From Halorubrum trapanicum (GTDB lineage: Archaea > Halobacteriota > Halobacteria > Halobacteriales > Haloferacaceae), in NCBI RefSeq assembly GCF_002355655.1, contig NZ_AP017569.1, positions 1,054,001 to 1,118,000 of the forward strand: a DNA stretch of 64,000 nucleotides, read 5' to 3'. Below the pieces are notes generated by a model. That model was not told where the DNA came from. It searched no databases and worked only from the letters and a program-made list of their open reading frames with translations. Position numbers and translations under genes: made by a program. Below, piece after piece: positions 1 through 64,000 of the stretch (its first letter is position 1; each line of letters begins with the position of its first letter).

Positions 1-613
1 CGGGCGCGACCCAGTCGTGGTAGAACGGCTCGTCGGACTCCTCCAGCAGCGTCACGGCGACCTCGGCGCCGTGGCCGGCGCACACCGCTGCCTGATGTGG
101 TTTCCGGGCGAGTCGTCCCGCGGCGTACAGCCCGGCGACACCGGTCCGGCCGCGCTCGTCCGCGTCGACGTACTCCTTCCCGCGGTCGACGATCGCGACG
201 CCGTCGAGATCCGCCAGGTAGCCGACCTCGTTCTTCGTCGCGGCGACGACGTGCCGCGCCCGGGTCCGGTCGCCGTCGTCGGTCGCGACGACGAATCGAG
301 CGCCGTCGGCTGCGTCGGCGGCGGGATCAGGGTCGCCGTCGACGGGCGAGACCCGGGCGACGCGCGCGTCGAGGCGGTCCGCGCCGGCGGTCTCCGCCTG
401 CTCGCCGAGCAGGTCAAGTAGTCGACGCGCGTCGACGCCGAGCGGGAAGCCGGGGAAGTTCTCCAGGCGGGCGTTCCGCCGGAGAATCGAACCGCCCGGG
501 TCGACGACGAGGGTGTCGAGGCCCTGCCGCGCGGTGTAGACGGCCGCCGAGAGGCCAGCGACCCCGCCACCGACGACGACGACGTCGCGCGATGCGGTCG
601 GTTCGCCGGTCAT
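1..613 (-). CDS. NAD(P)/FAD-dependent oxidoreductase (siderophore locus), C-terminus outside window
   Basis: The gene runs off the left edge, leaving about 204 residues. It starts at ATG 613 with MTGEPTASRDVVVVGGGVAG, a Rossmann FAD-binding loop (GGGVAGLSAA), followed by the LENFPGFPLGVD segment typical of thioredoxin-reductase-like flavoproteins. A second glycine-rich stretch, GVAGLYAAGR, closes the FAD domain. No CxxC redox pair is visible. It is a paralogue of the protein at 4418-5452 and lies downstream of a binding-protein gene and a 58-residue ORF. By context it may reduce ferric siderophore in the cytoplasm, but this is inference. The family assignment is firm and the substrate is unknown. 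Confidence 0.8.
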   Translation of the reverse strand, partial: MTGEPTASRDVVVVGGGVAGLSAAVYTARQGLDTLVVDPGGSILRRNARLENFPGFPLGVDARRLLDLLGEQAETAGADRLDARVARVSPVDGDPDPAADAADGARFVVATDDGDRTRARHVVAATKNEVGYLADLDGVAIVDRGKEYVDADERGRTGVAGLYAAGRLARKPHQAAVCAGHGAEVAVTLLEESDEPFYHDWVAP

Positions 614-761
614 CGGCCGGACACCCGTCGGTTCCGTGGGGGGCGGTCGGTCGCCCGCGTCTCGGTCGCGTTCATACCCGCCGGCAGGGGCGCGCCGACG
701 TAGGGGCTTCGGTCGCGCGTCGCGCTCGGTCCCGGCGGCCGGCCGGTCGAGGAGGCGCCGG

Positions 762-938
762 TCACCGACGCACCCGAACCGGCCGCTCGGCCGAGATGAA
801 CGACTCCTCCCGGTCGGTCGCCGCGAACGCGATCCCGCCGGCCTCGCCGCGCTCGACGCGCCACGCCGGCAGCGCGGGCACGTCGTAGTCGGCCGGATCG
901 CCGTAGGTCGCCGCGACGGTCCACTCGCGGGCGCGCAT
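762..938 (-). CDS. small conserved-looking 58-residue protein in iron locus
   Basis: This short ORF begins at ATG 938, directly after the stop codon of the binding-protein gene (TAG at 941-939), and ends at TGA 764-762. The product begins MRAREWTVAATYGDPADYD and reads as an ordinary soluble acidic haloarchaeal protein with two tryptophans and no membrane segment or cysteine pair. The head-to-tail junction suggests translational coupling with the binding protein and a shared iron-controlled transcript. I do not recognise the family. A small accessory protein for siderophore handling is possible but not shown by the sequence. Confidence 0.55.
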   Translation of the reverse strand: MRAREWTVAATYGDPADYDVPALPAWRVERGEAGGIAFAATDREESFISAERPVRVRR

Positions 939-2183
939 CTACAGGTCCCCGTTGATCGCGTCCGCGACCCGCTGCCGGTCGAACAGCCGCTCTTCCGCCG
1001 GGATCTCCGGGTACAGCCCCTCCTCGTAGCGCGGCCACTCGCCGAACACCTCGGGGTACAGCTGCTTCGCGGTCATCTCCAGCTGGAAGAGGTTGAGGAT
1101 CGGCCCCTGGTACCGGGCGCCCTGCGGGTGGATCCGGCCGTTTTTCACCGCCGTGACCTCCGCGCCGACCGGGTCGTCCTCGAAGGCGGCCCGCCGCCCG
1201 GCCATGGCGGTCCCGGGCTCGAAGCCGCCGAGGTAGAGGATGACGTCGGGGTCGGCCTCCAGTATCGTCTCGAAGTCGACGACGGTACCGGACTCGACGC
1301 TCCCCTCGAAGGCGTCGCGGGGCCCGAGCGGGCGCGTGTGCGACGTGAGGAAGCCGGGATTGCTCAGCGTGTACGCGTAGATCTGCTCGATGTCGGCGGC
1401 GGCGATCATGATCGCCGTCGGGCGCTCAGACTCCGGCGGGAGCCGCTCGTCGATCGTCGCGAGGAGGTCCTCGCGGACGCCCGCGAGCGCCTCGTAGCGC
1501 TCGCGCTCCCGGAACGCGTCGGCGACGATCTCGAACTGCTCCCAGAGGCCGTAGTACTGGTAGCCGTCGGCCCACTCGCCGGTCGGCTCCTGGTGGCGGT
1601 CCGAGAGCGAGTTGCCGAACCACGGCGAGACGCGCTCGGCGATCTCGTCGATGTCCTCGCGGTCCCAGGCGTCCTGCCGGGTGATCCACGCCGGGTCCGC
1701 GAGGTGGACGTCGCTGTCGAGCGCGTACAGCTTCTCCTTGTCGGGCTGCCACGAGGAGTAGAGCCCCGACCAGTCGAGCGAAACGCCGGGGAGCCGCTCG
1801 ACGAACTGGTTCCAGAGGCCGTCGTAGTAGTCCGGCGCGTGCATCGCGGTGAGCCCGTCGCTCCGCCCCAGCGCGAACGCCATGCCCGCGTGGTGCGTGA
1901 GCCGGGTGAACACGGTCTCCGGCGGCGACTCGAACGTCACCTCGCCGGTGGGCGAGATGGACGCCGTGTAGCTCCCGTCGTCGGTATCGTCCGTCGCGGA
2001 GGCGTCCGAGCTGTCCGCCTCGCCGCCGGTCAAGTCGGTCTCGTTCCCGCCGGAACCGGCCGGGTCCGACTCGGCGTCGCCGCCGGTACACCCGGCGAGC
2101 AGGCCGCCGAGAGCGACCGTACCGCCGTACTTCGCGAACGCTCTGCGGGTCGATTCCTCGGGTACCGCGTCCTCGTTGAGCAT
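939..2183 (-). CDS. iron/siderophore ABC transporter substrate-binding lipoprotein 1
   Basis: A 414-residue BtuF/FepB-type binding protein. The N-terminus has a twin-arginine-like TRRAFAKYGG and the lipobox LLAGC, so it is probably exported by Tat and lipid-anchored. A low-complexity Gly/Asp/Ser linker follows, then the periplasmic-binding domain with GEVTFESPPE, VLYLGG-like DVILYLGGF and a C-terminal MTAKQLYPEVFGEWPRYEEG block shared with the paralogue at 5449-6705. It has its own promoter region with two perfect TTTAGG-N4-CCTAAA palindromes. The nearest one begins 4 bp before the ATG, which fits a leaderless, metal-repressed transcript. The ligand (siderophore or ferric citrate) is unknown. 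Confidence 0.88.
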   Translation of the reverse strand: MLNEDAVPEESTRRAFAKYGGTVALGGLLAGCTGGDAESDPAGSGGNETDLTGGEADSSDASATDDTDDGSYTASISPTGEVTFESPPETVFTRLTHHAGMAFALGRSDGLTAMHAPDYYDGLWNQFVERLPGVSLDWSGLYSSWQPDKEKLYALDSDVHLADPAWITRQDAWDREDIDEIAERVSPWFGNSLSDRHQEPTGEWADGYQYYGLWEQFEIVADAFRERERYEALAGVREDLLATIDERLPPESERPTAIMIAAADIEQIYAYTLSNPGFLTSHTRPLGPRDAFEGSVESGTVVDFETILEADPDVILYLGGFEPGTAMAGRRAAFEDDPVGAEVTAVKNGRIHPQGARYQGPILNLFQLEMTAKQLYPEVFGEWPRYEEGLYPEIPAEERLFDRQRVADAINGDL

Positions 2184-2186
2184 ATT

Positions 2187-2202
2187 TTTAGGCTACCCTA
2201 AA
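2187..2202. promoter_or_regulatory. iron-type operator palindrome, proximal
   Basis: Perfect 6-4-6 inverted repeat TTTAGG-CTAC-CCTAAA, 4 bp upstream of the binding-protein ATG (2183). It matches four other sites in the window, three of them at iron-locus promoters. DtxR/IdeR-type regulators of haloarchaea bind palindromes of this general TTAGG...CCTAA form, so I infer iron-dependent repression. Confidence 0.8.
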
Positions 2203-2222
2203 CCAAGTTAACCGTTCCGATC

Positions 2223-2238
2223 TTTAGGTCGGCCTAAA
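2223..2238. promoter_or_regulatory. iron-type operator palindrome, distal
   Basis: Perfect 6-4-6 inverted repeat TTTAGG-TCGG-CCTAAA, 36 bp centre to centre from the proximal copy. Two operators bracket the place where a TATA box for a leaderless start at 2183 would lie, which suggests cooperative blocking of TBP/TFB binding (inference). Confidence 0.8.
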
Positions 2239-2273
2239 ATTAGTTGACACGCCGGCCCCCGCAGCCTCGTCGG

Positions 2274-3203
2274 CTACTCCTCGTGGCGCGCGCGGAGCGG
2301 CGTCACTCGCGGGCCGCGATCGGTGTCCACGACCTCGGCGTCGACGCGGAACACCTCGGAGAGCAGCTCCTCGGTGACGACCTCCTCGGGCGGGCCGCTG
2401 GCCCGTATCTCGCCGTCCGCGAGCGCGATCACGCGGTCGGCGAGCCGCGCGGCCTGCTCGATGTCGTGGAGCACGACGACGACGGTCACGTCGCTCTCGT
2501 CGCGCAGCGTCTCGACGATCTCCATCACCTCCATCTGGTGGTGTAAATCGAGGAACGTCGTCGGCTCGTCCAAGAGGAGCACGTCGGTGTCCTGCGCTAA
2601 GACCAATGCGATCCACGCCAGCTGCTTCTGTCCGCCGCTCAGGCTCCCGACCTCGCGGTCCCGCAGGTGACCGCAGCCCGCCAGCTCGATCGCGCGCTCG
2701 ACCGCGCGGGCGTCCTCGTCGGTCGTCCGCTCGAAGAACCCGCGGTGCGGGTAGCGGCCGTGGTACACCAACTCTTCGACGGTGATGCTGTCCGGCGACG
2801 TGCTCTCCTGTGAGAGCAGCCCGAGCTTCTTCGCGAGCGCCTTCGTGTCCATCGAGTGAACGTCGCGCCCGTCGAGCAGCACCGAGCCGTCCTCGGGAGA
2901 GATCTGGTTCGCGAGTCCCTTCAGCAGGGTGCTCTTCCCGGAGCCGTTCGGCCCGACGAGCGCGGTCACCGCGCCCGGCTCGGCCGCGATCGACTCGCCG
3001 TCGATCACCGGTTCGGAGGCCGTCGGATAGCCCAACACGAGGTCCTCGGCGTCGAGGTCGCTCGCGTCGGCCGCCGGGCCGCCCGGGGCGTCCGCCCCGT
3101 CCGCGCCGCTCGGTTCGGCCGCGTCGCCCGGGCCGTCCGCCGCCGGTTCGGTCGCGCCGCTCGATTCCTCCGACTCGGTCGCGTTCGCGCGGAAGATAGA
3201 CAT
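2274..3203 (-). CDS. iron/siderophore ABC transporter ATP-binding protein (FecE-type)
   Basis: A 309-residue ATPase of the iron-chelate importer family. After an acidic, Ala/Gly/Asp-rich N-terminal extension of about 50 residues come Walker A GPNGSGKST, the Q-loop LLSQES, the signature LSGGQKQ, Walker B VLLLDEPT and the H-loop VLHDIEQAA. The start at 3203 lies directly against the permease stop (3204), so the two genes are co-translated. It would energise the FecCD permease for uptake of ferric chelate delivered by either binding protein. The long acidic N-terminus is unusual for the family but common in halophiles. Confidence 0.92.
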   Translation of the reverse strand: MSIFRANATESEESSGATEPAADGPGDAAEPSGADGADAPGGPAADASDLDAEDLVLGYPTASEPVIDGESIAAEPGAVTALVGPNGSGKSTLLKGLANQISPEDGSVLLDGRDVHSMDTKALAKKLGLLSQESTSPDSITVEELVYHGRYPHRGFFERTTDEDARAVERAIELAGCGHLRDREVGSLSGGQKQLAWIALVLAQDTDVLLLDEPTTFLDLHHQMEVMEIVETLRDESDVTVVVVLHDIEQAARLADRVIALADGEIRASGPPEEVVTEELLSEVFRVDAEVVDTDRGPRVTPLRARHEE

Positions 3204-4421
3204 TCAGAGGTCACCCACGTTCTGCCGCCGCCGCATCAGGTACAGGAAGTACGGCCCGCCGACCAGCCCGGTGACGATCCCCACCGGGATCTGCGCGTCG
3301 GCGCCCGTGAGCACGCTCATCCCGAGGCGCGCGCCGACGTCGGCGCCGACCATCAGCGCCGGGCCGACGAACAGGCAGCCGACGATCACCCGCTTGTAGT
3401 CGCTGCCGACCAGATTCCGGACCACGTGGGGGACGATGAGGCCCACGAAGCTCACGATCCCCGCCACGGCGATGCTGGCGGCCGCCGCCAGCACGGCGAC
3501 GCCGGAGAGCGCGAACCGCACCTTCTCGATCGACATCCCCAGCGACTTCGCCGTCTGCTCGCCGAGCAGGAGGAGGTTCAGCTGCCGCGAGCCCGCGAGC
3601 GACAGCCCCATCGCCGCGACCGTCCACGGGAGCGCCGTCCGGACCTGCTCCCAGTCGGTTCCGGTCAGCGACCCGGTCGTCCACTGGATCGCCGACTGGA
3701 CGACCGCGATGTCGTCGGCGAAGAAGAACAGCCCCGTCTGGAGGCTGTTGAAGACGGTGCCGACGATCACGCCCGCGAGCACCAGCCGTACGGGGCTGGT
3801 CCCGTTCTTCCACGCGATGGCGTAGACGATCAGGAACGCAACCGACCCGCCCAGCGCCGCGATCAGCGGCAGGAACGCCGTGAGTCCGCCGAACACGACG
3901 AGGGTGAGAAGAATCATCAGCCCGGCCCCGGAGGAGACGCCGAGGATGAACGGGCTCGCGAGCTCGTTCCGCGTCACCGCCTGGAAGATGGCCCCAGAAA
4001 CCGCGAGGTTCATTCCGACGACGACGGCGACGAGCACCCGCGGCAGGCGGATGTTCCAGACGATGAGCGTCTCGTGTGCGAGCTCGGGGAGCTCCCCCTG
4101 AAACCCCGTGACGGTCCGCATCAGCCCCTCGCCGAGGAGGAAGTTGAGCAGCCACCGCGGGTCGAGCAGGACGGCGGGGTCGAGAACGGCTCGCCACGCC
4201 TGCCCGGCCGTCATCGAGTACGCCCCGAAGCTCACCTGAACGAGCCCCGCGACGACGACCAAGAGGAGGCTCGCGGCGGCGACGGTCAACAGCCGCGCCT
4301 CGAACAGCCACCCGAGTCGCCCTCCTTCGGCCGGCCGCCGCGCGGGGGACTCCCCGCCGACCGTCCGGCTCCCGTCGCCCGTGACCGATCCGCCGTCGGT
4401 CGCCGGTCGGTCGGCGCTCAT
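3204..4421 (-). CDS. iron/siderophore ABC transporter permease (FecCD family)
   Basis: A 405-residue polytopic permease. A charged cytosolic N-terminus of about 30 residues precedes roughly 9-10 hydrophobic segments. FecCD hallmarks are visible: NIRLPRVLVAVVVGMNLAVSG, NELASPFILGVSSGAGL, and the cytoplasmic coupling segment GIVSFVGLIVPHVVRNLVG near the C-terminus. ATG 4421 overlaps the flavoprotein stop by 4 nt (ATGA), and the ATPase follows immediately. A single permease polypeptide probably forms a homodimer serving both binding proteins of the locus. Confidence 0.93.
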   Translation of the reverse strand: MSADRPATDGGSVTGDGSRTVGGESPARRPAEGGRLGWLFEARLLTVAAASLLLVVVAGLVQVSFGAYSMTAGQAWRAVLDPAVLLDPRWLLNFLLGEGLMRTVTGFQGELPELAHETLIVWNIRLPRVLVAVVVGMNLAVSGAIFQAVTRNELASPFILGVSSGAGLMILLTLVVFGGLTAFLPLIAALGGSVAFLIVYAIAWKNGTSPVRLVLAGVIVGTVFNSLQTGLFFFADDIAVVQSAIQWTTGSLTGTDWEQVRTALPWTVAAMGLSLAGSRQLNLLLLGEQTAKSLGMSIEKVRFALSGVAVLAAAASIAVAGIVSFVGLIVPHVVRNLVGSDYKRVIVGCLFVGPALMVGADVGARLGMSVLTGADAQIPVGIVTGLVGGPYFLYLMRRRQNVGDL

Positions 4422-5452
4422 CGCGCTCCCTCCTCGGCTCGCGTGGAGTTCGACCCCTCACCGCCCGCGTACGCCGCGACCGCCTCGTCGTCCATCGCGT
4501 CGAGCAGCGCGTCGGCCCCGTGCGCCTCCACGACCGCTTCGGGGTCGAGGTGTTCGGCGAGCGCGCGGTGGCCGGCGGCGGCGCGGGCCCGCTCCTCGTC
4601 GGCGTCGACGTACGCCGCCAGCGCGTCGTCGACCGCGGCCTCGCGAACGCGCGCGAACCGCTCCGAGTCGGGGTCGACCGGGCCGTCGGCGTGTTCCGCG
4701 TCGAACCACTCGACCCAGCGGTCGCGGTCGGCCCACTCGCCGTCGAGTTCCGCCTCGCGACGGACCCAGTCGACCCCCTCGGCCGCCTCGCGCCACCAGC
4801 CGTCGGCGACCCGGGCGTCGGCGACGACCCGCTTACCGACCCGCGCGCCGCGCCCCGCGGCCGTGATCGCCTGTCGGTCGGCGTCCGACGGGGACGCGAT
4901 GTACAGCCCGTCGACGGGCGTCTCGCCGTCGCGGTCGGCGTACTCCCGGTCGAAGTGTTCGTGCGTCTCGCCGCCGTGATCGTGGACCTCGAACATCGCG
5001 TCGTCGTCGTCGAGCCCGCGGAGGTACTCGCCGTCGTAGCGCGTCGCCGCGACCACCCGGCGGGCGGTGACCGGATCGCCAGACTGCGGGGTGACGACGA
5101 AGCGCTCGGTTTCGGGGTCGTCGCCGGAACTGCCGGGGTCGCCGGCGTCGCCCTCCGCGCGCTCGACGGACTCGACGAGGTCCTCGACGACCGCACAGCC
5201 CGCCCGCTCGGCCTGCTCGCGCATGAGTTCGGCGAGCGTCCCGGCGTCGATGCCGGCCGGGAACCCAGGGTAGTTCTCCAGGTGCGCGCACTGCGCGAGC
5301 GACGACCGCCCGCGGTCGAAGACGGCGACGTCGAGGCCGTCGCGCGCGGCGAACACCGCGGCGGCGCAGCCGGCCGGACCACAGCCGACCACGACGACGT
5401 CGCGCTCGGCCGTCCGGGCGGTGTCCGCCTCGCGCCCGGCAGCGCCGCTCAT
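4418..5452 (-). CDS. NAD(P)/FAD-dependent oxidoreductase embedded in siderophore operon
   Basis: A 344-residue flavoprotein starting MSGAAGREADTART. The FAD-binding loop is VVVVGCGPAGCAAAVFAARDG near residues 18-36, followed by HLENYPGFPAGIDAG. The thioredoxin-reductase CxxC motif and the NADPH domain are not visible. Instead there is a C-terminal alpha-helical acidic region of about 120 residues. It overlaps the binding-protein stop and the permease start by 4 nt each, so it is firmly part of the transport operon. A cytoplasmic ferric-siderophore reductase is the natural guess, as an inference from position. The start at 5452 is fixed by the ATGA overlap; the same frame stays open further upstream. 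Confidence 0.85.
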   Translation of the reverse strand: MSGAAGREADTARTAERDVVVVGCGPAGCAAAVFAARDGLDVAVFDRGRSSLAQCAHLENYPGFPAGIDAGTLAELMREQAERAGCAVVEDLVESVERAEGDAGDPGSSGDDPETERFVVTPQSGDPVTARRVVAATRYDGEYLRGLDDDDAMFEVHDHGGETHEHFDREYADRDGETPVDGLYIASPSDADRQAITAAGRGARVGKRVVADARVADGWWREAAEGVDWVRREAELDGEWADRDRWVEWFDAEHADGPVDPDSERFARVREAAVDDALAAYVDADEERARAAAGHRALAEHLDPEAVVEAHGADALLDAMDDEAVAAYAGGEGSNSTRAEEGAR

Positions 5453-6705
5453 TCCGCCCCTCCGGCGACGATCGAGGCCACCGCGTCGCGGTCGAACAGG
5501 CGCTCGTCGGCGGGGATCTGGGGGTAGTCGTCGCCCTGCTCGTAGCCTGGCCACTCGCCGAACCGGTCGGGGAACAGCTGTTTCGCGGTCATCTCCAGCT
5601 GGAACAGGTTCATGATCGGTCCCTGAACCGGATCGCCGGAGGGGTAGAAGCGGTCGTTCGCTATCGCGGCGAGCTCGCCGGCGACCGGGTGGGCAGACAG
5701 CTCCTCGCGGATCGCCCCCACGTCGTAGTAGGAGGCGATCCCGTACTGGTGGAGGATTACGTCGGGGTCGACCTCCAGCAGCTGCTCGTGGCCGTAGGCG
5801 GTCTCGTAGGTGACCTCCTCGGCGGCGAACGCGTCCGGAACCTCGAAGGGGCGCACGTGCGCGTTCGCGAATCCCGGCTCGTCGGTCCGGGAGGGGTAGT
5901 AGGTGCCGTCCATGTAGATGAGCGCGGCGACCGTCGGGCGCTCCGACTCCGGCGGGAGGTCGCTCCGGACCGTCTCGACCAGGTCCTCGCGGACCGCGTC
6001 GAGCGCGGCGAACCGCTCCTCCTCGCGGAACGCGGCGGCGACGCGCTCGCCGATCTCGGGGAGAGCGTAGTACTCGTACTCGTCGCGGCAGGACTCGGGG
6101 GGCTCGGAGTGCCGCCGGCTGTAGACGTTCCCGAACCACGGGCCGATCCTGTCGCGGACCTCGTCGACGTCGTCCGCGTCCCACCCGTCGAAGGAGGCGA
6201 ACAGGCAGGGGTCGGCGAGGTGGAGGTCGGAGTCGAGCTCGTAGAGGAGCTCGCGGTCGACGGAGATTCCGCCGCTCGATCCGGTGTTGAGCTGCGTGAG
6301 TCCCTCGCGGTCGAAGGAGACGCCGTCAAGGGCCGCGTAGTAGGCGTCGAGCGTGTTCCCGCCGGCGTCGGCGTCGAACCCGAGCGAGTTGACCGCGTCG
6401 CCGTGGCCGAGCGCCACCGCGAGGTCGGCGTACAGCAGGCTGTACACCAGCACGTCCTCCGGGACCGAGTCGAACGTCACCTCGCCGACCGGCGCCATCG
6501 CGGCCGTGTACGAGTCCGCGTTCGCGTCCCCGTCCGACGAGTCGCCGCCGGAGCCGCCGTCCGCGGATCCGTTCCCGTCCTCGGACTCGCTCGGCGCCGC
6601 CTCCCTCCCGCTACACCCGGCGAGCAGTCCCGCGCCGGCGACGGCGCCGACGTACCTGATCGCGTCGCGTCGCGTGCCGGCGAGTCGGTCCGCGTCTGAT
6701 CCCAT
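5449..6705 (-). CDS. iron/siderophore ABC transporter substrate-binding lipoprotein 2
   Basis: A 418-residue binding protein heading the operon binding protein - flavoprotein - permease - ATPase. The signal region has TRRDAIRYVGAVAG and the lipobox LLAGC, then an acidic Ser/Gly/Asp linker. The ligand domain includes GEVTFDSVPEDVLVYS, DVILHQYG and the C-terminal MTAKQLFPDRFGEWPGYEQG block. It is paralogous to the protein at 939-2183 but clearly diverged, so the two probably bind different chelates or conformers. Two TTTAGG-type palindromes precede it, the nearer one 4 bp before ATG 6705. Confidence 0.88.
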   Translation of the reverse strand: MGSDADRLAGTRRDAIRYVGAVAGAGLLAGCSGREAAPSESEDGNGSADGGSGGDSSDGDANADSYTAAMAPVGEVTFDSVPEDVLVYSLLYADLAVALGHGDAVNSLGFDADAGGNTLDAYYAALDGVSFDREGLTQLNTGSSGGISVDRELLYELDSDLHLADPCLFASFDGWDADDVDEVRDRIGPWFGNVYSRRHSEPPESCRDEYEYYALPEIGERVAAAFREEERFAALDAVREDLVETVRSDLPPESERPTVAALIYMDGTYYPSRTDEPGFANAHVRPFEVPDAFAAEEVTYETAYGHEQLLEVDPDVILHQYGIASYYDVGAIREELSAHPVAGELAAIANDRFYPSGDPVQGPIMNLFQLEMTAKQLFPDRFGEWPGYEQGDDYPQIPADERLFDRDAVASIVAGGAE

Positions 6706-6709
6706 ACGA

Positions 6710-6725
6710 TTTAGGCCACCCTAAA
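6710..6725. promoter_or_regulatory. iron-type operator palindrome, proximal
   Basis: Perfect TTTAGG-CCAC-CCTAAA, 4 bp before the start codon of binding protein 2, the same spacing as at 2187-2202. It would control the four-gene uptake operon. Confidence 0.8.
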
Positions 6726-6745
6726 GATTTAAAGCGGTTTCGAAT

Positions 6746-6761
6746 CTTAGGCGGCCCTAAA
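6746..6761. promoter_or_regulatory. iron-type operator palindrome, distal (one mismatch)
   Basis: CTTAGG-CGGC-CCTAAA, with one mismatch in the outer position of the left arm. Its centre is 36 bp from the proximal operator, exactly the spacing of the pair at 2187-2238, which supports a two-site architecture. Confidence 0.75.
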
Positions 6762-6967
6762 TTCTCGGCGCCCGCTGGCGGTGGCCGAGCGCGCGACCCG
6801 CGATGGAGACCGGCCGGAACGGCCGACGAGACGAGGAGGTGCCGCAACGCGGGACGGAGACGCGCTCGGAGGGCGACAGAAGCCGAACGCGCAAGATCCT
6901 AGAAACTGGCCTATCCTCCGAAACTGTGATCACGGACGAGAACAGATTTCGTATCGCGCTATGTGAT

Positions 6968-7882
6968 TTATTCGGCGCCGAACGCCCGAACGCTCTCGAA
7001 CGAGCCGTCGGCGATAGCGGCGGCGACTCCGTCGGTGTCGGCGTCTCGGGGCACCTCGTGGGGATACTTCCGGGCGAAGTAGCGCACGAGGTTCTCGACG
7101 TCGCGTTCGAGGAACTCCCGGGCGTTCTCGTGGTCGACGGACACCGCCTGCGGCCAGTCGAAGATCGTGATGCCGCTCTCGGCGACCGCGACGTTGTGTT
7201 CGGAGGCGTCGGCGTGGATCCAGCCCAGGTCGTACGCGGTCGCGAGCTCGCGCAGGATCAGGTCGAGGACGCCGACCGCCTGCTCGGGGTCGAGTGTCGC
7301 GCGCGACAGCTCCGCCCCCGCGAACTTCTCCATCACGATGGCGTGTCGATTGTGGTCGACCGGTCGGGGGACGCTCACGTCGGGGTACAGCTCCTCCATC
7401 GCCTCGTACTCGCGTTCGGCCGCCTTGCGCGCGGTGTAGAGCCACGAGACGTGGTCCCGGTCGGCGGTGTACTCGCGCTCGCGGTTCACCTCGCGGAAGT
7501 TGGTGTATCCCTCGCGGTGGTACTTCAGGGCGAGCGGCCGGAACGACTGCGCCTCGTACACGTCGCCCTCCTTCCCGAGCCCGAGCGGCGATCCCACGCC
7601 GTCGATCGTCTCGCGCTCGGCGAACGTCCGGAGCGCCAGGGCGTCGTACCCCTCGAAGGTGAGCTGGTACCCCTCGTACTGGATCGTCTTCCGCTCGATC
7701 AGCTCGCGGTCGAGACACCGGTCGATGCGGTAGTCGACCTCCTCGCGCGTGAGGTCGGCGTACTCCGGGAGCTTGTCGCGGCGGACCCACTCCGAGAAGC
7801 GCATCCCCTGCTCGACGCCCGAGAGGAGGTAGAAGTCCTCGGGGTCGAGCTCCGCCATGTCGCCGGCGACGTTTCGCACCAT
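6968..7882 (-). CDS. rio2: RIO2-type serine/threonine protein kinase
   Basis: A 304-residue RIO2 family kinase/ATPase that acts in maturation of the small ribosomal subunit. An N-terminal winged-helix domain (about residues 1-90, LDPEDFYLLSGVEQGMR) is followed by the RIO kinase core: P-loop GSPLGLGKEGDVYEA, catalytic loop WIHADASEHN and metal-binding loop IFDWPQ. The ATPase lysine lies in LALKYHREG. The length is typical of archaeal RIO2. It is transcribed alone, and the 260 bp to the iron operon hold the two operators and otherwise nothing I can name. Confidence 0.93.
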   Translation of the reverse strand: MVRNVAGDMAELDPEDFYLLSGVEQGMRFSEWVRRDKLPEYADLTREEVDYRIDRCLDRELIERKTIQYEGYQLTFEGYDALALRTFAERETIDGVGSPLGLGKEGDVYEAQSFRPLALKYHREGYTNFREVNREREYTADRDHVSWLYTARKAAEREYEAMEELYPDVSVPRPVDHNRHAIVMEKFAGAELSRATLDPEQAVGVLDLILRELATAYDLGWIHADASEHNVAVAESGITIFDWPQAVSVDHENAREFLERDVENLVRYFARKYPHEVPRDADTDGVAAAIADGSFESVRAFGAE

Positions 7883-8166
7883 ACGCGTCCCTACTCCGGC
7901 GATTCCTAAAAGGGACGCGCGTTCGGCGGGAGCGGGTGATATAGCGTATACCGCGATAGCAAATCTACTTCGGGGGAAGTTGAGACTACGGCGGCTATAG
8001 CACCGCTGGTATGTACGATATCAGCCGAACCACCGAACTTGACACGGTTCACATTCGGGTCGGGACACCACTTCCAGTTAGTATCCCAACTAGAACTGCG
8101 TATTTGAAGAGATCAGAACAGCGCTGCCGCTCGTTTCCCCTGTTCTCACTGGCTCAATATCAGCGA

Positions 8167-9968
8167 TTACCCGACTCCAGTTTCCTTCTTCAACAGTGTG
8201 AGCGTATTGTCCGCAGTCACAATCGGAGAATGCTCGTACTCACCCGCCAACTCGACTTGCACGAGGAGGTCGACGGCCCGCCAGATTGAGTACAGCAGAC
8301 AGGCGAACGCAAAGTAGAAGAATCGCAGTATGAAGTTCTTCGAGGTTGTCGCGGCCATGAACCGCTTAATACTCCGGTAACCGCTCTCGATCTCCCAGCG
8401 ATAGCCGTACTCACTCAGCAGTCCCACATTACCGTTGCACATGAACACCGAATACTGCCGGTGGTCAGTGTACTCAGAATCCTCGTTTCGACGGTACACG
8501 AGCGTCGTCTGGTACCACTCATTCTTGCCCAAGTGGAGCTTACGGTCGTTCACGTATCGATCTGTCTCACTCTTCAAGAGCCGTTTCGCCTGGGCTCTCT
8601 CGCTCGTGTGCATCCGCTTTGGAACGACGTACGTGAGCCCGCGTTGGCTAATCATCTCCAAGACGTGTTGGCTGTCGAATTCTCTGTCCATCAGCACGCT
8701 GTCGACGTGGACGAGGTCCTCAGCCGAGTCAAGTAGATCCTCGACGATTTCGAGCCGACTCTCGCCACGCCGCACCGGCCTTGCGTCTAAGACAATCGGG
8801 ACCGCATTACCGACGAGCTGGACGGTCGCCCACTGATAGGCGTATTCGTCGGTCTTCTCTTTTGTCCCGATGATCTCATCCTCGTGACCTGTTCTATCAC
8901 CGGTGAAGGGCTCAGCTTCAGTGATGTCGATGGCCACGATTCCGGCTCGGAAGTACTGCTCTGTCTCCGCGACTTCATCCAGTAGCCGTTTCACGGCCTG
9001 GCGGTACATCTCGCGAATCTCCGCTATCGAGAGGTCACGAATCTGATCACGACGGGCGTGTCCCAGCGGTGTCCGACTACGCGTCGACTCGTAAATGAAG
9101 CTCCGAGCCCCCTCATTGGCAGCTAAGTTCTCGCGGAGGCCGAGATAGGTCTGTAAGTCCCAGTAGGCATTCTCGTGGATCTCACAACCCTCTCCGCGAT
9201 CCATCGAGAACGCCGGGAAGACAACGCGACTGACGTGATCCGTGATCGTTCCCGCCTGTTCCAGCACGGTCTGCTCGTCCGGATCGGAGTCTCCGGTACT
9301 GTCTCCTCGCTGAGGGAGCGTCCTGTCCGGGTCACGCGGAACGCTCACACCCGCGTTTTGGGCATTGATCAGGGCCGTCTGGGCAGCCGTCTCAACCGTC
9401 TCGCGTAACTCACCGTGAAGCGCTCGTGCCAGCTACGCCAGAGCGTCGACTGATTCGGAACGCTCTCGAGTCCGAGTTGCTCACGCAATTCAGGGTGGCA
9501 CTCGAGGAATCCGACGAGTGCTGTCTCGTGGTCCCGTCCGTGGAGTTCTTTCAACATGAACACTCGAAAGAGGGTGTCCATCTCGTAGCTCGTCGATCCC
9601 GCATAGCGGTCATGGATCTCGAATTTGAAGTAAGCGAGCGGCAGCGAACAGACGAACTTTTCGACCGAGTTGTGGCTCTCGTGGCTGAACCACGTCTCCG
9701 AAATCGTCCGAACATCTGATTCCAGTCCCGCGAGCGACGTTCGGTCATACAGTGGTGTCGAATCATACGCCGGCCACTCAACGTACGATCGCTGAGCGAT
9801 ACGTCGAAAGATCGTTCGACGAGACTCGGGAGTCGAAGCCACTACGAGATACTGACTCCGACACGCAGAAGTCCTCGTCCATCTCGATAAGAGACATCGA
9901 GATTGGGGAAGGTCGGTACTCGCTAGGGGAGAGAGATTAGTTCCGAAATCCGGCTCCAGAGGGAACAC
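8167..9968 (-). pseudogene. frameshifted IS4-type DDE transposase
   Basis: Two reading frames make one transposase. The upstream part (9369-9968) carries the N-terminal domain with WFSHESHNSVEKF and NQSTLWRSWHERFT. The downstream part (8167-9348) carries the DDE core: IDITEAEPF (first Asp), LMDREFDS (second Asp) and YGYRWEIESGYRSIK, an exact Y(2)R(3)E(6)K signature with the catalytic Glu. The downstream frame stays open and sensible upstream of its first ATG (LRETVETAAQTALINAQ), so the frames join near 9420 by a -1 shift or a 1-nt indel. No slippery heptamer is visible, so mutation is likelier than programmed shifting. The true start may be GTG 9842 rather than 9968. Confidence 0.8.
8167..9968 (-). 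mobile_element. insertion sequence, IS4-type, ends not resolved
   Basis: The extent given is only that of the transposase reading frames. I could not find convincing terminal inverted repeats or target duplication in 7883-8166 or 9843-9996. A short palindrome, ATCTCGAT...ATCGAGAT, at about 9881-9903 lies near the 5' side and could be part of an end or a promoter. The element separates the conserved RIO2 gene from a more AT-rich block. Confidence 0.6.
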
Positions 9969-9996
9969 ATTTCCTTCACATGCCTCTAGTCGGACT

Positions 9997-10989
9997 ATGG
10001 CTCACGAGTGCGACGATTGCGGGGAGTCGTTCGAGACACTCACTCGTCTCCGACTTCACGACTGTGGCGATGTCCAATCGGACACGTTCTCAACCTCGAC
10101 CGATTCGGGGAGGTCTAAATCTGACTCATCTCCAAGCGAAAAACGGAACAAGGAGGTTGCCGAACTCGATAACCTGCTTGATCGTTTCTCCGACGGTGAC
10201 GTGGATGCTCTACACTACGCAGTCGTCGAATTCGAAGCAGCACTCTCGACTGCAGTCGAGGAAGACAGCAGTGGAGACACGTTTCGGGACGTGTTCTGGC
10301 CATACTACGAGCGCGTCAGCAACGAACTCGACGATGCAGCGAGAGTACACGGTTGGCCATTCCTTGCGGATGTAATCGATGCGCATGAGCCCACTGAGAA
10401 GGACAAATTTCCGCTCGTCACGCCCACAATAGCAAACGCTGTCGGGCGATATCTTATTCGAACGCGGATAACCGATGGTGTCGAGGCGATTCCGGTCAAG
10501 GCACTCGAATACCTGAACACTGTCGCGGTCAACGCTCCCGAAAGCGACGATGTCGCGCGCGAGGAAGTCCATGCCTATGGGTGGGGAATCGGACATCCAA
10601 ACCACTCGGTCGTCGACCAGCTCCACGCCCGTACGACGGAGGACATCTTCTCCGTCAACCCAACAGTCGAACACGCCTTCTACGCTGACCAGTACGCTGC
10701 CGTCGATCTGCTTGAACAGCTGGTACGAGACGAATCGAGCAATGGGACGCTCCCTCGCGTCACCCGTGACGATATGCCATATCGTCGCTACCTGCTCGAC
10801 TGCGTCTACGGACTGAAAACAGATGGCCACTGGCCGGGGATGCCACGGTACTACGACTGGTACGATGAGTTGGATTACGCCTTCGAACTCGACGAGACAG
10901 TCGAACAGCGCATCCGCGACCTCGTCGAAGAGATGGGCTTCGATGCAGATCTCTCGAATGACTGGACGTTCCGCGATCTCGGTATTTGA
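9997..10989 (+). CDS. hypothetical protein with N-terminal C2HC/C2H2-like zinc finger
   Basis: A 330-residue soluble protein. Residues 4-22 (CDDCGESFETLTRLRLHDC) give CxxC followed by HxC, a zinc-finger-like knuckle of the kind common in haloarchaeal DNA-associated proteins. A charged Ser-rich linker of about 35 residues follows, then an alpha-helical acidic domain with no motif I can name. The codon use and base composition are more AT-rich than in the flanking housekeeping genes, consistent with acquired DNA. It begins only 28 bp from the upstream end of the divergent transposase frame, so its promoter may overlap the insertion-sequence end. Function unknown. Confidence 0.75.
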   Translation: MAHECDDCGESFETLTRLRLHDCGDVQSDTFSTSTDSGRSKSDSSPSEKRNKEVAELDNLLDRFSDGDVDALHYAVVEFEAALSTAVEEDSSGDTFRDVFWPYYERVSNELDDAARVHGWPFLADVIDAHEPTEKDKFPLVTPTIANAVGRYLIRTRITDGVEAIPVKALEYLNTVAVNAPESDDVAREEVHAYGWGIGHPNHSVVDQLHARTTEDIFSVNPTVEHAFYADQYAAVDLLEQLVRDESSNGTLPRVTRDDMPYRRYLLDCVYGLKTDGHWPGMPRYYDWYDELDYAFELDETVEQRIRDLVEEMGFDADLSNDWTFRDLGI

Positions 10990-11086
10990 ACGAATTAACA
11001 GTACGCTTTCCCCGCCGCCCGACATACTGGCTGGTAATGCCGTTCAGCGTCACGTAGCACGTGCTCTTGAAGGAATAAGAACTCCT

Positions 11087-11103
11087 GGCTCTGTTGAAAT
11101 CCT
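11087..11103 (+). repeat. solo IS-end-like repeat, copy 1
   Basis: GGCTCTGTTGAAATCCT. It recurs at 11525-11541 with one mismatch and at 24274-24290 with a few. The sequence resembles the terminal repeats of IS6-type elements, which begin GG..CTGTTG, but no transposase lies beside it. Confidence 0.45.
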
Positions 11104-11210
11104 ATTCTTCAGATATATTCCCGCCTGAAAATGCTGGTCGATGAGAACTGCGAACTTGTCGGATTTTACCGACCACAAACGCTATACTGTATTGGAGTTA
11201 TCGTTTTAGT

Positions 11211-11426
11211 ATGTATGGGACTGTTCGGGAATCGCTTGAAGACTGGTATAATCCGAGTATTCAGTCTGCGATGATTGTCCTGATGGGTTCGAGTTTTTGC
11301 CTCTTTCTGTTCCTCAACAGTCCCGATTTTACGAACCCGTACTACGTTTTTGGAGTCGGAGTGATGGGCTTCACAATCGTCTTTGCGGCGCTTATGCTCA
11401 TTTCTGTGCTACTGAAGCGTCGATAG
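11211..11426 (+). CDS. small two-helix membrane protein
   Basis: A 71-residue ORF starting MYGTVRESLEDWYNPSIQSA. Two hydrophobic stretches (about residues 19-35 and 43-66) are separated by a short loop with SPDFTNPYY, and the protein ends in basic LLKRR, so the C-terminus is probably cytoplasmic. It sits alone in the AT-rich island between two IS-end-like repeats. Tryptophan, tyrosine and phenylalanine content fits a real membrane protein, but I do not recognise the family. Confidence 0.5.
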   Translation: MYGTVRESLEDWYNPSIQSAMIVLMGSSFCLFLFLNSPDFTNPYYVFGVGVMGFTIVFAALMLISVLLKRR

Positions 11427-11524
11427 ACTACTACCCTGTACTGAGCGATCCGTGAATCTCCTGTGTTGATCGGAACTGGGTAGAAATCATCAGTTTCTAA
11501 GGATTTTAATAGAGCCGAGTTCTT

Positions 11525-11541
11525 GGCTTTGTTGAAATCCT
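11525..11541 (+). repeat. solo IS-end-like repeat, copy 2
   Basis: GGCTTTGTTGAAATCCT, one mismatch from the copy at 11087-11103 and in the same orientation. The pair therefore flanks the small membrane-protein gene as direct, not inverted, repeats 438 bp apart. Confidence 0.45.
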
Positions 11542-11611
11542 CAGTGGTTAATATTTTCACATCCACAACCACTCAGTACAGTGGTGGCACCTGTCCATAT
11601 CTCACGTGTGA

Positions 11612-13357
11612 TCAGTGTAGTTCGTGGGTTTCGAACCGTCGTAGCGCTCCGCGATAGGCACGTCGAGCGACCAGTAGTCCAGCAACAATCAACAGCCCGC
11701 CGAATCCACTCCGGAAGGCAGTGAGCGGGAGTCCTTGGATCGTCGCGCCAGTGTCGTTCAACGATGACGCGAAGGTGGTGAGCACGCCGCCGTTGGCGAT
11801 CGACTCAAGGATGAATCCCGGAACGTAACCGATCCCCGAAAGCGCCAGCCGCACCAGCTCCGGTGCTGCCACGAGTCCAACCAGTGCCGCGCCGGGAAGC
11901 CACACCAACACAACGTGAAGTACGCCCGCGAGCAACCGGGGTGGTCGTACTTCGTCGCTGTTGCCGATCCGGATGGCACTGTAGCGCGGGAACCACATCC
12001 CGATCATTGGCGCGAGTGCCGCCCCGACGATGGTGAGGAAGCATCCGATTAGTGTCAGTGCTATCGCCGATAGTAGTCCGTGACCCCCCACCAGTGCCGA
12101 TACGAGCGTGACGACGGCGACGACAGGCGCGAACAACAGACTCGGGGCAATGAGTCCGCGGACGAACGCCCGACCCGACACGGCGGTCAAGGTCGCCGGC
12201 AGGACGGCCCCCTCATCGCCGAACGGGTTGAGACCGAACGCCGCACCGGCGATCCATCCCAGCAACACGGCAACGGCTGGTCCCAGTATCCTGAGCGAAC
12301 CGGATCCCTGTAGCATCATATTCACCAATGCTGAGCCGCCACCGAACACCGGGATCAGCAGGAAGTTCAATCGCTGGGGTTCCCGTCGAGCCCGCAAGAG
12401 AGACCACTCCGCAACGGACCGAGTGGAGCCGGTGACGACCGGAACGCCGAGGGGGCTGATGGCCCGCGTGAGCGCTCGCTGATCCCCCCTCGTGTGGGTA
12501 GAGACAGTGGTCTCGTCGGTGTCCAAGACGTTGACCGGCTCGCCGAACCAGAGCGAGGCGGCAATGCGCTCGGCCAGCCAGCCTCCACCAACGATCGCTA
12601 CGCCAACCGCGGCTACTCCCCCGATAGCATGTGTCGACGACCAACCGATGGGTGTGCCAACTGCTAGTAGGTCGGCGAGCCACCCGATCGGAATCACTCC
12701 AAGTGTGGCTGGACTAACCGAAATGGGAAGCTGTGGTACCTGAAATATAAAATATCCCCCGAAAAACAGCATCACAACCGTCCCGCCTAGCACGCCCTTG
12801 TGACGAGCAACGAACGGCACGGTGGCCACAAGCCATGCGGCGATGTATCCCAACACCCGACCGGCCATGACCGCACTGGCGACGTACAGACTGCCGACCA
12901 GTGGGACTGCCAGCAGGGTCAGTGGCGAACGAAATGCGTACGTCCCGGCAATGGCGAGTAGGAGTCCGACCGGGAGCGCATACGTTAGCGCTCGCAGGCT
13001 CTCGGCGACGATGCCCCCAATGACGGCGGTTCTAGGTGAGACAGTTGTCAGCACGAACGTATCGGCGACCGGTTTGCTGTGGGCCGTCGTCGTCCGCTGT
13101 GCGAGCATAAACACCCCGAACACCCAGAGCATAGCGAGCGTTCCTCTAACGATCCGATTTATTGAAAACTCGGGATCAGTCCCACGGAGTTCCGGAACGA
13201 ACAGGGCTACAAGTCCAGCTAGCAGTAATGTCGGGAGCACCACGCCGCCAGCCATCAAGATCAGTCGACCGGTATCCTCCCGAATCGCTCGGACGGAATG
13301 CCGGTAGTCGAACCAGCCCATCCGAACGGCGTGCCCGAGCCAGCCGGACTCAGCCAT
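11612..13357 (-). CDS. ABC-2 type transporter permease
   Basis: A 581-residue polytopic protein with about 12 hydrophobic segments and a short cytosolic start (MAESGWLGHAVRMGWFDYRH). The large size suggests two fused ABC-2 halves with a central hydrophilic loop around residues 260-310 (DTDETTVSTHTRGDQRALTR). The start at 13357 overlaps the ATPase stop by 8 nt, so the pair is co-translated, although the frame is open further upstream. The dedicated ATPase indicates an exporter. The substrate is unknown, and both genes have lower GC than the surrounding chromosome. Confidence 0.82.
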   Translation of the reverse strand: MAESGWLGHAVRMGWFDYRHSVRAIREDTGRLILMAGGVVLPTLLLAGLVALFVPELRGTDPEFSINRIVRGTLAMLWVFGVFMLAQRTTTAHSKPVADTFVLTTVSPRTAVIGGIVAESLRALTYALPVGLLLAIAGTYAFRSPLTLLAVPLVGSLYVASAVMAGRVLGYIAAWLVATVPFVARHKGVLGGTVVMLFFGGYFIFQVPQLPISVSPATLGVIPIGWLADLLAVGTPIGWSSTHAIGGVAAVGVAIVGGGWLAERIAASLWFGEPVNVLDTDETTVSTHTRGDQRALTRAISPLGVPVVTGSTRSVAEWSLLRARREPQRLNFLLIPVFGGGSALVNMMLQGSGSLRILGPAVAVLLGWIAGAAFGLNPFGDEGAVLPATLTAVSGRAFVRGLIAPSLLFAPVVAVVTLVSALVGGHGLLSAIALTLIGCFLTIVGAALAPMIGMWFPRYSAIRIGNSDEVRPPRLLAGVLHVVLVWLPGAALVGLVAAPELVRLALSGIGYVPGFILESIANGGVLTTFASSLNDTGATIQGLPLTAFRSGFGGLLIVAGLLVARRAYRGALRRFETHELH

Positions 13358-14165
13358 CGGTGTTCTCCTCAACGACGCTTTGGTTAGTGGTGTCGGCGGC
13401 GCTGGCCTCACCGTCCGACTCTCCTGCGCCACCGAACTCGTCGGTCGTGAGTTCGAGGAAGGCATCTTCCAGCGAGCGCGTCTCGCCGGTCTCCGCGCGG
13501 CGTTCGAGGTCAGCAGGTGACCCTTCAGCGACTAACTCACCGTCGTAGAGGATCCCCACGGTGTCGGCAATCTCCTCGACGACAGGGAGAATGTGCGTCG
13601 AGAGGAAGACGGTCGTCCCCGCGTCGGCGAGGTCCGTAATCATCTCCCGGAGCGTCCGCGCAGCGCGTGGGTCCAGTCCGGACGTGGGTTCGTCGAGGAA
13701 GACGACGTCGGGCTTATGGAGGATAGCCTGAATGTAGGCGGTCTTCTGGCGCATTCCTTTAGAGTAGTCCGCAATCCGTGTGTCGGCGTCTGCCGTGAGA
13801 TCGAGTTCGTCGAGGAGTCCGTCAATTCGTTCTCGTGTCGCTTCCTCAGGGAGATCGCGGAGGCCGGCGGCGTATTCGAGTTGTTCGTAGGCGGTCGCTT
13901 GTTCGTACAGCGGTGGTTCCTCGGGTAGGTACCCGATGTGCGTGCGAAGGGCGTCCCGATCTGTGATCGAGATGCCGGAGACGGAGCCGGTGCCACTGCT
14001 CGGCCGCGTGAGCCCGGTCAGCATTCGCATCGTTGTGGTTTTCCCCGCGCCGTTGGGGCCGAGGAAGCCGTAGACGACTCCCCCCGGAATCGAGAGGTTG
14101 AGATCGTTGACGGCGAGTGTATTTTCGTAGCGCTTCGTCAGCCCGGTGGTGTCGATGGCAGTCAT
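13350..14165 (-). CDS. ABC transporter ATP-binding protein (exporter, CcmA/DrrA-like)
   Basis: A 271-residue ATPase: Walker A GPNGAGKTT, Q-loop LPEEPPLYE, signature YSKGMRQ (the usual S-x-G-x-R/Q variant of multidrug/Nod-type exporters), Walker B VVFLDEPTSGLDPRA and the switch histidine in LSTHILPVVEE. The C-terminal tail is acidic (GGAGESDGEASAAD). It is the first gene of a two-gene exporter operon with the ABC-2 permease. The 254 bp upstream are shared with the divergent Fic gene. Confidence 0.9.
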   Translation of the reverse strand: MTAIDTTGLTKRYENTLAVNDLNLSIPGGVVYGFLGPNGAGKTTTMRMLTGLTRPSSGTGSVSGISITDRDALRTHIGYLPEEPPLYEQATAYEQLEYAAGLRDLPEEATRERIDGLLDELDLTADADTRIADYSKGMRQKTAYIQAILHKPDVVFLDEPTSGLDPRAARTLREMITDLADAGTTVFLSTHILPVVEEIADTVGILYDGELVAEGSPADLERRAETGETRSLEDAFLELTTDEFGGAGESDGEASAADTTNQSVVEENTDG

Positions 14166-14419
14166 AGTGGAATTGAATTGGATCGGAATAGGACGCCATC
14201 TCGCTTGACGTTCCCCTCTTGTCGCTCAATCATATGTCACGATTAGAAGACTGCTTGAATAGCCTTTGTCACTCAATTTGTTCAGTTCGCAGTCCTTCCT
14301 AGCGGGTTTTTCATACACAAAGTAGTGAATAGAATGTGTGGGTCAAATCTATCCTCAGAGATTCTGAGTAGTTGTGACAGTGCAATCACTCACCCTACTA
14401 TTTTGATTTAGCACCAAAA

Positions 14420-15631
14420 ATGCCAATAGTAGCCAGCGTATTTGTTGGGATGCCACTAATGGAGCGAGATGACTTCGACGAGGCCGTTCCCGGTGAGATC
14501 GTCCCCACGACGACACCGAAGGGGACGTATTCGGCGTTCCGCCCTGACCCGCTTCCGCCCTCAATCAGTACTGAGGAACTCATTACACCGCTAGCGGAGG
14601 CGACACAGGCACTTGGCCGACTTCACGGCATCGGTCCACGTGTCGGCTCAAGGGAGATCCTGATCGAGCCGTTCATCCGAAAAGAAGCGCTGGAGTCCTC
14701 GCAAATCGAGGGCACACATGCTACTCTTTCAGACATCTACGCCTATGAGGCTGGACAGGAGGCTCTCATCGACGAAGACAGGCAGCAGGGCACCCAAGAA
14801 GTCGTGAACTATCTACACGCGCTGACGCACGGATTGGATGCGATCACAGCTGGCGATCCAATCACCGTCGAATTGCTATGCGAGATGCACGACCGGTTGC
14901 TTTCGGGTGTCCGTGGGGATGAGGCTGACCCAGGAGAACTCCGTACGGCTCAGAACTTTATCGGCAGTACGCCATACATCCAAGACGCCAAGTACGTGCC
15001 GCCGCCCCCGAACGAGATCCCCGACCTTCTCGAAGACTTGCTCGAGTATGCGAACCAAGAGATAAATCTACATCCACTTCTCCGAATCGGGCTGATCCAC
15101 TACCAGTTCGAGACGATTCACCCGTTTCTCGATGGGAACGGACGACTCGGGCGGCTATTGATCAGTCTTCTCTTGCAACGTGATGGTCTCTTGCCCGTGC
15201 CGTATCTCTACCTGAGTTCGTATTTCAACGCACGACGGTCAGATTACGTTGATCATCTCTTGTCAGTCAGTCAGCACGGTGAATGGGAAGAGTGGCTCCT
15301 GTTTTTTCTGCGTGGCGTGCAGTCGCAAGCAGATGAGGCCCACCAGCGGGCCAACCTGCTAGTCGACCTCCGAGAAGACTATCAACAGCGCTATCAGAGC
15401 GAGCGGTCTGAGAATATCCTTGAACTGGTGATGCGGCTCTTCGAAGATCCGTACCTGGACGTGAACACAGCAGCCGACTGGTTGGATGTCGAATACAGCA
15501 CGGCTAACCGACTGATCGGACAGCTCGAAGATGACGGAATACTCGAAGAACTCACCGGGAAAGATCGGAATCGGTTCTACCGGGCGAGCGAAGTCTTCCA
15601 GATCATCAACAAGCCGATCGACCAACTCTGA
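14420..15631 (+). CDS. Fic family protein (AMP/NMP transferase) with C-terminal winged helix
   Basis: A 403-residue Fic protein. The N-terminal Fic-associated domain (PGEIVPTTTPKGTYSAFRPD) leads to the inhibitory helix motif SSQIEG, an exact (S/T)xxxE(G/N) match, and then the catalytic motif HPFLDGNGRLGR with the active-site His and the phosphate-binding Asn-Gly-Arg. The C-terminal 70 residues (LDVNTAADWLDVEYSTANRL) look like a winged helix. An intact autoinhibitory Glu means a class II, normally repressed nucleotidyl transferase acting on a Ser/Thr/Tyr hydroxyl. Starts at 14450 or 14459 are also plausible. It stands alone in the AT-rich island with no antitoxin gene. Confidence 0.9.
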   Translation: MPIVASVFVGMPLMERDDFDEAVPGEIVPTTTPKGTYSAFRPDPLPPSISTEELITPLAEATQALGRLHGIGPRVGSREILIEPFIRKEALESSQIEGTHATLSDIYAYEAGQEALIDEDRQQGTQEVVNYLHALTHGLDAITAGDPITVELLCEMHDRLLSGVRGDEADPGELRTAQNFIGSTPYIQDAKYVPPPPNEIPDLLEDLLEYANQEINLHPLLRIGLIHYQFETIHPFLDGNGRLGRLLISLLLQRDGLLPVPYLYLSSYFNARRSDYVDHLLSVSQHGEWEEWLLFFLRGVQSQADEAHQRANLLVDLREDYQQRYQSERSENILELVMRLFEDPYLDVNTAADWLDVEYSTANRLIGQLEDDGILEELTGKDRNRFYRASEVFQIINKPIDQL

Positions 15632-15752
15632 ACGACTGAGCAGAGAGGGTTTGAGGCATACGCATTGAGACAACCGGTCTCAACTTCTGTACTTCGGGCC
15701 GGTCGCGGCGACGAGCGCAACCGCTTTGCGAGTCGCGCCCGAGGAGGGCGGT

Positions 15753-16604
15753 ATGACCGCGCCCGCCGTCGACTGGCGGCTGATCCGCGAGGAGGCCCGC
15801 CCCGGACCGATGCAGATGGCGCTCGACGAGGTCGCCGCCGAGACCGCCGCCGCGGGAGGGCCCGCCACGCTCCGTACGTACCGCTGGGAGCCGAGCTGCC
15901 TCACCCTCGGCCGCCACCAGGAGCCGGAGACGGTCGACTGGGAGTTCTGCGAGCGCGAGGGGATCGACGTCACGCGCCGACAGACGGGCGGGGGCGGGAT
16001 CTACCACGACGGTCGGGGGGACATCGCGTACTCGATCGCGGTTCCCGCGGAGTCGGTGCCGGGCGAACTGCTCGACTGTTACCATCTCCTGTGTGAACCC
16101 GTCCTCGACGCGTTCGACCGGCTCGGGGTCGACGCCGACTACGTCGACGAGCCGATGCCGGAGCTGTACCGCCCGGCCTGCTACCTCCGGGAACTCCATC
16201 CGGCGCACGACGTGGTGGCGCAGGGTCCCGAGGGCGATCGACACCGGAAGATCGCCGGCAACGCGCAGTACCGCAAGCGGGAGGCGGTGATCCAACACGG
16301 GTCGCTGACGTTCTCGGTCGACGCGGCGCATCACCTCGGCGTCTTCGCCGACCCGCCGGTGACGCCCGAGGGGTTCCGCGAGCGCGTCGTCGGGACGGAC
16401 GAGTTGGTCGACGTCGACCGCGCGGACGCGGTGGCGGCCGTCGAGGCGGCGCTTTCCGACTGGGCCGGGGATGCGCCCGAGGCGACCGTGGACCTCGACG
16501 GGTCGTGGACGGACGCGGAATTAGAGCGGGCGGAAGAGATCGTCGCGGAGAAGTACCGGGACGAGGCGTGGATCCGGACCCGACCCGGGAACGGCGGGGC
16601 GTAG
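15753..16604 (+). CDS. lplA: lipoate-protein ligase A family protein
   Basis: A 283-residue protein of the biotin/lipoate ligase fold. The start at 15753 is preceded by GAGGAGGG, a good Shine-Dalgarno sequence. Hallmarks are RRQTGGGGIYHDGRGDIAYS (lipoyl-AMP loop) and the lysine loop HRKIAGNAQYRK, followed by HGSLTF. The family transfers lipoate or octanoate to E2 and GcvH proteins. Haloarchaea often carry several such paralogues, so it might serve a different acyl substrate. No second LplB-like gene lies beside it. Confidence 0.87.
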   Translation: MTAPAVDWRLIREEARPGPMQMALDEVAAETAAAGGPATLRTYRWEPSCLTLGRHQEPETVDWEFCEREGIDVTRRQTGGGGIYHDGRGDIAYSIAVPAESVPGELLDCYHLLCEPVLDAFDRLGVDADYVDEPMPELYRPACYLRELHPAHDVVAQGPEGDRHRKIAGNAQYRKREAVIQHGSLTFSVDAAHHLGVFADPPVTPEGFRERVVGTDELVDVDRADAVAAVEAALSDWAGDAPEATVDLDGSWTDAELERAEEIVAEKYRDEAWIRTRPGNGGA

Positions 16605-16679
16605 ACGGCTTCGCGGGGTATCGTGGGGTATCCGCCCGGTTCCGAAGGGGCTTTTTCGACCGCCCCCCCAGTGTCCGGT

Positions 16680-17516
16680 ATGAGTCTCAAGGTCGGCGCG
16701 CACGTCTCCATCGCCGGCGGCGTGGACAACGCCGTGGAAAATCAGGTCGAGGTCGGCGGCAACTGCGGACAGATATTCACCCACTCGCCGCAGGTGTGGC
16801 AGGATCCGAACATCGGCGACGAGGAGGCCGAGCGGTTCCGCGAGGGCACCGAACGCGACATGGAAGGGCCGTGGGTGATCCACACCTCCTACCTCGTGAA
16901 CCTCTGTACGCCGAAGGAGGGGCTCCGCGAGAAGTCGCTCGACTCGATGCAAAAGGAGGTCGACGCGGCCGACAAGCTGGGAATCCCGTACGTCAACGTC
17001 CACCTCGGCGCGCACACGGGCGCCGGCGTCGAGGGCGGCCTCGACAACGCCGCGTCGGTGATCGACGACCTCGACGTGCCCGAGGGCGTGACGGTCCTGA
17101 TCGAGAGCGACGCGGGCGCGGGGACGAAGCTCGGCGGGGAGTTCGAGCACCTCGCGGGGATCATCGACCGCACGGAGACGGAGATCGACGTCTGCGTCGA
17201 CACGGCCCACGCGTTCGCGGCGGGCTACGACCTCTCGACGCCCGAGGCGGTCGATCAGACGATCGGGGAGTTCGACGACGTGGTCGGGTTGGAACACCTG
17301 GAGTACGTCCACCTCAACGACTCGAAACACGAGTGCGGCACCAACAAGGACGAGCACGCCCACATCGGCGAGGGGCACATCGGCGAGGCGGGGATGGAGC
17401 GCTTCCTCAACCATCCCGACCTGACGGACGTGCCGCTCGCGCTGGAGACGCCGACCGAGGACGGGAAGAGCTTCGCGTGGAACATCGATCGAGTGCGCGG
17501 ACTCCGCCGCGACTGA
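16680..17516 (+). CDS. nfo: deoxyribonuclease IV (AP endonuclease)
   Basis: A 278-residue TIM-barrel endonuclease of base-excision repair that cuts 5' to abasic sites. Zinc-ligand motifs typical of Nfo are present: [10 protein letters not shown] at the N-terminus, [10 protein letters not shown], the glutamate in [21 protein letters not shown] and [10 protein letters not shown], then HIGEGHIG and [10 protein letters not shown]. The length is normal. ATG 16680 follows the lplA-like gene by 75 bp in the same direction; the frame is open a little further upstream, but this ATG starts the conserved [10 protein letters not shown]. Confidence 0.95.
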
Positions 17517-17609
17517 CTGAAGCGACGCGACGCGCCGTCGCCGGTCCGAGCCGGACGGCAGTCGTCCGTCCGACGCGGATTTAAGTGATTCCGTTGTCGA
17601 TCCACGGAC

Positions 17610-18083
17610 ATGCCCACCACGAAGGCGTTGCTGTTCGGACGCCGCCGCGACCGCGCGGTCGGGCTGGTGGTCGGGTTCGCCGGCGTCGTGACGCTCGCGC
17701 TCGTCGCAGCGTTCGTCGCCGAGTCCGCGGGCGTCACGCCGGCGACAGCGCTGACCGACCGGCTCCTCCCGGTGTTGGTGTTCTACGCGCCCGGGCCCCT
17801 CGCGGCCGCCGGGGCGTACGCGCGCTGCGGGGGCCCGGCGTGTCTGGCCGTCGGCGTCGTGCCGGCGCTCGTCCTCGGGGGGTTCGTCCTCCTCGGGACG
17901 CTCGTCGGCGTCCCCGGCGTCAACGGCGGGAACCCGGCGATCGGCGACGTGACGGTGAGCTTCGCCGCGATCGGGGTGACCAGCGCGTTCGTCGGCTACT
18001 GCGCCGGCGTGACCGCCGTCCTCGCCGCCGATCTCGTCGGGTTCGGGTCCGGTGACGCGGACGAGGAAGGCGGCGACGAGTGA
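17610..18083 (+). CDS. conserved four-helix membrane protein
   Basis: A 157-residue protein with a short basic N-terminus (LLFGRRRDRAV) and four hydrophobic segments at about residues 18-38, 50-70, 75-97 and 110-140, ending in an acidic tail (SGDADEEGGDE). Positive residues before the first helix suggest both termini are cytoplasmic. It immediately precedes the methyltransferase gene, whose upstream in-frame GTG overlaps this stop codon. Haloarchaeal membrane protein of unknown function. Confidence 0.75.
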   Translation: MPTTKALLFGRRRDRAVGLVVGFAGVVTLALVAAFVAESAGVTPATALTDRLLPVLVFYAPGPLAAAGAYARCGGPACLAVGVVPALVLGGFVLLGTLVGVPGVNGGNPAIGDVTVSFAAIGVTSAFVGYCAGVTAVLAADLVGFGSGDADEEGGDE

Positions 18084-18119
18084 GGAGGACCGGTCCGGCC
18101 GGCGACCGATCTCCGGACG

Positions 18120-18126
18120 TTTATTT
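18120..18126 (+). promoter_or_regulatory. TATA-like box of methyltransferase gene
   Basis: TTTATTT lies 22 bp before the GTG at 18149, the spacing of a leaderless haloarchaeal promoter. This supports the downstream GTG over the one at 18080. Confidence 0.5.
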
Positions 18127-18148
18127 CCGCCCGCGACGAAGCGGGCCC

Positions 18149-18988
18149 GTGCGACGCTTTTCAGCCGAGTACCTCGAACACACCCGCCGCGGGATGTGGG
18201 AGGACGGCCGCGACGCGCTCGCTGACCTGAAGCTGGCGAGCCGCGAGCACGTCCTCGACGTCGGCTGCGGCACCGGGGAGCTGACCCGCGTGCTGGCCGC
18301 GGAGGCGGACGGGGCGGGCGAGCCGGACGCGAACGTGATCGGCGTCGACGCCGACCCGGAGCTCCTCTCGGTCGCTCGTGAAGCTGAACGGGGGACGGAC
18401 GCCGGCGCGCGGATCGATTACCTCGCGGGCGACGCGACGCGGCTCCCGGTCGGCGACGACGCGGTCGACCTCGCGGTCTGTCAGGCCCTGCTGATCAACC
18501 TCCCGGACCCGGCCGCAGCGGTCCGCGACCTCGCCCGCGTTTCTTCGGACCTCATCGCAGCTGTCGAGCCGGACAACGCCGACGTGCGGGTGGCCTCGAC
18601 GGTCGACGCGGAAGAGCGGCTGGAGCGCGAGGCCCGTGAGGCGTACGTCGACGGGGTGGATACCGACGTCGCGCTCGGCGACCGCGTGCGCGAGGCGTTC
18701 GACGCGGCCGGGCTGGTCGACGTGCGGACGCGGCGGTACGTCCACGAGAAGCGGACGGAGCCGCCGTACGCGGAGGCCGCGCTGCGGTCGGCGGCGCGGA
18801 AGGCCTCCGGCGCGGGGCTGGCCGACCATCGGGAGGAGCTGGTGGCGGCGACCTCGGAGGCGGCCTACGACGACCTCCGCGGGCGCTGGCGCGAGATGGG
18901 TCGGGAGGTTGCGGCGGCGATCGACGGCGGCGAGTACGAGCGCGTCGAGTACGTCCCCTTCGACGTGACCGTCGGGCGAGTGAAGTGA
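18149..18988 (+). CDS. class I SAM-dependent methyltransferase
   Basis: A 279-residue methyltransferase starting from GTG with VRRFSAEYLEHTRRGMWEDG, an opening typical of a haloarchaeal family. Motif I is VLDVGCGTGELTR, the acidic residue of motif II lies in VIGVDADPE, and DYLAGDATRLPVGDDAVDLA covers motifs III-IV. No substrate domain is recognisable, so small molecule or protein methylation cannot be told apart. An in-frame GTG at 18080 overlapping the previous stop would add 23 unconserved-looking residues. Confidence 0.85.
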   Translation: MRRFSAEYLEHTRRGMWEDGRDALADLKLASREHVLDVGCGTGELTRVLAAEADGAGEPDANVIGVDADPELLSVAREAERGTDAGARIDYLAGDATRLPVGDDAVDLAVCQALLINLPDPAAAVRDLARVSSDLIAAVEPDNADVRVASTVDAEERLEREAREAYVDGVDTDVALGDRVREAFDAAGLVDVRTRRYVHEKRTEPPYAEAALRSAARKASGAGLADHREELVAATSEAAYDDLRGRWREMGREVAAAIDGGEYERVEYVPFDVTVGRVK

Positions 18989-19024
18989 GATGTTGGATCT
19001 GAATCGGTGCGTCGGCGTGGTTGT

Positions 19025-19353
19025 TTATAAATAGCGAGCGGTAGCGTCGGCAGCGTCGGAGACAGTTTATAAACGGTTGACGGCGCTGCGGCGAACGCCT
19101 CCAAAGCCCCAGCCGCGAGGGCTCGGTGCGCTCGCTGCGCTCCTCAGTCGCTCGTTTCACTCGCTCCTTGCGGTGCTTGCGTCGCGCGCCTTCGCCCTCG
19201 CGGCTGCCCCTTTGAGTCCCGCCCAACCGCGACCGCACCTCACGCCTCCCCAGCCTCGTCGCTGGTCCTCCGCTACGCTCCGGACCAGCGACTCCCTCGC
19301 GCGTGCCGTCTCGCGGTCGCCGGGAGCGACCGCTCGCGGGCACGCGCCACCGC
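19025..19353 (-). repeat. structured dispersed element, copy A (core 19101-19353, tail toward 19025)
   Basis: This fills the convergent gap between the methyltransferase and the gene at 19388. Read on the minus strand, the core begins GGTGGCGCGTGCC, has outer helix GCGCGTGC/GCACGCGC, an inner stem CGGTCG/CGACCG, a stem GTCGCTGGTCC/GGACCAGCGAC, the box GGACTCAAAGGGGCAGCC, and a long helix GCCGCGAGGGC/GCCCTCGCGGC enclosing GCAAGCACCGCAAGGAGCGA. The tail has two degenerate units ending in TTTATAA. The same architecture with different stem sequences occurs at 23792, 26324, 30882 and 53448. Confidence 0.85.
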
Positions 19354-19387
19354 AGTCATTTATAAATGGCGGCGCGGCGCGTCCGAG

Positions 19388-20032
19388 TCACACCATGTCG
19401 CCGCGCACGGACGCGCCCTCCTGCTCGGCGCGCCGTTGTTTGAGGACCTCCGCGGCCTCGTTCGCCGCGTCCTCGTCCGCGCCGAGCATCCCGAGCGCGG
19501 CGGGCAGCGTCGGCATCGCGAGCGAGGCCTCGCGGAGGCGCTGGAACGCCTCGTCGTCGCGCTCGCCGTCGACCCAGAGGCAGACGCCGCGGGGGTCGAG
19601 CACCTCCTCGTAGGCGTCGCGGGCGAGCGCCCCCTTCAGGCGCTGGCGGACGTTGTCCTCGAAGCCGGCGTTACAGACCTCCAGATGGATCGGCTCGTCG
19701 TCCTCAACGAGTTCGGCGGCGAGGCACTTCTCGGGCGCCGCGTACCCGTTGTCGCTCGTTCGCACGCGGTCCGGGTGCGCCTCGGCCCACGCGGCGTCGA
19801 CCGTGGTACCGACGCCCTTCACCCCGTACTCGGCCTCGAAGTCGGCGGCCGCGTCGGCGTCGCCGCCCATGATCACGTCCTTCGTGAGGTAGACGTCGAG
19901 CCGGTCGACCGGGTCGAGCCCGAGCGCGACGTCGCCGAACGCCCACACCTCGCGGACGGGCACCGGCATCGGCTCGCTCGCGACGCGGTCGACGAGCGTC
20001 TCCAGGCGGTCGACGGCCCGTTCGCGTTCCAT
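19388..20032 (-). CDS. conserved haloarchaeal protein of unknown function
   Basis: A 214-residue soluble acidic protein starting MERERAVDRLETLVDRVASE. Visible blocks are VREVWAFGDVALGLDPVDRLDVYLTKDV, a beta-rich nucleotidyltransferase-like opening without clear catalytic residues, and DEPIHLEVCNAGFEDNVRQR. The C-terminus is helical (AANEAAEVLKQRRAEQEG). I believe this belongs to a haloarchaeal DUF family, but I cannot assign a reaction. It converges with the methyltransferase across the repeat element and lies downstream of PolX on the same strand. Confidence 0.75.
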   Translation of the reverse strand: MERERAVDRLETLVDRVASEPMPVPVREVWAFGDVALGLDPVDRLDVYLTKDVIMGGDADAAADFEAEYGVKGVGTTVDAAWAEAHPDRVRTSDNGYAAPEKCLAAELVEDDEPIHLEVCNAGFEDNVRQRLKGALARDAYEEVLDPRGVCLWVDGERDDEAFQRLREASLAMPTLPAALGMLGADEDAANEAAEVLKQRRAEQEGASVRGDMV

Positions 20033-20111
20033 TGGCGAGGCGTAGGCGACGGGCGGGCAAACCGGTTACGCTCGGGCGACCGAGGTCCGGCGGCCGAGGC
20101 CGGTCCGCCAC

Positions 20112-21914
20112 CTACAGGATGAACGACCGGAGGCCGTTGAGCGAGCGCGCGTTGAGCACGTTCGACGTCTCGGCCCAGCCCCGCCGGGCCGTGTGAACCC
20201 CGTACCGGGCGTTATCGAGCTCTCGCGGGGCGTGCGCGTCGGTGTTGACGGCGATCGTCGCCCCCGCTTCGATCGCAGCCCGGACGAACTCGCCGTCGGC
20301 GTCGAGCCGCGCGGGATTCGCGTTCACCTCGACCGCGGTCCCGTTCGCGGCGGCGGCCTCGGCGACCGCCTCCACGTCCGGGTCGAGCCCCGGCCGCTCG
20401 TTGATGAGGCGGCCGGTCGGGTGGCCCAGCACGTCGACGTGCGGGTGTTCGACCGCGCTGACCAGCCGCTCGGTGGCCGCGTCGCGGTCCTGGCCGAGCG
20501 CGGCGTGGGGCGACGCGACGACGAGGTCGAGCGCCGCGAGCGTCTCGTCGTCGGTCGCGAGGCCGCCGTCGGCGCCGATGTTGGCCTCGATCCCGTGGAG
20601 GATCGGGATCTCGACCTCGTCGCGCGCCTCGGCTATCGCCGCGGCCTGCTCCTCGATGTCGGACTCGTCGAGGCCGACCCCGCCGACCATCCCCGGCCCG
20701 GTCGCGTGGTCGGTGACGACGTGGTAGTCGTAGCCGCGCTCCGCGGCCGCCCGGGCCATCTCGACGACGGAGAAGGAGCCGTCGGACCAGTCGGTGTGCG
20801 TGTGGAGGTCGCCGCGGAGGTCGCCCTCGCCGACGAGGAGCGGGAGCCGGTCCTCGGCGGCCGCCTCGACCTCGCCGCGGTCCTCGCGCAGTTCGGGCGG
20901 GACCGGCTCCATGTCGAGCGCGCGGTACACCTCGGCCTCGTCCTCGCCGGCGACGCGCTCGCCGGCGCGAGTGGCGTCCGGCTCCTCCGCGTCGCCGGCG
21001 GCCGGACCGTCGTCGCCGTCCGAGCCGCCGTCGCCCTCCTCGTCGAGGTCGCTCACGTCGAAGAGCCCGTACTCGTTCAGCTTGAGCCCGCGGTCGATCG
21101 CCCGGTTGCGGACGGCGACGTTGTGGGCCCGCGAGCCGGTGAAGTACTGGAGCGCGGCGCCGAACTCGTCGGGGTCGACGATCCGGAGGTCGACGCGGGT
21201 GCCGTCGGCGCGGACGCTCGCCTTCCCGGTGCCCGCCTCGATCGTCGCGTCCGCGGCGTCCCAGTCGGTGAACGCCTCAACGATCGGCTCGCGCGCCTCG
21301 CTGGCGACGAGCAGGTCGACGTCGCCGATCGTGGGTTTCCACCGCCGGATCGACCCGCACACCTCGGCGGACTCGACGGGGTCGAGCGCGGCGAGGTACG
21401 CGAGCGCGTCGTCCGCGAGCGGCCGGGCGTCGCCGAGGCGGGTGCGCTCGCGGGCCTCTCGGGCGAACGGAATGTTGTCGAGGATGTTCTGTTCGGTCTT
21501 CGCGCCGAAGCCCGACACCTCCCGAATCTCGCCCGCCTCCGCGGCGGCCTCCAGCTCGTCGAGGTCGGAGACCCCGAGCGCGTCGTACAGCGACCCGACC
21601 GTCTTCGGGCCGACGCCCTCCACCGCGGTCAGCCCCGCCATGTCGACCGGGAGTTCCTCGCGCAGCTCGGTCAGCTCCTCGATCTCCCCGGTCTCCACGT
21701 ACTCGACGATCTTCGCGGCGATGGCGTCGCCGACGCGGTCGATCTCGGCGACCGCGTCCTCGCCGTCGGCCGCGAGCCCCTCGATCGGCGCGGGGTGGTC
21801 GCGGACGTTCTCGGCCGCCCGTCGGTAGGCGGTCGGCTTGTACTCGACGCCCGTCGCCTCGAGGAGGTCGGCGAACTCCTCCAGCCGCGTCGCGACCTCG
21901 TCGTTCCGGCTCAT
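20112..21914 (-). CDS. polX: DNA polymerase X family protein with PHP domain
   Basis: A 600-residue PolX. An N-terminal 8-kDa-type domain with helix-hairpin-helix motifs (AVEGVGPKTVGSLYDALG, VSGFGAKTEQNILDNI) precedes the polymerase palm with the catalytic aspartates in TIGDVDLLV and the third in RVDLRIVD. A low-complexity acidic insert follows (residues about 290-325, GGSDGDDGPAAGD). The C-terminal PHP domain carries LHTHTDWSDGS, VVTDHATG and AVNTDAHAP metal ligands, implying 3'-5' exonuclease or phosphatase activity. Such enzymes do gap filling in repair. ATG 21914 begins the conserved MSRNDEVATRLEEFADLLE; the frame is open upstream but not conserved-looking. Confidence 0.93.
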   Translation of the reverse strand: MSRNDEVATRLEEFADLLEATGVEYKPTAYRRAAENVRDHPAPIEGLAADGEDAVAEIDRVGDAIAAKIVEYVETGEIEELTELREELPVDMAGLTAVEGVGPKTVGSLYDALGVSDLDELEAAAEAGEIREVSGFGAKTEQNILDNIPFAREARERTRLGDARPLADDALAYLAALDPVESAEVCGSIRRWKPTIGDVDLLVASEAREPIVEAFTDWDAADATIEAGTGKASVRADGTRVDLRIVDPDEFGAALQYFTGSRAHNVAVRNRAIDRGLKLNEYGLFDVSDLDEEGDGGSDGDDGPAAGDAEEPDATRAGERVAGEDEAEVYRALDMEPVPPELREDRGEVEAAAEDRLPLLVGEGDLRGDLHTHTDWSDGSFSVVEMARAAAERGYDYHVVTDHATGPGMVGGVGLDESDIEEQAAAIAEARDEVEIPILHGIEANIGADGGLATDDETLAALDLVVASPHAALGQDRDAATERLVSAVEHPHVDVLGHPTGRLINERPGLDPDVEAVAEAAAANGTAVEVNANPARLDADGEFVRAAIEAGATIAVNTDAHAPRELDNARYGVHTARRGWAETSNVLNARSLNGLRSFIL

Positions 21915-22022
21915 GACGCGACCGTTCGACGGCGCGGCACTTATACCGCCGGCCGAACGCCCGACGGCCGGCGCGCGGCGACCCGCCGGTCGCTTATGCC
22001 GTCGGCGGCCGAACCCCGTACC

Positions 22023-22442
22023 ATGTCGATCGACGACGCCGACGGCGAGCCCGGGGACCGAAACGTGTTCGGCGGCGAACTCGCGCCCTGCGGCGGCGAG
22101 CCGACGACCGGCTACCTCCGCGACGGGCGCTGCCGCGACGTCGACGGCGACGTCGGCGAGCACACGCTCTGTGCGGTCGTGACGGCCGATTTCCTGCGGT
22201 ACAGCCGGGACCGGGGCAACGACCTGATAACCCCCCGCCCCGAGTTCGACTTCCCCGGGCTGGAGCCGGGCGACCGCTGGTGCCTCTGCGTCGGCCGGTG
22301 GGTCGAGGCGGCCGAGGCGGGCGCCGCGCCGCCGGTCGTCCTCGAAGCGACGAACGAGTCCGTGTTGCGGGCCGTCGACGCCGACCGCCTCCGAGAGCAC
22401 GAGTTCGACCCCGAGACGTTCGAGCCCGGGAGCCTCGACTGA
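22023..22442 (+). CDS. DUF2237 family protein
   Basis: A 139-residue soluble protein that matches the DUF2237 pattern: RNVFGGELAPCGGEPTTGYLRDG, then HTLCAVVTADFLRYSRDRGNDL and PGLEPGDRWCLCVGRW, ending with APPVVLEATNESVL. The family is widespread in bacteria and haloarchaea and has no established activity; three or four conserved cysteines suggest metal binding. The gene is divergent from PolX with a 108-bp gap, and ATG 22023 is the first start giving the conserved block. Confidence 0.87.
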   Translation: MSIDDADGEPGDRNVFGGELAPCGGEPTTGYLRDGRCRDVDGDVGEHTLCAVVTADFLRYSRDRGNDLITPRPEFDFPGLEPGDRWCLCVGRWVEAAEAGAAPPVVLEATNESVLRAVDADRLREHEFDPETFEPGSLD

Positions 22443-22473
22443 GCGCCGGCGCCGCGGGAGGGCCGCCGACCCG

Positions 22474-23700
22474 TTACTCCGTCAGCCAGAGCCCGGCGGC
22501 GACGACCGCCGCCAGCCCCATCGAGCCGGCGAGCAGCGCGAACGCCGGCCGGAAGCCGACCGCATCGGCGACGATGCCGACCGCGCTCGGCGCGAGCGCG
22601 CCGGCGCCCATGAGCAGCGTCCGGACGACGCCGAGCCCGCCGCCCGCGAGGCGCTCGGGGAGCAGCTCCATCAGGTAGGCGCTGCGCACCGGCTGGAACC
22701 CGTGCGAGCCGAGGCCGAAGAGTGCGACGACGACCGCGGCCGCGACGGCGCCGAGCCCGAGGCTCGGGAGCGAGACGAGCGCGACGAGCGCCGCGGCCGC
22801 CAGCCCGAGCGTGCCGACCATCACGGGGAACCGCCCGACGCGGTCCGAGAGGTCGCCGGTGACCAGCTGGACGAACGTCACCGCGAACACGAGCGAGTAG
22901 AGGAGGTTCGCGGTCGACGTGGCGAGGTCGGCGGCCTCCGAGAGGTACAGCGGGAGGAACGCGACGAGCCCGTTGTGCGCGAACGAGAACCCGACGGCCA
23001 CCAGCACGAACGCCGAGAACCGGGGGTTCCGGAACAGCCGGAGGTACTCGCGCGTGTCGGGGTCGGGCCCGTCCCCCTCGGTCGAGCCGGCCGCCGCGGG
23101 CGAGCCGGAGAGCCGGACCGCGGTCGCGGCCGCGAGGCCGACCGCGAGGACGCCGGTGAGGAGGAACGGGGCGCGCCAGTCGGCGCCGGGCAACCGGGCG
23201 AGGACGGCCGCGAGCGCGGGCGGTGCGGAGAGGACGGCGACGACGACCGCGGGTGCTGCGACGCCGCCCATCGCGCCGAGCGTGTCGTGCGCGCCGAGCA
23301 TCCGCCCGGTGCGGGCGGGGTAGACGCGGGCGATCAGCCGCACCGAGACGGTCTTGTGGACGCCGGTGCCGGCCCCGATGACGAGCATCGCGGCGACTAA
23401 CGCGGCGAAGGGCGCGTCGAAGACGACCGCGAGCGACCCCGCGCCGGCGACGAGCGCGCCCGCGACGATCACCCGGACCGGACCGAGCCGGTCCGCGACC
23501 GCGCCGCTCGGGAACTGGAGGAGGGCGTACACGAGCATGAAGCCGGTGAAGGCGGTCCCGACGGTGGCGTTGCTCACGCCGTAAGCGCCCTGTATCGACT
23601 CGAACAGCGGCGGGAAGAGGTACCGGACGAACTTCCCGAGGAACCAGACGAGCGAGACGAGGACCAAGGCGTCGTACTCGCCGATCCGGTCTCGGGTCAT
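22474..23700 (-). CDS. MFS transporter
   Basis: A 408-residue major facilitator with 12 predicted hydrophobic segments. The loop 2-3 motif is read in LLQFPSGAVADRLGPVRV (G-x3-D-R-x-G), and its internal repeat occurs as LVTGDLSDRVGRFPVM in the second half. The central cytoplasmic loop (SPAAAGSTEGDGPDPDTREY) is acidic. The substrate cannot be predicted; drug or metabolite efflux is usual for this branch. The gene is monocistronic, and its promoter region abuts dispersed element copy B. Confidence 0.87.
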   Translation of the reverse strand: MTRDRIGEYDALVLVSLVWFLGKFVRYLFPPLFESIQGAYGVSNATVGTAFTGFMLVYALLQFPSGAVADRLGPVRVIVAGALVAGAGSLAVVFDAPFAALVAAMLVIGAGTGVHKTVSVRLIARVYPARTGRMLGAHDTLGAMGGVAAPAVVVAVLSAPPALAAVLARLPGADWRAPFLLTGVLAVGLAAATAVRLSGSPAAAGSTEGDGPDPDTREYLRLFRNPRFSAFVLVAVGFSFAHNGLVAFLPLYLSEAADLATSTANLLYSLVFAVTFVQLVTGDLSDRVGRFPVMVGTLGLAAAALVALVSLPSLGLGAVAAAVVVALFGLGSHGFQPVRSAYLMELLPERLAGGGLGVVRTLLMGAGALAPSAVGIVADAVGFRPAFALLAGSMGLAAVVAAGLWLTE

Positions 23701-23791
23701 CGCCGGAGCGTAGCCCGGTCACCCGTATAAAGGGCCTGAAGCGCTCTGCGGCTGCCGGTAAGGACCGATCTGGTCATCTCCGTTGTTCCGC

Positions 23792-24245
23792 GGTGGCGCG
23801 TGCCGACGAGCGGCCGACAGGCCGCGAGTCGCACGCGCGAGGTCGCCGGCGCTACGCGCCGGCTGCCAGAGGGACCTTCGGTCCCTCGCTGGAGTCAGCC
23901 GGCCGGAGCGAAGCGGAGGCCGGCTGACGAGGCTGGGGAGGCGTGAGGTGCGGTCGCGGTGCTGTGCGGGGCGGGACTCAAAGGGGCAGCCGCGAGGCGG
24001 GCGCAGACGACGTAAGCACCGCAGCGAGTGAGCGGAGCGAACGAGCGAGGAGCGCAACGAGTGTGCGCCCTCCTCGCGGCTGGGGATTTGTAGACGTCCT
24101 CCGCCGATCTGCCAGCAACCGTTTATAAGCGAGCGGCCGGGAAGTTGGAGAGATTCACTGCCGCCGCGACCGCGACGATTTATAAACAACCGGCTGAACT
24201 TCGTGCTTGAGCACCACCGGCACCGCGCAGTGATTTATAAATACA
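23792..24245 (+). repeat. structured dispersed element, copy B (core to 24090, tail to 24245)
   Basis: Core on the plus strand: GCGCGTGC/GCACGCGC around GGCC/GGCC, an extra hairpin CGCCGGCG-CTA-CGCGCCGGC, an extra GAGGGACC/GGTCCCTC, the variable stem GTCAGCCGGCC/GGCCGGCTGAC, the box GGGACTCAAAGGGGCAGCC, and the long helix GGGCGCA/TGCGCCC within GCCGCGAGG/CCTCGCGGC. The tail has units starting at 24077, 24134 and 24191, exactly 57 bp apart, each ending in TTTATAA plus about 5 nt. It fills most of the 683-bp gap 23701-24383. Confidence 0.88.
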
Positions 24246-24273
24246 CAATCTGTTTGCTGATGAGACACTGTTT

Positions 24274-24290
24274 GGCTCCGTTGAATTCCC
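24274..24290 (+). repeat. solo IS-end-like repeat, copy 3
   Basis: GGCTCCGTTGAATTCCC, related to the copies at 11087 and 11525. It lies between the tail of element copy B and the next gene. No transposase is near. Confidence 0.3.
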
Positions 24291-24383
24291 TCTTTTCGTG
24301 TGTTCCTCGTCGGATTCGCTCAGTACGGGAGATCCACACGCCGACGGACCGTGGACCTGCCTAGTGGTAAGAACGACCGTCCG

Positions 24384-24686
24384 TCACCCGATGACGTACT
24401 CCGGGGCGAGGAACAGAATGGCGAGAAAACAGGCCAATACGAGGACGGCCGTGAGGCGCAGTAGACCGGCCGCCTGTCGTCGGGTTTTCGGAAGCGATTC
24501 GGCAATTCCGGACAGCGCGGTTCCGACGATAAAGAACAGTACCCACGGGACTACCGCTTCAGCCTCGCCGACGCTCCATGTATACACGAATAGACACAGG
24601 TAGCAGACCGACGCCCCGAACTGGACGAGTGAGACGGGCCGGCCCTGTGGCTCGTTGAACAGAACCTCGCTGACATAGGGGACCAT
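24384..24686 (-). CDS. small membrane protein, about three helices
   Basis: A 100-residue protein, MVPYVSEVLFNEPQGRPVSL at the start, with hydrophobic segments at about residues 22-36, 45-60 and 77-96 and a basic cytoplasmic loop (SLPKTRRQAAG). Its base composition is somewhat more AT-rich than in neighbouring genes. It is a single gene between SRP54 and element copy B. Family not recognised; the hydrophobic periodicity and tryptophans argue it is real. Confidence 0.55.
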   Translation of the reverse strand: MVPYVSEVLFNEPQGRPVSLVQFGASVCYLCLFVYTWSVGEAEAVVPWVLFFIVGTALSGIAESLPKTRRQAAGLLRLTAVLVLACFLAILFLAPEYVIG

Positions 24687-24831
24687 AGCCGATGTGTTCC
24701 CGCTATCGATACTAAATGATGGCCCACTGTGATTCCAGTGGAACGTCGTCTCCCCTGCTACGCGGTTCTTACCGACCGGCCATCTCGGGCAAGAATCCGT
24801 CTGAAGGGCGGGATTTCGACGGAGTTACTAC

Positions 24832-26223
24832 TTAAAACGGCCCCTTGCCGCCGCCCATCATGTCGCCGAGGCCGCCGCCCTCGCCGCCCATCTTCTTCAT
24901 CATGCGCTGCATGTCGCCCTCGCCCATCCCCTGGAACTGGCCGATCGTCTCCTCCATCATCGAGTGCTGCTCTAAGAGCTGGCGGACCGTCTCCTCGTCG
25001 GTACCGGAGCCGCGGGCGATCCGCTCCGTGCGCGACTGGCCGACGACGCGGGGGTTCTCCAGCTCCTCCTCGGTCATCGAGTCCATGATGCGCTCGAAGC
25101 GGCGCATCCGGTCTTGGGTGACGTCCATCGCGTCGTCGGGCAGCTCGTCCATCATCCCGCCGCCGAGCCCGGGGATCATGTCCATCACCTGGTCGAGCGG
25201 CCCCATCTTGTTCATCGCGTCCATCTGCCGCTTCATGTCCTTCAGGGTGAACTCCCCCTGAAGCATGTCCTCCGGATCCCAGTCTTCGTCCTCCTCCTGG
25301 GTCTCCTGCATCGCGCGCTCGACGCGCTCGGAGAGCTGCTTGAGGTCGCCCATCCCGAGCAGCCGGGAGATGAACCCCGAGGGCTCGAACCGCTCGATGT
25401 CCTGAACGGTCTCGCCGGTCCCGAGGAAGGCGATCGAGGAGTCGGTCTCGTTGACCGCGGTCAGCGCGCCCCCGCCCTTCGCGGTCCCGTCGAGCTTGGT
25501 GATCACGACGCCCTCGATGCCGATCGACTCCTCGAACTGCCGGGCCTGCTCCTTGGCGCCCTGGCCGATCGCGGCGTCGAGGACGAGCAGCGAGCGGTCG
25601 GGGTCGACGACGCCCTCGATCTCTTCGATCTCGGCGATGAGGTCGTCTTCGAGCGCGTGGCGCCCGGCCGTGTCGACGATGTGGACGTCGGCGTCTTCGG
25701 TCGCTTCGAGCCCGTCGCGGGCGATCTGGACCGGGTCGTCGGCGTCGGGGTCGCCGTAGAAGTCGACTTCGGCGCGCTCGGACATCTGCTTCGCCTGATC
25801 GTACGCGCCGGGGCGGAAGGTGTCGGTCTGGATGACGGCGGGGCGGAGCCCCTTCTTCGAGAACCACCAGGCCATCTTCGCCGCGGAGGTGGTCTTCCCC
25901 GACCCTTGGAGGCCGGCGAGGAGGATCGTCTGGTTCTCCAGCGGGAGCTCGGTGGAGTCGCCGACCAGCTCGACCATCTCCTCGTAGACGATCTTGAGGA
26001 CGTGGTCCTTCGCGGTGGTGCCGCCCGGCGGCTCCTCTTCGAGCGCGCGAGACTTGATCGAGTCCGACAGCTCCATCACGAGGGAGACGTCGACGTCGGC
26101 GGAGAGGAGGGAGCGCTGGATCTCCTTGACGATCTCCTCGACGTCGCTCTCGGAGAGTCGGGACTTCCCCTGGAGCTTGTCGAGGCTGCTCCGCAGGGAC
26201 GTGCCGAGGTCGTCGAGTACCAT
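24832..26223 (-). CDS. ffh: signal recognition particle protein SRP54 (Ffh)
   Basis: A 463-residue SRP54 GTPase that binds 7S RNA and signal peptides and docks on FtsY. The N domain ([20 protein letters not shown]) leads to the G domain: G1 [20 protein letters not shown]3 DTAGRH, G4 [10 protein letters not shown], and GTGE. The C-terminal M domain is methionine-rich ([20 protein letters not shown]) for signal-peptide binding. Length and domain order are standard for archaea. The 3' end lies 145 bp from the small membrane-protein gene, and the 5' side faces the tail of element copy C, whose last TTTATAA box is about 100 bp upstream of ATG 26223. Confidence 0.97.
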
Positions 26224-26323
26224 TTGCCGGAGCTAGGCGGGCGACGCGGTAAAGCTTTGTTCGTCGGCGGTGGCGGGATACGTTTCGAGAGTGTAGTCAG
26301 TGGGGAGTGCGTTCCTCACCCTC

Positions 26324-26693
26324 GTCGCTCGCTTATAAATGGCTGCTGCTGGATCGACGGAGAATGCCTCTAAAGCCCCAGCCGCTCGCTTATAAATGGT
26401 CGAGTGCGGATCGGCGGTGAACACCGCCAAAGCCCCAGCCGCGAGGTGGGCGCACGTTCGCTGCGCTCCTCGGTCGCTCACTTCGTTCGCTCCCTGCGGT
26501 GCTTACGTCGCCTGCGCCCGCCTCGCGACTGCCCCTTTGAGTCCCAACCCCGCCCCGCACAGCAACCGCACCTCACGCCTCCCCAGCCTCGTCGGGCGCA
26601 TCCTTCAGGCTCCCTTCGGTCGCCCTCGGAGCGCCCGACTCCCTCGCGCGTGCGACTCGCGCCCTGCGGGCGCTCGTCGGCACGCGCCACCGC
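26324..26693 (-). repeat. structured dispersed element, copy C (core 26427-26693, tail toward 26324)
   Basis: Read on the minus strand: GCGCGTGC/GCACGCGC around GCGCCC/GGGCGC, the stem GTCGGGCGC/GCGCCCGAC with a long hairpin loop, the box GGGACTCAAAGGGGCAGTC, and a long helix with GGGCGCA/TGCGCCC. Tail units start on the minus strand at 26441 and 26384, and the next boundary is at 26327, exactly 57 bp apart, each with TTTATAAGCGAG. It accounts for most of the 530-bp gap between SRP54 and the DICT gene. The tail points toward the SRP54 start codon. Confidence 0.88.
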
Positions 26694-26753
26694 GGAATGA
26701 TCATAAATCAAAGTCGGTCCCTCAATCCGACGAGTTTCCGCTATCCGTCCGCC

Positions 26754-27521
26754 TCAGACCTCCTCCGCGATGTACCGCTCGATCCGCGTCACGAGCTCCG
26801 GGCGGAACGTCCAGAAGCCGTCCCAGACGTTCGGCTCGTCTTCGAGCGCGAGCAGCGCGACGTGGTCGCCGTCGCCGCCGTCCGGCGGCGTGAACACGAC
26901 GAACCACGACCGCTGATACGGGTAGGAGGTCCCGGTGTGGACGGTGATCGGGAGCCCCGAGAGCGAGTCAGCGTCCCCGACGCCGTACACGTGGACGTCG
27001 ACGCCGGTCCCGGCGACGCGCTCGTACACCTCCCGGGTACCGCGCTCGTCGTCGATCCGCGAGAGCCGCTGGAAGGAGGCCCGAAGCGTGCCGTCCCCGC
27101 GTTCGGCCGCGATCCGCTCTATCACCCGCGAGATGATGATGAGGAGGAGTTTTTCCTTGTTCGAGGTGGGGTAGCCGCGGACCCGAAACGGCACCTCGTC
27201 GAGTCCCTCGAACACGGCCGGGAGCGCGACCTCGTCGAGGTCGATCCCGCCGGTCTTGTACAGGTCGGAGTTGATGAGCAGCACCGATTCGAGCAGCTCG
27301 TCGAGGGTCGAGCGCGCGACGATCGACCCGTCCTCGACGAGCGCGACCACGTCGTCGTCCGCCCCGGAGTCGGCCCCGGCCTCGCTGATCGAGACGGGCT
27401 GGCCGTCGAGCAGCGAGTCGAGCAGGTTCCGGACCGGGTCCGGCGACGACCGGTTCAGGAGGACGAGATGCCGGTCCGGCGTTTCGAGCTCGTCGAAGAA
27501 CGAACGGAGCGATTCGGCCAT
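26754..27521 (-). CDS. DICT sensory domain-containing protein
   Basis: A 255-residue acidic protein. Residues about 1-130 match the DICT domain: LRSFFDELETPDRHLVLLNR near the start, a regulatory loop, then LLINSDLYKTGGIDLDEVAL and PFRVRGYPTSNKEKLLLI. DICT domains are small ligand or signal sensors linked in bacteria and archaea to light and nucleotide second-messenger systems. The C-terminal part (GTSYPYQRSWFVVFTPPDGG) is typical of the haloarchaeal stand-alone form, with no output domain. ATG 27521 starts the conserved MAESLRSFFDEL; 30 unconserved residues could precede it. Confidence 0.85.
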   Translation of the reverse strand: MAESLRSFFDELETPDRHLVLLNRSSPDPVRNLLDSLLDGQPVSISEAGADSGADDDVVALVEDGSIVARSTLDELLESVLLINSDLYKTGGIDLDEVALPAVFEGLDEVPFRVRGYPTSNKEKLLLIIISRVIERIAAERGDGTLRASFQRLSRIDDERGTREVYERVAGTGVDVHVYGVGDADSLSGLPITVHTGTSYPYQRSWFVVFTPPDGGDGDHVALLALEDEPNVWDGFWTFRPELVTRIERYIAEEV

Positions 27522-27552
27522 ACCGCTATTCCGGCCGACCGAAACAAAGTCC

Positions 27553-28467
27553 TTACTCCCGGCCGCGCTCGTCGACGAGTCTTGCGCCCGCGGCGTCGAT
27601 CCGACAGACATCGGGGTCGTAGCCCGCGTCGGAGAGCCCCGTCCCGAGCGCGAAGACGGTGCGGCCGAGCATCGCCATGGCGGCGCCGAGGTCGTCGGAG
27701 TCGTCGCCTGCGACCGCGTCGACCGCCGCGATCGCCTCGGCCACCTCGGGCGCGAGGAGGTCCGCGTCGCGGGCGAACCCGCGGGCCGCGTCCATCAGCG
27801 TCGGGAGCCGCGGGTCCGCTCGGAGCCGGGTCAAGGCGTCCTCCCCGGCGGCGGAGAGCGCAGTCGTGTCGCCGCCCAACACCGCCTCCGTCGACAGTTC
27901 GCCGAACGTGACGTACTCGACGCGCGCGGTCGCCGGGACGCCGTCGAGCTCGCCGACTCCCGGCGCGCCCGGTTCGAGCCGGACGGGGACACCACCGCGC
28001 GCCTGCGCGACCACGTCGCCGAGGCCGGTCCCGCGGCCGACCTCCGCCGCGTGGGCGGTCCCGACGAGCTCGTTCTCGGAGCGGCCGCGGTCGAACGCGT
28101 CGTTCGCGGCGAGCGCGGCCCCCAGCGCCGCGGCGCCCGAGACGCCGAAGCCGGCGCCGATCGGGAGGTCGGTCTCGACGGCCACGTCGGCGCCGGACGC
28201 GTCGAGTTCGGCGAGGACGTCGTCGACCGCGCCGATCGACCCGGATTCGCCGTCGATAGTGCGCGAACCGATCCCGTCGCTCGCGTCGCCGTCGCCCGCC
28301 GTCGCGTCGACCGCGCCGTCCGGGACCGACACGCGGACCGTCACGCCGTCGGTGAGCGTCACGCCGGCGCCGCGCGAGCCGGCGACCGCCGGGTCGTCGG
28401 CGGGGTGCGCGCTGAAGAAGGCGGTGACGTGGCCGGGGACGAACGCGGTCGCCCGCTGGCTGCTCAT
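27553..28467 (-). CDS. pantoate kinase (GHMP family, archaeal CoA pathway)
   Basis: A 304-residue GHMP kinase. It opens with ATAFVPGHVTAFFSAHP, the archaeal pantoate kinase signature, and has the ATP-binding GHMP motif LPIGAGFGVSGAAALGAALA. With phosphopantothenate synthetase it replaces the bacterial pantothenate synthetase/kinase route to CoA in archaea. The partner enzyme is not in this window. The gene is 31 bp from the DICT gene on the same strand and divergent from the zinc-ribbon membrane protein. Confidence 0.9.
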   Translation of the reverse strand: MSSQRATAFVPGHVTAFFSAHPADDPAVAGSRGAGVTLTDGVTVRVSVPDGAVDATAGDGDASDGIGSRTIDGESGSIGAVDDVLAELDASGADVAVETDLPIGAGFGVSGAAALGAALAANDAFDRGRSENELVGTAHAAEVGRGTGLGDVVAQARGGVPVRLEPGAPGVGELDGVPATARVEYVTFGELSTEAVLGGDTTALSAAGEDALTRLRADPRLPTLMDAARGFARDADLLAPEVAEAIAAVDAVAGDDSDDLGAAMAMLGRTVFALGTGLSDAGYDPDVCRIDAAGARLVDERGRE

Positions 28468-28592
28468 GTGGGCGTCGACGAGCGGACCGCGATTAACGGT
28501 TGTTATCCCGGACGGAGCGGGCGCGGGCGCAATCGGAAACCGTCGCCGCCGACACCGCAGGCCTAAGTACCGGCCGGCCGAAGCCGAGCCGT

Positions 28593-29111
28593 ATGCGAAA
28601 CCAGTTGCGCCCCGTCCTCGCGGCCCTGCTCGCGCTGGTCTTTCCGGGGCTCGGCCACCTCTCGTTGCGACGGTGGGGGCGGGCGCTGCTGTGGCACCTG
28701 ACGATCGTCGGCGGCGGGGTCGCGCTGTTCGCGCTGTACGACGTCGAACCGGTCGACCCCTTCGCCGACCTCGCGGCGGTGTCGGCCGCGGTCCCCACCG
28801 ACGTGGCGCTCCCCATCGTCCTCCTCTCCGCGCTGTCGGCGCTCGACGCGTACCTCGTCGGGCGGGCGGACGCAGCCGAGCGCGACCGCGTCGACGCCGC
28901 CGCCGAAGCGATGCGGCGGCGGAGCGCGAACGCGGACGGCGACGACGGGCCGGGAAGCGGCCAGTCCCCGCCGGCCGCGGCCGTGGACGCCGAGGACGGG
29001 GAGCCGCTGGAGGTCACCTGTCCCAACTGCGGCAAAGCGGTCGACGCCGACCTCGACTTCTGTCACTGGTGTACCGAGCCCCTCCCGTGGGCCGAGCCGG
29101 ACGACCGGTGA
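28593..29111 (+). CDS. membrane protein with C-terminal zinc ribbon
   Basis: A 172-residue protein. Three hydrophobic segments near residues 7-22, 32-50 and 67-90 are followed by a charged Ala/Asp-rich linker and a C-terminal zinc ribbon CPNCGKAVDADLDFCHWC, giving two CxxC knuckles 12 residues apart. ATG 28593 gives MRNQLRPVLAALLALVFPGL, with a hydrophobic start resembling the TM2-type 'PGLGHL' membrane family. Haloarchaeal protein of unknown role. Confidence 0.75.
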   Translation: MRNQLRPVLAALLALVFPGLGHLSLRRWGRALLWHLTIVGGGVALFALYDVEPVDPFADLAAVSAAVPTDVALPIVLLSALSALDAYLVGRADAAERDRVDAAAEAMRRRSANADGDDGPGSGQSPPAAAVDAEDGEPLEVTCPNCGKAVDADLDFCHWCTEPLPWAEPDDR

Positions 29112-29267
29112 CGCCGGCGCCGCGCCGTCGGTAACGGCGTTTCCCGCGGCCGCCTCGGTCCGTGAAGCGACCTCGGTCGTAGTTTCTCACCGCTGATAAC
29201 TGAGAGCCAACTATCATATAACCCCGCCGAGAGGGTTCGGGTACGGACGCGAACGACGGACGGAAAC

Positions 29268-29750
29268 ATGAGTCTGAATCCACGACGATACGACGTACGG
29301 GAGCTGCGCCGGATCGCGGACGCGCCGCGAGACGGTGCGGACGGAGCGCCTCGGGAGCGGGCGCTCCGGCGGCCGAACCGGAACCGGGCCGAGCAGGCGG
29401 CGCGCTCGGCCGCGTTCACGGAGCTGCTCCAGCGTCAGCGTGGTGCGCGGCTGAACGGCGACAGCGGGGACCGGCCGTACCTGACGGCGATCCCGGCGTC
29501 GCCCGCGGCGGAACGCGAGATCGGCGAGTGGCTCGGCTACCTCGTCGACGTCGGCGGCCACGTGCGGAGCCGGGACGCGCTGTCCTACTACGGCGAGATC
29601 GACTGGGTCGGCGACGACGCGGTCGCGGCGCTTTCGCGCCGGCTGGAGGGGTTCGACGCCCCCACGCGCGACCGGCCGTTCACGCCCGCGGACCACCGGA
29701 TCAGCCTCGTCTCCATCGTCCGGATCGCTTCGTGTGCGAGTGACCAATGA
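29268..29750 (+). CDS. FlaD/FlaE-domain protein, partner of actin-like gene
   Basis: A 160-residue protein. The C-terminal half reads RPYLTAIPASPAAEREIGEW, then LGYLVDVGGHV, DALSYYGEIDWVGDDAV and LSRRLEGF, closely following the archaellum-accessory FlaD/FlaE domain (PYL-x-n-EWLxYL...YYxxIxWIxxxV). The basic N-terminal half (RERALRRPNRNRAEQAAR) lacks a membrane segment. No other archaellum gene is nearby. Its stop overlaps the start of the actin homologue by 4 nt (ATGA), so the two probably act together. Confidence 0.8.
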   Translation: MSLNPRRYDVRELRRIADAPRDGADGAPRERALRRPNRNRAEQAARSAAFTELLQRQRGARLNGDSGDRPYLTAIPASPAAEREIGEWLGYLVDVGGHVRSRDALSYYGEIDWVGDDAVAALSRRLEGFDAPTRDRPFTPADHRISLVSIVRIASCASDQ

Positions 29751-30799
29751 GCGACGACGAATCCACGGACATCAACGAATCGGACGAATCGGCTGCGGTC
29801 GGCGTGAAACTGGGCAGCACCCGCACGGTGCTCGACGTCCCCGACGGACGGGGCGGCCGCGAGCGCCACTCGGTGCTGACCTGCCTGGCGACCTACGAGG
29901 ACGCCATCACCGGCGAGGAGAAGGTGCTGTTCGGCGAGGAGGCCGCGGTGGAGTACCCCGACCGCGTGCGCTTCATGCTGCGCTCGGGGCTCCCCGAGGA
30001 CGACGACAGCGTCGCGGACGCGGAGCGCTTCTTCGAGGCGGTCGTGGACGCCCACGACGTGCCCGCGGACAGCGCGGTCGTCTACGCGGTGCCGACCATC
30101 GACAACGAGGCGGGCGTCGAGAACCTCAAGTCGGTGATCGAGGGCTCGTCGATCGGCGAGGTCGAGACGCGGAGCTACCCCGAGTCGCTGTGCGGGGCGA
30201 TCCCCGCCTACGGCGACGACCTCGACGCGATCGACGAGGTGTTCGTCTCGGTGAACCTCGGCTCGACGACGATGGAGGCGTGCGCCTACCGGCGCGGCGA
30301 GCAGCTCTCGCCGTTCTCGACCGGCTCGGTGACGGGCAACGAGGTCGACCGCCGGATCGTCGCCGCCGTCGAGGAGGAGACCCAAGGGCGGGTCCACATC
30401 GACCGGACGACCGCCCGGGAGTACAAAGAGCAGCACGGCGACGTGTACGACTTCGAGCCGTTCACGGACGTGGTTCAACAGCCCGGGGGCGGGAGCCACG
30501 AGTTCACCGTCGACCGCGGCGTTCAGGAGCCGATCGACCGCTACATCGACGAGGCGGTCGACGTCGTCGCCAACGAGTTCCTCCCCGAGCTCGCGAACGA
30601 CCACATGAAGCCCTACCAGCTGGCGCTCGGGCGCCCCCTCGCCGTCACCGGCGGCATGGCGTGTATCCCCGGGCTCACCGAGGAGTTCGAGAAGCGCCTC
30701 AGCGACGAGCTCGACCGCGACGTCGAGGTCGTCTCGCCCGACGAGCCCGCGCTCGCGGCCGCGGACGGCGCGGCGCGTATCGCGGAACGGCTCGTCTGA
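29747..30799 (+). CDS. actin/MreB-like protein (salactin/volactin-type)
   Basis: A 350-residue protein of the actin/Hsp70 ATPase fold. Phosphate-1-like loop VGVKLGSTRTVLDVP (about residues 18-32), connecting strand VVYAVPTIDNEAGVENLK, phosphate-2-like loop VSVNLGSTTMEACAY and the C-terminal adenosine loop PLAVTGGMACIPGLTEEFE are all visible. The Asp that usually begins each phosphate loop (DxG) is replaced by Lys and Asn. Haloarchaea have filament-forming actins called salactin and volactin; this is likely a relative, although orthology is not proven by the motifs alone. It is coupled to the FlaD/E-domain protein. Confidence 0.83.
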   Translation: MSDDESTDINESDESAAVGVKLGSTRTVLDVPDGRGGRERHSVLTCLATYEDAITGEEKVLFGEEAAVEYPDRVRFMLRSGLPEDDDSVADAERFFEAVVDAHDVPADSAVVYAVPTIDNEAGVENLKSVIEGSSIGEVETRSYPESLCGAIPAYGDDLDAIDEVFVSVNLGSTTMEACAYRRGEQLSPFSTGSVTGNEVDRRIVAAVEEETQGRVHIDRTTAREYKEQHGDVYDFEPFTDVVQQPGGGSHEFTVDRGVQEPIDRYIDEAVDVVANEFLPELANDHMKPYQLALGRPLAVTGGMACIPGLTEEFEKRLSDELDRDVEVVSPDEPALAAADGAARIAERLV

Positions 30800-30881
30800 A
30801 CGGCGCGCGAGCGGTTCGGCATTTTTCCATTTTTAAACCCCACAGTAGCCGATCCGCGCTACGCTGATCGAGACCAATTAC

Positions 30882-31286
30882 GGTGGCGCGTGCCTGCGAG
30901 CGGCCGCCCCCGGCGGCCGCGAGACAGCACGCGCGAGGGAGTCGCGAGCGCTCTTAAGCGCGAGCGACGAGGCTGGGGAGGCGTGAGGTGCTGTGCGGTC
31001 GCGGTCGGGTGGGGCTCAAAGGGGCAGCCGGGAGGCCGCAGTAGGCGACGTAAGCACCGGAGGGAGCGAGCGAAGCGAGCGACTGAGGAGCGCAACGAGC
31101 GTACTGCGGCCTCCCGGCTGGGGCTTTGGAGGTGTTCCCCGCCGATCTGCTCGCGGTTATTTATAAGCGAGCGGCTGGGGCTTTGGAGGTGTTCCCCGCC
31201 GATCTGCTCGCGGTTATTTATAAGCGAGCGGCTGGGGGCTTTGGCGGTGTTCGCGGTCGATCCAGTATCGATTATTTATAAGTGGG
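30882..31286 (+). repeat. structured dispersed element, copy D (core to 31132, tail to 31286)
   Basis: The cleanest copy. Outer helix GCGCGTGC/GCACGCGC encloses GGCCGCC/GGCGGCC. The next stem is GTCGC/GCGAC around AGCGCT/AGCGC(G). The box reads GGCTCAAAGGGGCAGCC. The long helix is a perfect 17 bp, GCCGGGAGGCCGCAGTA/TACTGCGGCCTCCCGGC, enclosing GACGTAAGCACCGGAGGGAG. Tail units start at 31115, 31172 and 31229, 57 bp apart; the first two are nearly identical and each carries TTTATAAGCGAG. It lies between convergent genes and explains most of the 530-bp gap. Confidence 0.9.
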
Positions 31287-31332
31287 TAACCGGTACTTCA
31301 GCAGCGCCCTCACCCGATCCACGGCCTACTAT

Positions 31333-31851
31333 TTATACGTCAAAGAGGCGCTCGGCGTCGTTCGCCTGGCGGCGGTAGATGCCGCGACCCTTCAGCCGTG
31401 GGACCTCGTGGCGGTGGAGCCGCTCCGCCTCCGCGTCGTACACGAGCGGGAACACGTTCGTCCGGCGCTTCGCGACCGTGAATCCGGTCATCGCGTCGAG
31501 CAGCGACGGGTCGGGGTCCGAGGTCGCGAACGCCACGTAGCCGATGGGCGTCGGCGCCTCGCCGCCGTCGGCGCGCCCCGGGCGGGGGTCGACGGTCTCG
31601 GCGAGCACGTCCCGGAGCGACGCCGCGGTCTCTGCGAGCGTCGCCGCGTCGATTCCGTTCCCCTCGGTTTCGCTCGCCTCGGTTTCGTCCGCCTCGACGA
31701 GCGTCGCCAACACCGCGACCTCGCCGAGCGTGTCGTCCGTCTCGCGGGTCGCCCACAGGCGCTCGAACGCGTCCGTCCGCTCGTCGACCGCCTCGAAGCC
31801 GTGCTCGCGCCGGTTCTCCGCGACCGCGTCCCGGTAATCGCTGATGTCCAT
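31333..31851 (-). CDS. hypothetical conserved haloarchaeal protein
   Basis: A 172-residue soluble acidic protein from ATG 31851, MDISDYRDAVAENRREHGFE. A helical N-terminal half ends in an Asp/Glu-rich stretch; the C-terminal half (PIGYVAFATSDPDPSLLDAM, RRTNVFPLVYDAEAERLHRH) looks like an alpha/beta domain ending KGRGIYRRQANDAERLF. No motif identifies a reaction. It converges with the actin operon across element copy D. An upstream in-frame start would add 22 residues read through the promoter and is unlikely. Confidence 0.7.
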   Translation of the reverse strand: MDISDYRDAVAENRREHGFEAVDERTDAFERLWATRETDDTLGEVAVLATLVEADETEASETEGNGIDAATLAETAASLRDVLAETVDPRPGRADGGEAPTPIGYVAFATSDPDPSLLDAMTGFTVAKRRTNVFPLVYDAEAERLHRHEVPRLKGRGIYRRQANDAERLFDV

Positions 31852-32038
31852 AGGATGCCCACGACCCCCATGGTAAAAAATGACATAGGTGGATCGGAAG
31901 CGGCAGGCGACCGTCACGGCGAGGCCGGAGACACCGGAGAGCCGTCGGAGCGGCCGCCGGACGATCCCCGGTCACTCGAACGTAGCCCTATATATCCCTC
32001 TTAGGAACCGTTATGACGGTACCTCGGAACGCTCGGGT

Positions 32039-32458
32039 ATGAACGACGACGTCACGTTCGGGTTCGTCTGCGTCCAGAACGCCGGTCGCAGCCAGATGTC
32101 GGCGGCGTTCGCGGAGCGCGAGCGCCGCGAGCGCGGCCTCGGCGACCGCGTCGAGATCGTCACCGGCGGCACGCACCCGGCCGACGAAGTCCACCCCGAG
32201 GTCGTCGAAGCGATGCGAGAGGTGGACGTCGACCTCTCCGACCGCGTCCCCCGAGAGGTTTCGACCGCAGAACTCGACGCGTGCGACGTGGTCGCCACGA
32301 TGGGCTGTTCGACGCTGGCGCTCGCCGACGGCGTGGAGGGGCGCGACTGGGCCCTCGACGACCCGCACGGGCAGGAGATCGAGCGCGTCCGCGAGATCCG
32401 CGACGAGATCGAGGGGCGAGTCGTCGCGCTCTTCGACGAGTTCTTCGACGAGGCGTAG
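32039..32458 (+). CDS. low-molecular-weight phosphatase / arsenate reductase family
   Basis: A 139-residue LMW-PTP fold protein. The P-loop is VCVQNAGRSQMSAAF (C-x5-R-S) at about residues 10-18, and the general acid region reads WALDDPHGQ, with the DP motif of the family. Haloarchaeal members are annotated as arsenate reductase (ArsC, thioredoxin-type) or protein-tyrosine phosphatase. The second and third redox cysteines of ArsC are not in the usual positions (one Cys in ELDACDVVATMGCS), so the activity is open. Possible TATA-like TATATAT (31989-31995) lies about 45 bp upstream. Confidence 0.82.
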   Translation: MNDDVTFGFVCVQNAGRSQMSAAFAERERRERGLGDRVEIVTGGTHPADEVHPEVVEAMREVDVDLSDRVPREVSTAELDACDVVATMGCSTLALADGVEGRDWALDDPHGQEIERVREIRDEIEGRVVALFDEFFDEA

Positions 32459-32510
32459 GCGGCTCCAGACCGAGGATACCGTCGGCTCGCGTCGTTGCTC
32501 GCGGCAGAAG

Positions 32511-32583
32511 TAGTCCCGGGCGGATTCGAACCTCGGTCACTCCGCTTCGCTCCGTTCCCTGCTTCGAACCCGTGGTCGGGACT
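32511..32583 (-). other. tRNA-like sequence / duplicated tRNA-Gln 3' end
   Basis: Exactly 73 nt long, beginning AGTCCCG and ending CGGGACTA on the minus strand, so the acceptor stem of tRNA-Gln is retained on both sides. The last 22 nt (TAGTCCCGGGCGGATTCGAA and CC, plus-strand reading) are identical to the end of the true tRNA 76 bp away. The D and anticodon arms are not recognisable and the T stem is mismatched. It may be a degenerate tRNA duplicate or an attachment-site relic. Confidence 0.55.
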
Positions 32584-32608
32584 GTTCGTCCTCACTTCGT
32601 TCGGAGAA

Positions 32609-32759
32609 TAGTCCCGGGCGGATTCGAACCGCCGTCAATGGCTGACTTCGGGCATCCGACGGGCGTCCTTGCCGGAACGCCCAACAGCCGCGCGCGAGTC
32701 GCGGACGCGGACGGATTCCCTCCAAAGGCCATTATGATTGGCCACTACACCACGGGACT
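32609..32759 (-). tRNA. tRNA-Gln (anticodon TTG) with 78-nt intron
   Basis: Acceptor AGTCCCG/CGGGACT with discriminator A, D arm GTG...CAT, anticodon stem ATGGC/GCCAT, loop CTTTGG-A with anticodon TTG, T arm GGCGG-TTCGAAT-CCGCC. An intron of about 78 nt (32644-32721) interrupts the loop after position 37, the usual archaeal site. Mature length is 73 nt; CCA is not encoded. Intron-bearing tRNA-Gln is known in haloarchaea. Confidence 0.92.
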
Positions 32760-32829
32760 GCGACTCCGGGTAACCGGCGGGCACTCAAGTACGTTACTCT
32801 CCGCGGCGCGTCGAGGGACCGTCTCCCGC

Positions 32830-33420
32830 CTACGCCCCCTCCTCGATCCGGTCGTACCGCCCTTCGAAGTTCTCCCGGCAGGAGCCGCAACAGAAGTGGT
32901 ACAGCGTCCCGTCGATCCGGGCCGACTCCCCCTCCGCGGTGACGGTGTTGCCGCACTCGACGCACTCGACCGCGAGGTCCGCGTCGCCGACCGCGGGCGA
33001 CCACTCGTGGGCGTCGAGCGGGCGCACCGAAAGCTCGGTTACGCTCTCCAGCCCGACCGCGTCGTCGACGAGGTCGCGGGCGGTCCCTTCCTCGACGCGC
33101 GCGACGACCGTCACCTCGCCGTCCGCGGTGAGGAACGCGTGTTCGACGCGCTCGTGGCCAGCGACCGCCTCGTGGACGCGCTCGGCGTCCGCGGGCGCGA
33201 CGGAAAGCGTCGCGAGGACCCGCAGCCCGTCGGAGAGCGCGTCGCCGTCGATCCGAAGCGTGAACCCCTCTATCACCCCTATCTCGCGGAGCCGGTCGAC
33301 GCGGTCCGACACCGCCGGCGCCGACAGGTCCACGCGCTCGGCGATGTCGCTGTACGGGCGCCGCGCGTCGGCCAGCAGCAGCCGGATAATCTCTCGGTCC
33401 GTCTCGTCGAGCGTGCGCAT
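32830..33420 (-). CDS. AsnC/Lrp-type regulator with C-terminal TRASH metal-binding domain
   Basis: A 196-residue regulator. The N-terminal winged helix is ETDREIIRLLLADARRPYSD, then LSAPAVSDRVDRLREIGVIE, followed by an AsnC-like effector domain to about residue 140. The C-terminus is a TRASH domain, CVECGNTVTAEG...HFCCGSC, with the Cys pattern C-x2-C...C-x3-C for copper or another soft metal. It is divergent from an HMA-domain copper chaperone (gap 127 bp), the usual pairing in archaeal copper-response loci. A P-type copper ATPase is not in the window. ATG 33420 starts the conserved MRTLDETDREI. Confidence 0.88.
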   Translation of the reverse strand: MRTLDETDREIIRLLLADARRPYSDIAERVDLSAPAVSDRVDRLREIGVIEGFTLRIDGDALSDGLRVLATLSVAPADAERVHEAVAGHERVEHAFLTADGEVTVVARVEEGTARDLVDDAVGLESVTELSVRPLDAHEWSPAVGDADLAVECVECGNTVTAEGESARIDGTLYHFCCGSCRENFEGRYDRIEEGA

Positions 33421-33547
33421 GGCCGGGCGTTCGACCGGCGCGGGCAAAAGCCGTCCGGCGATCGAAGGACGCGAAAGCGACCCCGAGAACCGGTCGCCCA
33501 CGGGGGCGACGGAAAGGCAGTTGTGCCCGCGGCGCCAACGGTCGGGC

Positions 33548-33742
33548 ATGACGACGATAGACGTCGACGGCATGTCGTGTACGGGCTGCGAGGACAACGT
33601 GACCGACGCGCTCGGCGAGCTGCCGGGCGTCGAGTCCGCGAGCGCCGACCACGAGGCGGGCACCGCGACCGTCGAGGGCGACGTCGACGTCGACGCCGTC
33701 GTGGCCGCCATCGAGGACGCCGGCTACGAGGCCTCGGCGTAA
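33548..33742 (+). CDS. heavy-metal-associated domain protein (copper chaperone-like)
   Basis: A 64-residue single HMA domain. The metal loop is DGMSCTGCEDNV (MxCxxC) near residue 10, followed by the ferredoxin-like fold ending VVAAIEDAGYEASA. It would bind Cu(I) or a similar ion in the cytoplasm and pass it to an ATPase. It faces the TRASH-domain regulator, which probably controls it. It is too short for anything but the single domain; the start is fixed by ATG 33548 just before the conserved TTIDVDGM. Confidence 0.9.
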   Translation: MTTIDVDGMSCTGCEDNVTDALGELPGVESASADHEAGTATVEGDVDVDAVVAAIEDAGYEASA

Positions 33743-33784
33743 GCGAATCGCTGCCTCTTTTCCCCCGAACGCGCTCGCGGAGAC

Positions 33785-34675
33785 ATGGACACCGTACTGA
33801 TCACCGGGAGCGCCGGCGGCGTCGGCGCGTGGACCGTCGACGCGCTCGCCGACGCCGGCCGCGAGGTCGTCGCCGTCGACCGCGAAGCGCCCCCGACGAA
33901 CGAGCGCCGCGACGACGTCGACTACGTGGCGGCGGACCTCACCGACTACGGGGAGACGCGTCAGGTGGTCGAGGCCGCCGCGCCCGACGCGGTCGTCCAC
34001 CTCGCCGCGATCCCGCACCCCGAGGACCACGCCGGCTCGCGCGTGTTCGCGAACAACGTCGAGAGCGCGTACAACGTCTTCGACGCCGCCGGCGCCGCGG
34101 GCGCCCGGATCGCCTGGGCGTCGAGCGAGAGCTGCTACGGCACCGTCTTCGCCGCGGACGACTGGCTCCCCGACCGCCTCCCGATCGACGAGGAGACGCC
34201 GACGGAACCCGAGGACCCGTACGGCCTCTCGAAGGTCGTCGGCGAGGAGGTCGCGGCCGCGGCCGCCCGCCGGCACGGCGTCCCCGCCGTCTCGCTGCGC
34301 CTCTCGTGGGTGACCTACCCGGGAGACGAGCGGCGCCGCGAGGCGCGCGAGGAGTTCGACCCCGCGACCGCGGAGCCGAGCGGTAACTGCTGGTCGTCCG
34401 TCGACGTGCGCGACGTCGTCTCCGCGATCGAGGCCGCGATCGACCCCGAGACCGAGGTCGACGGCCACGAGGCGGCGCTGATCGTCGCCGCGGAGAACTT
34501 CCTCGGCCGCGACACCGCCGCGACGATCGAGGCGGTCCACGGCGGCCTCCCCGCCGACTGCGACCTCGACGGCGACGAGTCCGTCTTCGACTGCTCGAAG
34601 GCGAAGCGGCTGCTCGGGTGGGAGCCGGAACACTCCTGGCGCGACGAGGTCGAATCGGAGGGGGACGGCGACTGA
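33785..34675 (+). CDS. NAD-dependent epimerase/dehydratase family protein
   Basis: A 296-residue extended short-chain dehydrogenase/reductase. The cofactor loop is TGSAGGVG at residues 7-14, the acidic adenine-ribose binder lies at AVDRE, and the active site has SSESCYGT plus YGLSK (YxxxK). C-terminal DDSVFDCSKAKRLLGWEPEH-like wording is typical of sugar-nucleotide epimerase relatives, though the actual substrate is unclear. It follows the chaperone gene by 42 bp in the same direction but has no obvious link to copper. Confidence 0.88.
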   Translation: MDTVLITGSAGGVGAWTVDALADAGREVVAVDREAPPTNERRDDVDYVAADLTDYGETRQVVEAAAPDAVVHLAAIPHPEDHAGSRVFANNVESAYNVFDAAGAAGARIAWASSESCYGTVFAADDWLPDRLPIDEETPTEPEDPYGLSKVVGEEVAAAAARRHGVPAVSLRLSWVTYPGDERRREAREEFDPATAEPSGNCWSSVDVRDVVSAIEAAIDPETEVDGHEAALIVAAENFLGRDTAATIEAVHGGLPADCDLDGDESVFDCSKAKRLLGWEPEHSWRDEVESEGDGD

Positions 34676-34706
34676 ACGGGGGTCGAGGCGAGCCTGTCGG
34701 GGAGAA

Positions 34707-36041
34707 TCAGTCGCCGTCGTCGTCCCGTTCGTCCGAGTCCGCCGCGTCGGCGTCGGTCGGCCGGGAGTCCGTCGCCCAGACGTCTCCTTCGTCCGGTACG
34801 TCGACGTCTGGGGTGCCGAGGTCGGCGGCGTCGACCCCGCGGTCCGGCGAGTCGCCGTCCTCGGGGGGAGCCGAGGGGGTCGCGGCCGAGTCCGGACTCG
34901 CCGCCGCCGTCGCTCCCTGGTCCGCGTCGGCGACCGCTTCGGCGTCGGCGGGGCCCTCGCCGTCCGCGGCCTCCGGGGCCGGCGGGCGGTAGGTGTAGAG
35001 GAACTCGCCGGCGACCGCGTGGAACGCGCCGGTCTCGGGGTCCTCCACGACGCCGGTGTCGTTGTCGATCGCGAAGTCGACGAGGTCGCGAAGCGACCCC
35101 GCCTCGGCGGTCGGGCGGTCGTGGACCGACGTCGGGAGACGGAACGTCGTGATCCACTCCGCGAACTCCGAGCGGTCGTCGCGGTAGGAGAGGTACTCCC
35201 GCTCCGCGTCGGTGAGCGCGAGGTCGTACTCCCGCGTCGCGTACCCGATTCCGCCGGCGCCGACGAGGCCGACGAGCAGGAGAAGCGGCCCGCCGAACGA
35301 CCGGAGCACGCCGTACTCCCGCTCGACGGTCACCGGCTCTGTCCGCTCCGTCGTGTCGGACTGGACGCCGGGCTCGTCGACGGAGTAGGTGTCCCCCCCG
35401 TGAGTGATCGTCATGTCGACCGTCTGCGTCGACGCCGTCGGGACGCCGCCGATCGACCCGTCGACGGCCACCTCGGTCGTGACGAACGTCTCCGTCTCGC
35501 CGGGAGAGGCGCCGAGCTCCTCCTCGATCGAGGCCACCTGCCCGTCTATCGCCGTGCTGTTGAGCGTGAACGAGGCGTTCACCGGCTCGCCGGGGGCGAC
35601 GTTCGAGACCGTCTCCGACGCGAGCGGCTCCGTCTCGCGCCAGTAGACGGTCCCCTCCTCGCCGACGTTCTGGATCACGAGCGTCGAGGCGAGCTCGACG
35701 GTGACGTTCTCGGCGGTCGACGCCGCGTAGCTCGTCGCCACGGTGACGTCGAGCTCCGGCGCGACCCGCGTGAAGTACGTGTCGCGCCCGTCGAGCACAG
35801 TGCCGGTCTCGAAGACGGCGTTCGGCTCCGTCACCGTCGCGCTGTGTCGGTACTCGCTCTCGACGGTGAGCGACGAGACCGTCCGGCGCTCCGTCTCCGT
35901 GCCGGGGTCGACGTGCGTCGTGTACGCGAGCCCCGCCCCGACCGCGACGAGGAGGAGACAGGCGACGAGGATCGCGGTGGACTGTGCGTTCAGGACGGCG
36001 CGGAGTCGAAGTCGGCGTTCGTTGGGAGCGTCTGCGGACAT
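34707..36041 (-). CDS. DUF5305-type membrane protein, partner of signal peptidase
   Basis: A 444-residue protein. A signal-anchor helix (ILVACLLLVAVGAGLAY, about residues 19-35) precedes an extracellular beta-rich domain of about 200 residues with repeated Thr/Val/Glu strands, then a second helix (GGPLLLLVGLVGAGGIG) and a cytoplasmic domain (YDLALTDAEREYLSYRDDRS). The last 100 residues are disordered acidic. This matches haloarchaeal DUF5305 proteins, which commonly lie next to a signal peptidase as here (3-bp gap). A role in processing or presenting surface proteins is inferred. Confidence 0.8.
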   Translation of the reverse strand: MSADAPNERRLRLRAVLNAQSTAILVACLLLVAVGAGLAYTTHVDPGTETERRTVSSLTVESEYRHSATVTEPNAVFETGTVLDGRDTYFTRVAPELDVTVATSYAASTAENVTVELASTLVIQNVGEEGTVYWRETEPLASETVSNVAPGEPVNASFTLNSTAIDGQVASIEEELGASPGETETFVTTEVAVDGSIGGVPTASTQTVDMTITHGGDTYSVDEPGVQSDTTERTEPVTVEREYGVLRSFGGPLLLLVGLVGAGGIGYATREYDLALTDAEREYLSYRDDRSEFAEWITTFRLPTSVHDRPTAEAGSLRDLVDFAIDNDTGVVEDPETGAFHAVAGEFLYTYRPPAPEAADGEGPADAEAVADADQGATAAASPDSAATPSAPPEDGDSPDRGVDAADLGTPDVDVPDEGDVWATDSRPTDADAADSDERDDDGD

Positions 36042-36044
36042 GTG

Positions 36045-37208
36045 TTACCTGTAGAGCTCGCGGAGGAGTCGCTTGTAGAGCGGGGGGCGCTCGCGCGAGT
36101 CGCGCGACCGGATCCGGGCGGGCTCGCCGCGCAGCAGCAGCAGCCCGACCGCGACGATGCCGCCGCCGAGCAGCCCGTTTATGACGAGCAGCGGCGCCCA
36201 GGGGTGGACGCCGTACAGCTCGTCGACGATCCCGGGCGGCAGCACGGCGAGGTAGCGGTGTTCGACGACGAACAGGCGGTAGTACCCCGTCTCGTCGGGC
36301 GCCGACAGCGTCACCGTCGTCGACGCCTCGCCGCGACTGCCGACCGAGAGCCGCTGCGGGTCGACGTCGACGCCCGGGCTGGCCGGCGTGACATACGCGT
36401 ACACGGGGACGAGCCCCGAGTTGGGGACGACGTACTCTATCTCCTGGCTCGTGCCGCTCTCGATGACGGTCGGGTTCTCCGACTCGAACTCGGCGCTCAC
36501 GACGCCGTACTCCTGTGTCCCGGCCGGGACGACCATCGCGGCAGTCGCGGTCGCCATCAGCACGAGCGCCAGCACGCCGAGGATCGCGAACACGGAGGTG
36601 CCGTCGTCGCGGGAGCGGTCGCGCGAGCCGCGGTCGCGCGTGCCGGCGTGGAGGTACCAGTCGACCGCGTACGCGACCATCGACAGCCCGAAGACGATGT
36701 ATGCCAGCCCCTGCGTCCCCAGAAACGCTCGGGCACCAAACGTCACCGCCAGCCGCGTCTGAACCGCGCCGAGCGCGGACTGGAAGCCCATGGCGGCGGT
36801 ACCCAGATGGGGGATCACGACGACGCCACCGCCGATCTGGAGCGCCTTCGCGACGATCTGCGCGTCCTGAACGACCGGCTCACCCCCGTCCTGATCGGTG
36901 AAGGGGTTGTTGTCCCCGCGGGTGATGTACCCGCGTTCGGTCTCCTCGACGACTCGGTGGGTCGTGAGGCCGCCGCCCTGTATCTCCTGGGCCTCGAACG
37001 TCACGACGTCGCCCGGCCCGATCTCGCCCGCGATCTGCGCGGGGATCGCCACGAACCCGTCGCCGGGGGAGAGCGTCGGCTGCATGCTCCCGGTCTCGAC
37101 GTAGCTGAGAAGTATCGGCTGTCCGAGGAACTGGCCGACGACGAGCGAGACGACGACCAGCACCGCGGCCGCCTGAAGGGCCACGGACAGCGTTCGTTTG
37201 ATGGACAT
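36045..37208 (-). CDS. signal peptidase I, ER/SipW type, with long C-terminal extension
   Basis: A 387-residue membrane protease. After an N-terminal helix come box B YVETGSMQPTLSPGD with the catalytic Ser, GDVVTFE, and TTHRVVEE, where a His replaces the Lys of bacterial enzymes, then RGDNNPFTDQDGGEP. This is the Ser-His (Sec11/SipW) type. Unlike the usual 200-residue form it continues with a TM segment, a beta-domain (residues about 230-340, with PASPGVDVDPQRLSVGSRGE) and a last helix near the basic C-terminus. It precedes the DUF5305 gene, and two SipW-like secreted proteins lie 4-6 kb away. Confidence 0.9.
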   Translation of the reverse strand: MSIKRTLSVALQAAAVLVVVSLVVGQFLGQPILLSYVETGSMQPTLSPGDGFVAIPAQIAGEIGPGDVVTFEAQEIQGGGLTTHRVVEETERGYITRGDNNPFTDQDGGEPVVQDAQIVAKALQIGGGVVVIPHLGTAAMGFQSALGAVQTRLAVTFGARAFLGTQGLAYIVFGLSMVAYAVDWYLHAGTRDRGSRDRSRDDGTSVFAILGVLALVLMATATAAMVVPAGTQEYGVVSAEFESENPTVIESGTSQEIEYVVPNSGLVPVYAYVTPASPGVDVDPQRLSVGSRGEASTTVTLSAPDETGYYRLFVVEHRYLAVLPPGIVDELYGVHPWAPLLVINGLLGGGIVAVGLLLLRGEPARIRSRDSRERPPLYKRLLRELYR

Positions 37209-37393
37209 GGTGTCGGTCTCGGGTCGGAGGAGTCTCGCCGCAGCGGCGATCGCAGGGCGCCGGCGATCTCGGGGCGGCTACCGCCGCGAAGCGGTTCCTG
37301 TCGCCCGAGCGTCAGGTAGCCGTCGATCGCTGAACGGCGGCGTGTCCTAATAAGTTCGTGGGTGGAGGCGAGTCCAGACGGTTGCGAGTGGCC

Positions 37394-38329
37394 TTATTCG
37401 TCGAAGACGCCGCCCGCGAGCAGCGCGAACGGGCCGATGAAGCCCAGACAGAACCCGAGGAGGTGGACGTAGAGGTTCACGACGCTGCCGGCGCCGGCGG
37501 GGTCGGCGGGGAACCCGACGACCGGGTAGCCGACGGCCACCACCGCGCCGACGGCGAGCAGGTCGCCGTAGCCGGGCCGCGAGGCGACCGACTTCGCGTG
37601 CGCCCGGATCGACCGCGGGAGCCGCACCCCGCTGCTGGCCGCGTACAGCAGCGCGAGGAGCGCGCCCGCGACCCCGATCGACAGGCCCGCAAGACCGATA
37701 CCCGCGGTCGAGACGGGTAGCGCGAGGAGCGCGATCCACCCGACGAGCGCGAAGAAGACCGCCGGCAGCGCGGCGACGGAGGCACCGGGCGCGAACCGCT
37801 CGCGGGCGTAACAGTACCACACGATGGGAAGCAGTCCGGCGAGCGCCATGTTGACCCCGGAAAAGCCGAAGCCGATCGCGTTCCGGGGGACGGCGAGGTT
37901 CAGCGCGGACAGCGCGAACGGAAAGGCGCCGAGGTAGGTGACGAACGCCGTGAAAAAGAGGCGCCGGCGGCCGCTTAGGACCGCAAGCGCGTAGCCGGTC
38001 CCGGCGAGCAGCCCGTACCCGGCGAGGTTCCCGAGGAGGTGGTCGGCGCCGAGGTGGACGTAGTGCGCCGTGAACGCCGAGGACACTGTGGGGTCGGTGT
38101 ACGCGAACGCGAGCGACCGGCGGGTCGCTCGTGGGAGAGCGAACACGGCGACGAGGACGGTCGGCGGGAGGCAGAGCGCGACGAGGTCGATGAGGCGAGC
38201 GCGGGCGGACAGCTCGTCGAGGAACGCCGCGTATCCCGATCGACCGCGCGCGTCGCGGTCGCGGACGGCGCCGTCGCTCCCGTCCCTGCCCGGGACCGAA
38301 CGGTCAGTCTCCGACGAGAGGTCGCTCAC
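37394..38329 (-). CDS. rhomboid family intramembrane serine protease
   Basis: A 311-residue polytopic protein. Rhomboid landmarks are present: HYVHLGADHLLGN (H-x3-N type) in the second helix, GFGFSGVNMALAG with the catalytic Ser in GFSG, and a late helix YVHLLGFCLGFIG supplying the His. A hydrophilic acidic N-terminus of about 45 residues precedes. I choose GTG 38329 (VSDLSSETDR) because an AAATTAA box lies 26 bp upstream, typical of a leaderless start; the frame continues to an ATG at 38425. It would cleave membrane substrates. Confidence 0.85.
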   Translation of the reverse strand: MSDLSSETDRSVPGRDGSDGAVRDRDARGRSGYAAFLDELSARARLIDLVALCLPPTVLVAVFALPRATRRSLAFAYTDPTVSSAFTAHYVHLGADHLLGNLAGYGLLAGTGYALAVLSGRRRLFFTAFVTYLGAFPFALSALNLAVPRNAIGFGFSGVNMALAGLLPIVWYCYARERFAPGASVAALPAVFFALVGWIALLALPVSTAGIGLAGLSIGVAGALLALLYAASSGVRLPRSIRAHAKSVASRPGYGDLLAVGAVVAVGYPVVGFPADPAGAGSVVNLYVHLLGFCLGFIGPFALLAGGVFDE

Positions 38330-38354
38330 GCGTGTGTGCTTCCGCGACCCTCGG

Positions 38355-38361
38355 TTAATTT
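38355..38361 (-). promoter_or_regulatory. TATA-like box of rhomboid gene
   Basis: AAATTAA on the minus strand, 25 bp before GTG 38329. It is the only AT-rich stretch near the start and supports leaderless transcription from that GTG. Confidence 0.5.
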
Positions 38362-38440
38362 CTGTGGTCCCGAGATCCAACGGCGATAACCGTCGACCGG
38401 CGTCCGCGCGACCGGCATCCGGCACCGACGCGAGCGGGCG

Positions 38441-39997
38441 TCACGACCGCGGCATCCGCCGGACGAGCGCGACGCTCGCTAGGACGATGGCGAGGAACAC
38501 GGCGAGTCCGACGAGGTTCGACGGGTCGATCCCGCTCGGCTCCTCGGTGGGCGGACCGGACGCGTCGCCGTCGGGCGCCGCCGTGCCGCCGTCATCCGTC
38601 CCTCCCTCGACGGACGCGGTGTCGTCCTCGTCGCCGTCACCGGCCGGGTCGCCGACCGCGAGCGTCCCCGCCGAGACGCCGTCGACCGCGAGATCGTACG
38701 TCCCCGGCTCGTCGAAGGCCGCTTCGAACGCGAGGGAAGCCGTCTCGTCCGGGTCGAGCTCGACCCGCTGCGTCGCGAGCGGCTCGCCGTCCGCGGTGAG
38801 CGTCACGTCGCGCGCGCCGTCGTCGCGCCCCTCGTTCGCGACCGTCGCGCGGACGACGGCCGACTCGCCCGCGTCGACCGCCTCGCTGTCGAGCGAGGCG
38901 TCGGTCGCGCGGATGCGGGCCCGGTCGGTCGCCACGGCGAACACCGAGAAGTCGTCGGTCGGGGCCGTGACGTGGATCCGGTCCTCGGGCAGGTCGAGCA
39001 GGCGACGGACGGCCGGGTCGACGCGCTCCGTCTCCAGCCGTTCCCAGCCGCCGGGCGCCGACTCGGACCGGCGGTACAGCGAGATGTCGTCGGGGTCGCC
39101 GCCCGTCTCGTTGAGGTACTCGCGGTCGACGCTCACCGAGAACCGGACGCGAGACACCTCCTCGGCCGTGAACGCGTGGTCGAACTCGAAGTAGCCGTTC
39201 GGCGCCGCGCCGAGGGCGTCGTTCAGCGGCCCGGCCGACGCGAACGGCCCCGGTCGCCCGACGGTCTCGAACGCGACGTCGCCGCCGGTCACGCCCTCGA
39301 TCCGGACGCGGTCGAGGGTGACGTCGTCGCCGACGATCTCCATGGCGCCCGCGTCGAAGGTCACCCCCTCGCCGGGGGAGAGGCCCCGTCCCTCGAACGC
39401 CCGGCTGGCGGGCGCGGGGCGTCGGACAGTGGTGACGAGGCCGTCGCCGTCGTCGTCCTCCTCCTCGCCGTCCGCGTTCGACGACATCGACTCCGGTTCC
39501 GCGATCTCGGCGCGGATGTCGAAGTCGTCGCCGCCGAGCTGCGTGCCGGCGACGGCGCCGCGCGCGTCGACCTCGAGGCCGACCGCGACGGTCTCTTCCG
39601 GGCCGAGCGTGACGTTGTTCGCCTCGCCCTCGATCGACTCGCCGTCGGCAACGAAGGTGACGTTCTCCTCCGGGTGCTCGATCCAGACCCGGGCGTACTC
39701 GTCGGCGGTGTAGGTGATCGTGAACACGCCGTCGGCCGAGGCGAGCGTTCCGGGGTTGACCCCCTCGAAGTCGCTCGGGAGTTTCGGGTTCGACCCCGAG
39801 ACGTCGACGACGATCTCGTCGTCGTCGTTCAGGTACGCGTAGGCGTCGTTGGGGCCGTCCACGGGGTGGACGGCGAGGCGCTCCTCTGCGAACGTGTCCC
39901 CCGGCCCGTCGACCACCGCCGCCCCCGTCGCGAAGACGAGCCCTCCGGCGGCCGCGACGAGGACTGCGATGAGGAGAGTTCGACGGGCAGTAGACAT
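38441..39997 (-). CDS. secreted/anchored surface protein (DUF1102-like, CARDB-like domain, C-terminal helix)
   Basis: A 518-residue exported protein. The signal segment is STARRTLLIAVLVAAAGGLV followed by FATGAAVVDGP. The N-terminal 180 residues (ERLAVHPVDGPNDAYAYLND) resemble the DUF1102 domain of secreted haloarchaeal proteins, with GTQLGGDDFDIRAEI. A middle beta-domain precedes a CARDB/COG1361-like module (ATDASLDSEAVDAGESAVVR, VTLTADGEPLATQRVELDPD). An acidic linker leads to a C-terminal TM (LVGLAVFLAIVLASVALV) and a basic RRMPRS tail, so it is membrane-anchored with the bulk outside. Domain calls are by eye. Confidence 0.75.
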   Translation of the reverse strand: MSTARRTLLIAVLVAAAGGLVFATGAAVVDGPGDTFAEERLAVHPVDGPNDAYAYLNDDDEIVVDVSGSNPKLPSDFEGVNPGTLASADGVFTITYTADEYARVWIEHPEENVTFVADGESIEGEANNVTLGPEETVAVGLEVDARGAVAGTQLGGDDFDIRAEIAEPESMSSNADGEEEDDDGDGLVTTVRRPAPASRAFEGRGLSPGEGVTFDAGAMEIVGDDVTLDRVRIEGVTGGDVAFETVGRPGPFASAGPLNDALGAAPNGYFEFDHAFTAEEVSRVRFSVSVDREYLNETGGDPDDISLYRRSESAPGGWERLETERVDPAVRRLLDLPEDRIHVTAPTDDFSVFAVATDRARIRATDASLDSEAVDAGESAVVRATVANEGRDDGARDVTLTADGEPLATQRVELDPDETASLAFEAAFDEPGTYDLAVDGVSAGTLAVGDPAGDGDEDDTASVEGGTDDGGTAAPDGDASGPPTEEPSGIDPSNLVGLAVFLAIVLASVALVRRMPRS

Positions 39998-40319
39998 GTG
40001 TGACTGGTCGATCGTTACCGTCGGACGGTCTTGGTTATGCGGTGCTTGAAGTTTCGAAGGGGTTCGTCAAGGGACCCAAGAGCGACGCGAGACCGCGGAG
40101 TCACCGGCCCGAAAAGTGATTTGGAATATGAGAATTTCACATCCTGTATCGTGATCAAATAAGCCGTTCGGGATTTGAGACACCGACTAAACACACTCAA
40201 ACCCGATTATACGGGCGTTTCAGTCTCGTTCGCGTGGGGAATCGTGAACGCAAATAAACGTTGTCGAGTTATCACAACCTGTGGTTTTATGTTGGTGTGT
40301 TCATATTTGTCTGACGTAA
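39998..40319. promoter_or_regulatory. divergent intergenic region with AT-rich promoters
   Basis: A 322-bp gap between the divergent surface protein and the HTH membrane protein. It is markedly AT-rich (for example AATATGAGAATTTCACATCC near 40126). A TTTTAT box at about 40285-40290 lies 30 bp before ATG 40320 and fits a leaderless promoter. I see no gene, hairpin or repeat in it. Confidence 0.5.
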
Positions 40320-40907
40320 ATGGCGTCGGCACAGCAGATCGAGACGGGAGGGGCAGAGCCGGCGGCGGAGATCTCCGAAGACGATCTGTTCGACGTTCTG
40401 GCCAACCAGCGGCGGCGGTTCGCGGTACACCTGCTGAAACGCGAGCCGGACGACGCGGTCGAGATCGGCGAGATGGCGGAGCAGATCGCGGCCTGGGAAA
40501 ACGGGATCGACACCGCCGAGATATCGAGCAGCGAGCGGAAGCGAGTGTACACGGCGCTTCAGCAGTCGCACCTGCCGAAGATGGACGACGCGGGGGTCGT
40601 GGAGTTCAACAAGGCGCGCGGGGTCGTCGAGCCGACCCCGGCGCTGACGGACGTGGACGTGTACTTAGACGTCGTCGAGGGCCGAGAGATCCCGTGGAGC
40701 GAGTACTACCTCGGGCTCTCCGGCGTGGCCGCCGCGCTCGTTTCGGCGGTGTGGGTGGGCGTGTGGCCGTTCACGCTGCTCCCCGAGATGGCGTGGACGC
40801 TGGCGATCGTCGTCGCGTTCGCGTTCTCGGCGCTGGCCCACAAGTACTACACCGCGGAGATGGAGGTCGGCCGCGGCGAGGAGCCGCCCGAAGTGGGCGA
40901 CGAGTGA
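40320..40907 (+). CDS. HTH membrane protein (DUF7344-like)
   Basis: A 195-residue protein. Residues about 18-110 form a winged-helix domain typical of haloarchaeal DUF7344: EDDLFDVLANQRRRFAVHLL, EIGEMAEQIAAWENGID and KRVYTALQQSHLPKMDDAGV. Two hydrophobic helices follow (about 127-145 and 150-168), and the tail is acidic. A membrane-tethered DNA-binding regulator is suggested. It lies between the secreted DUF1102-like proteins and probably controls surface-protein genes around it (inference). Confidence 0.82.
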   Translation: MASAQQIETGGAEPAAEISEDDLFDVLANQRRRFAVHLLKREPDDAVEIGEMAEQIAAWENGIDTAEISSSERKRVYTALQQSHLPKMDDAGVVEFNKARGVVEPTPALTDVDVYLDVVEGREIPWSEYYLGLSGVAAALVSAVWVGVWPFTLLPEMAWTLAIVVAFAFSALAHKYYTAEMEVGRGEEPPEVGDE

Positions 40908-41086
40908 GCGACCGGGGACCGGAGCGGAGCGCGGGCGACCGAGGTCCCGCGGTCGGCGGCGAGAACGGGGTTCAGGCCAATGTCACGGGCGTTCAAGCGG
41001 TCCGATACCCGCTTCCGACGGCTCATAACCTTAAGTGTGCGACACGTGTTGTCAACCAGTAACCCAGTGTTGGACCCACGCACATC

Positions 41087-42076
41087 ATGAAACGACGCAA
41101 TCTCATTCTCCTGCTCGGCGGAACCGGGTCGGCCGCGCTCAGCACCGGCACCGGCGCCTTCTCCAGCGCGAGCGCGGACCGCTCTGTGGAGGTGTCCGTC
41201 GTCGAGGACGAGAACGCGTACGTGGGGTACATGGCGCTCCCGGAAGTCAAGGAGCTGAGTGACGATGACGGCGAAGAGAAGAAGTCGATCACCGTCGAGG
41301 ATGGTGATCGAGTCACGCTCCTCAGAGTCGCGAATCGGTTCCCGGAAAACTCCGGGATCGGTATCGTGGGGATCGACTTCGCAGGCAACAAGGACCTGTT
41401 CAGCGACCTAGCGGTCGAGCTGTCGACCGACGACGAGTACGAACAGATGGGCGACAGCGAGGTCCGTCGCGGGCCCTTCGAGGACGGCGGGCCGGTCCGT
41501 GACGAGTACGCGTTCGGTCCCGGAGAATATGCCTACGTGACGGCGGGCGTACACGGTCCGCCTGACGAGTACGAGATTGAGATCACAGTTCGCGTCCGCG
41601 GGACCAAGGACACGGGAGTCTCGGCGAGTATCTTCGGGGACACGCGAGCGTTCAAACTCAGGATCGAAGCGGACGACGACAACGGGACTGCTACCGTCTC
41701 CGGCGTGGAGTTCAAGTCCGGGAATTCGGGCGTCGTTCTCAACACGCAACAGGGCGACAGCAGTCCGGAAACCGCGTCGGCTGGAGGCAACAGTAGCACC
41801 GAAATCACGGCGAGCGCCTACTACGAGGACGGTGGGGAAGTCAAGAAGACTGATGAGGCCGAGGTCTCGGCCGACAAGAAGATCAAACTGAAAGACTTCG
41901 ACGACAGTCTCGACAACGGCAAACGGATCGTCGGGATCGAGGTCAAGGGGATCAGCGGCGTATTCGACCGCGGGCAGACTTCGGCGTCTGGAGACAGCGA
42001 CAACTACAGCGGGACGACAGACGGGACAGTCAAGCTAGAGGACGCTTCCTTCTACGAGCAATTCGTCGACGACTGA
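41087..42076 (+). CDS. DUF1102-like secreted protein with SipW-like signal peptide
   Basis: A 329-residue exported protein. The N-terminus MKRRNLILLLGGTGSAALST, continuing GTGAFSSASADRSVEVSVVE, has the G-T-G-A-F-S pattern of SipW-cognate signal peptides, followed by the DUF1102-type first strand. The mature part is acidic and beta-rich with a Ser/Asn/Thr-rich C-terminal third (GVVLNTQQGDSSPETASAGG). There is no C-terminal anchor, so it is probably released or assembled on the surface. It could be a TasA-like fibre or matrix subunit processed by the signal peptidase at 36045; this is a hypothesis. Confidence 0.78.
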   Translation: MKRRNLILLLGGTGSAALSTGTGAFSSASADRSVEVSVVEDENAYVGYMALPEVKELSDDDGEEKKSITVEDGDRVTLLRVANRFPENSGIGIVGIDFAGNKDLFSDLAVELSTDDEYEQMGDSEVRRGPFEDGGPVRDEYAFGPGEYAYVTAGVHGPPDEYEIEITVRVRGTKDTGVSASIFGDTRAFKLRIEADDDNGTATVSGVEFKSGNSGVVLNTQQGDSSPETASAGGNSSTEITASAYYEDGGEVKKTDEAEVSADKKIKLKDFDDSLDNGKRIVGIEVKGISGVFDRGQTSASGDSDNYSGTTDGTVKLEDASFYEQFVDD

Positions 42077-42413
42077 GGCCCGATCGTATCTGCGGCGTCT
42101 TCGAGTACGACGCTGAAGAGCGTCGCGCTCGTCCAGTCACGTTTCCTTCGATGTCGGCTCAACACTGTTTCAGAGACCTGTTGATGCTGAAGCGGGTGCT
42201 AACACGACGGTTCTGGCTGGGCAAGAGCGGTCGAAGGAGGTTCCTGAATAGTGTCAGAGTGCCTGTGAACGTGTTTCAGGGTTCGGCGGTGGTTCTTCCG
42301 GTCGCTCATAACGATATGAGATACGCCCCATGGGTGAAGTAGAGCGACCCGGGGTGACACGGGATGTCTCGTGTCCCCGGCGGGTCGTGTGCGGTAACAG
42401 AGGTAGACAACCC
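42077..42413. other. 337-bp intergenic region without a gene
   Basis: It holds the promoter of the second DUF1102-like gene and one imperfect inverted repeat (42351-42378, listed separately). A possible TATA-like CATAAC/GATATGAG lies at about 42306-42320. I see no coding signal or RNA gene. Confidence 0.4.
42351..42378. promoter_or_regulatory. inverted repeat upstream of DUF1102-like gene
   Basis: GGGGTGACACG, an 8-nt spacer, then CGTGTCCCC: nine pairs with one bulged T. It lies 36-63 bp before ATG 42414, downstream of the probable promoter, so it could be a 5' UTR hairpin or an operator. Confidence 0.4.
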
Positions 42414-43007
42414 ATGGAACGACGCAAATTTGTGGTCGGGCTGGGCGCATTGGCAACTGGAACTGCGGCGGCGACGGGGACGGGTGCGTTCTCACAGGCA
42501 ACCGTTAGCGGACGGAGTGTAAGTGTCGCGATTGCTGACGACTCTGAAGGGTTCGTCGGGCTAGACACGAGCTACGAGGGACTTCAGAACAGTCAGTACG
42601 CGAGCGAAACCGAGGACGGAGAACTCCAACTCCAGTTCAACTCGGAAGCAAACCAGCCCGGCGGAGGATTCCTCAACGACGGCGCAGAAGGGCTTACTCA
42701 AAACTCAGAGTACTATTTCGACGGAGTATTCGCAATCGAACACGCTGGACAGTTCGACGAATACGGAAATGTCGCCGGAATTTCGATTGACGATAGCGGT
42801 CTCGATAATCCCGATAGTATTCGCTTCTACTGGGAGGTCGGCGATGCGGGCGGCCGAGACACGGACCTGAGCGAAGGAAACGTCGGCATTAGTGCTGGGA
42901 CCTACGCGAGTATTGGCGTGTACATCGAAACGCCCGACGAGATGCCGGATAACCCCGCGGAATGGGAAACCGGCAGCATAACCATCATCGCTGAGAATAG
43001 CGAGTAA
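42414..43007 (+). CDS. DUF1102-like secreted protein with SipW-like signal peptide, short form
   Basis: A 197-residue exported protein, paralogous in layout to the protein at 41087. The signal MERRKFVVGLGALATGTAAA continues TGTGAFSQATVSGRSVSVAI, again with the GTGAFS cleavage region and the first DUF1102-like strand with a glycine-rich FVGLDTSYEGL. The mature domain is beta-rich and acidic, ends EWETGSITIIAENSE, and lacks an anchor. It is a compact single-domain protein, as expected for a fibre subunit. ATG 42414 gives the canonical signal; an upstream ATG at 42330 would bury it. Confidence 0.8.
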   Translation: MERRKFVVGLGALATGTAAATGTGAFSQATVSGRSVSVAIADDSEGFVGLDTSYEGLQNSQYASETEDGELQLQFNSEANQPGGGFLNDGAEGLTQNSEYYFDGVFAIEHAGQFDEYGNVAGISIDDSGLDNPDSIRFYWEVGDAGGRDTDLSEGNVGISAGTYASIGVYIETPDEMPDNPAEWETGSITIIAENSE

Positions 43008-43144
43008 CATACGTTCGGAGAGCGAAATCTCCGAGATTCTTGTATTAGGCAGGTGCGTTTCTCGCCACTCCCCAGACATTCCTGTGGGGAGTCTTATCGA
43101 TCGAGTATGTTCCAGAATTAGACGGTCCCCTGTACCGACCGAAG

Positions 43145-43320
43145 CGAACATCGGGTTGCGCGCGGGACGGCGTACGTCGTCCTCTCCGCGGTGAAGCGCG
43201 GGAAGTTGTCGGCCGAGGGGATGCGAGGCGATCGACGCGATGATCGACTGCGGCTGGTACGTCGCGCCAGACCTGTACGCGAGTATCGTCCGGAAGTTGG
43301 AGTCGTTCGAGTCGAACTGA
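43145..43320 (+). pseudogene. remnant of a DUF3368-type (PIN-associated) toxin gene
   Basis: One frame reads RGTAYVVLSAVKRGKLSAEG and a second, from about 43226, reads AIDAMIDCGWYVAPDLYASI, continuing VRKLESFESN to a stop at 43320. Together they match the C-terminal helices of DUF3368 proteins, so the gene is truncated at its 5' end and frameshifted near 43223. It lies 60 bp before an intact antitoxin gene. Confidence 0.65.
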
Positions 43321-43381
43321 AGCAGTCGGGGCGGTTCAATTGGAAGAAACGTTTACTTAGTATTAATAGCAACTCGCTGGC

Positions 43382-43657
43382 ATGGCGTCGACAGTCAAAG
43401 TCGACGAGGACGCGAAGTCCCGGCTCGAAGAGCTACAGGCGGAGATACGGCTTCGGACCGGGAAACGCGTCACCCAGCAGGAGCTGCTTTCGCGGCTCAT
43501 TAGCGACGCGTACGACTCCCGCGACGAGGTGATCGACTCTTTCCGCTCGTCGACGCTTCCCCTGAGCGAGGAAGAGAAAGAGCGGATGGGGCAGGGGCGG
43601 GTCAGTTCCGGGGTCGAGACCGACGAGGAGGACATCGACGACATCCTCTACGGATGA
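43382..43657 (+). CDS. VapB-like antitoxin
   Basis: A 91-residue protein. The N-terminal part (ASTVKVDEDAKSRLEELQAE, TGKRVTQQELLSRLISDAY) is a ribbon-helix-helix-like DNA-binding fold, and the acidic C-terminus (SSGVETDEEDIDDILYG) is a typical toxin-neutralising tail. It overlaps by 4 nt a VapC start codon whose gene is broken, so it is now an orphan antitoxin that may still repress its own promoter. Confidence 0.78.
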   Translation: MASTVKVDEDAKSRLEELQAEIRLRTGKRVTQQELLSRLISDAYDSRDEVIDSFRSSTLPLSEEEKERMGQGRVSSGVETDEEDIDDILYG

Positions 43658-43719
43658 CTGTCCTCGTCGACACCGGCGTCCTCTACGCGGATCACGTGTA
43701 CGACGAGGCGGTCACAGCG
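43654..43719 (+). pseudogene. truncated VapC-type PIN toxin
   Basis: The frame starts MTVLVDTGVLYADH, the canonical first strand of a PIN nuclease with its catalytic Asp, then jumps to VYDEAVT, a segment that normally lies some 50 residues later. After that the frame loses all similarity and runs antisense to the next gene. An internal deletion plus 3' loss has destroyed the toxin while the antitoxin upstream is intact. Confidence 0.65.
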
Positions 43720-44038
43720 CCGAGAGCCAGACGGGATCCGTCTCCGCCGGATCGAACGGTAGCGCCTCGACGCGTGCGACCGCCGCGCGGACGGCCCCGC
43801 CGCTCATGTCCTGCGGTGCGACGAACACCGGGACGGAAGCGTCACGGTCGGCAAAATCTTTCACGTCGGTCGTGAGGATCGCCATCGCTTCGGATTCGGC
43901 GTACGCCGCGATCGCGTCGTCGGTCGCCTCCGGACCCAGTCTAGATATCTCCCGGGAGTACACGACGTCGTGTCCGTCGCCTCGGAGCGCGGAGACGTAC
44001 TCTTCGGGCACGTTCGCGTCGGCGAGGATCCGCGACAC
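43712..44038 (-). CDS. DUF5615 PIN-like toxin
   Basis: A 108-residue protein of the Mut7-C/PIN-like family: ILADANVPEEYVSALRGDGH with the first Asp pair, VVYSREISRLGPEATDDAI and AILTTDVKDFADRD with the second acidic cluster. These are RNase-like toxins paired with DUF433 antitoxins. The partner gene lies 2 bp upstream on the same strand. The 3' end overlaps the decayed VapC remnant by a few bases. Confidence 0.85.
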   Translation of the reverse strand: MSRILADANVPEEYVSALRGDGHDVVYSREISRLGPEATDDAIAAYAESEAMAILTTDVKDFADRDASVPVFVAPQDMSGGAVRAAVARVEALPFDPAETDPVWLSAL

Positions 44039-44040
44039 GA

Positions 44041-44352
44041 CTACGCTGCGTCCTCTGTCGACCCCGAGTTCTCGCCGCGGAGTTCGTCGACGAGGGCGCG
44101 CGTCCGTCGCTCGCCGTCGCGCCGTCGCCGCTCTGTCTCCCGGTCGTCGCTCTCGAACGCGTCGCGGTGTTCGTAGTAGTGCGCGAGCGCGCCGAAGAGG
44201 TCGGCCATCGATATCTCGTACTCACCAGCGACGACGTGCGGATCCTCCCCGGCATCGATCACGCGCCGCTTGACGTCGCGCACGGTAATCCGCGTTCCCT
44301 CCACGCGCGGCTCGCCGGAACGAATCTCGTCGTCCTGAACGATTGAAGCCAT
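44041..44352 (-). CDS. DUF433 antitoxin
   Basis: A 103-residue protein. The DUF433 helix-turn-helix is clear: IRSGEPRVEGTRITVRDVKR, VVAGEYEISMADLFGALAHY, YEHRDAFESD. An arginine/glutamate-rich helical tail (ETERRRRDGERRTRALVDEL) would wrap the DUF5615 toxin encoded immediately downstream. ATG 44352 begins MASIVQDDEIRSG, the usual start. Confidence 0.87.
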   Translation of the reverse strand: MASIVQDDEIRSGEPRVEGTRITVRDVKRRVIDAGEDPHVVAGEYEISMADLFGALAHYYEHRDAFESDDRETERRRRDGERRTRALVDELRGENSGSTEDAA

Positions 44353-44447
44353 ACACCGAGATACGGCCGATATCCGTTTAGTCCTTCGGGCGCTTACCGA
44401 CACGGCGCTGATGAACCGGATCGATCCGAGTACGCTCCAGCAGGTAG

Positions 44448-44732
44448 CTACTCCTCGCTCGGCCCCACTTCCGTCTCGCCGTTTTCTCCTTCCGCCTCCA
44501 ACACGTCGTCCGCGAACTCCCGAATCGCCCGCTTCTCCTCGACGCTCACGTCGACCGCCTGTGCGCTCTCGATCCCGCCGTTCACGACCGCGTTCTGCTG
44601 TGGGCCCCACACCTCCGGCGGCTGTGCTTTGATGTATTCGGCCCACCGGATCACCTGCTCGTAGCGGGGCGGTCGCTCGGGACTGTCGTCACTTCCGGCC
44701 GAGCCCTCTTCAGGTGTCTGTGAGTCGCTCAT
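44448..44732 (-). CDS. hypothetical small acidic protein
   Basis: A 94-residue acidic protein. A disordered N-terminus (TPEEGSAGSDDSPERPPRYE) is followed by a folded-looking core EQVIRWAEYIKAQPPEVWGP and QQNAVVNGGIESAQAVDVSV, EKRAIREFADDVLEAEG. It has no membrane segment or cysteine. A 36-residue open frame ending at 44710 (GAFFGETLSRSRLETWVERL) overlaps its start and may be the 3' scrap of another toxin-like gene. The family is not recognised. Confidence 0.6.
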   Translation of the reverse strand: MSDSQTPEEGSAGSDDSPERPPRYEQVIRWAEYIKAQPPEVWGPQQNAVVNGGIESAQAVDVSVEEKRAIREFADDVLEAEGENGETEVGPSEE

Positions 44733-44816
44733 AGCGGTCTTCGACGTCGAGTCGTTCGACCCACGTTTCGAGTCGGCTGCGGGAAAGCGTTTCTCCGAAA
44801 AACGCTCCGTCCCGGG

Positions 44817-46529
44817 TCAGAACAGCCCGGGGACGAGGACGTAACTCAGGAGCATTCCGAACAGTCCGGCGAACAGCGCGAACAGGGCCATCGGGACGAT
44901 GGCCTTCCGGAGCAGGTCGCCCTCGCGGCCGGTGATGCCGACGACGCCGCAGATGGCGGCGACGTTCAGCACCGAGACCATGTTGCCGAGGCCGCCGCCG
45001 ACGTTCTGGAGGCTGACGACGATCGTCCGGGAGAGGCCGACCGTCTCGGCGGCGTTGTACTGGAGCACGCTGAAGAGGATGTTCGAGGAGGTGTTGCTCC
45101 CGGTCATGAAGGAACCGATGGCGCCGATCCACGGCGATATCATCGGGAGCAGCCCGCCCGCGCCGATCGCGAGCGCCCGGCTGAGCGCCTCCATCATGCC
45201 GAGGAGGTCCGCGGTGTTCGTCTGCGACTGGATCATCACCTGCGTCATCGACACCGCGATGATCAGCGTGAGCGCGGCGGGCGCGACCTGCTCGACCGAG
45301 CGCCGCCACGCGGCCCCCATCTCGTCGGTGTCCATCCTGTGGATGAGCCCCGTGAGGACGGCGATGGGGATGAACGGCATCGTGCCGGGGAGGTAGAGGT
45401 ACTGGAGCGTGTAGCCGAGCTCCGTGCCGAGGATCGAGTCGATGCTGACCGAGAAGCTCTGGATCCACGCGAGCACCTCGGTGCCGGCGACGGTGAGGTC
45501 CGGCCACCGCGTGGCGAGCAGCGCGAGCGCGACGAGCAGGTACGGCGTCCACGCCAGCAGCACCGACATCTCCTTTTGCGGCTGGTCGCGGGAGATCTCG
45601 TCGAGGTCGAGCCCGCCGAGCCAGGTGTCGCTCCACGTCGAGTCGCTCGGGAAGTCCCACTCGCGGTCGGGGACGAGGACGTCGTTGTTCGCGAGCAGGA
45701 GCCCGACGCCGAGAACGACGAAGCCGGCCGCGATGTCGGGGAGCGCGGGGCCGACGACCCACGCGACGACCAGCTGCGTCCCGCCGGTGACGGCGCCGAG
45801 CAGGACCGCGAACGGAGCGATCGGAAGCGTGTCGCGGACGGCGCCGCCGAGGCTCCGGCCGCCGTCGGCGTCGCCGAACCAGTACGTCAGGAAGAACACG
45901 CCGAGCAGGCCCCAGAACACGTACGTCACCCCCGTGACGACGCCGGACCACGCGGAGACCATCGAGAGGAACTCGGAGACGCTCACCGACCCCGACAGCG
46001 CCGGTTCGATGACGGCGCCGGTGCCGCCGATGACCGGCGTCCCGGCCGCGCCGAACGGCGGGTTCGGCGCGTTGAAGAAGAGGCCGAACACCGCGGCGGC
46101 CAGCGGCGGGAAGCCGAGGCCGATGAACAGGGGCGCGGCGAGCGCGCCCGGCGTCCCGAACCCGGCGGCGCCCTCGATGATCGTCATGAAGCCGAGCCCG
46201 ATGAGCAGCACCTGAATGCGTCTGTCCTCTTCGATCTGTCCGAAGTACCACCTGATGGTGGCGATGGCGCCGCTCCCCTCGAGGTAGTTCATCAGGAGGA
46301 TGGCGCCGAAGACGATGAGGATGATGTCGACCGCCTGAAACGCGCCGTACACCGCCGACGCGACCAGCCAGTCGAGCTCCATGCGCCAGTAGGTGAGCCC
46401 GATCCCGCCGGCGAGCAACCACCCGACCCCCATCGCGCGGGCGGCCGACCACCTGAGTCCGGCGAGCAGGACGAACGCGACGGCGATCGGGATGACGCCG
46501 ACGAACGCCAGTGTGAGAACGTTGGTCAT
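44817..46529 (-). CDS. lctP: L-lactate permease (LctP family)
   Basis: A 570-residue polytopic transporter with about 13 hydrophobic segments. LctP hallmarks include IEGAAGFGTPGALAAPLFIG, NAPNPPFGAAGTPVIGG and, near the C-terminus, ITGREGDLLRKAIVP, which imply lactate/glycolate:H+ symport. The divergent neighbours are the LutC and LutBA lactate-oxidation genes, so uptake and oxidation are linked. The 185-bp intergenic region has a long AT run and presumably divergent promoters. Confidence 0.92.
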   Translation of the reverse strand: MTNVLTLAFVGVIPIAVAFVLLAGLRWSAARAMGVGWLLAGGIGLTYWRMELDWLVASAVYGAFQAVDIILIVFGAILLMNYLEGSGAIATIRWYFGQIEEDRRIQVLLIGLGFMTIIEGAAGFGTPGALAAPLFIGLGFPPLAAAVFGLFFNAPNPPFGAAGTPVIGGTGAVIEPALSGSVSVSEFLSMVSAWSGVVTGVTYVFWGLLGVFFLTYWFGDADGGRSLGGAVRDTLPIAPFAVLLGAVTGGTQLVVAWVVGPALPDIAAGFVVLGVGLLLANNDVLVPDREWDFPSDSTWSDTWLGGLDLDEISRDQPQKEMSVLLAWTPYLLVALALLATRWPDLTVAGTEVLAWIQSFSVSIDSILGTELGYTLQYLYLPGTMPFIPIAVLTGLIHRMDTDEMGAAWRRSVEQVAPAALTLIIAVSMTQVMIQSQTNTADLLGMMEALSRALAIGAGGLLPMISPWIGAIGSFMTGSNTSSNILFSVLQYNAAETVGLSRTIVVSLQNVGGGLGNMVSVLNVAAICGVVGITGREGDLLRKAIVPMALFALFAGLFGMLLSYVLVPGLF

Positions 46530-46630
46530 AGTTGGGTATTACGACCGTGTCTGGGTGTCTCACAAGGATCCATATGTAACTTTCTTTTTGAACGATAGTA
46601 GCTCCGGAGATCGGCGTACCGGACGGGAAA

Positions 46631-46655
46631 ATGATAATAAAAATATATTATATAT
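46631..46655. promoter_or_regulatory. AT-rich promoter region between lactate genes
   Basis: A 25-bp run of almost only A and T (AATGATAATAAAAATATATT and following TATATAT), about 60 bp before the LutC start and 100 bp before the LctP start. Probable TATA region for the lutC-lutBA transcript. No clear palindromic operator is visible. Confidence 0.5.
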
Positions 46656-46714
46656 CGGGATCCGGAACCGCGTACAGGGAAACACCCATTAGGCTGTTGT
46701 AGCAACTACGGCGT

Positions 46715-47221
46715 ATGTCAGCCGAGTCAATCGCGACCTTCGAGTCGTCGCTCGACGAGGTCGGCGTCGAGTGCGTCCGGACGACCGCCGGCGGGTTCGA
46801 GTCGACGCTGGCGCCGCTCCTCGACGACCCCGCGGTCGGCGCGCCGCTCCCGTTCGACGGCGTCTCGCTCCCCGAGAGCGTGAACGCCGACCCGACGGTC
46901 GCGGAGCTCGAGGCCGCGGCGACGGGGGTCACCGCCGCCGGGTACGGCATCGCAGACTACGGCTCCGTGGTGATCCAGGGCGGGGCCGCCGGCGAGGAGC
47001 CGGTGAGCCTGTACGCGGACGAGCACGTCGCGGTCGTCGGCGCGGACGACGTCCTCCCGGACATGGACGCCGCGTTCGACCGCCTCGCCGCGGACGTCCG
47101 CGAGGGCGCGGGCCAGTCGATCATCGCGACCGGGCCGAGCGCCACCGCGGACATGGGCGCGCTCGTGAAGGGGGCCCACGGGCCGATGGACGTCACCGTC
47201 GTCTTACTGGAGGACAGGTAG
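46715..47221 (+). CDS. lutC: LUD domain protein LutC (lactate utilization)
   Basis: A 168-residue LUD-domain protein. It opens SAESIATFESSLDEVGVECV and has the family's central GVTAAGYGIADYGSVVIQGG and HVAVVGADDVLPDMDAAF, ending IIATGPSATADMGALVKGAH, then GPMDVTVVLLED. LutC is part of the iron-sulfur L-lactate dehydrogenase complex LutABC. Its stop codon directly abuts the ATG of the LutB-LutA gene, so the two are translationally coupled. Confidence 0.88.
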   Translation: MSAESIATFESSLDEVGVECVRTTAGGFESTLAPLLDDPAVGAPLPFDGVSLPESVNADPTVAELEAAATGVTAAGYGIADYGSVVIQGGAAGEEPVSLYADEHVAVVGADDVLPDMDAAFDRLAADVREGAGQSIIATGPSATADMGALVKGAHGPMDVTVVLLEDR

Positions 47222-49417
47222 ATGAGCGCCGAAAACCGCCGGCAGAAGGCCGAGCATATCCGGAACCTCCTCGAAACCGAGGGCGACAGCGTCCAGCAGA
47301 ACACGCGGGTGTTCAACGAGGGGCGCTACGAGTCCACCGCGAAGCTCGACGACTACGAGCGGCTGAAAGACGAGGCCCGGGCGATCAAGGAGGACGCCAT
47401 CGAGCGGCTCCCGGAGCTCGTCGACGAGGTGACCGAGGCCGTCGAGGCGAACGGGGGGACCGTCTACCTCGCCGACGACGCCGCCGACGCGAACCGTTAC
47501 ATCACGGAGGTCGTCGACGGCCGCACCGCCGTGAAGTCGAAGTCGATGACCAGCGAGGAGATCGAGGTGAACGAGGCGCTGGAGGCGGACGGCGCCGACG
47601 TCTGGGAGACCGACCTCGCCGAGTTCGTCCTCCAGATCGCCGACGAGGCCCCGTCGCACATCGTCGCCCCGGCGATCCACAAGTCGCGCGAGGAGATCGC
47701 CGACCTGTTCGAGGAGGTGTTCGACCCGGAGGACCCGCCGGAGACCGCCGAGGAGCTGACGCGGTTCGCCCGCGAACACCTCGGCGAGAAGATCCGCGAC
47801 GCCGACGTCGGGATGACGGGCGCGAACTTCGTCACGGCCGACACCGGGTCGCTCGCGCTCGTGACGAGCGAGGGCAACGCCCGGAAGTGCGTCCAGGCGA
47901 CCGACACCCACGTCGCGGTCGCGGGCGTCGAGAAGGTGATCCCCAGCGTCGAGGACCTCCAGCCGTTCGTCGAGCTCATCGGCCGGTCGGGGACGGGGCA
48001 GGACATCACCTCCTACGTCTCGCTTTTCACGCCCCCGACCGACTCGCCGACGTTCGGCGACGAGGCGCTGGAGTCCGGCGACGGGCGCGACTTCCACCTC
48101 GTGTTGATCGACAACGGCCGGATGGAGATGCGCGACGACGACCAGCTCCGGGAGACGCTGTACTGCATCCGGTGTTCGGCGTGCGCGAACTCCTGCGCGA
48201 ACTTCCAGCACGTCGGCGGCCACGCCTTCGGCGGCGAGACGTACTCCGGCGGGATCGCGACCGGCTGGGAGGCGGGCGTCCACGGCGAGGACAGCGCCGC
48301 CGAGTTCAACGACCTCTGTACGGGGTGTAGCCGCTGCGTGAACCAGTGTCCGGTGAAGATCGACATCCCGTGGATCAACACCGTCGTCCGCGACCGGATC
48401 AACCGGGGGAAGGACGGCGACCTCGACTTCCTCGTGGAGGGGCTCACCCCGGACGAGGACCCGGGCGGCGTCGACCTCCAGAAGCGGCTGTTCGGGAACT
48501 TCGACACGCTCGCGAAGCTCGGGTCGGCGTTCGCGCCGCTCTCGAACTGGGTCGCCGGGGCCGGTCCCGCCCGGTCGGTGTTAGAGCGGACGCTCGGCGT
48601 CGACAGCCGCCGCGAGCTCCCGGAGTTCGAGCGCGAGTCCCTCGTCGACTGGTTCGCGGACCGCGGGTCGCGGGTCGACCCCGACGCCGCGCGCGAGCGC
48701 GTCGCGCTGTACCCCGACGCGTACACGAACTACGTGCGCACCGAGCGGGGGAAGGCCGCCGTCCGCGTCCTCGAGGCGCTGGACGTCCACGTCGACGTGC
48801 CGGCCGCCGGGGAGAGCGGGCGCGCGCCGCTCTCGCAGGGGATGGTCGCGACCGCGCGGTCGAACGCCGAGGGCGTGTACGACGCGCTCGCGCCCGCGGT
48901 CGCGGCGGACCGGGACGTGGTCGTGATCGAGCCGTCCGACCTGGCGATGTTCCACCGCGAGTACGAGCGGCTCCTCCCGACGGAGGAGTACGAGGCGCTG
49001 AGGGGGAACAGCTACGAGGTGATGGAGTACGTGTACGGCCTGCTGGAGAACGGCGCCGACCTCGGCGCGCTCCCCGGCGGCGACGGCGAGCGGGTCGCCT
49101 ACCACAGCCACTGCCAGCAGCGCACGCTCGACCTGGAGCCGTACACGACGGCGGTCCTCGACGACGCCGGGTTCGACGTGGCGACCTCGGACGTGGAGTG
49201 TTGCGGCATGGCCGGCAGCTTCGGCTACAAGTCCGAGTACTACGACCTCAGCGTCGACGTCGGCGAGACGCTCGCCGACCAGTTCACGACGGACGAGACC
49301 GCGGACCGGACGGTCGTCGCCAGCGGCACCTCCTGTCTCGAACAGCTCGACGCGCTGCTCACGCGGCGGCCCGCCCACCCGGTCCGGCTCCTCGACGCGC
49401 GGCGAGACCGTCGGTGA
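47222..49417 (+). CDS. fused LutB-LutA iron-sulfur lactate dehydrogenase subunit
   Basis: A 731-residue fusion. Residues about 40-300 are the LUD domain of LutB (VGMTGANFVTADTGSLALVT). Two 4Fe-4S clusters follow: CIRCSACANSCANF (about residue 318) and LCTGCSRCVNQCPVKI (about 365). The C-terminal 200 residues are the LutA-type CCG domain, with the cysteine-rich HSHCQQRTLDLEPY and SDVECCGMAGSFGYKSEYY. Bacteria usually encode LutA and LutB separately. With LutC it would oxidise lactate to pyruvate and pass electrons to the quinone pool. Confidence 0.9.
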   Translation: MSAENRRQKAEHIRNLLETEGDSVQQNTRVFNEGRYESTAKLDDYERLKDEARAIKEDAIERLPELVDEVTEAVEANGGTVYLADDAADANRYITEVVDGRTAVKSKSMTSEEIEVNEALEADGADVWETDLAEFVLQIADEAPSHIVAPAIHKSREEIADLFEEVFDPEDPPETAEELTRFAREHLGEKIRDADVGMTGANFVTADTGSLALVTSEGNARKCVQATDTHVAVAGVEKVIPSVEDLQPFVELIGRSGTGQDITSYVSLFTPPTDSPTFGDEALESGDGRDFHLVLIDNGRMEMRDDDQLRETLYCIRCSACANSCANFQHVGGHAFGGETYSGGIATGWEAGVHGEDSAAEFNDLCTGCSRCVNQCPVKIDIPWINTVVRDRINRGKDGDLDFLVEGLTPDEDPGGVDLQKRLFGNFDTLAKLGSAFAPLSNWVAGAGPARSVLERTLGVDSRRELPEFERESLVDWFADRGSRVDPDAARERVALYPDAYTNYVRTERGKAAVRVLEALDVHVDVPAAGESGRAPLSQGMVATARSNAEGVYDALAPAVAADRDVVVIEPSDLAMFHREYERLLPTEEYEALRGNSYEVMEYVYGLLENGADLGALPGGDGERVAYHSHCQQRTLDLEPYTTAVLDDAGFDVATSDVECCGMAGSFGYKSEYYDLSVDVGETLADQFTTDETADRTVVASGTSCLEQLDALLTRRPAHPVRLLDARRDRR

Positions 49418-49541
49418 CGGCTCCCCACCGGCGACGCTCCCGCGCCGCGCGATGAGACCCGGGTTGTCCCACCCGCACCCGGGAGAGCCGACGCCGTCGG
49501 GTTCAGGTGCGCTTATGTATCCCCCGGCCGGATCCGCGAGC

Positions 49542-49691
49542 ATGGACGACCACTCCCACGAGCCCGACCCGGACGCGCGCGTGACCGCCCCGATGCAGGA
49601 GTTCGGCAGCCGCGAGGTCGGCATCGGCGCGGCCGTCACGCTCGTCGGCCTGCTGATCGCGTACGCGATCCCGTTCCTCGCGACCTTCTGA
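49542..49691 (+). CDS. small single-helix membrane protein
   Basis: A 49-residue protein from ATG 49542, MDDHSHEPDPDARVTAPMQE. The start is acidic/His-containing, followed by FGSREVGIGAAVTLVGLLIA, a single C-terminal helix ending PFLATF. A CTTATGTAT box lies 21-30 bp upstream, fitting a leaderless start. I recognise the layout from small conserved haloarchaeal membrane proteins of unknown function (DUF7550-like, by memory). Confidence 0.65.
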   Translation: MDDHSHEPDPDARVTAPMQEFGSREVGIGAAVTLVGLLIAYAIPFLATF

Positions 49692-49743
49692 GCGCAGCGT
49701 TCGCTGCGTGTGAAATAGTTCCCGACGCGGTGTAGCGGTGCGA

Positions 49744-50931
49744 CTACCGCGGGTACCAGGCCAGCGGGTGGTCCGCGGTGAGCTCCAAGGAGACGGGCTC
49801 GTCGAGTTCGAACTCCTCGACGTGGTTATGGAGGCAGTGGACCGCCTCGCCCGAGTCGAGCTCGACCCGGTAGACGAACGAGGGGCCGACGTACTGCCGC
49901 GAGGTGACGACGCCGTCGGCGAGCTCGGGGCTCGCCGGCGTCGCGCGGAGGTCGTCGGGACGCACGAGGACGTCGACGGGCGCGCCGTCGTAGACGGTGT
50001 CGTACCCCTCCAGCGTCACGGCGTCGAAGCGGCCGATCCCGGTGTCGACCTTCCCGTCGCGGAGCTCGCCCTCGAGGAACGACGCCCGCCCGAGGAAGGA
50101 GGCGACGAACTTCGACTCGGGGCGCTCGAAGACGGACTCGGGGCGGCCCACCTGCTCGATTTTCCCGTCGTTCATGACGGCGACGCGGTCGGAGATGGAG
50201 AGCGCCTCCTCCTGGTCGTGGGTGACCGAGACCGCGGTGACGCCGGCTTCCTTCAGGATGCGCCGGACCTCCTCGCGCATCTCCACGCGGAGGCGGACGT
50301 CGAGGTTCGAGAACGGCTCGTCCAAGAGGAGCACCTCGGGCTCGGGCGCGAGCGAGCGGGCGAGCGCGACGCGCTGTTTCTGCCCGCCGGAGAGCTGGTC
50401 GGGCGTCTTCTCGCCGTGGTCGACCATCTCGACGAGTTCGAGCAGCTCGTCGACGCGCGCCTCGCTCTCCGCGGCGTCGGCGTCGGCGAGTCCGAACGCG
50501 ATGTTCTCGCGGACGGTGAGGTGGGGGAATAAGGCGAAGTTCTGGAAGACGATGCCCACGTCGCGCCGCTCCGGGGGGACGAACGATCCGTCGCCGGCGA
50601 CGACCTCGTCGCCGAGCGCGATCTCCCCTTCCGTGGGCTCTTCGAGGCCCGCGATGGTGCGCAGCGTCGTCGTCTTGCCGCACCCGGAGGGGCCGAGGAA
50701 CGTCAGCAGCTCGCCGGAGCGAACGTCGAGCGAGACGTCGTCGACGGCGGTCTCGGGGCCGAACGCCTTCGTGACGTCCGACAGCGACAGGACGGGATCC
50801 GCGACGTCGTTCGCCGCGTCGTTTGAGGCGGCGCTCGCCCGGTGCTCGACCGCCGGGTCCTCCGAATCCTCGGCCGCCGCGTCGTCCGACTCGACCGAGC
50901 GCGTCGTGCCGACTGGTTCCGTGGATGCCAT
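49744..50931 (-). CDS. ABC transporter ATP-binding protein, PotA/FbpC type (orphan)
   Basis: A 395-residue importer ATPase from ATG 50931 (MASTEPVGTTRSVESD). Walker A FLGPSGCGKTTTLRTIAGLE, signature LSGGQKQRVALARSL, Walker B LLLDEPFSNLD, switch SVTHDQEEAL, and a C-terminal TOBE-like regulatory domain (VDVLVRPDDLRATPASPELA) mark a PotA/FbpC/CysA-type subunit. No permease or binding protein is adjacent. A perfect TTTAGG-N4-CCTAAA operator lies upstream, so iron (FbpC) is the likeliest substrate. An ATG at 50982 would place the operator 2 bp before the start, as in the iron operon, and is a serious alternative. Confidence 0.88.
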   Translation of the reverse strand: MASTEPVGTTRSVESDDAAAEDSEDPAVEHRASAASNDAANDVADPVLSLSDVTKAFGPETAVDDVSLDVRSGELLTFLGPSGCGKTTTLRTIAGLEEPTEGEIALGDEVVAGDGSFVPPERRDVGIVFQNFALFPHLTVRENIAFGLADADAAESEARVDELLELVEMVDHGEKTPDQLSGGQKQRVALARSLAPEPEVLLLDEPFSNLDVRLRVEMREEVRRILKEAGVTAVSVTHDQEEALSISDRVAVMNDGKIEQVGRPESVFERPESKFVASFLGRASFLEGELRDGKVDTGIGRFDAVTLEGYDTVYDGAPVDVLVRPDDLRATPASPELADGVVTSRQYVGPSFVYRVELDSGEAVHCLHNHVEEFELDEPVSLELTADHPLAWYPR

Positions 50932-50984
50932 CAGTGAGTGGCGGGCACCGGGGAAACCGGCGTCCCGCAGTTGCCGACACATAC

Positions 50985-51000
50985 TTTAGGAGTACCTAAA
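50985..51000. promoter_or_regulatory. iron-type operator palindrome before orphan ATPase
   Basis: Perfect TTTAGG-AGTA-CCTAAA. It is identical in both arms to the three perfect sites at 2187, 2223 and 6710, with a different spacer. It links this gene to the iron locus 44 kb away. Confidence 0.8.
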
Positions 51001-51091
51001 AGCGTATCGCTCGCTCTCGCGCCGTCGAAATCGGCTGGTCGCGGGGGTACGGAGCGCGGGGCTCGTCGCTCGTCCGCCGCCTCGCGCCGGC

Positions 51092-53335
51092 TTAGGCCAG
51101 CTCGCGCTCGATCACGTCGCGGCGGTCGCGGACCGCGTCGGCCGAGAGCGCGATCGACTCGTCGTCGACCGTCAGCGAGAGGGTGCCGTCCGTCGTCACG
51201 TCGCCGAGCCGGAAGACCGGGAGGTCGCCGACCTCCGCCGCGACCGCCTCGGGCTCTGTCGTCTGGACGAGGAGGCGGCCGGGCGTCTCGTCGAAGACCG
51301 CGACGCGGTCGGGCAGCGTCGCCTCGACGCCCGCGTCGTCGGTCACCAGTTCGGCGAGCGCGACCGCGAGCCCGCCCTCGCTCACGTCGTGGGCCGCCAG
51401 TGTCGACTCGTGGCGGGCGGCCGCCGAAAGCGACGCGACGAGGCCGCCGAGGTCGTCGGCCGCGCCGGACTCGTCGGGCAGCGTCGGGAACCGGTCGCTC
51501 CCGCCGGCGTGCGCGAGGTACTCGGAGCCCCCGAGCGCGTCGCCGCCAGCGCCGACGAGGAGGAGTTCGGAGTCGCCCGCGCGGTCGGCGTCGAGCGCGG
51601 CCGGCGGGGCCGAATACCCCCGCGTCGTGCCCAGCACCGCGAGCGTCGGCGTCGGCGGGATCGGCCCCTCGACGCTGTCGTTGTACAGCGAGACGTTGCC
51701 GCCGACGACGGGCGTATCGAGCGCGGCGCAGGCGTCCGCGAGCCCGTCGACGATCCCCTCGAACGCGCCGTACACGTCCGGCTTCTCCGGGTTGCCGCCG
51801 TTGAGGCAGTCGACCGCCGCGAGCGGGACCGCGCCGGTCGCGGCGAGGTTCGTCGCGTTCTCCAGCGCGACGGCGCGGGCGCCCTCGTACGGCGCGACCG
51901 CGGTCCACTTCGGGTTCGCGCCGGAGGCGAGCGCGAGGCCGACGCCGTCGGCGGAATCGTCCTCCCGCTCTGTCTCGCGAACTGCGAGCAGCGCGGCGTC
52001 GTCGCCCGGTTTCACCGCGGTCCGCGTCCCGACCTCGTGGTCGTACTGGCGGTACACCCAGCGCTTGCTCGCCGTCGAGGGGGCCGAGAGGACGGCCGCG
52101 ACCGCCTCGTCGAGCGGGGGCTCCTCGTCGGGGAGGTCGCGCTCGGGCTCGCTCGGCGGCTCGCTCGCGAGGTCGTTCATCGGGGCGCCGTCGGCGAGGA
52201 ACTCGGCGGGCGCGTCGACGACGACCTCGCGGTCGGCCGGATCGGCGTCCGTGTCGTCCGCGAACTCGCAGACGTAGTTCCCGTCGGTCACCTCGCCGAT
52301 CACCGAGCAGCCGAGGTCGAACCGCTCGGCGAGGTCGGCGACGCGGTCGACGTCGCCGGGCGCGACCTCGTAGCACATCCGCTCTTGGCTCTCGGCGAGC
52401 AGGATCTCCATCGCGTTCATCTTCGGCTCGCGCTGGTGGACCTTGTCGAGGTCGATCCGCGCGCCGAGCCCGCCCTTCGCGACGAGTTCGGAGGAGGCGC
52501 CGCCGAGGCCGGCCGCACCGAGGTCGCGGGCCGAGAGGACGAGATTCTCGTCCACGAGGGCCTCGTTACACTCGATCAGCCGCTTCTCCGCGTAGGGGTC
52601 GCCGACCTGGACCGCGGGGCGGTCCTCGGTCTCGGCGTCCTCGGCGAGATCCTCCGAGGCGAAGGAGGCGCCGCCGAGCCCGTCGCGACCGGTGCCGTTG
52701 CCGACGAGGACCAGCTTGTTGCCCGGCTCCTGGGCGGTGGCCGTGACGAGTCGGTCCTCGTTCGTGACGCCGACGCAGGCGACGTTGACGAGGGGGTTCC
52801 CCTCGTAGCCGCCGTGGAAGGCGACGCTGCCGCCGACGGTCGGGACGCCGATACAGTTGCCGTAGTGGGAGATACCCTCGACGACGCCCTCGAAGAGGTA
52901 GCGGGATCGCTCGCGGTCGAAGCCGCCGAAGTACAGCGAGTCGAGGAGGCCGATCGGGTACGCGCCCATGCTCATCGTGTCGCGGACGATGCCGCCGACG
53001 CCGGTGGCCGCGCCGTCGAACGGGTCGACGAAGGAGGGGTGGTTGTGGCTCTCGACGCCGAAGGTGACGTAGGTGTCGCCGTAGTCGTCGGCGTCGCGCT
53101 CGCTCGCCGGCCGGTCCGCCGCCTCGGGGTCGGGCAGCGCGAGGACCGCGGCGTCGTCGCCGGGGCCGACCACGACCTGGTCGCCCTCGCTGTCGAACGC
53201 CGACAGCAGGGGCCGCGAGGAGCGGTACGCGCAGTGTTCGCTCCAGAGGTTCTCGAACAGCGCGGCCTCGGCCGCCGTCGGCTCCCGACCGAGCTCCGCG
53301 GTCACGAGCTCGCGGTCCGCATCGGACAGACTCAT
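51092..53335 (-). CDS. purL: phosphoribosylformylglycinamidine synthase subunit PurL
   Basis: A 747-residue small-type PurL of de novo purine synthesis (FGAR to FGAM, with PurQ and PurS). N-terminal [20 protein letters not shown], the ATP-binding [54 protein letters not shown], and the second repeat [18 protein letters not shown] are all typical. Length is normal for archaea with a few acidic insertions ([20 protein letters not shown]). PurQ and PurS are not in the window. Confidence 0.96.
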
Positions 53336-53447
53336 TCACTTACGTGGTTACCGAGCCGGTTCTAATGCTTTTCTATACGCACGTTCGTGGTCATCGACAG
53401 CGACCGCGACGCCCATGCGACGCGAGAACGGCCCGCGGTGCATGTGC

Positions 53448-54026
53448 GGTGGCGCGTGCCTGCGAGCGGCCGCCGGGCCGCGAGCCAGCACGCGCGAGGG
53501 AGTCAGTCGCCGGAGCGAAGCGACGGCGACTGACGAGGCTGGGGAGGTGTGAGGCTGCGGTCCCGTGAGCGACCGGAGGGAGCGAACGGGAGTACGGAAG
53601 TCGCAGCCCGCGCAGCGAACGCAGTGAGCGAGCAGGACCGTCTTCCGGTGGTGCTGTGCTGTGCGGGGCGGGACTCAAAGGGGCAGTCACCGGCGGCTTC
53701 GCCGCCGGTTGCCCGTGGCGCGTAGCGCCACGCTGCCGTGAGGCGGGCGCAGGCGACGCGAGCACCGCAGGGAGCGAACGGAGTGAGCGACCGAGGAGCG
53801 CGGCGAGCGTGCGCCCGCCTCTCGGCTGGGGCTTTGGAGGTGGTGTCCGTCAACTTGGTCGTAGTTATTTATAAGTAATCGGCTGGGGCTTTGGAGGGAT
53901 TCGCCGCTGATCTGCTAGCGATCGCTTATAAACAAACGGCTGGAGGATTGAGGGTGTCCGTCGCCGAGCCGCTCGCAATTATTTATAAGAGAACGGTCCG
54001 CACCGCTGTGACTGTTTATAAAAGAA
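53448..54026 (+). repeat. structured dispersed element, copy E (core to 53840, tail to 54026)
   Basis: The longest copy. GCGCGTGC/GCACGCGC encloses GGCCGC/GGCC. The variable stem is GTCAGTCGCC/GGCGACTGAC. Extra helices not in the other copies are inserted: GGCTGCG/CGCAGCC, ACCGGCGGC-TTC-GCCGCCGGT and CGTGGCGC-GTA-GCGCCACG. The box is GGGACTCAAAGGGGCAGTC and the long helix GAGGCGGGCGCA/TGCGCCCGCCTC. Tail units begin at 53823, 53880, 53937 and 53994, all exactly 57 bp apart, then a 33-bp remnant, with TTTATAA or CTTATAA at the end of each. It fills the 680-bp gap between PurL and the next gene. Confidence 0.88.
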
Positions 54027-54393
54027 CGGTCACCGCGGCGAAGACGACCACCGTCCCTACAACGCCGATGGCCATCGCCTTCGCGTTGAGCCGGACCGCC
54101 TTCTTGCGGTCGGCGGCGAGCGCCTCTTCGTTTTGAATCTCGTTCGCCCCGTCACCCACGTCGAAGACGCCCATCCCGGCGAAGCCGATACAGAAGCGCT
54201 CGCGGTACTGTAACGCCCCCATCGCGGCGCCGTACAGCGGGATCACCGAAGCGATCAGCGCCCAGCGCGGCCACGCGAGCGCGACGACCGCCGCGACGTA
54301 GGCCGCCGCGGCCAGCAGCGACCCGACGCCGAGCAGCAGCCGCCGTCGCTGTTGGGTCGGTCCGATGTTGCACACGCCCGGTTGGTACTCCAT
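54016..54393 (-). CDS. conserved membrane protein, about three helices
   Basis: A 125-residue protein. After a hydrophilic start with two cysteines (MEYQPGVCNIGPTQQRRRLL) come hydrophobic segments at about residues 19-40, 43-62 and 107-125. A loop contains RERFCIGFAGMGVFDVGDGA, and a charged cytosolic helix follows (EALAADRKKAVRLNAKAMAI). Its 3' end overlaps the last tail unit of element copy E by 11 bp. Haloarchaeal membrane protein, family not recognised. Confidence 0.7.
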   Translation of the reverse strand: MEYQPGVCNIGPTQQRRRLLLGVGSLLAAAAYVAAVVALAWPRWALIASVIPLYGAAMGALQYRERFCIGFAGMGVFDVGDGANEIQNEEALAADRKKAVRLNAKAMAIGVVGTVVVFAAVTVLL

Positions 54394-54570
54394 ACGGGAT
54401 CGAGGGCGTAGGGCAACGAAAACACACCGGATCCGCGCGGGAGCCGAACCCGTGGCGACGGGATGAACCGCGGGAATCGTCGACCGATGACCGAGCAGAC
54501 GAGGTCACGGCCGACCGTGGTGACCCCTCATTTATTACGGAACGGGTGAAACGAACGCACGAGAATAGCC

Positions 54571-55707
54571 ATGACGGACCCCCGGGACAGGGAGCTACGG
54601 CGGTACGAGACGATCCTCGACTCGCTCGACGACGCGGTCTACGCCGTGCGTCCCGACGGGACCATCGCGTACGTCAACGATCGGTACGCCGAGATGAAGG
54701 GCGTGAGCCGGGAGGAGCTGATCGGAACGAACATCTACGACTGGGTGACCGAGGAGGCCGCGGAGAAGGCCAGGGAGGTACGCCGCGAGATCGAAGCGGG
54801 AGAGCGAACCGCCGGCGCGGTCGAGTACGAGTTCCTCACCGCGGACGGCGACCGGTTCCCGGTGGAGATGCGGTTCAATCGGCTCGTCGACGGGCAGATC
54901 GAGGACGGAGAGATCGAAGACGGAGAGATCGAAGACGGAGAGATCGAAGACGGAGAGATCGAAGACGGAGAGATCGAAGACGGAGAGATCGAAGACGGAG
55001 AGATCGGAGACAGGGCGTCCGAGCTCGACCGCGTCGGCGTCATCCGGGACGTCCGCGAGCGGAAGCGGCGCGAGGAGGAGCTCCGGGAGAACAACGAGCG
55101 GCTCGAGGAGTTCGCGAGCATCGTCTCGCACGACCTCCGGAACCCCCTCAACGTCGCGCAGGGGCGGCTCGACCTCGCTCGCGAGGAACACGACTCCGAC
55201 CACCTCGACGCCGTCGCCGACGCCCACGAGCGGATGGAGACGCTCATCGAGGACCTCCTGACGCTCGCCCGCGACGGCGAGGGCGTCGAGGACCCGGAAC
55301 GGGTCCAGCTCCGGGAGTTCGCCGAGACGTGTTGGGAGGGCGTCGAGACCGCGTCGGCCTCGCTCCGGGTCGAGACCGACCGCGCGATCAGTGCGGACCG
55401 GAGCCGGCTCAGACAGCTCTTCGAGAACCTCCTGCGGAACAGCGTGGAACACACGGGCAAAGACGTCACGGTGACGGTCGGCGACCTCGACGGCGGCTTC
55501 TACGTCGCCGACGACGGCCCGGGAATCCCCGAGAGCGACCGCGAGAGGGTGTTCGAGACGGGGTACTCCACGAGCGACGACGGGACCGGGTTCGGCCTCG
55601 AAATCGTCGCGACGGTCGCGGCGGCCCACGGCTGGGACGTCCGTGTCGCCGACGCCGCGGACGGCGGCGCCCGGTTCGAGTTCACCGGAGTCGACGTGCT
55701 CGACTGA
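54571..55707 (+). CDS. PAS-domain sensor histidine kinase with EDGEI repeat
   Basis: A 378-residue cytosolic sensor kinase. PAS domain at about residues 10-155 (ILDSLDDAVYAVRPDGTIAY, VNDRYAEMKGVSREELIG). The kinase has H-box IVSHDLRNPLN, N-box LFENLLRNSVEHTG, G1 VADDGPGIPESDRERVFE and G2 DGTGFGLEIV. Seven tandem EDGEI pentapeptides interrupt the C-terminal strand of the PAS fold at residues about 111-145. No response regulator is adjacent, as is common in haloarchaea. Confidence 0.92.
   Translation: MTDPRDRELRRYETILDSLDDAVYAVRPDGTIAYVNDRYAEMKGVSREELIGTNIYDWVTEEAAEKAREVRREIEAGERTAGAVEYEFLTADGDRFPVEMRFNRLVDGQIEDGEIEDGEIEDGEIEDGEIEDGEIEDGEIEDGEIGDRASELDRVGVIRDVRERKRREEELRENNERLEEFASIVSHDLRNPLNVAQGRLDLAREEHDSDHLDAVADAHERMETLIEDLLTLARDGEGVEDPERVQLREFAETCWEGVETASASLRVETDRAISADRSRLRQLFENLLRNSVEHTGKDVTVTVGDLDGGFYVADDGPGIPESDRERVFETGYSTSDDGTGFGLEIVATVAAAHGWDVRVADAADGGARFEFTGVDVLD
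54901..55005 (+). repeat. 15-bp tandem repeat, seven units, inside histidine kinase
   Basis: Unit GAAGACGGAGAGATC, repeated seven times without interruption. Only the first unit differs, by one base. It encodes (EDGEI)x7, keeps the frame for any copy number, and is flanked by degenerate half-units (GGGCAGATC before, GGAGACAGG after). The near-identity of units points to recent slippage expansion. Confidence 0.95.
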
Positions 55708-55792
55708 TTGCCTCACCGAGTCGAGGTCGCCGAACCCCCGCTCCGGGTTCCGCGGTGGTAACCCTCAAAAGGGCTCCCGACGACCGTATCGT

Positions 55793-56842
55793 GTGAAACG
55801 GATCCAGCTCGGCAACACCGTCTTCGAGGGCGAAAACGACGCGTACCTGCTCGACGGCGAGACGACCGCGCTCGTCGACACCGGCGTCGCGCTCCCGGAC
55901 GTTCGCGGGGAGTTGGCCGACGGCCTCGCCGAGTACGACCTCGCGTTCGCCGACGTCGACGCCGTCGTCCTCACCCATTGGCACCCGGACCACGCGGGGC
56001 TCGCGGGCGAGATCCAGGCCGCAGGGGGCGCCGACGTGTACGTCCACGAGGCCGACGCCGCCCTCGTCGACGGGACGGAGACGCCCCTGTTCGCCGACCG
56101 CGACCTCCAGCGCGAGACGTTCGAGCGGTGGGGGATGCCCGCGGCCGACCGCGAGCGACTGACTGACTTCTTTTCGGCGGTCAGCGCGGACCTCTCCGGA
56201 GAGCCCGCGGACGTGACGACGTTCGGGGACGGCGACGCGATCGAGGCCGGCGGCGTCGAGCTCGAAGCCCTCCACCTGCCGGGCCACACCGCCGGCCTCT
56301 CCGGGTTCGCGTTCGACCCCCGAACCGTCCCCGACCACGACCCCGTGGGGGGAGAGAATGCGACAGAGGAGGTCTTCACCGGCGACGCGCTGCTCCCGAA
56401 GTACACCCCGAACGTCGGCGGCGCGGACGTGCGCGTCGAGGGCGCGCTCGCGGCGTACGCCGAGAGCCTCGCGCGGATCGTCGACCGCGACTTCGACGCG
56501 GCCCACCCTGGCCACCGGTGGCGGATCGACGAGCCGAGCCGGCGCGCGGCGACGATCCTCGACCACCACCGCCACCGGACCCGCCGGGTGATCGAGGTCC
56601 TCGCCGACCGCGAGGCCGCGACCGCGTGGGAGGTGTCGGCCGCGCTGTTCGGCTCGCTCGAAGACATTCACGTCCTCCACGGCCCCGGAGAGGCGTTCTC
56701 GCACCTCGACCACCTCGCAAACGCGGGGGTCGTCGAACGCGACGGGACCGCGTACCGCCTCGTCGACCCCGACCCCGACGTGGACGCGCTGTTCCCGACG
56801 ACGCCCCTCGACGACCTCGTCGACGGGAGCGACGACGCGTAA
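55793..56842 (+). CDS. MBL-fold metallo-hydrolase
   Basis: A 349-residue protein of the metallo-beta-lactamase superfamily. The metal motif is LTHWHPDHAGLAGE (HxHxDH), with further ligands in HLPGHTAG, FTGDALLPK and DAAHPGHRW. A C-terminal winged-helix-like region (EVLADREAATAWEVSAALFG, HLDHLANAGVVERDGTAYRL) resembles that of LACTB2/YflN-type hydrolases. GTG 55793 begins VKRIQLGNTVFEGENDAYLL, the natural first strand. Substrate (thioester, lactone or phosphodiester) unknown. Confidence 0.87.
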   Translation: MKRIQLGNTVFEGENDAYLLDGETTALVDTGVALPDVRGELADGLAEYDLAFADVDAVVLTHWHPDHAGLAGEIQAAGGADVYVHEADAALVDGTETPLFADRDLQRETFERWGMPAADRERLTDFFSAVSADLSGEPADVTTFGDGDAIEAGGVELEALHLPGHTAGLSGFAFDPRTVPDHDPVGGENATEEVFTGDALLPKYTPNVGGADVRVEGALAAYAESLARIVDRDFDAAHPGHRWRIDEPSRRAATILDHHRHRTRRVIEVLADREAATAWEVSAALFGSLEDIHVLHGPGEAFSHLDHLANAGVVERDGTAYRLVDPDPDVDALFPTTPLDDLVDGSDDA

Positions 56843-56917
56843 GCTGACGCGGACCGGACCGCCGACGGCCTCCTCGCCCGCCGAAAGCTATTCCCGGCGG
56901 CCGGCGTATTCGGGGAC

Positions 56918-57865
56918 GTGAAGCGGGACGCCATGGTCGCCGTCGCGGTCGCCCTCCTCGCCCTCGTCGCGCTCGGCGTCGCGGCCGCGACGCTGGACAC
57001 CGCCGTCGACACGGGCAGCGGCGGGTTCGGCGGGACCGGCGGGGAGGCGCCGAGCGTCGGCGAGGACGACGGAGATCCGGGAGTGCTCGCCTCGTCCGGC
57101 GAGGCCGGCCGGCTCTCCGTGTCCGGACTCTGTTTCCCCTCGCTCAGGGAGCCGCCAGCAGTGGTGACGCTCCTCGTCGGGCTGGCGCTGATCGCCGCAG
57201 TGACGTACCGCGACACCGCGTCGCCGTTCGCGAGCGCCGCCGTCACCGGCGTGGTCGGCGCCCCGATCGCGACCCTCTTCTGGGTGCTGTCGACGTGCCG
57301 GTCGGCAGCGGGCGCCGTCTCGGCGTCGCTCGGCCTCGGCGGCAACGGGAGCAGCCTGCTGCCGGCCGGCGCCGCGGGCGGCGGCGGGTTCGGCAGCGGG
57401 GAGGGCGCGGCGTCGGCGCCGCAGCTCCTGTTCGCGCTCGTCGTCGTCGTCGCGGTGATCGCCAGCGTCGCCGCGCTCCTCCTCGCCGGCGGCGACGACG
57501 AAGCAGACGGGGACGCGGCCGGTCGGGCCGAGGAGCAGGCCGAGGACTCCCCCGACCTCGACGCGATCGGCCGGACCGCCGGCGAGGCCGCCGACCGGAT
57601 CGAGTCGTCGGACGCGGACAACGAGGTGTACCGGGCGTGGCGGGACATGACCGACGTTCTCGACGTCGAGCGCCCGGCCTCCTCGACGCCGGCCGAGTTC
57701 GCGACCGCCGCGGTCGACGCCGGCGTCGACGAGGAGCCCGTGACCGCGCTCACCGAGGTGTTCGAGCGCGTGCGCTACGGCGGCGAGGACCCGACCGACG
57801 ACCGCGAGCGCCGCGCCGTCGAGGCGCTGCGCCGGATCGAGGAGCGACACGGGGGCGACTCGTGA
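56918..57865 (+). CDS. DUF4129 domain-containing membrane protein
   Basis: A 315-residue protein starting from GTG. An N-terminal helix (AVAVALLALVALGVAAATL), an extracytoplasmic Gly/Ser/Asp-rich region, further helices (TLLVGLALIAAVTYR, APQLLFALVVVVAVIASVAA) and then a cytosolic C-terminal DUF4129 domain: VYRAWRDMTDVLDVERPASS and TPAEFATAAVDAGVDEEPVT, EVFERVRYGGEDPTDD. DUF4129 is common in transglutaminase/DUF58/MoxR gene sets. It is the first gene of a four-gene operon. Confidence 0.85.
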   Translation: MKRDAMVAVAVALLALVALGVAAATLDTAVDTGSGGFGGTGGEAPSVGEDDGDPGVLASSGEAGRLSVSGLCFPSLREPPAVVTLLVGLALIAAVTYRDTASPFASAAVTGVVGAPIATLFWVLSTCRSAAGAVSASLGLGGNGSSLLPAGAAGGGGFGSGEGAASAPQLLFALVVVVAVIASVAALLLAGGDDEADGDAAGRAEEQAEDSPDLDAIGRTAGEAADRIESSDADNEVYRAWRDMTDVLDVERPASSTPAEFATAAVDAGVDEEPVTALTEVFERVRYGGEDPTDDRERRAVEALRRIEERHGGDS

Positions 57866-57917
57866 GCCGCGATCGGGCCGCGGCGGCGGGCGCCGACTCC
57901 GACGGAGGTGACGCGTA

Positions 57918-58469
57918 GTGCGACCGCTCGCGGTCATCGGGGTGTTGGCGGTCGCCGTCGGCCTCCTCGCAGCGCTCGATCGCGGCATCGCGTCGGCCAT
58001 CTCTCCCACGTCGGCCGTCGTCACGCTGATCGGCGTCCTCGGCGTGGTCCAGGGGGTCCGGTACGCGAACGCGCGCCGGGACCGGCGGCGACTGCTGACG
58101 GACCCCGGCGAGCCGGAGCGCCGCGCGCCGGCCGCGGTGCCCGGGTCGGACCTCGACGAGCGGATCGCGCGTGTCGCCAGCCCGGCGCCGGGCGGCTATC
58201 GCGACCGGCGGGACCTCCGCGACCGAGTCCGGGAGGTCGCGGTCGACGCGGTCGCCCGCGACCGAAACTGCTCGCCGGAGGCAGCGGCGACCGCCGTCGA
58301 CGACGGGACGTGGACGGACGACCCCGTCGCGGCCGCCTTCTTCGACACGCGGAGCGACTACCCGCTCCGGGTCCGCCTGTCGGCCGGAGTCCGAGGGCGC
58401 TCGAACTACTGGTACGGGCTCCGGGCCGCGATCGACGAGATCGAACGGATTCAGGGTGGTGCGGCGTGA
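57918..58469 (+). CDS. DUF7269-like membrane protein of DUF58 operon
   Basis: A 183-residue protein from GTG 57918. Two hydrophobic helices near the N-terminus (LAVIGVLAVAVGLLAALD, SAVVTLIGVLGVVQGVRYA) precede a cytosolic basic/acidic domain with RVREVAVDAVARDRNCSPEA and FFDTRSDYPLRVRLSAGVRG, which recalls the haloarchaeal DUF7269 family always found between DUF4129 and DUF58. GTGA overlaps the DUF58 start at its 3' end. Confidence 0.8.
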   Translation: MRPLAVIGVLAVAVGLLAALDRGIASAISPTSAVVTLIGVLGVVQGVRYANARRDRRRLLTDPGEPERRAPAAVPGSDLDERIARVASPAPGGYRDRRDLRDRVREVAVDAVARDRNCSPEAAATAVDDGTWTDDPVAAAFFDTRSDYPLRVRLSAGVRGRSNYWYGLRAAIDEIERIQGGAA

Positions 58470-59917
58470 GCGATCCGAGCGGCGCCGCGGTCGCGTCCGA
58501 GCCGGAGGACTCGGATTCCGCCGGCGGCGAGGCGAGAAGCGCGAGGCGAGAGGAGGCGGCCGACTCGACCGCGGGCGGCGAAGCGGACGCGGCGGCGGCC
58601 GACAGCGCCTCGGCGGCGGAGTCGACGAACACCCCGACCGATCGCGAGCGCCGGCGCGAGGTGGCGACCGACCGCTGGCTGGGGATCGCCGGCGCGGCGC
58701 TGGCGCTGGTCGGCCTCGGCGTACTCGTCAGGCAGTCGCCGCTGGTGCTCGCGGGCGCGGTCGGCGTCGGCTACGCCGTGTACGCGCGGGCGGGCGACGC
58801 GCCGACGCCGGCGCTCGCAGTGATCCGTTCCGTGAGCGACGAGGCGCCGGCCCCCGGCGACGAGGTACACGTGACCGTCCGCGCCGAGAACGTCGGGGAG
58901 ACGGCGCTCCCGGACCTCCGGCTCGTCGACGGCGTCCCGCCGGGGCTGGCGGTCGTCGACGGCCCGGCGCGGGTCGCGACGGCGCTACGGCCCGGGGCGG
59001 CGGTGACGTTCGAGTACACGGTGCGCGCCGCGCGGGGAGACCACGAGTGGGAACCGCTGACCGCGATCACGCGCGACGCGGCCGGAGCGCGCGAGCGCTC
59101 AACGACGCTCGACGCGCCGACCGCGATCGCCTGTACGCCCGAGCTGGCAGCCGGCGGGAACCTCCCCCTGCGCGGGCTGACGACCGTCCACCACGGGCGG
59201 GTGCCGACCGACGTGGGGGGCGCCGGCGTCGAGTTCCACGCGACGCGGGAGTACCGCCGCGGGGACCCGCTGAAGCGGATCGACTGGAACCGGCGGGCGC
59301 GGACGGGCGAGCTGTCGACCGTCGAGCTGCGCGAGGAGCGCGCCGCTACCGTCGTGCTGCTCGTCGACGCCCGCGAGTCCGCGTACGCCGCGGCCGACCC
59401 CGACGCCGAGACAGCGGTGGAGGCGAGCGTCGCGGCCGCCGGCCAGGCGTTCTCCGCGCTCCTCGACGGCGGCGACCGGGTCGGGATCGCGGCGCTGTCG
59501 CCGCTGGACTGCTGGCTCCCGCCCGGCAGCGGGACCGTCCACGCCGCCCGAGGGCGCGAGACGCTGGCGACCGACCCGGCGCTCGCGCCCACCCCGAGCG
59601 GCGAGCGGTTCTACCGGTCGCTGTGGCTCCGGCGGTTCCGCCGGCGGCTCCCGGCCGACGCGCAGGTGCTGTTCTTCACCCCCCTGGTCGACGACACCGC
59701 GGCGACGCTCGCCCGTCGGATCGACGCGCACGGGCACCTCGTGACGGTGCTCTCGCCGGACCCGACGACGGCCGAGACTGCCGGCCAGCGGCTGACGACC
59801 TTCGAGCGCCGCGGGCGGCTGCGGTCGCTCCGGTCGGCGGGGATCCGCGCGCTGGAGTGGGGCGACGACTCCTTCCCGGTCGCCGTCGCGGCCGCGACGA
59901 GGCGGTGGTCGCGATGA
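58466..59917 (+). CDS. DUF58 domain-containing protein
   Basis: A 483-residue protein, GTG start overlapping the previous stop by 4 nt. After an acidic low-complexity N-terminus of about 60 residues come two helices (WLGIAGAALALVGLGVLV, LVLAGAVGVGYAVYARA). Next is an extracellular DUF11-like beta-domain (VRAENVGETALPDLRLVDGV), and then the DUF58 core VEFHATREYRRGDPLKRIDW, NRRARTGELSTVELREERAA, with a von Willebrand-like metal site starting VLLVDARES. DUF58 proteins normally work with a MoxR AAA+ ATPase. Confidence 0.9.
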   Translation: MSDPSGAAVASEPEDSDSAGGEARSARREEAADSTAGGEADAAAADSASAAESTNTPTDRERRREVATDRWLGIAGAALALVGLGVLVRQSPLVLAGAVGVGYAVYARAGDAPTPALAVIRSVSDEAPAPGDEVHVTVRAENVGETALPDLRLVDGVPPGLAVVDGPARVATALRPGAAVTFEYTVRAARGDHEWEPLTAITRDAAGARERSTTLDAPTAIACTPELAAGGNLPLRGLTTVHHGRVPTDVGGAGVEFHATREYRRGDPLKRIDWNRRARTGELSTVELREERAATVVLLVDARESAYAAADPDAETAVEASVAAAGQAFSALLDGGDRVGIAALSPLDCWLPPGSGTVHAARGRETLATDPALAPTPSGERFYRSLWLRRFRRRLPADAQVLFFTPLVDDTAATLARRIDAHGHLVTVLSPDPTTAETAGQRLTTFERRGRLRSLRSAGIRALEWGDDSFPVAVAAATRRWSR

Positions 59918-60516
59918 GCGGCGAGGGGTCGGTGGGCGCGCCGAGCGGCGAGGGGTCGGCGGCCGAAGCGACCGGCGACGACGCCTCGGGCGCGACGACC
60001 GGCGACGACGACCTCGGCGACTTCCACGAGACGGACGCCCGGCCGCCGACGGTCGCGGTCGTCGCGAGCCTCGCGGCCGCGGGCGTCGCGGCGACCGCCG
60101 CGCTGGTCGCGAGTCCGATCGGCAGTGCGCTGCTCGGCGTCGCCGCGCTCGGCTTCCTCACCGGGTCGCTCCGGAGCTCGACGCGGGTCCTGACGTGGGG
60201 CGCCGCCGTCGGCGTGGTCGGCCTCGCGCTCGCGGGGTACCGCGGCGCGTCCGCAGAGGCGCTGCTCGTCGCCGCCGTCGGGCTCGCGGTCGCGTGGGAC
60301 GTCGCCGACCACGGCGTCGGCCTCGGCGAGCAGGTGGGTCGGGGCGCCCGCGTCCGACGCAACGTCGCGGTCCACGCGGGGGCGAGCCTGCTCGTCGGGG
60401 CGCTCGCGGCCGCTCTCGTCTACGGCGTCTCCCTCGCGGTCGGCGGCGGCCAACCGGTGGCCGCGCTCGCGCTCCTCCTGGCCGGCGGCATCGCGCTGAT
60501 CTCGGCGCTGCGGTGA
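59914..60516 (+). CDS. DUF7519-like membrane protein, end of DUF58 operon
   Basis: A 200-residue protein overlapping the DUF58 stop by 4 nt. A disordered acidic N-terminus (GDDASGATTGDDDLGDFHET) precedes about six hydrophobic segments, compactly spaced, from residue 47 on. The layout matches the fourth gene of haloarchaeal DUF58 clusters. The next gene is an unrelated phosphoribosyltransferase, so the MoxR gene expected in such clusters is missing here. Confidence 0.78.
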   Translation: MSGEGSVGAPSGEGSAAEATGDDASGATTGDDDLGDFHETDARPPTVAVVASLAAAGVAATAALVASPIGSALLGVAALGFLTGSLRSSTRVLTWGAAVGVVGLALAGYRGASAEALLVAAVGLAVAWDVADHGVGLGEQVGRGARVRRNVAVHAGASLLVGALAAALVYGVSLAVGGGQPVAALALLLAGGIALISALR

Positions 60517-60641
60517 CGGCGGGGGCGGCGAGGACGGTGGGGACGGCGAGGCGAGCGACGCGGCATCGATCGGGAGGGCGCGAGCTCCCCGCGACGGCGG
60601 AGCTAAACCCTTATCAGCGCGCGGGTGGCAGGTACGCTCGT

Positions 60642-61337
60642 ATGAGCGACCTCCCGGACGACTTCGACTGCACGCTCACCAACTGGGAGTACATCTACGG
60701 GCTCTGCCGCAACGTCTCCGACGCGGTGAAGCGGGCCGACTTCGAGCCGGACATGGTCGTCGCCCTGGCCCGCGGCGGCTGGTTCGCCGGGCGCTGCGTC
60801 TGCGACTTCCTCGGGCTCAACGACCTCACGAGCCTCAAGATGGAACACTACGTCGGCGCCGCGGAGAAGAGCGACGAGCCCCAGATCCGCTACCCGATGC
60901 CCGAGGGGAGCGTGGCGGGGAAGAACGTCCTCATCATCGACGACATCGCCGACACCGGCGGCTCGATCCGCCGCGCCGAGGAGTACGTCGAGGAGCGGGA
61001 CGCCGCCGAGATCCGCACCGCGACGCTCCAGCTGCTGGGCACCTCCGAGTTCCAGCCCGACTTCGTGGGCGAGCGCCTCGAACAGTGGACGTGGGTCGTC
61101 TACCCGTGGAACTTCCTCGAAGACATGGTCGACCTCACCGAGGGCGCGATGGAGCGCGCCGACGAGTCGGCGTTCTCGCGGGAGGACCTGCGGCACTACT
61201 TAGAGGAGTTCCACGGCATCGGGCGGATCGAGATGGAGGTCGCCCAGCCCGACCGCCTCGACGAGGTCATCGACGAGATGGTTCGCCGGGACGTGGCCGA
61301 GCCCGTCGGCGACGAGAGCTGGGCGCTCGCCGAGTAG
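60642..61337 (+). CDS. phosphoribosyltransferase
   Basis: A 231-residue type I phosphoribosyltransferase. The PRPP-binding loop is VLIIDDIADTGGS (about residues 97-109), preceded by VVALARGGWFAGRCVCDFLG and the hood-like LKMEHYVGAAEK. The C-terminal helical extension (SREDLRHYLEEFHGIGRIEM) is typical of the archaeal hypoxanthine/xanthine-guanine salvage branch, but the base specificity cannot be read. ATG 60642 is followed by the conserved DFDCTLTNWEYIYGL. An upstream TTATCA box at 60611 is a possible promoter. Confidence 0.9.
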   Translation: MSDLPDDFDCTLTNWEYIYGLCRNVSDAVKRADFEPDMVVALARGGWFAGRCVCDFLGLNDLTSLKMEHYVGAAEKSDEPQIRYPMPEGSVAGKNVLIIDDIADTGGSIRRAEEYVEERDAAEIRTATLQLLGTSEFQPDFVGERLEQWTWVVYPWNFLEDMVDLTEGAMERADESAFSREDLRHYLEEFHGIGRIEMEVAQPDRLDEVIDEMVRRDVAEPVGDESWALAE

Positions 61338-61349
61338 CGGACCGGAGCG

Positions 61350-62024
61350 ATGGCCGGAGAATCGGACGACGACGCCGGTAACGACGACCGCGACGCGGAC
61401 GCCGACGACGGCCACGACGACGCCCTCGACGCCGTGCTCGCCGCGTACGATCTGAAGGACGAGCGGCGCACGGGCTGGCAGCTCCGCGGGGTCGACTCCC
61501 CCGAGTCCGTCGCCGCCCACTCGTGGGGGGTCGCGTACCTCGTGTTGGCGCTCGGCGACCGGTTCCGCGGTGACCTCCCGAACGTCGACCTCGACCGCAC
61601 CCTGCGGCTCGCGGTCGTCCACGACGCCGCGGAGGCCGAGACCGGCGACGTGGCGACTCGGGCCGATTCGACCGCCGACGCGGTCGATCGCGAGGCGAAG
61701 GAAGCCACGGAGCGCGAGGCGATGGCGGACCTCGCCGGCCCGCTCCCGGAGCGCGTGCGGGACGCGTGGGAGGCGTACGAGGCCCGCGAGTCGCCGGAGG
61801 CGGTCCTCGTCAAGGAGTGCGACCTGCTCGACACCTGCCTCCAGGCAGTTATCTACGAACGAGGCGACCGGTACGACCCGGCGCGGGGCGAGCCCGACGC
61901 GTTCCGCGAGTACGACGACCTCGACGAGTTCTTCGCGACGACCGAGCCGCGGCTCCGGACCGAGGCCGGGAGGGAACTGTTCGCGACGGTTCGCGAGCAG
62001 TATCGGGCCGCGCGGGACGGGTAG
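61350..62024 (+). CDS. HD domain protein, 5'-nucleotidase (YfbR)-like
   Basis: A 224-residue HD hydrolase. After an Asp-rich N-terminus of 25 residues: RRTGWQLRGVDSPESVAAHS, WGVAYLVLALGD, VVHDAAEAETGDVATR (the HD pair) and a late CDLLDTCLQAVIYERGDRY supplying the second Asp. This is the YfbR/YGK1 pattern of deoxynucleoside 5'-monophosphatases. It follows the phosphoribosyltransferase by 12 bp, consistent with a nucleotide-salvage pair. Confidence 0.87.
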   Translation: MAGESDDDAGNDDRDADADDGHDDALDAVLAAYDLKDERRTGWQLRGVDSPESVAAHSWGVAYLVLALGDRFRGDLPNVDLDRTLRLAVVHDAAEAETGDVATRADSTADAVDREAKEATEREAMADLAGPLPERVRDAWEAYEARESPEAVLVKECDLLDTCLQAVIYERGDRYDPARGEPDAFREYDDLDEFFATTEPRLRTEAGRELFATVREQYRAARDG

Positions 62025-62178
62025 GCGAAACCGGCCCGAGACGCGGTTCCGACGGCTGTTCGACGATCGTCGTATTAATAATCGACGTTTGTAGCCTCTC
62101 TACCGGGGGATTTCGCGCGAGGATGGTAAAAGGGTTAACGGGGGAGGCCGTCTCACGAGGTGAGCACTTTCATCACGC

Positions 62179-63594
62179 ATGTCTGACACCGATCTCGTAA
62201 TCATCGGCGGGGGGATAAGCGGGGCGTCGCTTCTGTACACGGTCGCGAAGTTCACCGACGTCGACGACGTCACGCTGATCGAGAAGGAACGGGAGATCGC
62301 CGCGATCAACTCCCACCGGACGAACAACTCCCAGACGCTCCACTTCGGGGACATCGAGACGAACTACACCCTGGAGAAGGCGGAGGAGGTCAAGGAGGGA
62401 GCCGAGCTGCTCGCGGGCTACCTCGAGGGGTCGGACCCCGACCGCGAGATGCACAGCAAGCGGAGCAAGATGGTCCTCGGCGTCGGCGACGAGGAGGTCG
62501 CCAAGTTAGAGGAGCGCTACCGCGAGAACGGGTTCGGCGACCTGTTCCCGAAGCTGCGCGAGATCGGCCGCGAGGAGATCGCCGAGCTGGAGCCGAAGGT
62601 CGTCGAGGGGCGCGACCCCGACACGGATCTGAAGGCGCTCCAGACGCCCGACGGCTACGTCGTCGACTACGGCGCGGTCGCGGAGTCGTTCGTCGACGCG
62701 GCCCGCGAGGAGGACGGCGTCTCCGTCCACCTCGGAACGACGGTGACGAACGTCGACGAGCGGGGCGACGGGTTCACGGTCGACACCGACGACGGCGAGT
62801 TCGACGCCGAGGCGGTCGTCGTCGCGGCCGGGTCGCACAGCCTCCAGTTCGCCAAGGAGATGGGGTACGGCGAGGGGATGTCGCTGTTGCCGGTGGCGGG
62901 GAGCTTCTTCCTCGCGGACGACCTGCTGAACGGGAAGGTGTACACGCTCCAGATGAAGAAGCTCCCGTTCGCGGCGGTCCACGGCGACGCCGACGTCCAC
63001 GACGGGAGCGTCACCCGGTTCGGGCCGACCGCGAAGCTCGTGCCCGCGCTCGAACGCGGCCACCTCTCGACGGTGAGCGACTTCGTCGACGTGTTCGGGT
63101 TCAACCCGGACTCCGTGCTGAGCTACGTCAACATCCTCTCGGACAAGATCCTCTTCCCGTACGTCGTGCGCAACCTCGTGTACGACATCCCCGCGGTCGG
63201 GAAGCGCGCGTTCCTCCCGAACGTCCAGAAGGTCGTGCCGAGCGTCGACGTCGACGACATCGACCGCGCGAAGGGGTACGGCGGCGTGCGGCCCCAGATC
63301 GTCGACACCGAGAACAAGGAGCTGGACATGGGCGAGGCGAAGATCGTCGAGGACGGAATCCTGTTCAACATCACGCCCTCGCCCGGCGCGTCGACCGCAC
63401 TGAAGAACGCGATGCGGGACGTCGACACCGTCCTCGGCTTCTTCGACGAGGAACACGAGTTCGACGAGGACGCCTTCCGCGACGCGACCATCGAGAACTT
63501 CCCGCGGGCCGACGACGAGGCGGAAGCGGACGACGAGGCGGAAGCGGACGACGAGGCGGACGAGGAGGAAGTCGCGGCCGAGGCCGACGACTGA
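62179..63594 (+). CDS. mqo: FAD-dependent oxidoreductase, malate:quinone oxidoreductase-like
   Basis: A 471-residue flavoenzyme. The FAD loop is VIIGGGISGASLLYTVAK (residues 7-24), followed by AAINSHRTNNSQTLHFGDIE, then TNYTLEKA, a pattern matching malate:quinone oxidoreductases, and GAVAESFVDAAREED, AVVVAAGSHSLQFAKEMGY. It has a C-terminal NITPSPGASTALKNAMRDV. The last 30 residues are an acidic repeat (DDEAEA) without function in the fold. It would oxidise malate and reduce quinone at the membrane. A related 2-hydroxyacid dehydrogenase is possible. Confidence 0.85.
   Translation: MSDTDLVIIGGGISGASLLYTVAKFTDVDDVTLIEKEREIAAINSHRTNNSQTLHFGDIETNYTLEKAEEVKEGAELLAGYLEGSDPDREMHSKRSKMVLGVGDEEVAKLEERYRENGFGDLFPKLREIGREEIAELEPKVVEGRDPDTDLKALQTPDGYVVDYGAVAESFVDAAREEDGVSVHLGTTVTNVDERGDGFTVDTDDGEFDAEAVVVAAGSHSLQFAKEMGYGEGMSLLPVAGSFFLADDLLNGKVYTLQMKKLPFAAVHGDADVHDGSVTRFGPTAKLVPALERGHLSTVSDFVDVFGFNPDSVLSYVNILSDKILFPYVVRNLVYDIPAVGKRAFLPNVQKVVPSVDVDDIDRAKGYGGVRPQIVDTENKELDMGEAKIVEDGILFNITPSPGASTALKNAMRDVDTVLGFFDEEHEFDEDAFRDATIENFPRADDEAEADDEAEADDEADEEEVAAEADD
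63511..63558 (+). repeat. 18-bp tandem repeat in mqo-like C-terminus
   Basis: GACGACGAGGCGGAAGCG repeated two and two-thirds times, encoding (DDEAEA)x2 plus DDEA. It extends the acidic tail of the flavoenzyme without changing frame. Confidence 0.85.
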
Positions 63595-63639
63595 TCCGAC
63601 CGTCGGCCAGTTCCGCGGCTGACGGCCTCGAAGGCCGAC

Positions 63640-64000
63640 CTAAGCGCGCGTCTTCTCCGCGACCTCCCGCTCGAACGCCTCCCGCAGCACGCGGATCGCC
63701 CGGCGCTTCGTCCCGTCGGGGACGAAGACGAACGGGATCGGCACGTCGAACGCGCGGTCGCCGTACAGCCCCCAGTCGGCGACCGACCGCGTCGTGCCGC
63801 CGTACGCGATTGGGATGTCCTCTAGCTCGTCGGGGTCGTAGGCGGGGACGTACGAGCGGTCGATCCACACCTCGTGGACCGGCACGTCGAGGGCGTCGGC
63901 GAGGAGCCGCTCCAAGCGGTCGTCGCCGGCGGTGAGCCAGTCGGTGAACTCGTCGAGCGGGTCGCCGTCCACGCCGAGGTCGTCGTCGAGGTCGCCGCCG
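63640..64000 (-). CDS. conserved haloarchaeal protein, 5' end outside window
   Basis: At least 119 residues are visible and the frame is still open at the right edge, so the true start is beyond it. A GTG at 63972 (VDGDPLDEFTDWLTAGD) could be an internal start. The sequence DVPVHEVWIDRSYVPAYDPD, IAYGGTTRSVADWGLYGDRA and VPIPFVFVPDGTKRRAIRVL is alpha/beta and soluble. I do not recognise the family. Confidence 0.65.
   Translation of the reverse strand, partial: GGDLDDDLGVDGDPLDEFTDWLTAGDDRLERLLADALDVPVHEVWIDRSYVPAYDPDELEDIPIAYGGTTRSVADWGLYGDRAFDVPIPFVFVPDGTKRRAIRVLREAFEREVAEKTRA

Follow-up and report, generated by a model that had tools for sequence, protein, structure and literature searches.

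Tandem 57-bp tails of a dispersed Halorubrum element with a structured RNA-like head

REP and BIME elements, which go with RAYT transposases, are hairpin elements of 20-40 bp found in high copy number between genes. BOX elements of Streptococcus pneumoniae are dispersed, have a predicted RNA fold, carry a tandem boxB module and are over-represented between convergent genes (PMC3049150). From the haloarchaeon Haloquadratum walsbyi, MITEs, PATEs and SMRs have been described (PMC3119063). The element reported below combines a dispersed, hairpin-rich head with a tandem tail; topic and sequence-string searches of the open-licence literature found no description of it.

The elements of the window and their head

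Five elements (A to E) were recognized in the window, by which we mean the whole 64-kb stretch of DNA analysed, and together they contain all of its 15 TTATAA sites. The head of element D (30882..31130, plus strand) starts at GGTGGCGCGTGCC and, as in the other heads, consists of hairpins P1 and P2 and the long hairpin P3, with strongly conserved segments such as GAGGCTGGGGAGGCGTGAGG. It is supported by covariation and by a match (30968-31130, 171.7 bits, E 9e-30) to R1, a covariance model built on the P3 part of the head. Its tail comprises unit 1 (31115..31171), the arm of which is the 3' strand of P3 itself; unit 2 (31172..31228), identical to unit 1 at 57 of 57 positions; unit 3 (31229..31286), which is 58 bp long with one extra G and ends in TTTATAA; and a decayed unit 4 (31287..31338), whose final TTTATAC overlaps the convergent gene's stop codon, the TTATAC at 31333 lying 57 bp past the TTATAA at 31276.

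Element B, also on the plus strand, has its head at 23792..24092 (R1 match 23928-24092, 171.4 bits) and its tail at 24077..24240, with TTATAA at 24123, 24180 and 24235 (steps of 57 and 55 bp). Element C, on the minus strand, has its head at 26426..26692 (R1 match 26426-26591, 166.7 bits) and a tail of two units (26328..26441, TTATAA at 26390 and 26333). The plus-strand head of element E (53447..53840) contains extra hairpin modules inside P3 and gave two R1 matches, 53534-53660 and 53732-53831; three units and a 33-bp step make up its tail (53823..54021, TTATAA at 53869, 53926, 53983 and 54016, steps of 57, 57 and 33 bp). In element A, on the minus strand, a TTTATAA box at 19360 lies 5' of the head (19100..19352; R1 match 19100-19258, 156.3 bits), and the tail (19025..19113) has a single arm and TTATAA at 19067 and 19025, a 42-bp step with no 57-bp unit.

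An earlier note on this DNA had read exact 57-bp units starting at 31115, 31172 and 31229 in D, at 24077, 24134 and 24191 in B, at 53823, 53880, 53937 and 53994 in E, and at 26441, 26384 and 26327 on the minus strand in C. The identity of the first two D units was confirmed, but not the length of the third; B opens with two 57-bp steps, but its TTATAA sites are spaced by 57 and then 55 bp; three of the E units stand, but the one read at 53994 is not a unit; and in C the first two are good, but 26327 has neither an arm nor TTATAA. The placement of the tail on one fixed side was borne out in every element, the tail lying 3' of the head in element A as well (minus strand, 19352 to 19025).

A separate 15-bp tandem repeat, AGATCGAAGACGGAG, is present in 7.7 copies at window positions 54896-55011, within a long reading frame (54571-55707).

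In an alignment of 46 heads, 97.2% of the cells of the structure were paired, and both sides had changed at 21 of the 38 pairs. Cells changed on both sides numbered 192, against 54 in shuffles, and pairing dropped to 32-42% in slid controls. At fixed-register pairs, counted on the head-to-tail strand, the ratio of G·U to A·C was 28:0, 43:0, 17:0 and 15:0, and 38:3 in another test. Since a G·U on one strand is an A·C on the other, this excess points to selection on an RNA read from head to tail. An A·C excess was seen in some variable-register helices, probably from misalignment, and the strand asymmetry therefore rests on the fixed-register pairs. These pairing patterns show the head to be a structured RNA-like domain, which, as judged from the sequences, would be read from head to tail.

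Whole hairpin modules have been gained or lost within P1, P2 and P3 with complementarity kept (window 53447-53840; D-locus orthologues L213, L216 and L218), and between D-locus orthologues the P1 and P2 hairpins can be wholly different and still complementary. The longer copy L262 owes its length to an extra P1 hairpin module, which ruled out an extra tail unit there. At curated gathering scores no Rfam family matched the head, and a search with element D gave chance-level matches only (E up to 5). The sole Rfam match in the window was a tRNA of 151 nt, presumably intron-containing (32609-32759, minus strand, 47.3 bits), which was missed by ARAGORN.

Of 293 genomes of the order, R1 matched 202, spread over 67 of 87 genera, and it recovered copies from Halobaculum and, weakly, from Halorussus, none of which had been used in building the model. 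Head copies ranged from 4 to 86 per genome in the 12 genomes counted. A search with element D yielded at least 50 matches, the best 40 of 266 candidates being scored. The exact unit pattern was confined to Halorubrum genomes among the matches listed (at least 120, in the named collection), where TTATAA pairs numbered 0 to 203 per genome, and no tandem tail was found in the non-Halorubrum copies read. On these genome sequences the tandem tail is apparently a Halorubrum speciality on an order-wide head. Two genomes of another genus of the family, G066 and G067, have TTATAA arrays with a period of about 32-35 bp; R1 had one match in G067 and none in G066. A viral origin of the element was dropped, since the head had no match in viral contigs (exact motif) or in phage records.

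Anatomy, period and turnover of the tail unit

Each tail unit duplicates the 3' strand of P3, the last hairpin of the head, and adds a linker and a spacer. The closing sequence of P3 is GRCTGGGGCTTTGG; this arm and about 12 nt after it recur in every further unit, followed by the spacer and the linker. In the Halorubrum genomes the linker is either TTTATAAGC or CGTAYAGCC, followed by CGAGCG. The TATA motif is therefore optional: TTTATAA is one version of the linker and a non-essential part of the unit. Six congeners had 10 to 29 exact arm-arm pairs but only 0 to 3 TTATAA pairs, because their linker is mostly CGTAYAGCC. That every unit ends in TTATAA, as had been proposed, is true of most units in the genome of origin, but not of these congeners, nor of the window unit that ends in TTATAC. 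Conservation within units 1, 2 and 3 was highest in the arm and in TTTATAA, and the spacer ranked among the least conserved parts.

Genome-wide statistics were obtained from pattern searches and from stretches of sequence fetched from the genome. The pattern TTATAA-N{36,66}-TTATAA (pairs 42-72 bp apart) occurred 148 times in the genome of origin, nearly always at 57 bp, against twice in the reversed control. Counted from the arm, the first TTATAA stood at offset 43 in 120 of 145 elements, and later ones at 100, 157, 214 and 271. Arm-arm pairs were present in 44 of 52 Halorubrum genomes and absent from the reversed control, with arm-to-arm periods of 57, 54, 51, 48, 60 and 63 bp. The period was exactly 57 bp in 227 of 243 spacings with TTATAA between the arms (93%, at a mean identity of 83%) and in 25 of 42 without it; because TTATAA patterns guided part of the choice of loci, the frequency of the box is biased, but the arm-to-arm spacing is not thereby fixed. 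Among the 33 spacings other than 57 bp, 26 were multiples of 3, and a handful of subfamilies may lie behind these steps. The exact 57-bp periodicity of the earlier note is real and well above chance but not universal, given steps of 33, 42 and 55 bp in the window and of 48-63 bp in Halorubrum. Elsewhere in the genome of origin (G000:C1:1492018-1492230), an array with a 69-bp period has TTATAA boxes flanking a GAGCGACTGGGGCTTCGG core.

Length variation was confined to the spacer; the remaining block of about 40 bp, linker-GAGCG-arm-NGG-TGTTCNCCG, was of constant length. The proposed constraint on spacing was upheld: unit length was kept beyond expectation, with 22 indels to 790 substitutions between adjacent units (0.028) against 60 to 457 in the flank of the D locus (0.131), a one-locus control with non-independent pairs.

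One set of congeners carries the element at the D locus, with the number of units ranging from 0 to 4; other congeners lack it there and have a gap of only about 50-80 bp; in G118, G131 and G141 the gap carries a version with different outer repeats, inverted in G118. Identical adjacent unit pairs numbered 30. The identical neighbours in D and the varying unit number among its orthologues show that units are gained and lost in place, in agreement with the suggested repeat-by-repeat growth. Copies with other periods or with no tail, which the earlier note had set against its reading, were found in other species.

Blocks were also found to be swapped among copies. Three copies in G127 are 98.6-99.7% identical over about 350 bp and have unrelated flanks, and two copies in G111 are 97% identical from past P2 to the 3' end and differ in P1 and P2; such mosaics are the pattern expected from gene conversion among dispersed copies.

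Some copies are mobile. These are full-length, about 575-650 bp, with inverted ends GGCTCTGTTGAAAYCC...GGRTTTCAACAGAGCC and 8-bp target duplications (AAATCGGT/AAATCGGT, perfect in L262, 7/8 in L249 and 6/8 in others), so that a subset of copies has both the terminal inverted repeats and the target duplication of a MITE. Ends of the GGCTCTGTTGAAAYCC type were found neither around window copy D nor around its orthologues, and the window copies, which have no recognised ends, therefore lack the terminal inverted repeats of a MITE; nor was a target duplication established for any of them. The mobile full-length copies are mostly without 57-bp arrays; the exceptions are L043, L157 and L120 (51-bp units).

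No autonomous partner with GGCTCTGTTGAAAYCC ends was found among the transposases examined. The IS6-type transposases that were found were rejected as partners, since they have their own, different ends and are only nested within the elements, as in L282 and L277, where IS6-type insertion sequences with GGTCGCGTTAAG-like ends are inserted inside GGCTCTGTTGAAAYCC-ended elements. Four loci (L291, L290, L292 and L308) have GGCTCTGTTGAAAYCC ends and perfect 8-bp target duplications around other cargo, which includes a frame of about 345 residues for a multi-pass membrane protein, by eye similar to an Acr3/arsenite-type transporter. These GGCTCTGTTGAAAYCC-ended elements read as a putative family of trans-mobilised cassettes.

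Candidate roles of the tail

Protein coding was tested because the periods step by 3 bp. A tail translated into a repeat peptide of 16-21 residues would fit these steps (26 of 33 spacings other than 57 bp), and two frames are open in the consensus, but stops occurred at the rate predicted from independent columns, no codon-phase signal was detected, and some arrays carry TAG in every unit, in one of the two open frames. The reading frame was open in only 42 of 79 arrays, and head length modulo 3 was random; on stop frequency, codon phase and frame through the head, translation was rejected and is scarcely credible. An RNA mini-hairpin within each unit was also rejected, no covariation being found for it. 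Extra 3' arms might instead compete for the 5' arm of the head and switch its fold. Every unit has a complementary arm, and the arm of P3 itself follows the C/T change of the head (p 6e-19); the old extra arms, however, show no covariation with the heads they belong to (p 0.5 and 1.0), and such strand exchange appears very unlikely. With no coding, no mini-hairpin covariation and no covariation of the old arms, primary sequence and spacing are what is left. TTTATAA is a good archaeal TATA box and occurs in most units of the genome of origin, which would favour reading the tail as a row of promoters or, as the earlier note had suggested, of TBP sites, with each TTTATAA counting as one. Intergenic repeats of 58 bp act as promoters in halovirus HF2, but the motifs quoted for them are unlike the tail unit (PMC8707807). 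The BRE expected upstream of the TATA box is not conserved, its position (33-37 of the unit) falling in the least conserved spacer with a mean information of 0.2-0.6 bit; of 128 tails, with genes called by a simple codon-score method, only 38 lead into a gene start and 90 point at the 3' end of the following gene; several congeners have TATA-free linkers; and the number of TTATAA arrays was unrelated to TBP copy number (Spearman -0.07, p = 0.61), which was discarded as an explanation for it. On these grounds a TBP-site array is unsupported and very improbable.

It is also conceivable that the head hairpin and AT-rich units end the transcripts of convergent genes from both sides. By the gene calls used above, 51 of 128 tails had a convergent context, compared with 4 of the window's 35 gaps, and TTATAA is palindromic and elsewhere missing from the window. 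The linker, however, is often CGTAYAGCC and not AT-rich, and BOX and IS elements share the convergent bias, which was read as insertion tolerance (PMC3049150); we find this transcription boundary doubtful. A functionless tail, with units made and homogenised by slippage and gene conversion alone, would account for the many identical neighbouring units, the free variation of unit number between orthologues, the spread of blocks among loci and the congeners without the TTTATAA form. It fits poorly with the conservation of arm and box in units 2 and 3, where the spacer drifts, with the indel deficit, and with the fact that 93% of TTATAA units, at a mean identity of 83%, keep the 57-bp period, and we regard a neutral minisatellite as possible, though on the unlikely side.

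The explanation we prefer, with a confidence slightly above even, is that a dispersed, MITE/BOX-like element whose head is a structured RNA carries the tail at its 3' end as an expandable minisatellite, which probably serves as a DNA-binding array. Units would arise by slippage or unequal exchange, and would reach other copies via gene conversion and transposition. Less surely, a protein binding double-stranded DNA may keep the block of about 40 bp, linker-GAGCG-arm-TGTTCNCCG, in register, and the bound block might perhaps form a boundary where genes end on their 3' side. Gene conversion, however, could likewise suppress indels, and a neutral minisatellite spread passively by conversion would explain much of the evidence; the enrichment at 3' ends is also expected of harmless insertions. 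A binding array predicts no 3-bp stepping of the other periods. In a more tentative form, to which we give rather little weight, an order-wide ncRNA with tens of copies per genome and absent from Rfam may have gained a tunable 3'-arm array in Halorubrum, the block and the 3-bp-stepped period serving a DNA-binding architecture as a mobile boundary module at gene 3' ends.

Significance and comparison with known systems

Of the haloarchaeal genomes searched, about two thirds have a predicted, strongly covarying structured RNA, frequently in tens of copies, for which there is no Rfam family. Were the head element functional, its action could extend to hundreds of gene ends; were it selfish, it would be a wide-ranging RNA-bearing archaeal parasite. 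The number of units in the Halorubrum tail runs from none to about 6, and from none to 4 at a single orthologous locus, a natural dosage series by which the effect of repeated sites beside gene ends on expression can be tested. The end-sharing elements with other cargo are a lead on gene transfer among haloarchaea.

With REP and BIME the element shares hairpins and a high copy number between genes, but its head is about 250 bp and not 20-40 bp. The class I intergenic repeats of HF2 are similar in length (about 58 bp), in having an AT-rich box and in their haloarchaeal setting, but they are viral, not tandem and proven promoters, and were discarded as relatives of the tail since the motifs are unrelated (PMC8707807). 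The MITEs, PATEs and SMRs of Haloquadratum are likewise haloarchaeal, non-autonomous and trans-mobilised, the MITEs with inverted ends and target duplications; they differ in that the portion of the source cited here reports neither an order-wide structured RNA nor a 57-bp tail (PMC3119063).

BrickBuilt of Porphyromonas gingivalis is an intergenic MITE with an internal minisatellite, varies in unit number at conserved loci and has ends that decay from outside inward, as seen here, but it has 23-bp units in about 19 copies and no conserved RNA head (PMC4596501). BOX, by its published description, is similarly dispersed, with a predicted folded RNA, a modular build with a tandem module, a convergent-gene bias and slow recent movement (PMC3049150). 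In Halorubrum the module copies one strand of the terminal hairpin of the head, and the repeats are 3'-terminal with a fixed period of 48-63 bp, whereas those of BOX are central; the element is archaeal, and no sequence relation to BOX is expected. The element is nearest in design to pneumococcal BOX, which has a repeated boxB module, a predicted folded RNA and a convergent bias, and to BrickBuilt, a MITE minisatellite.
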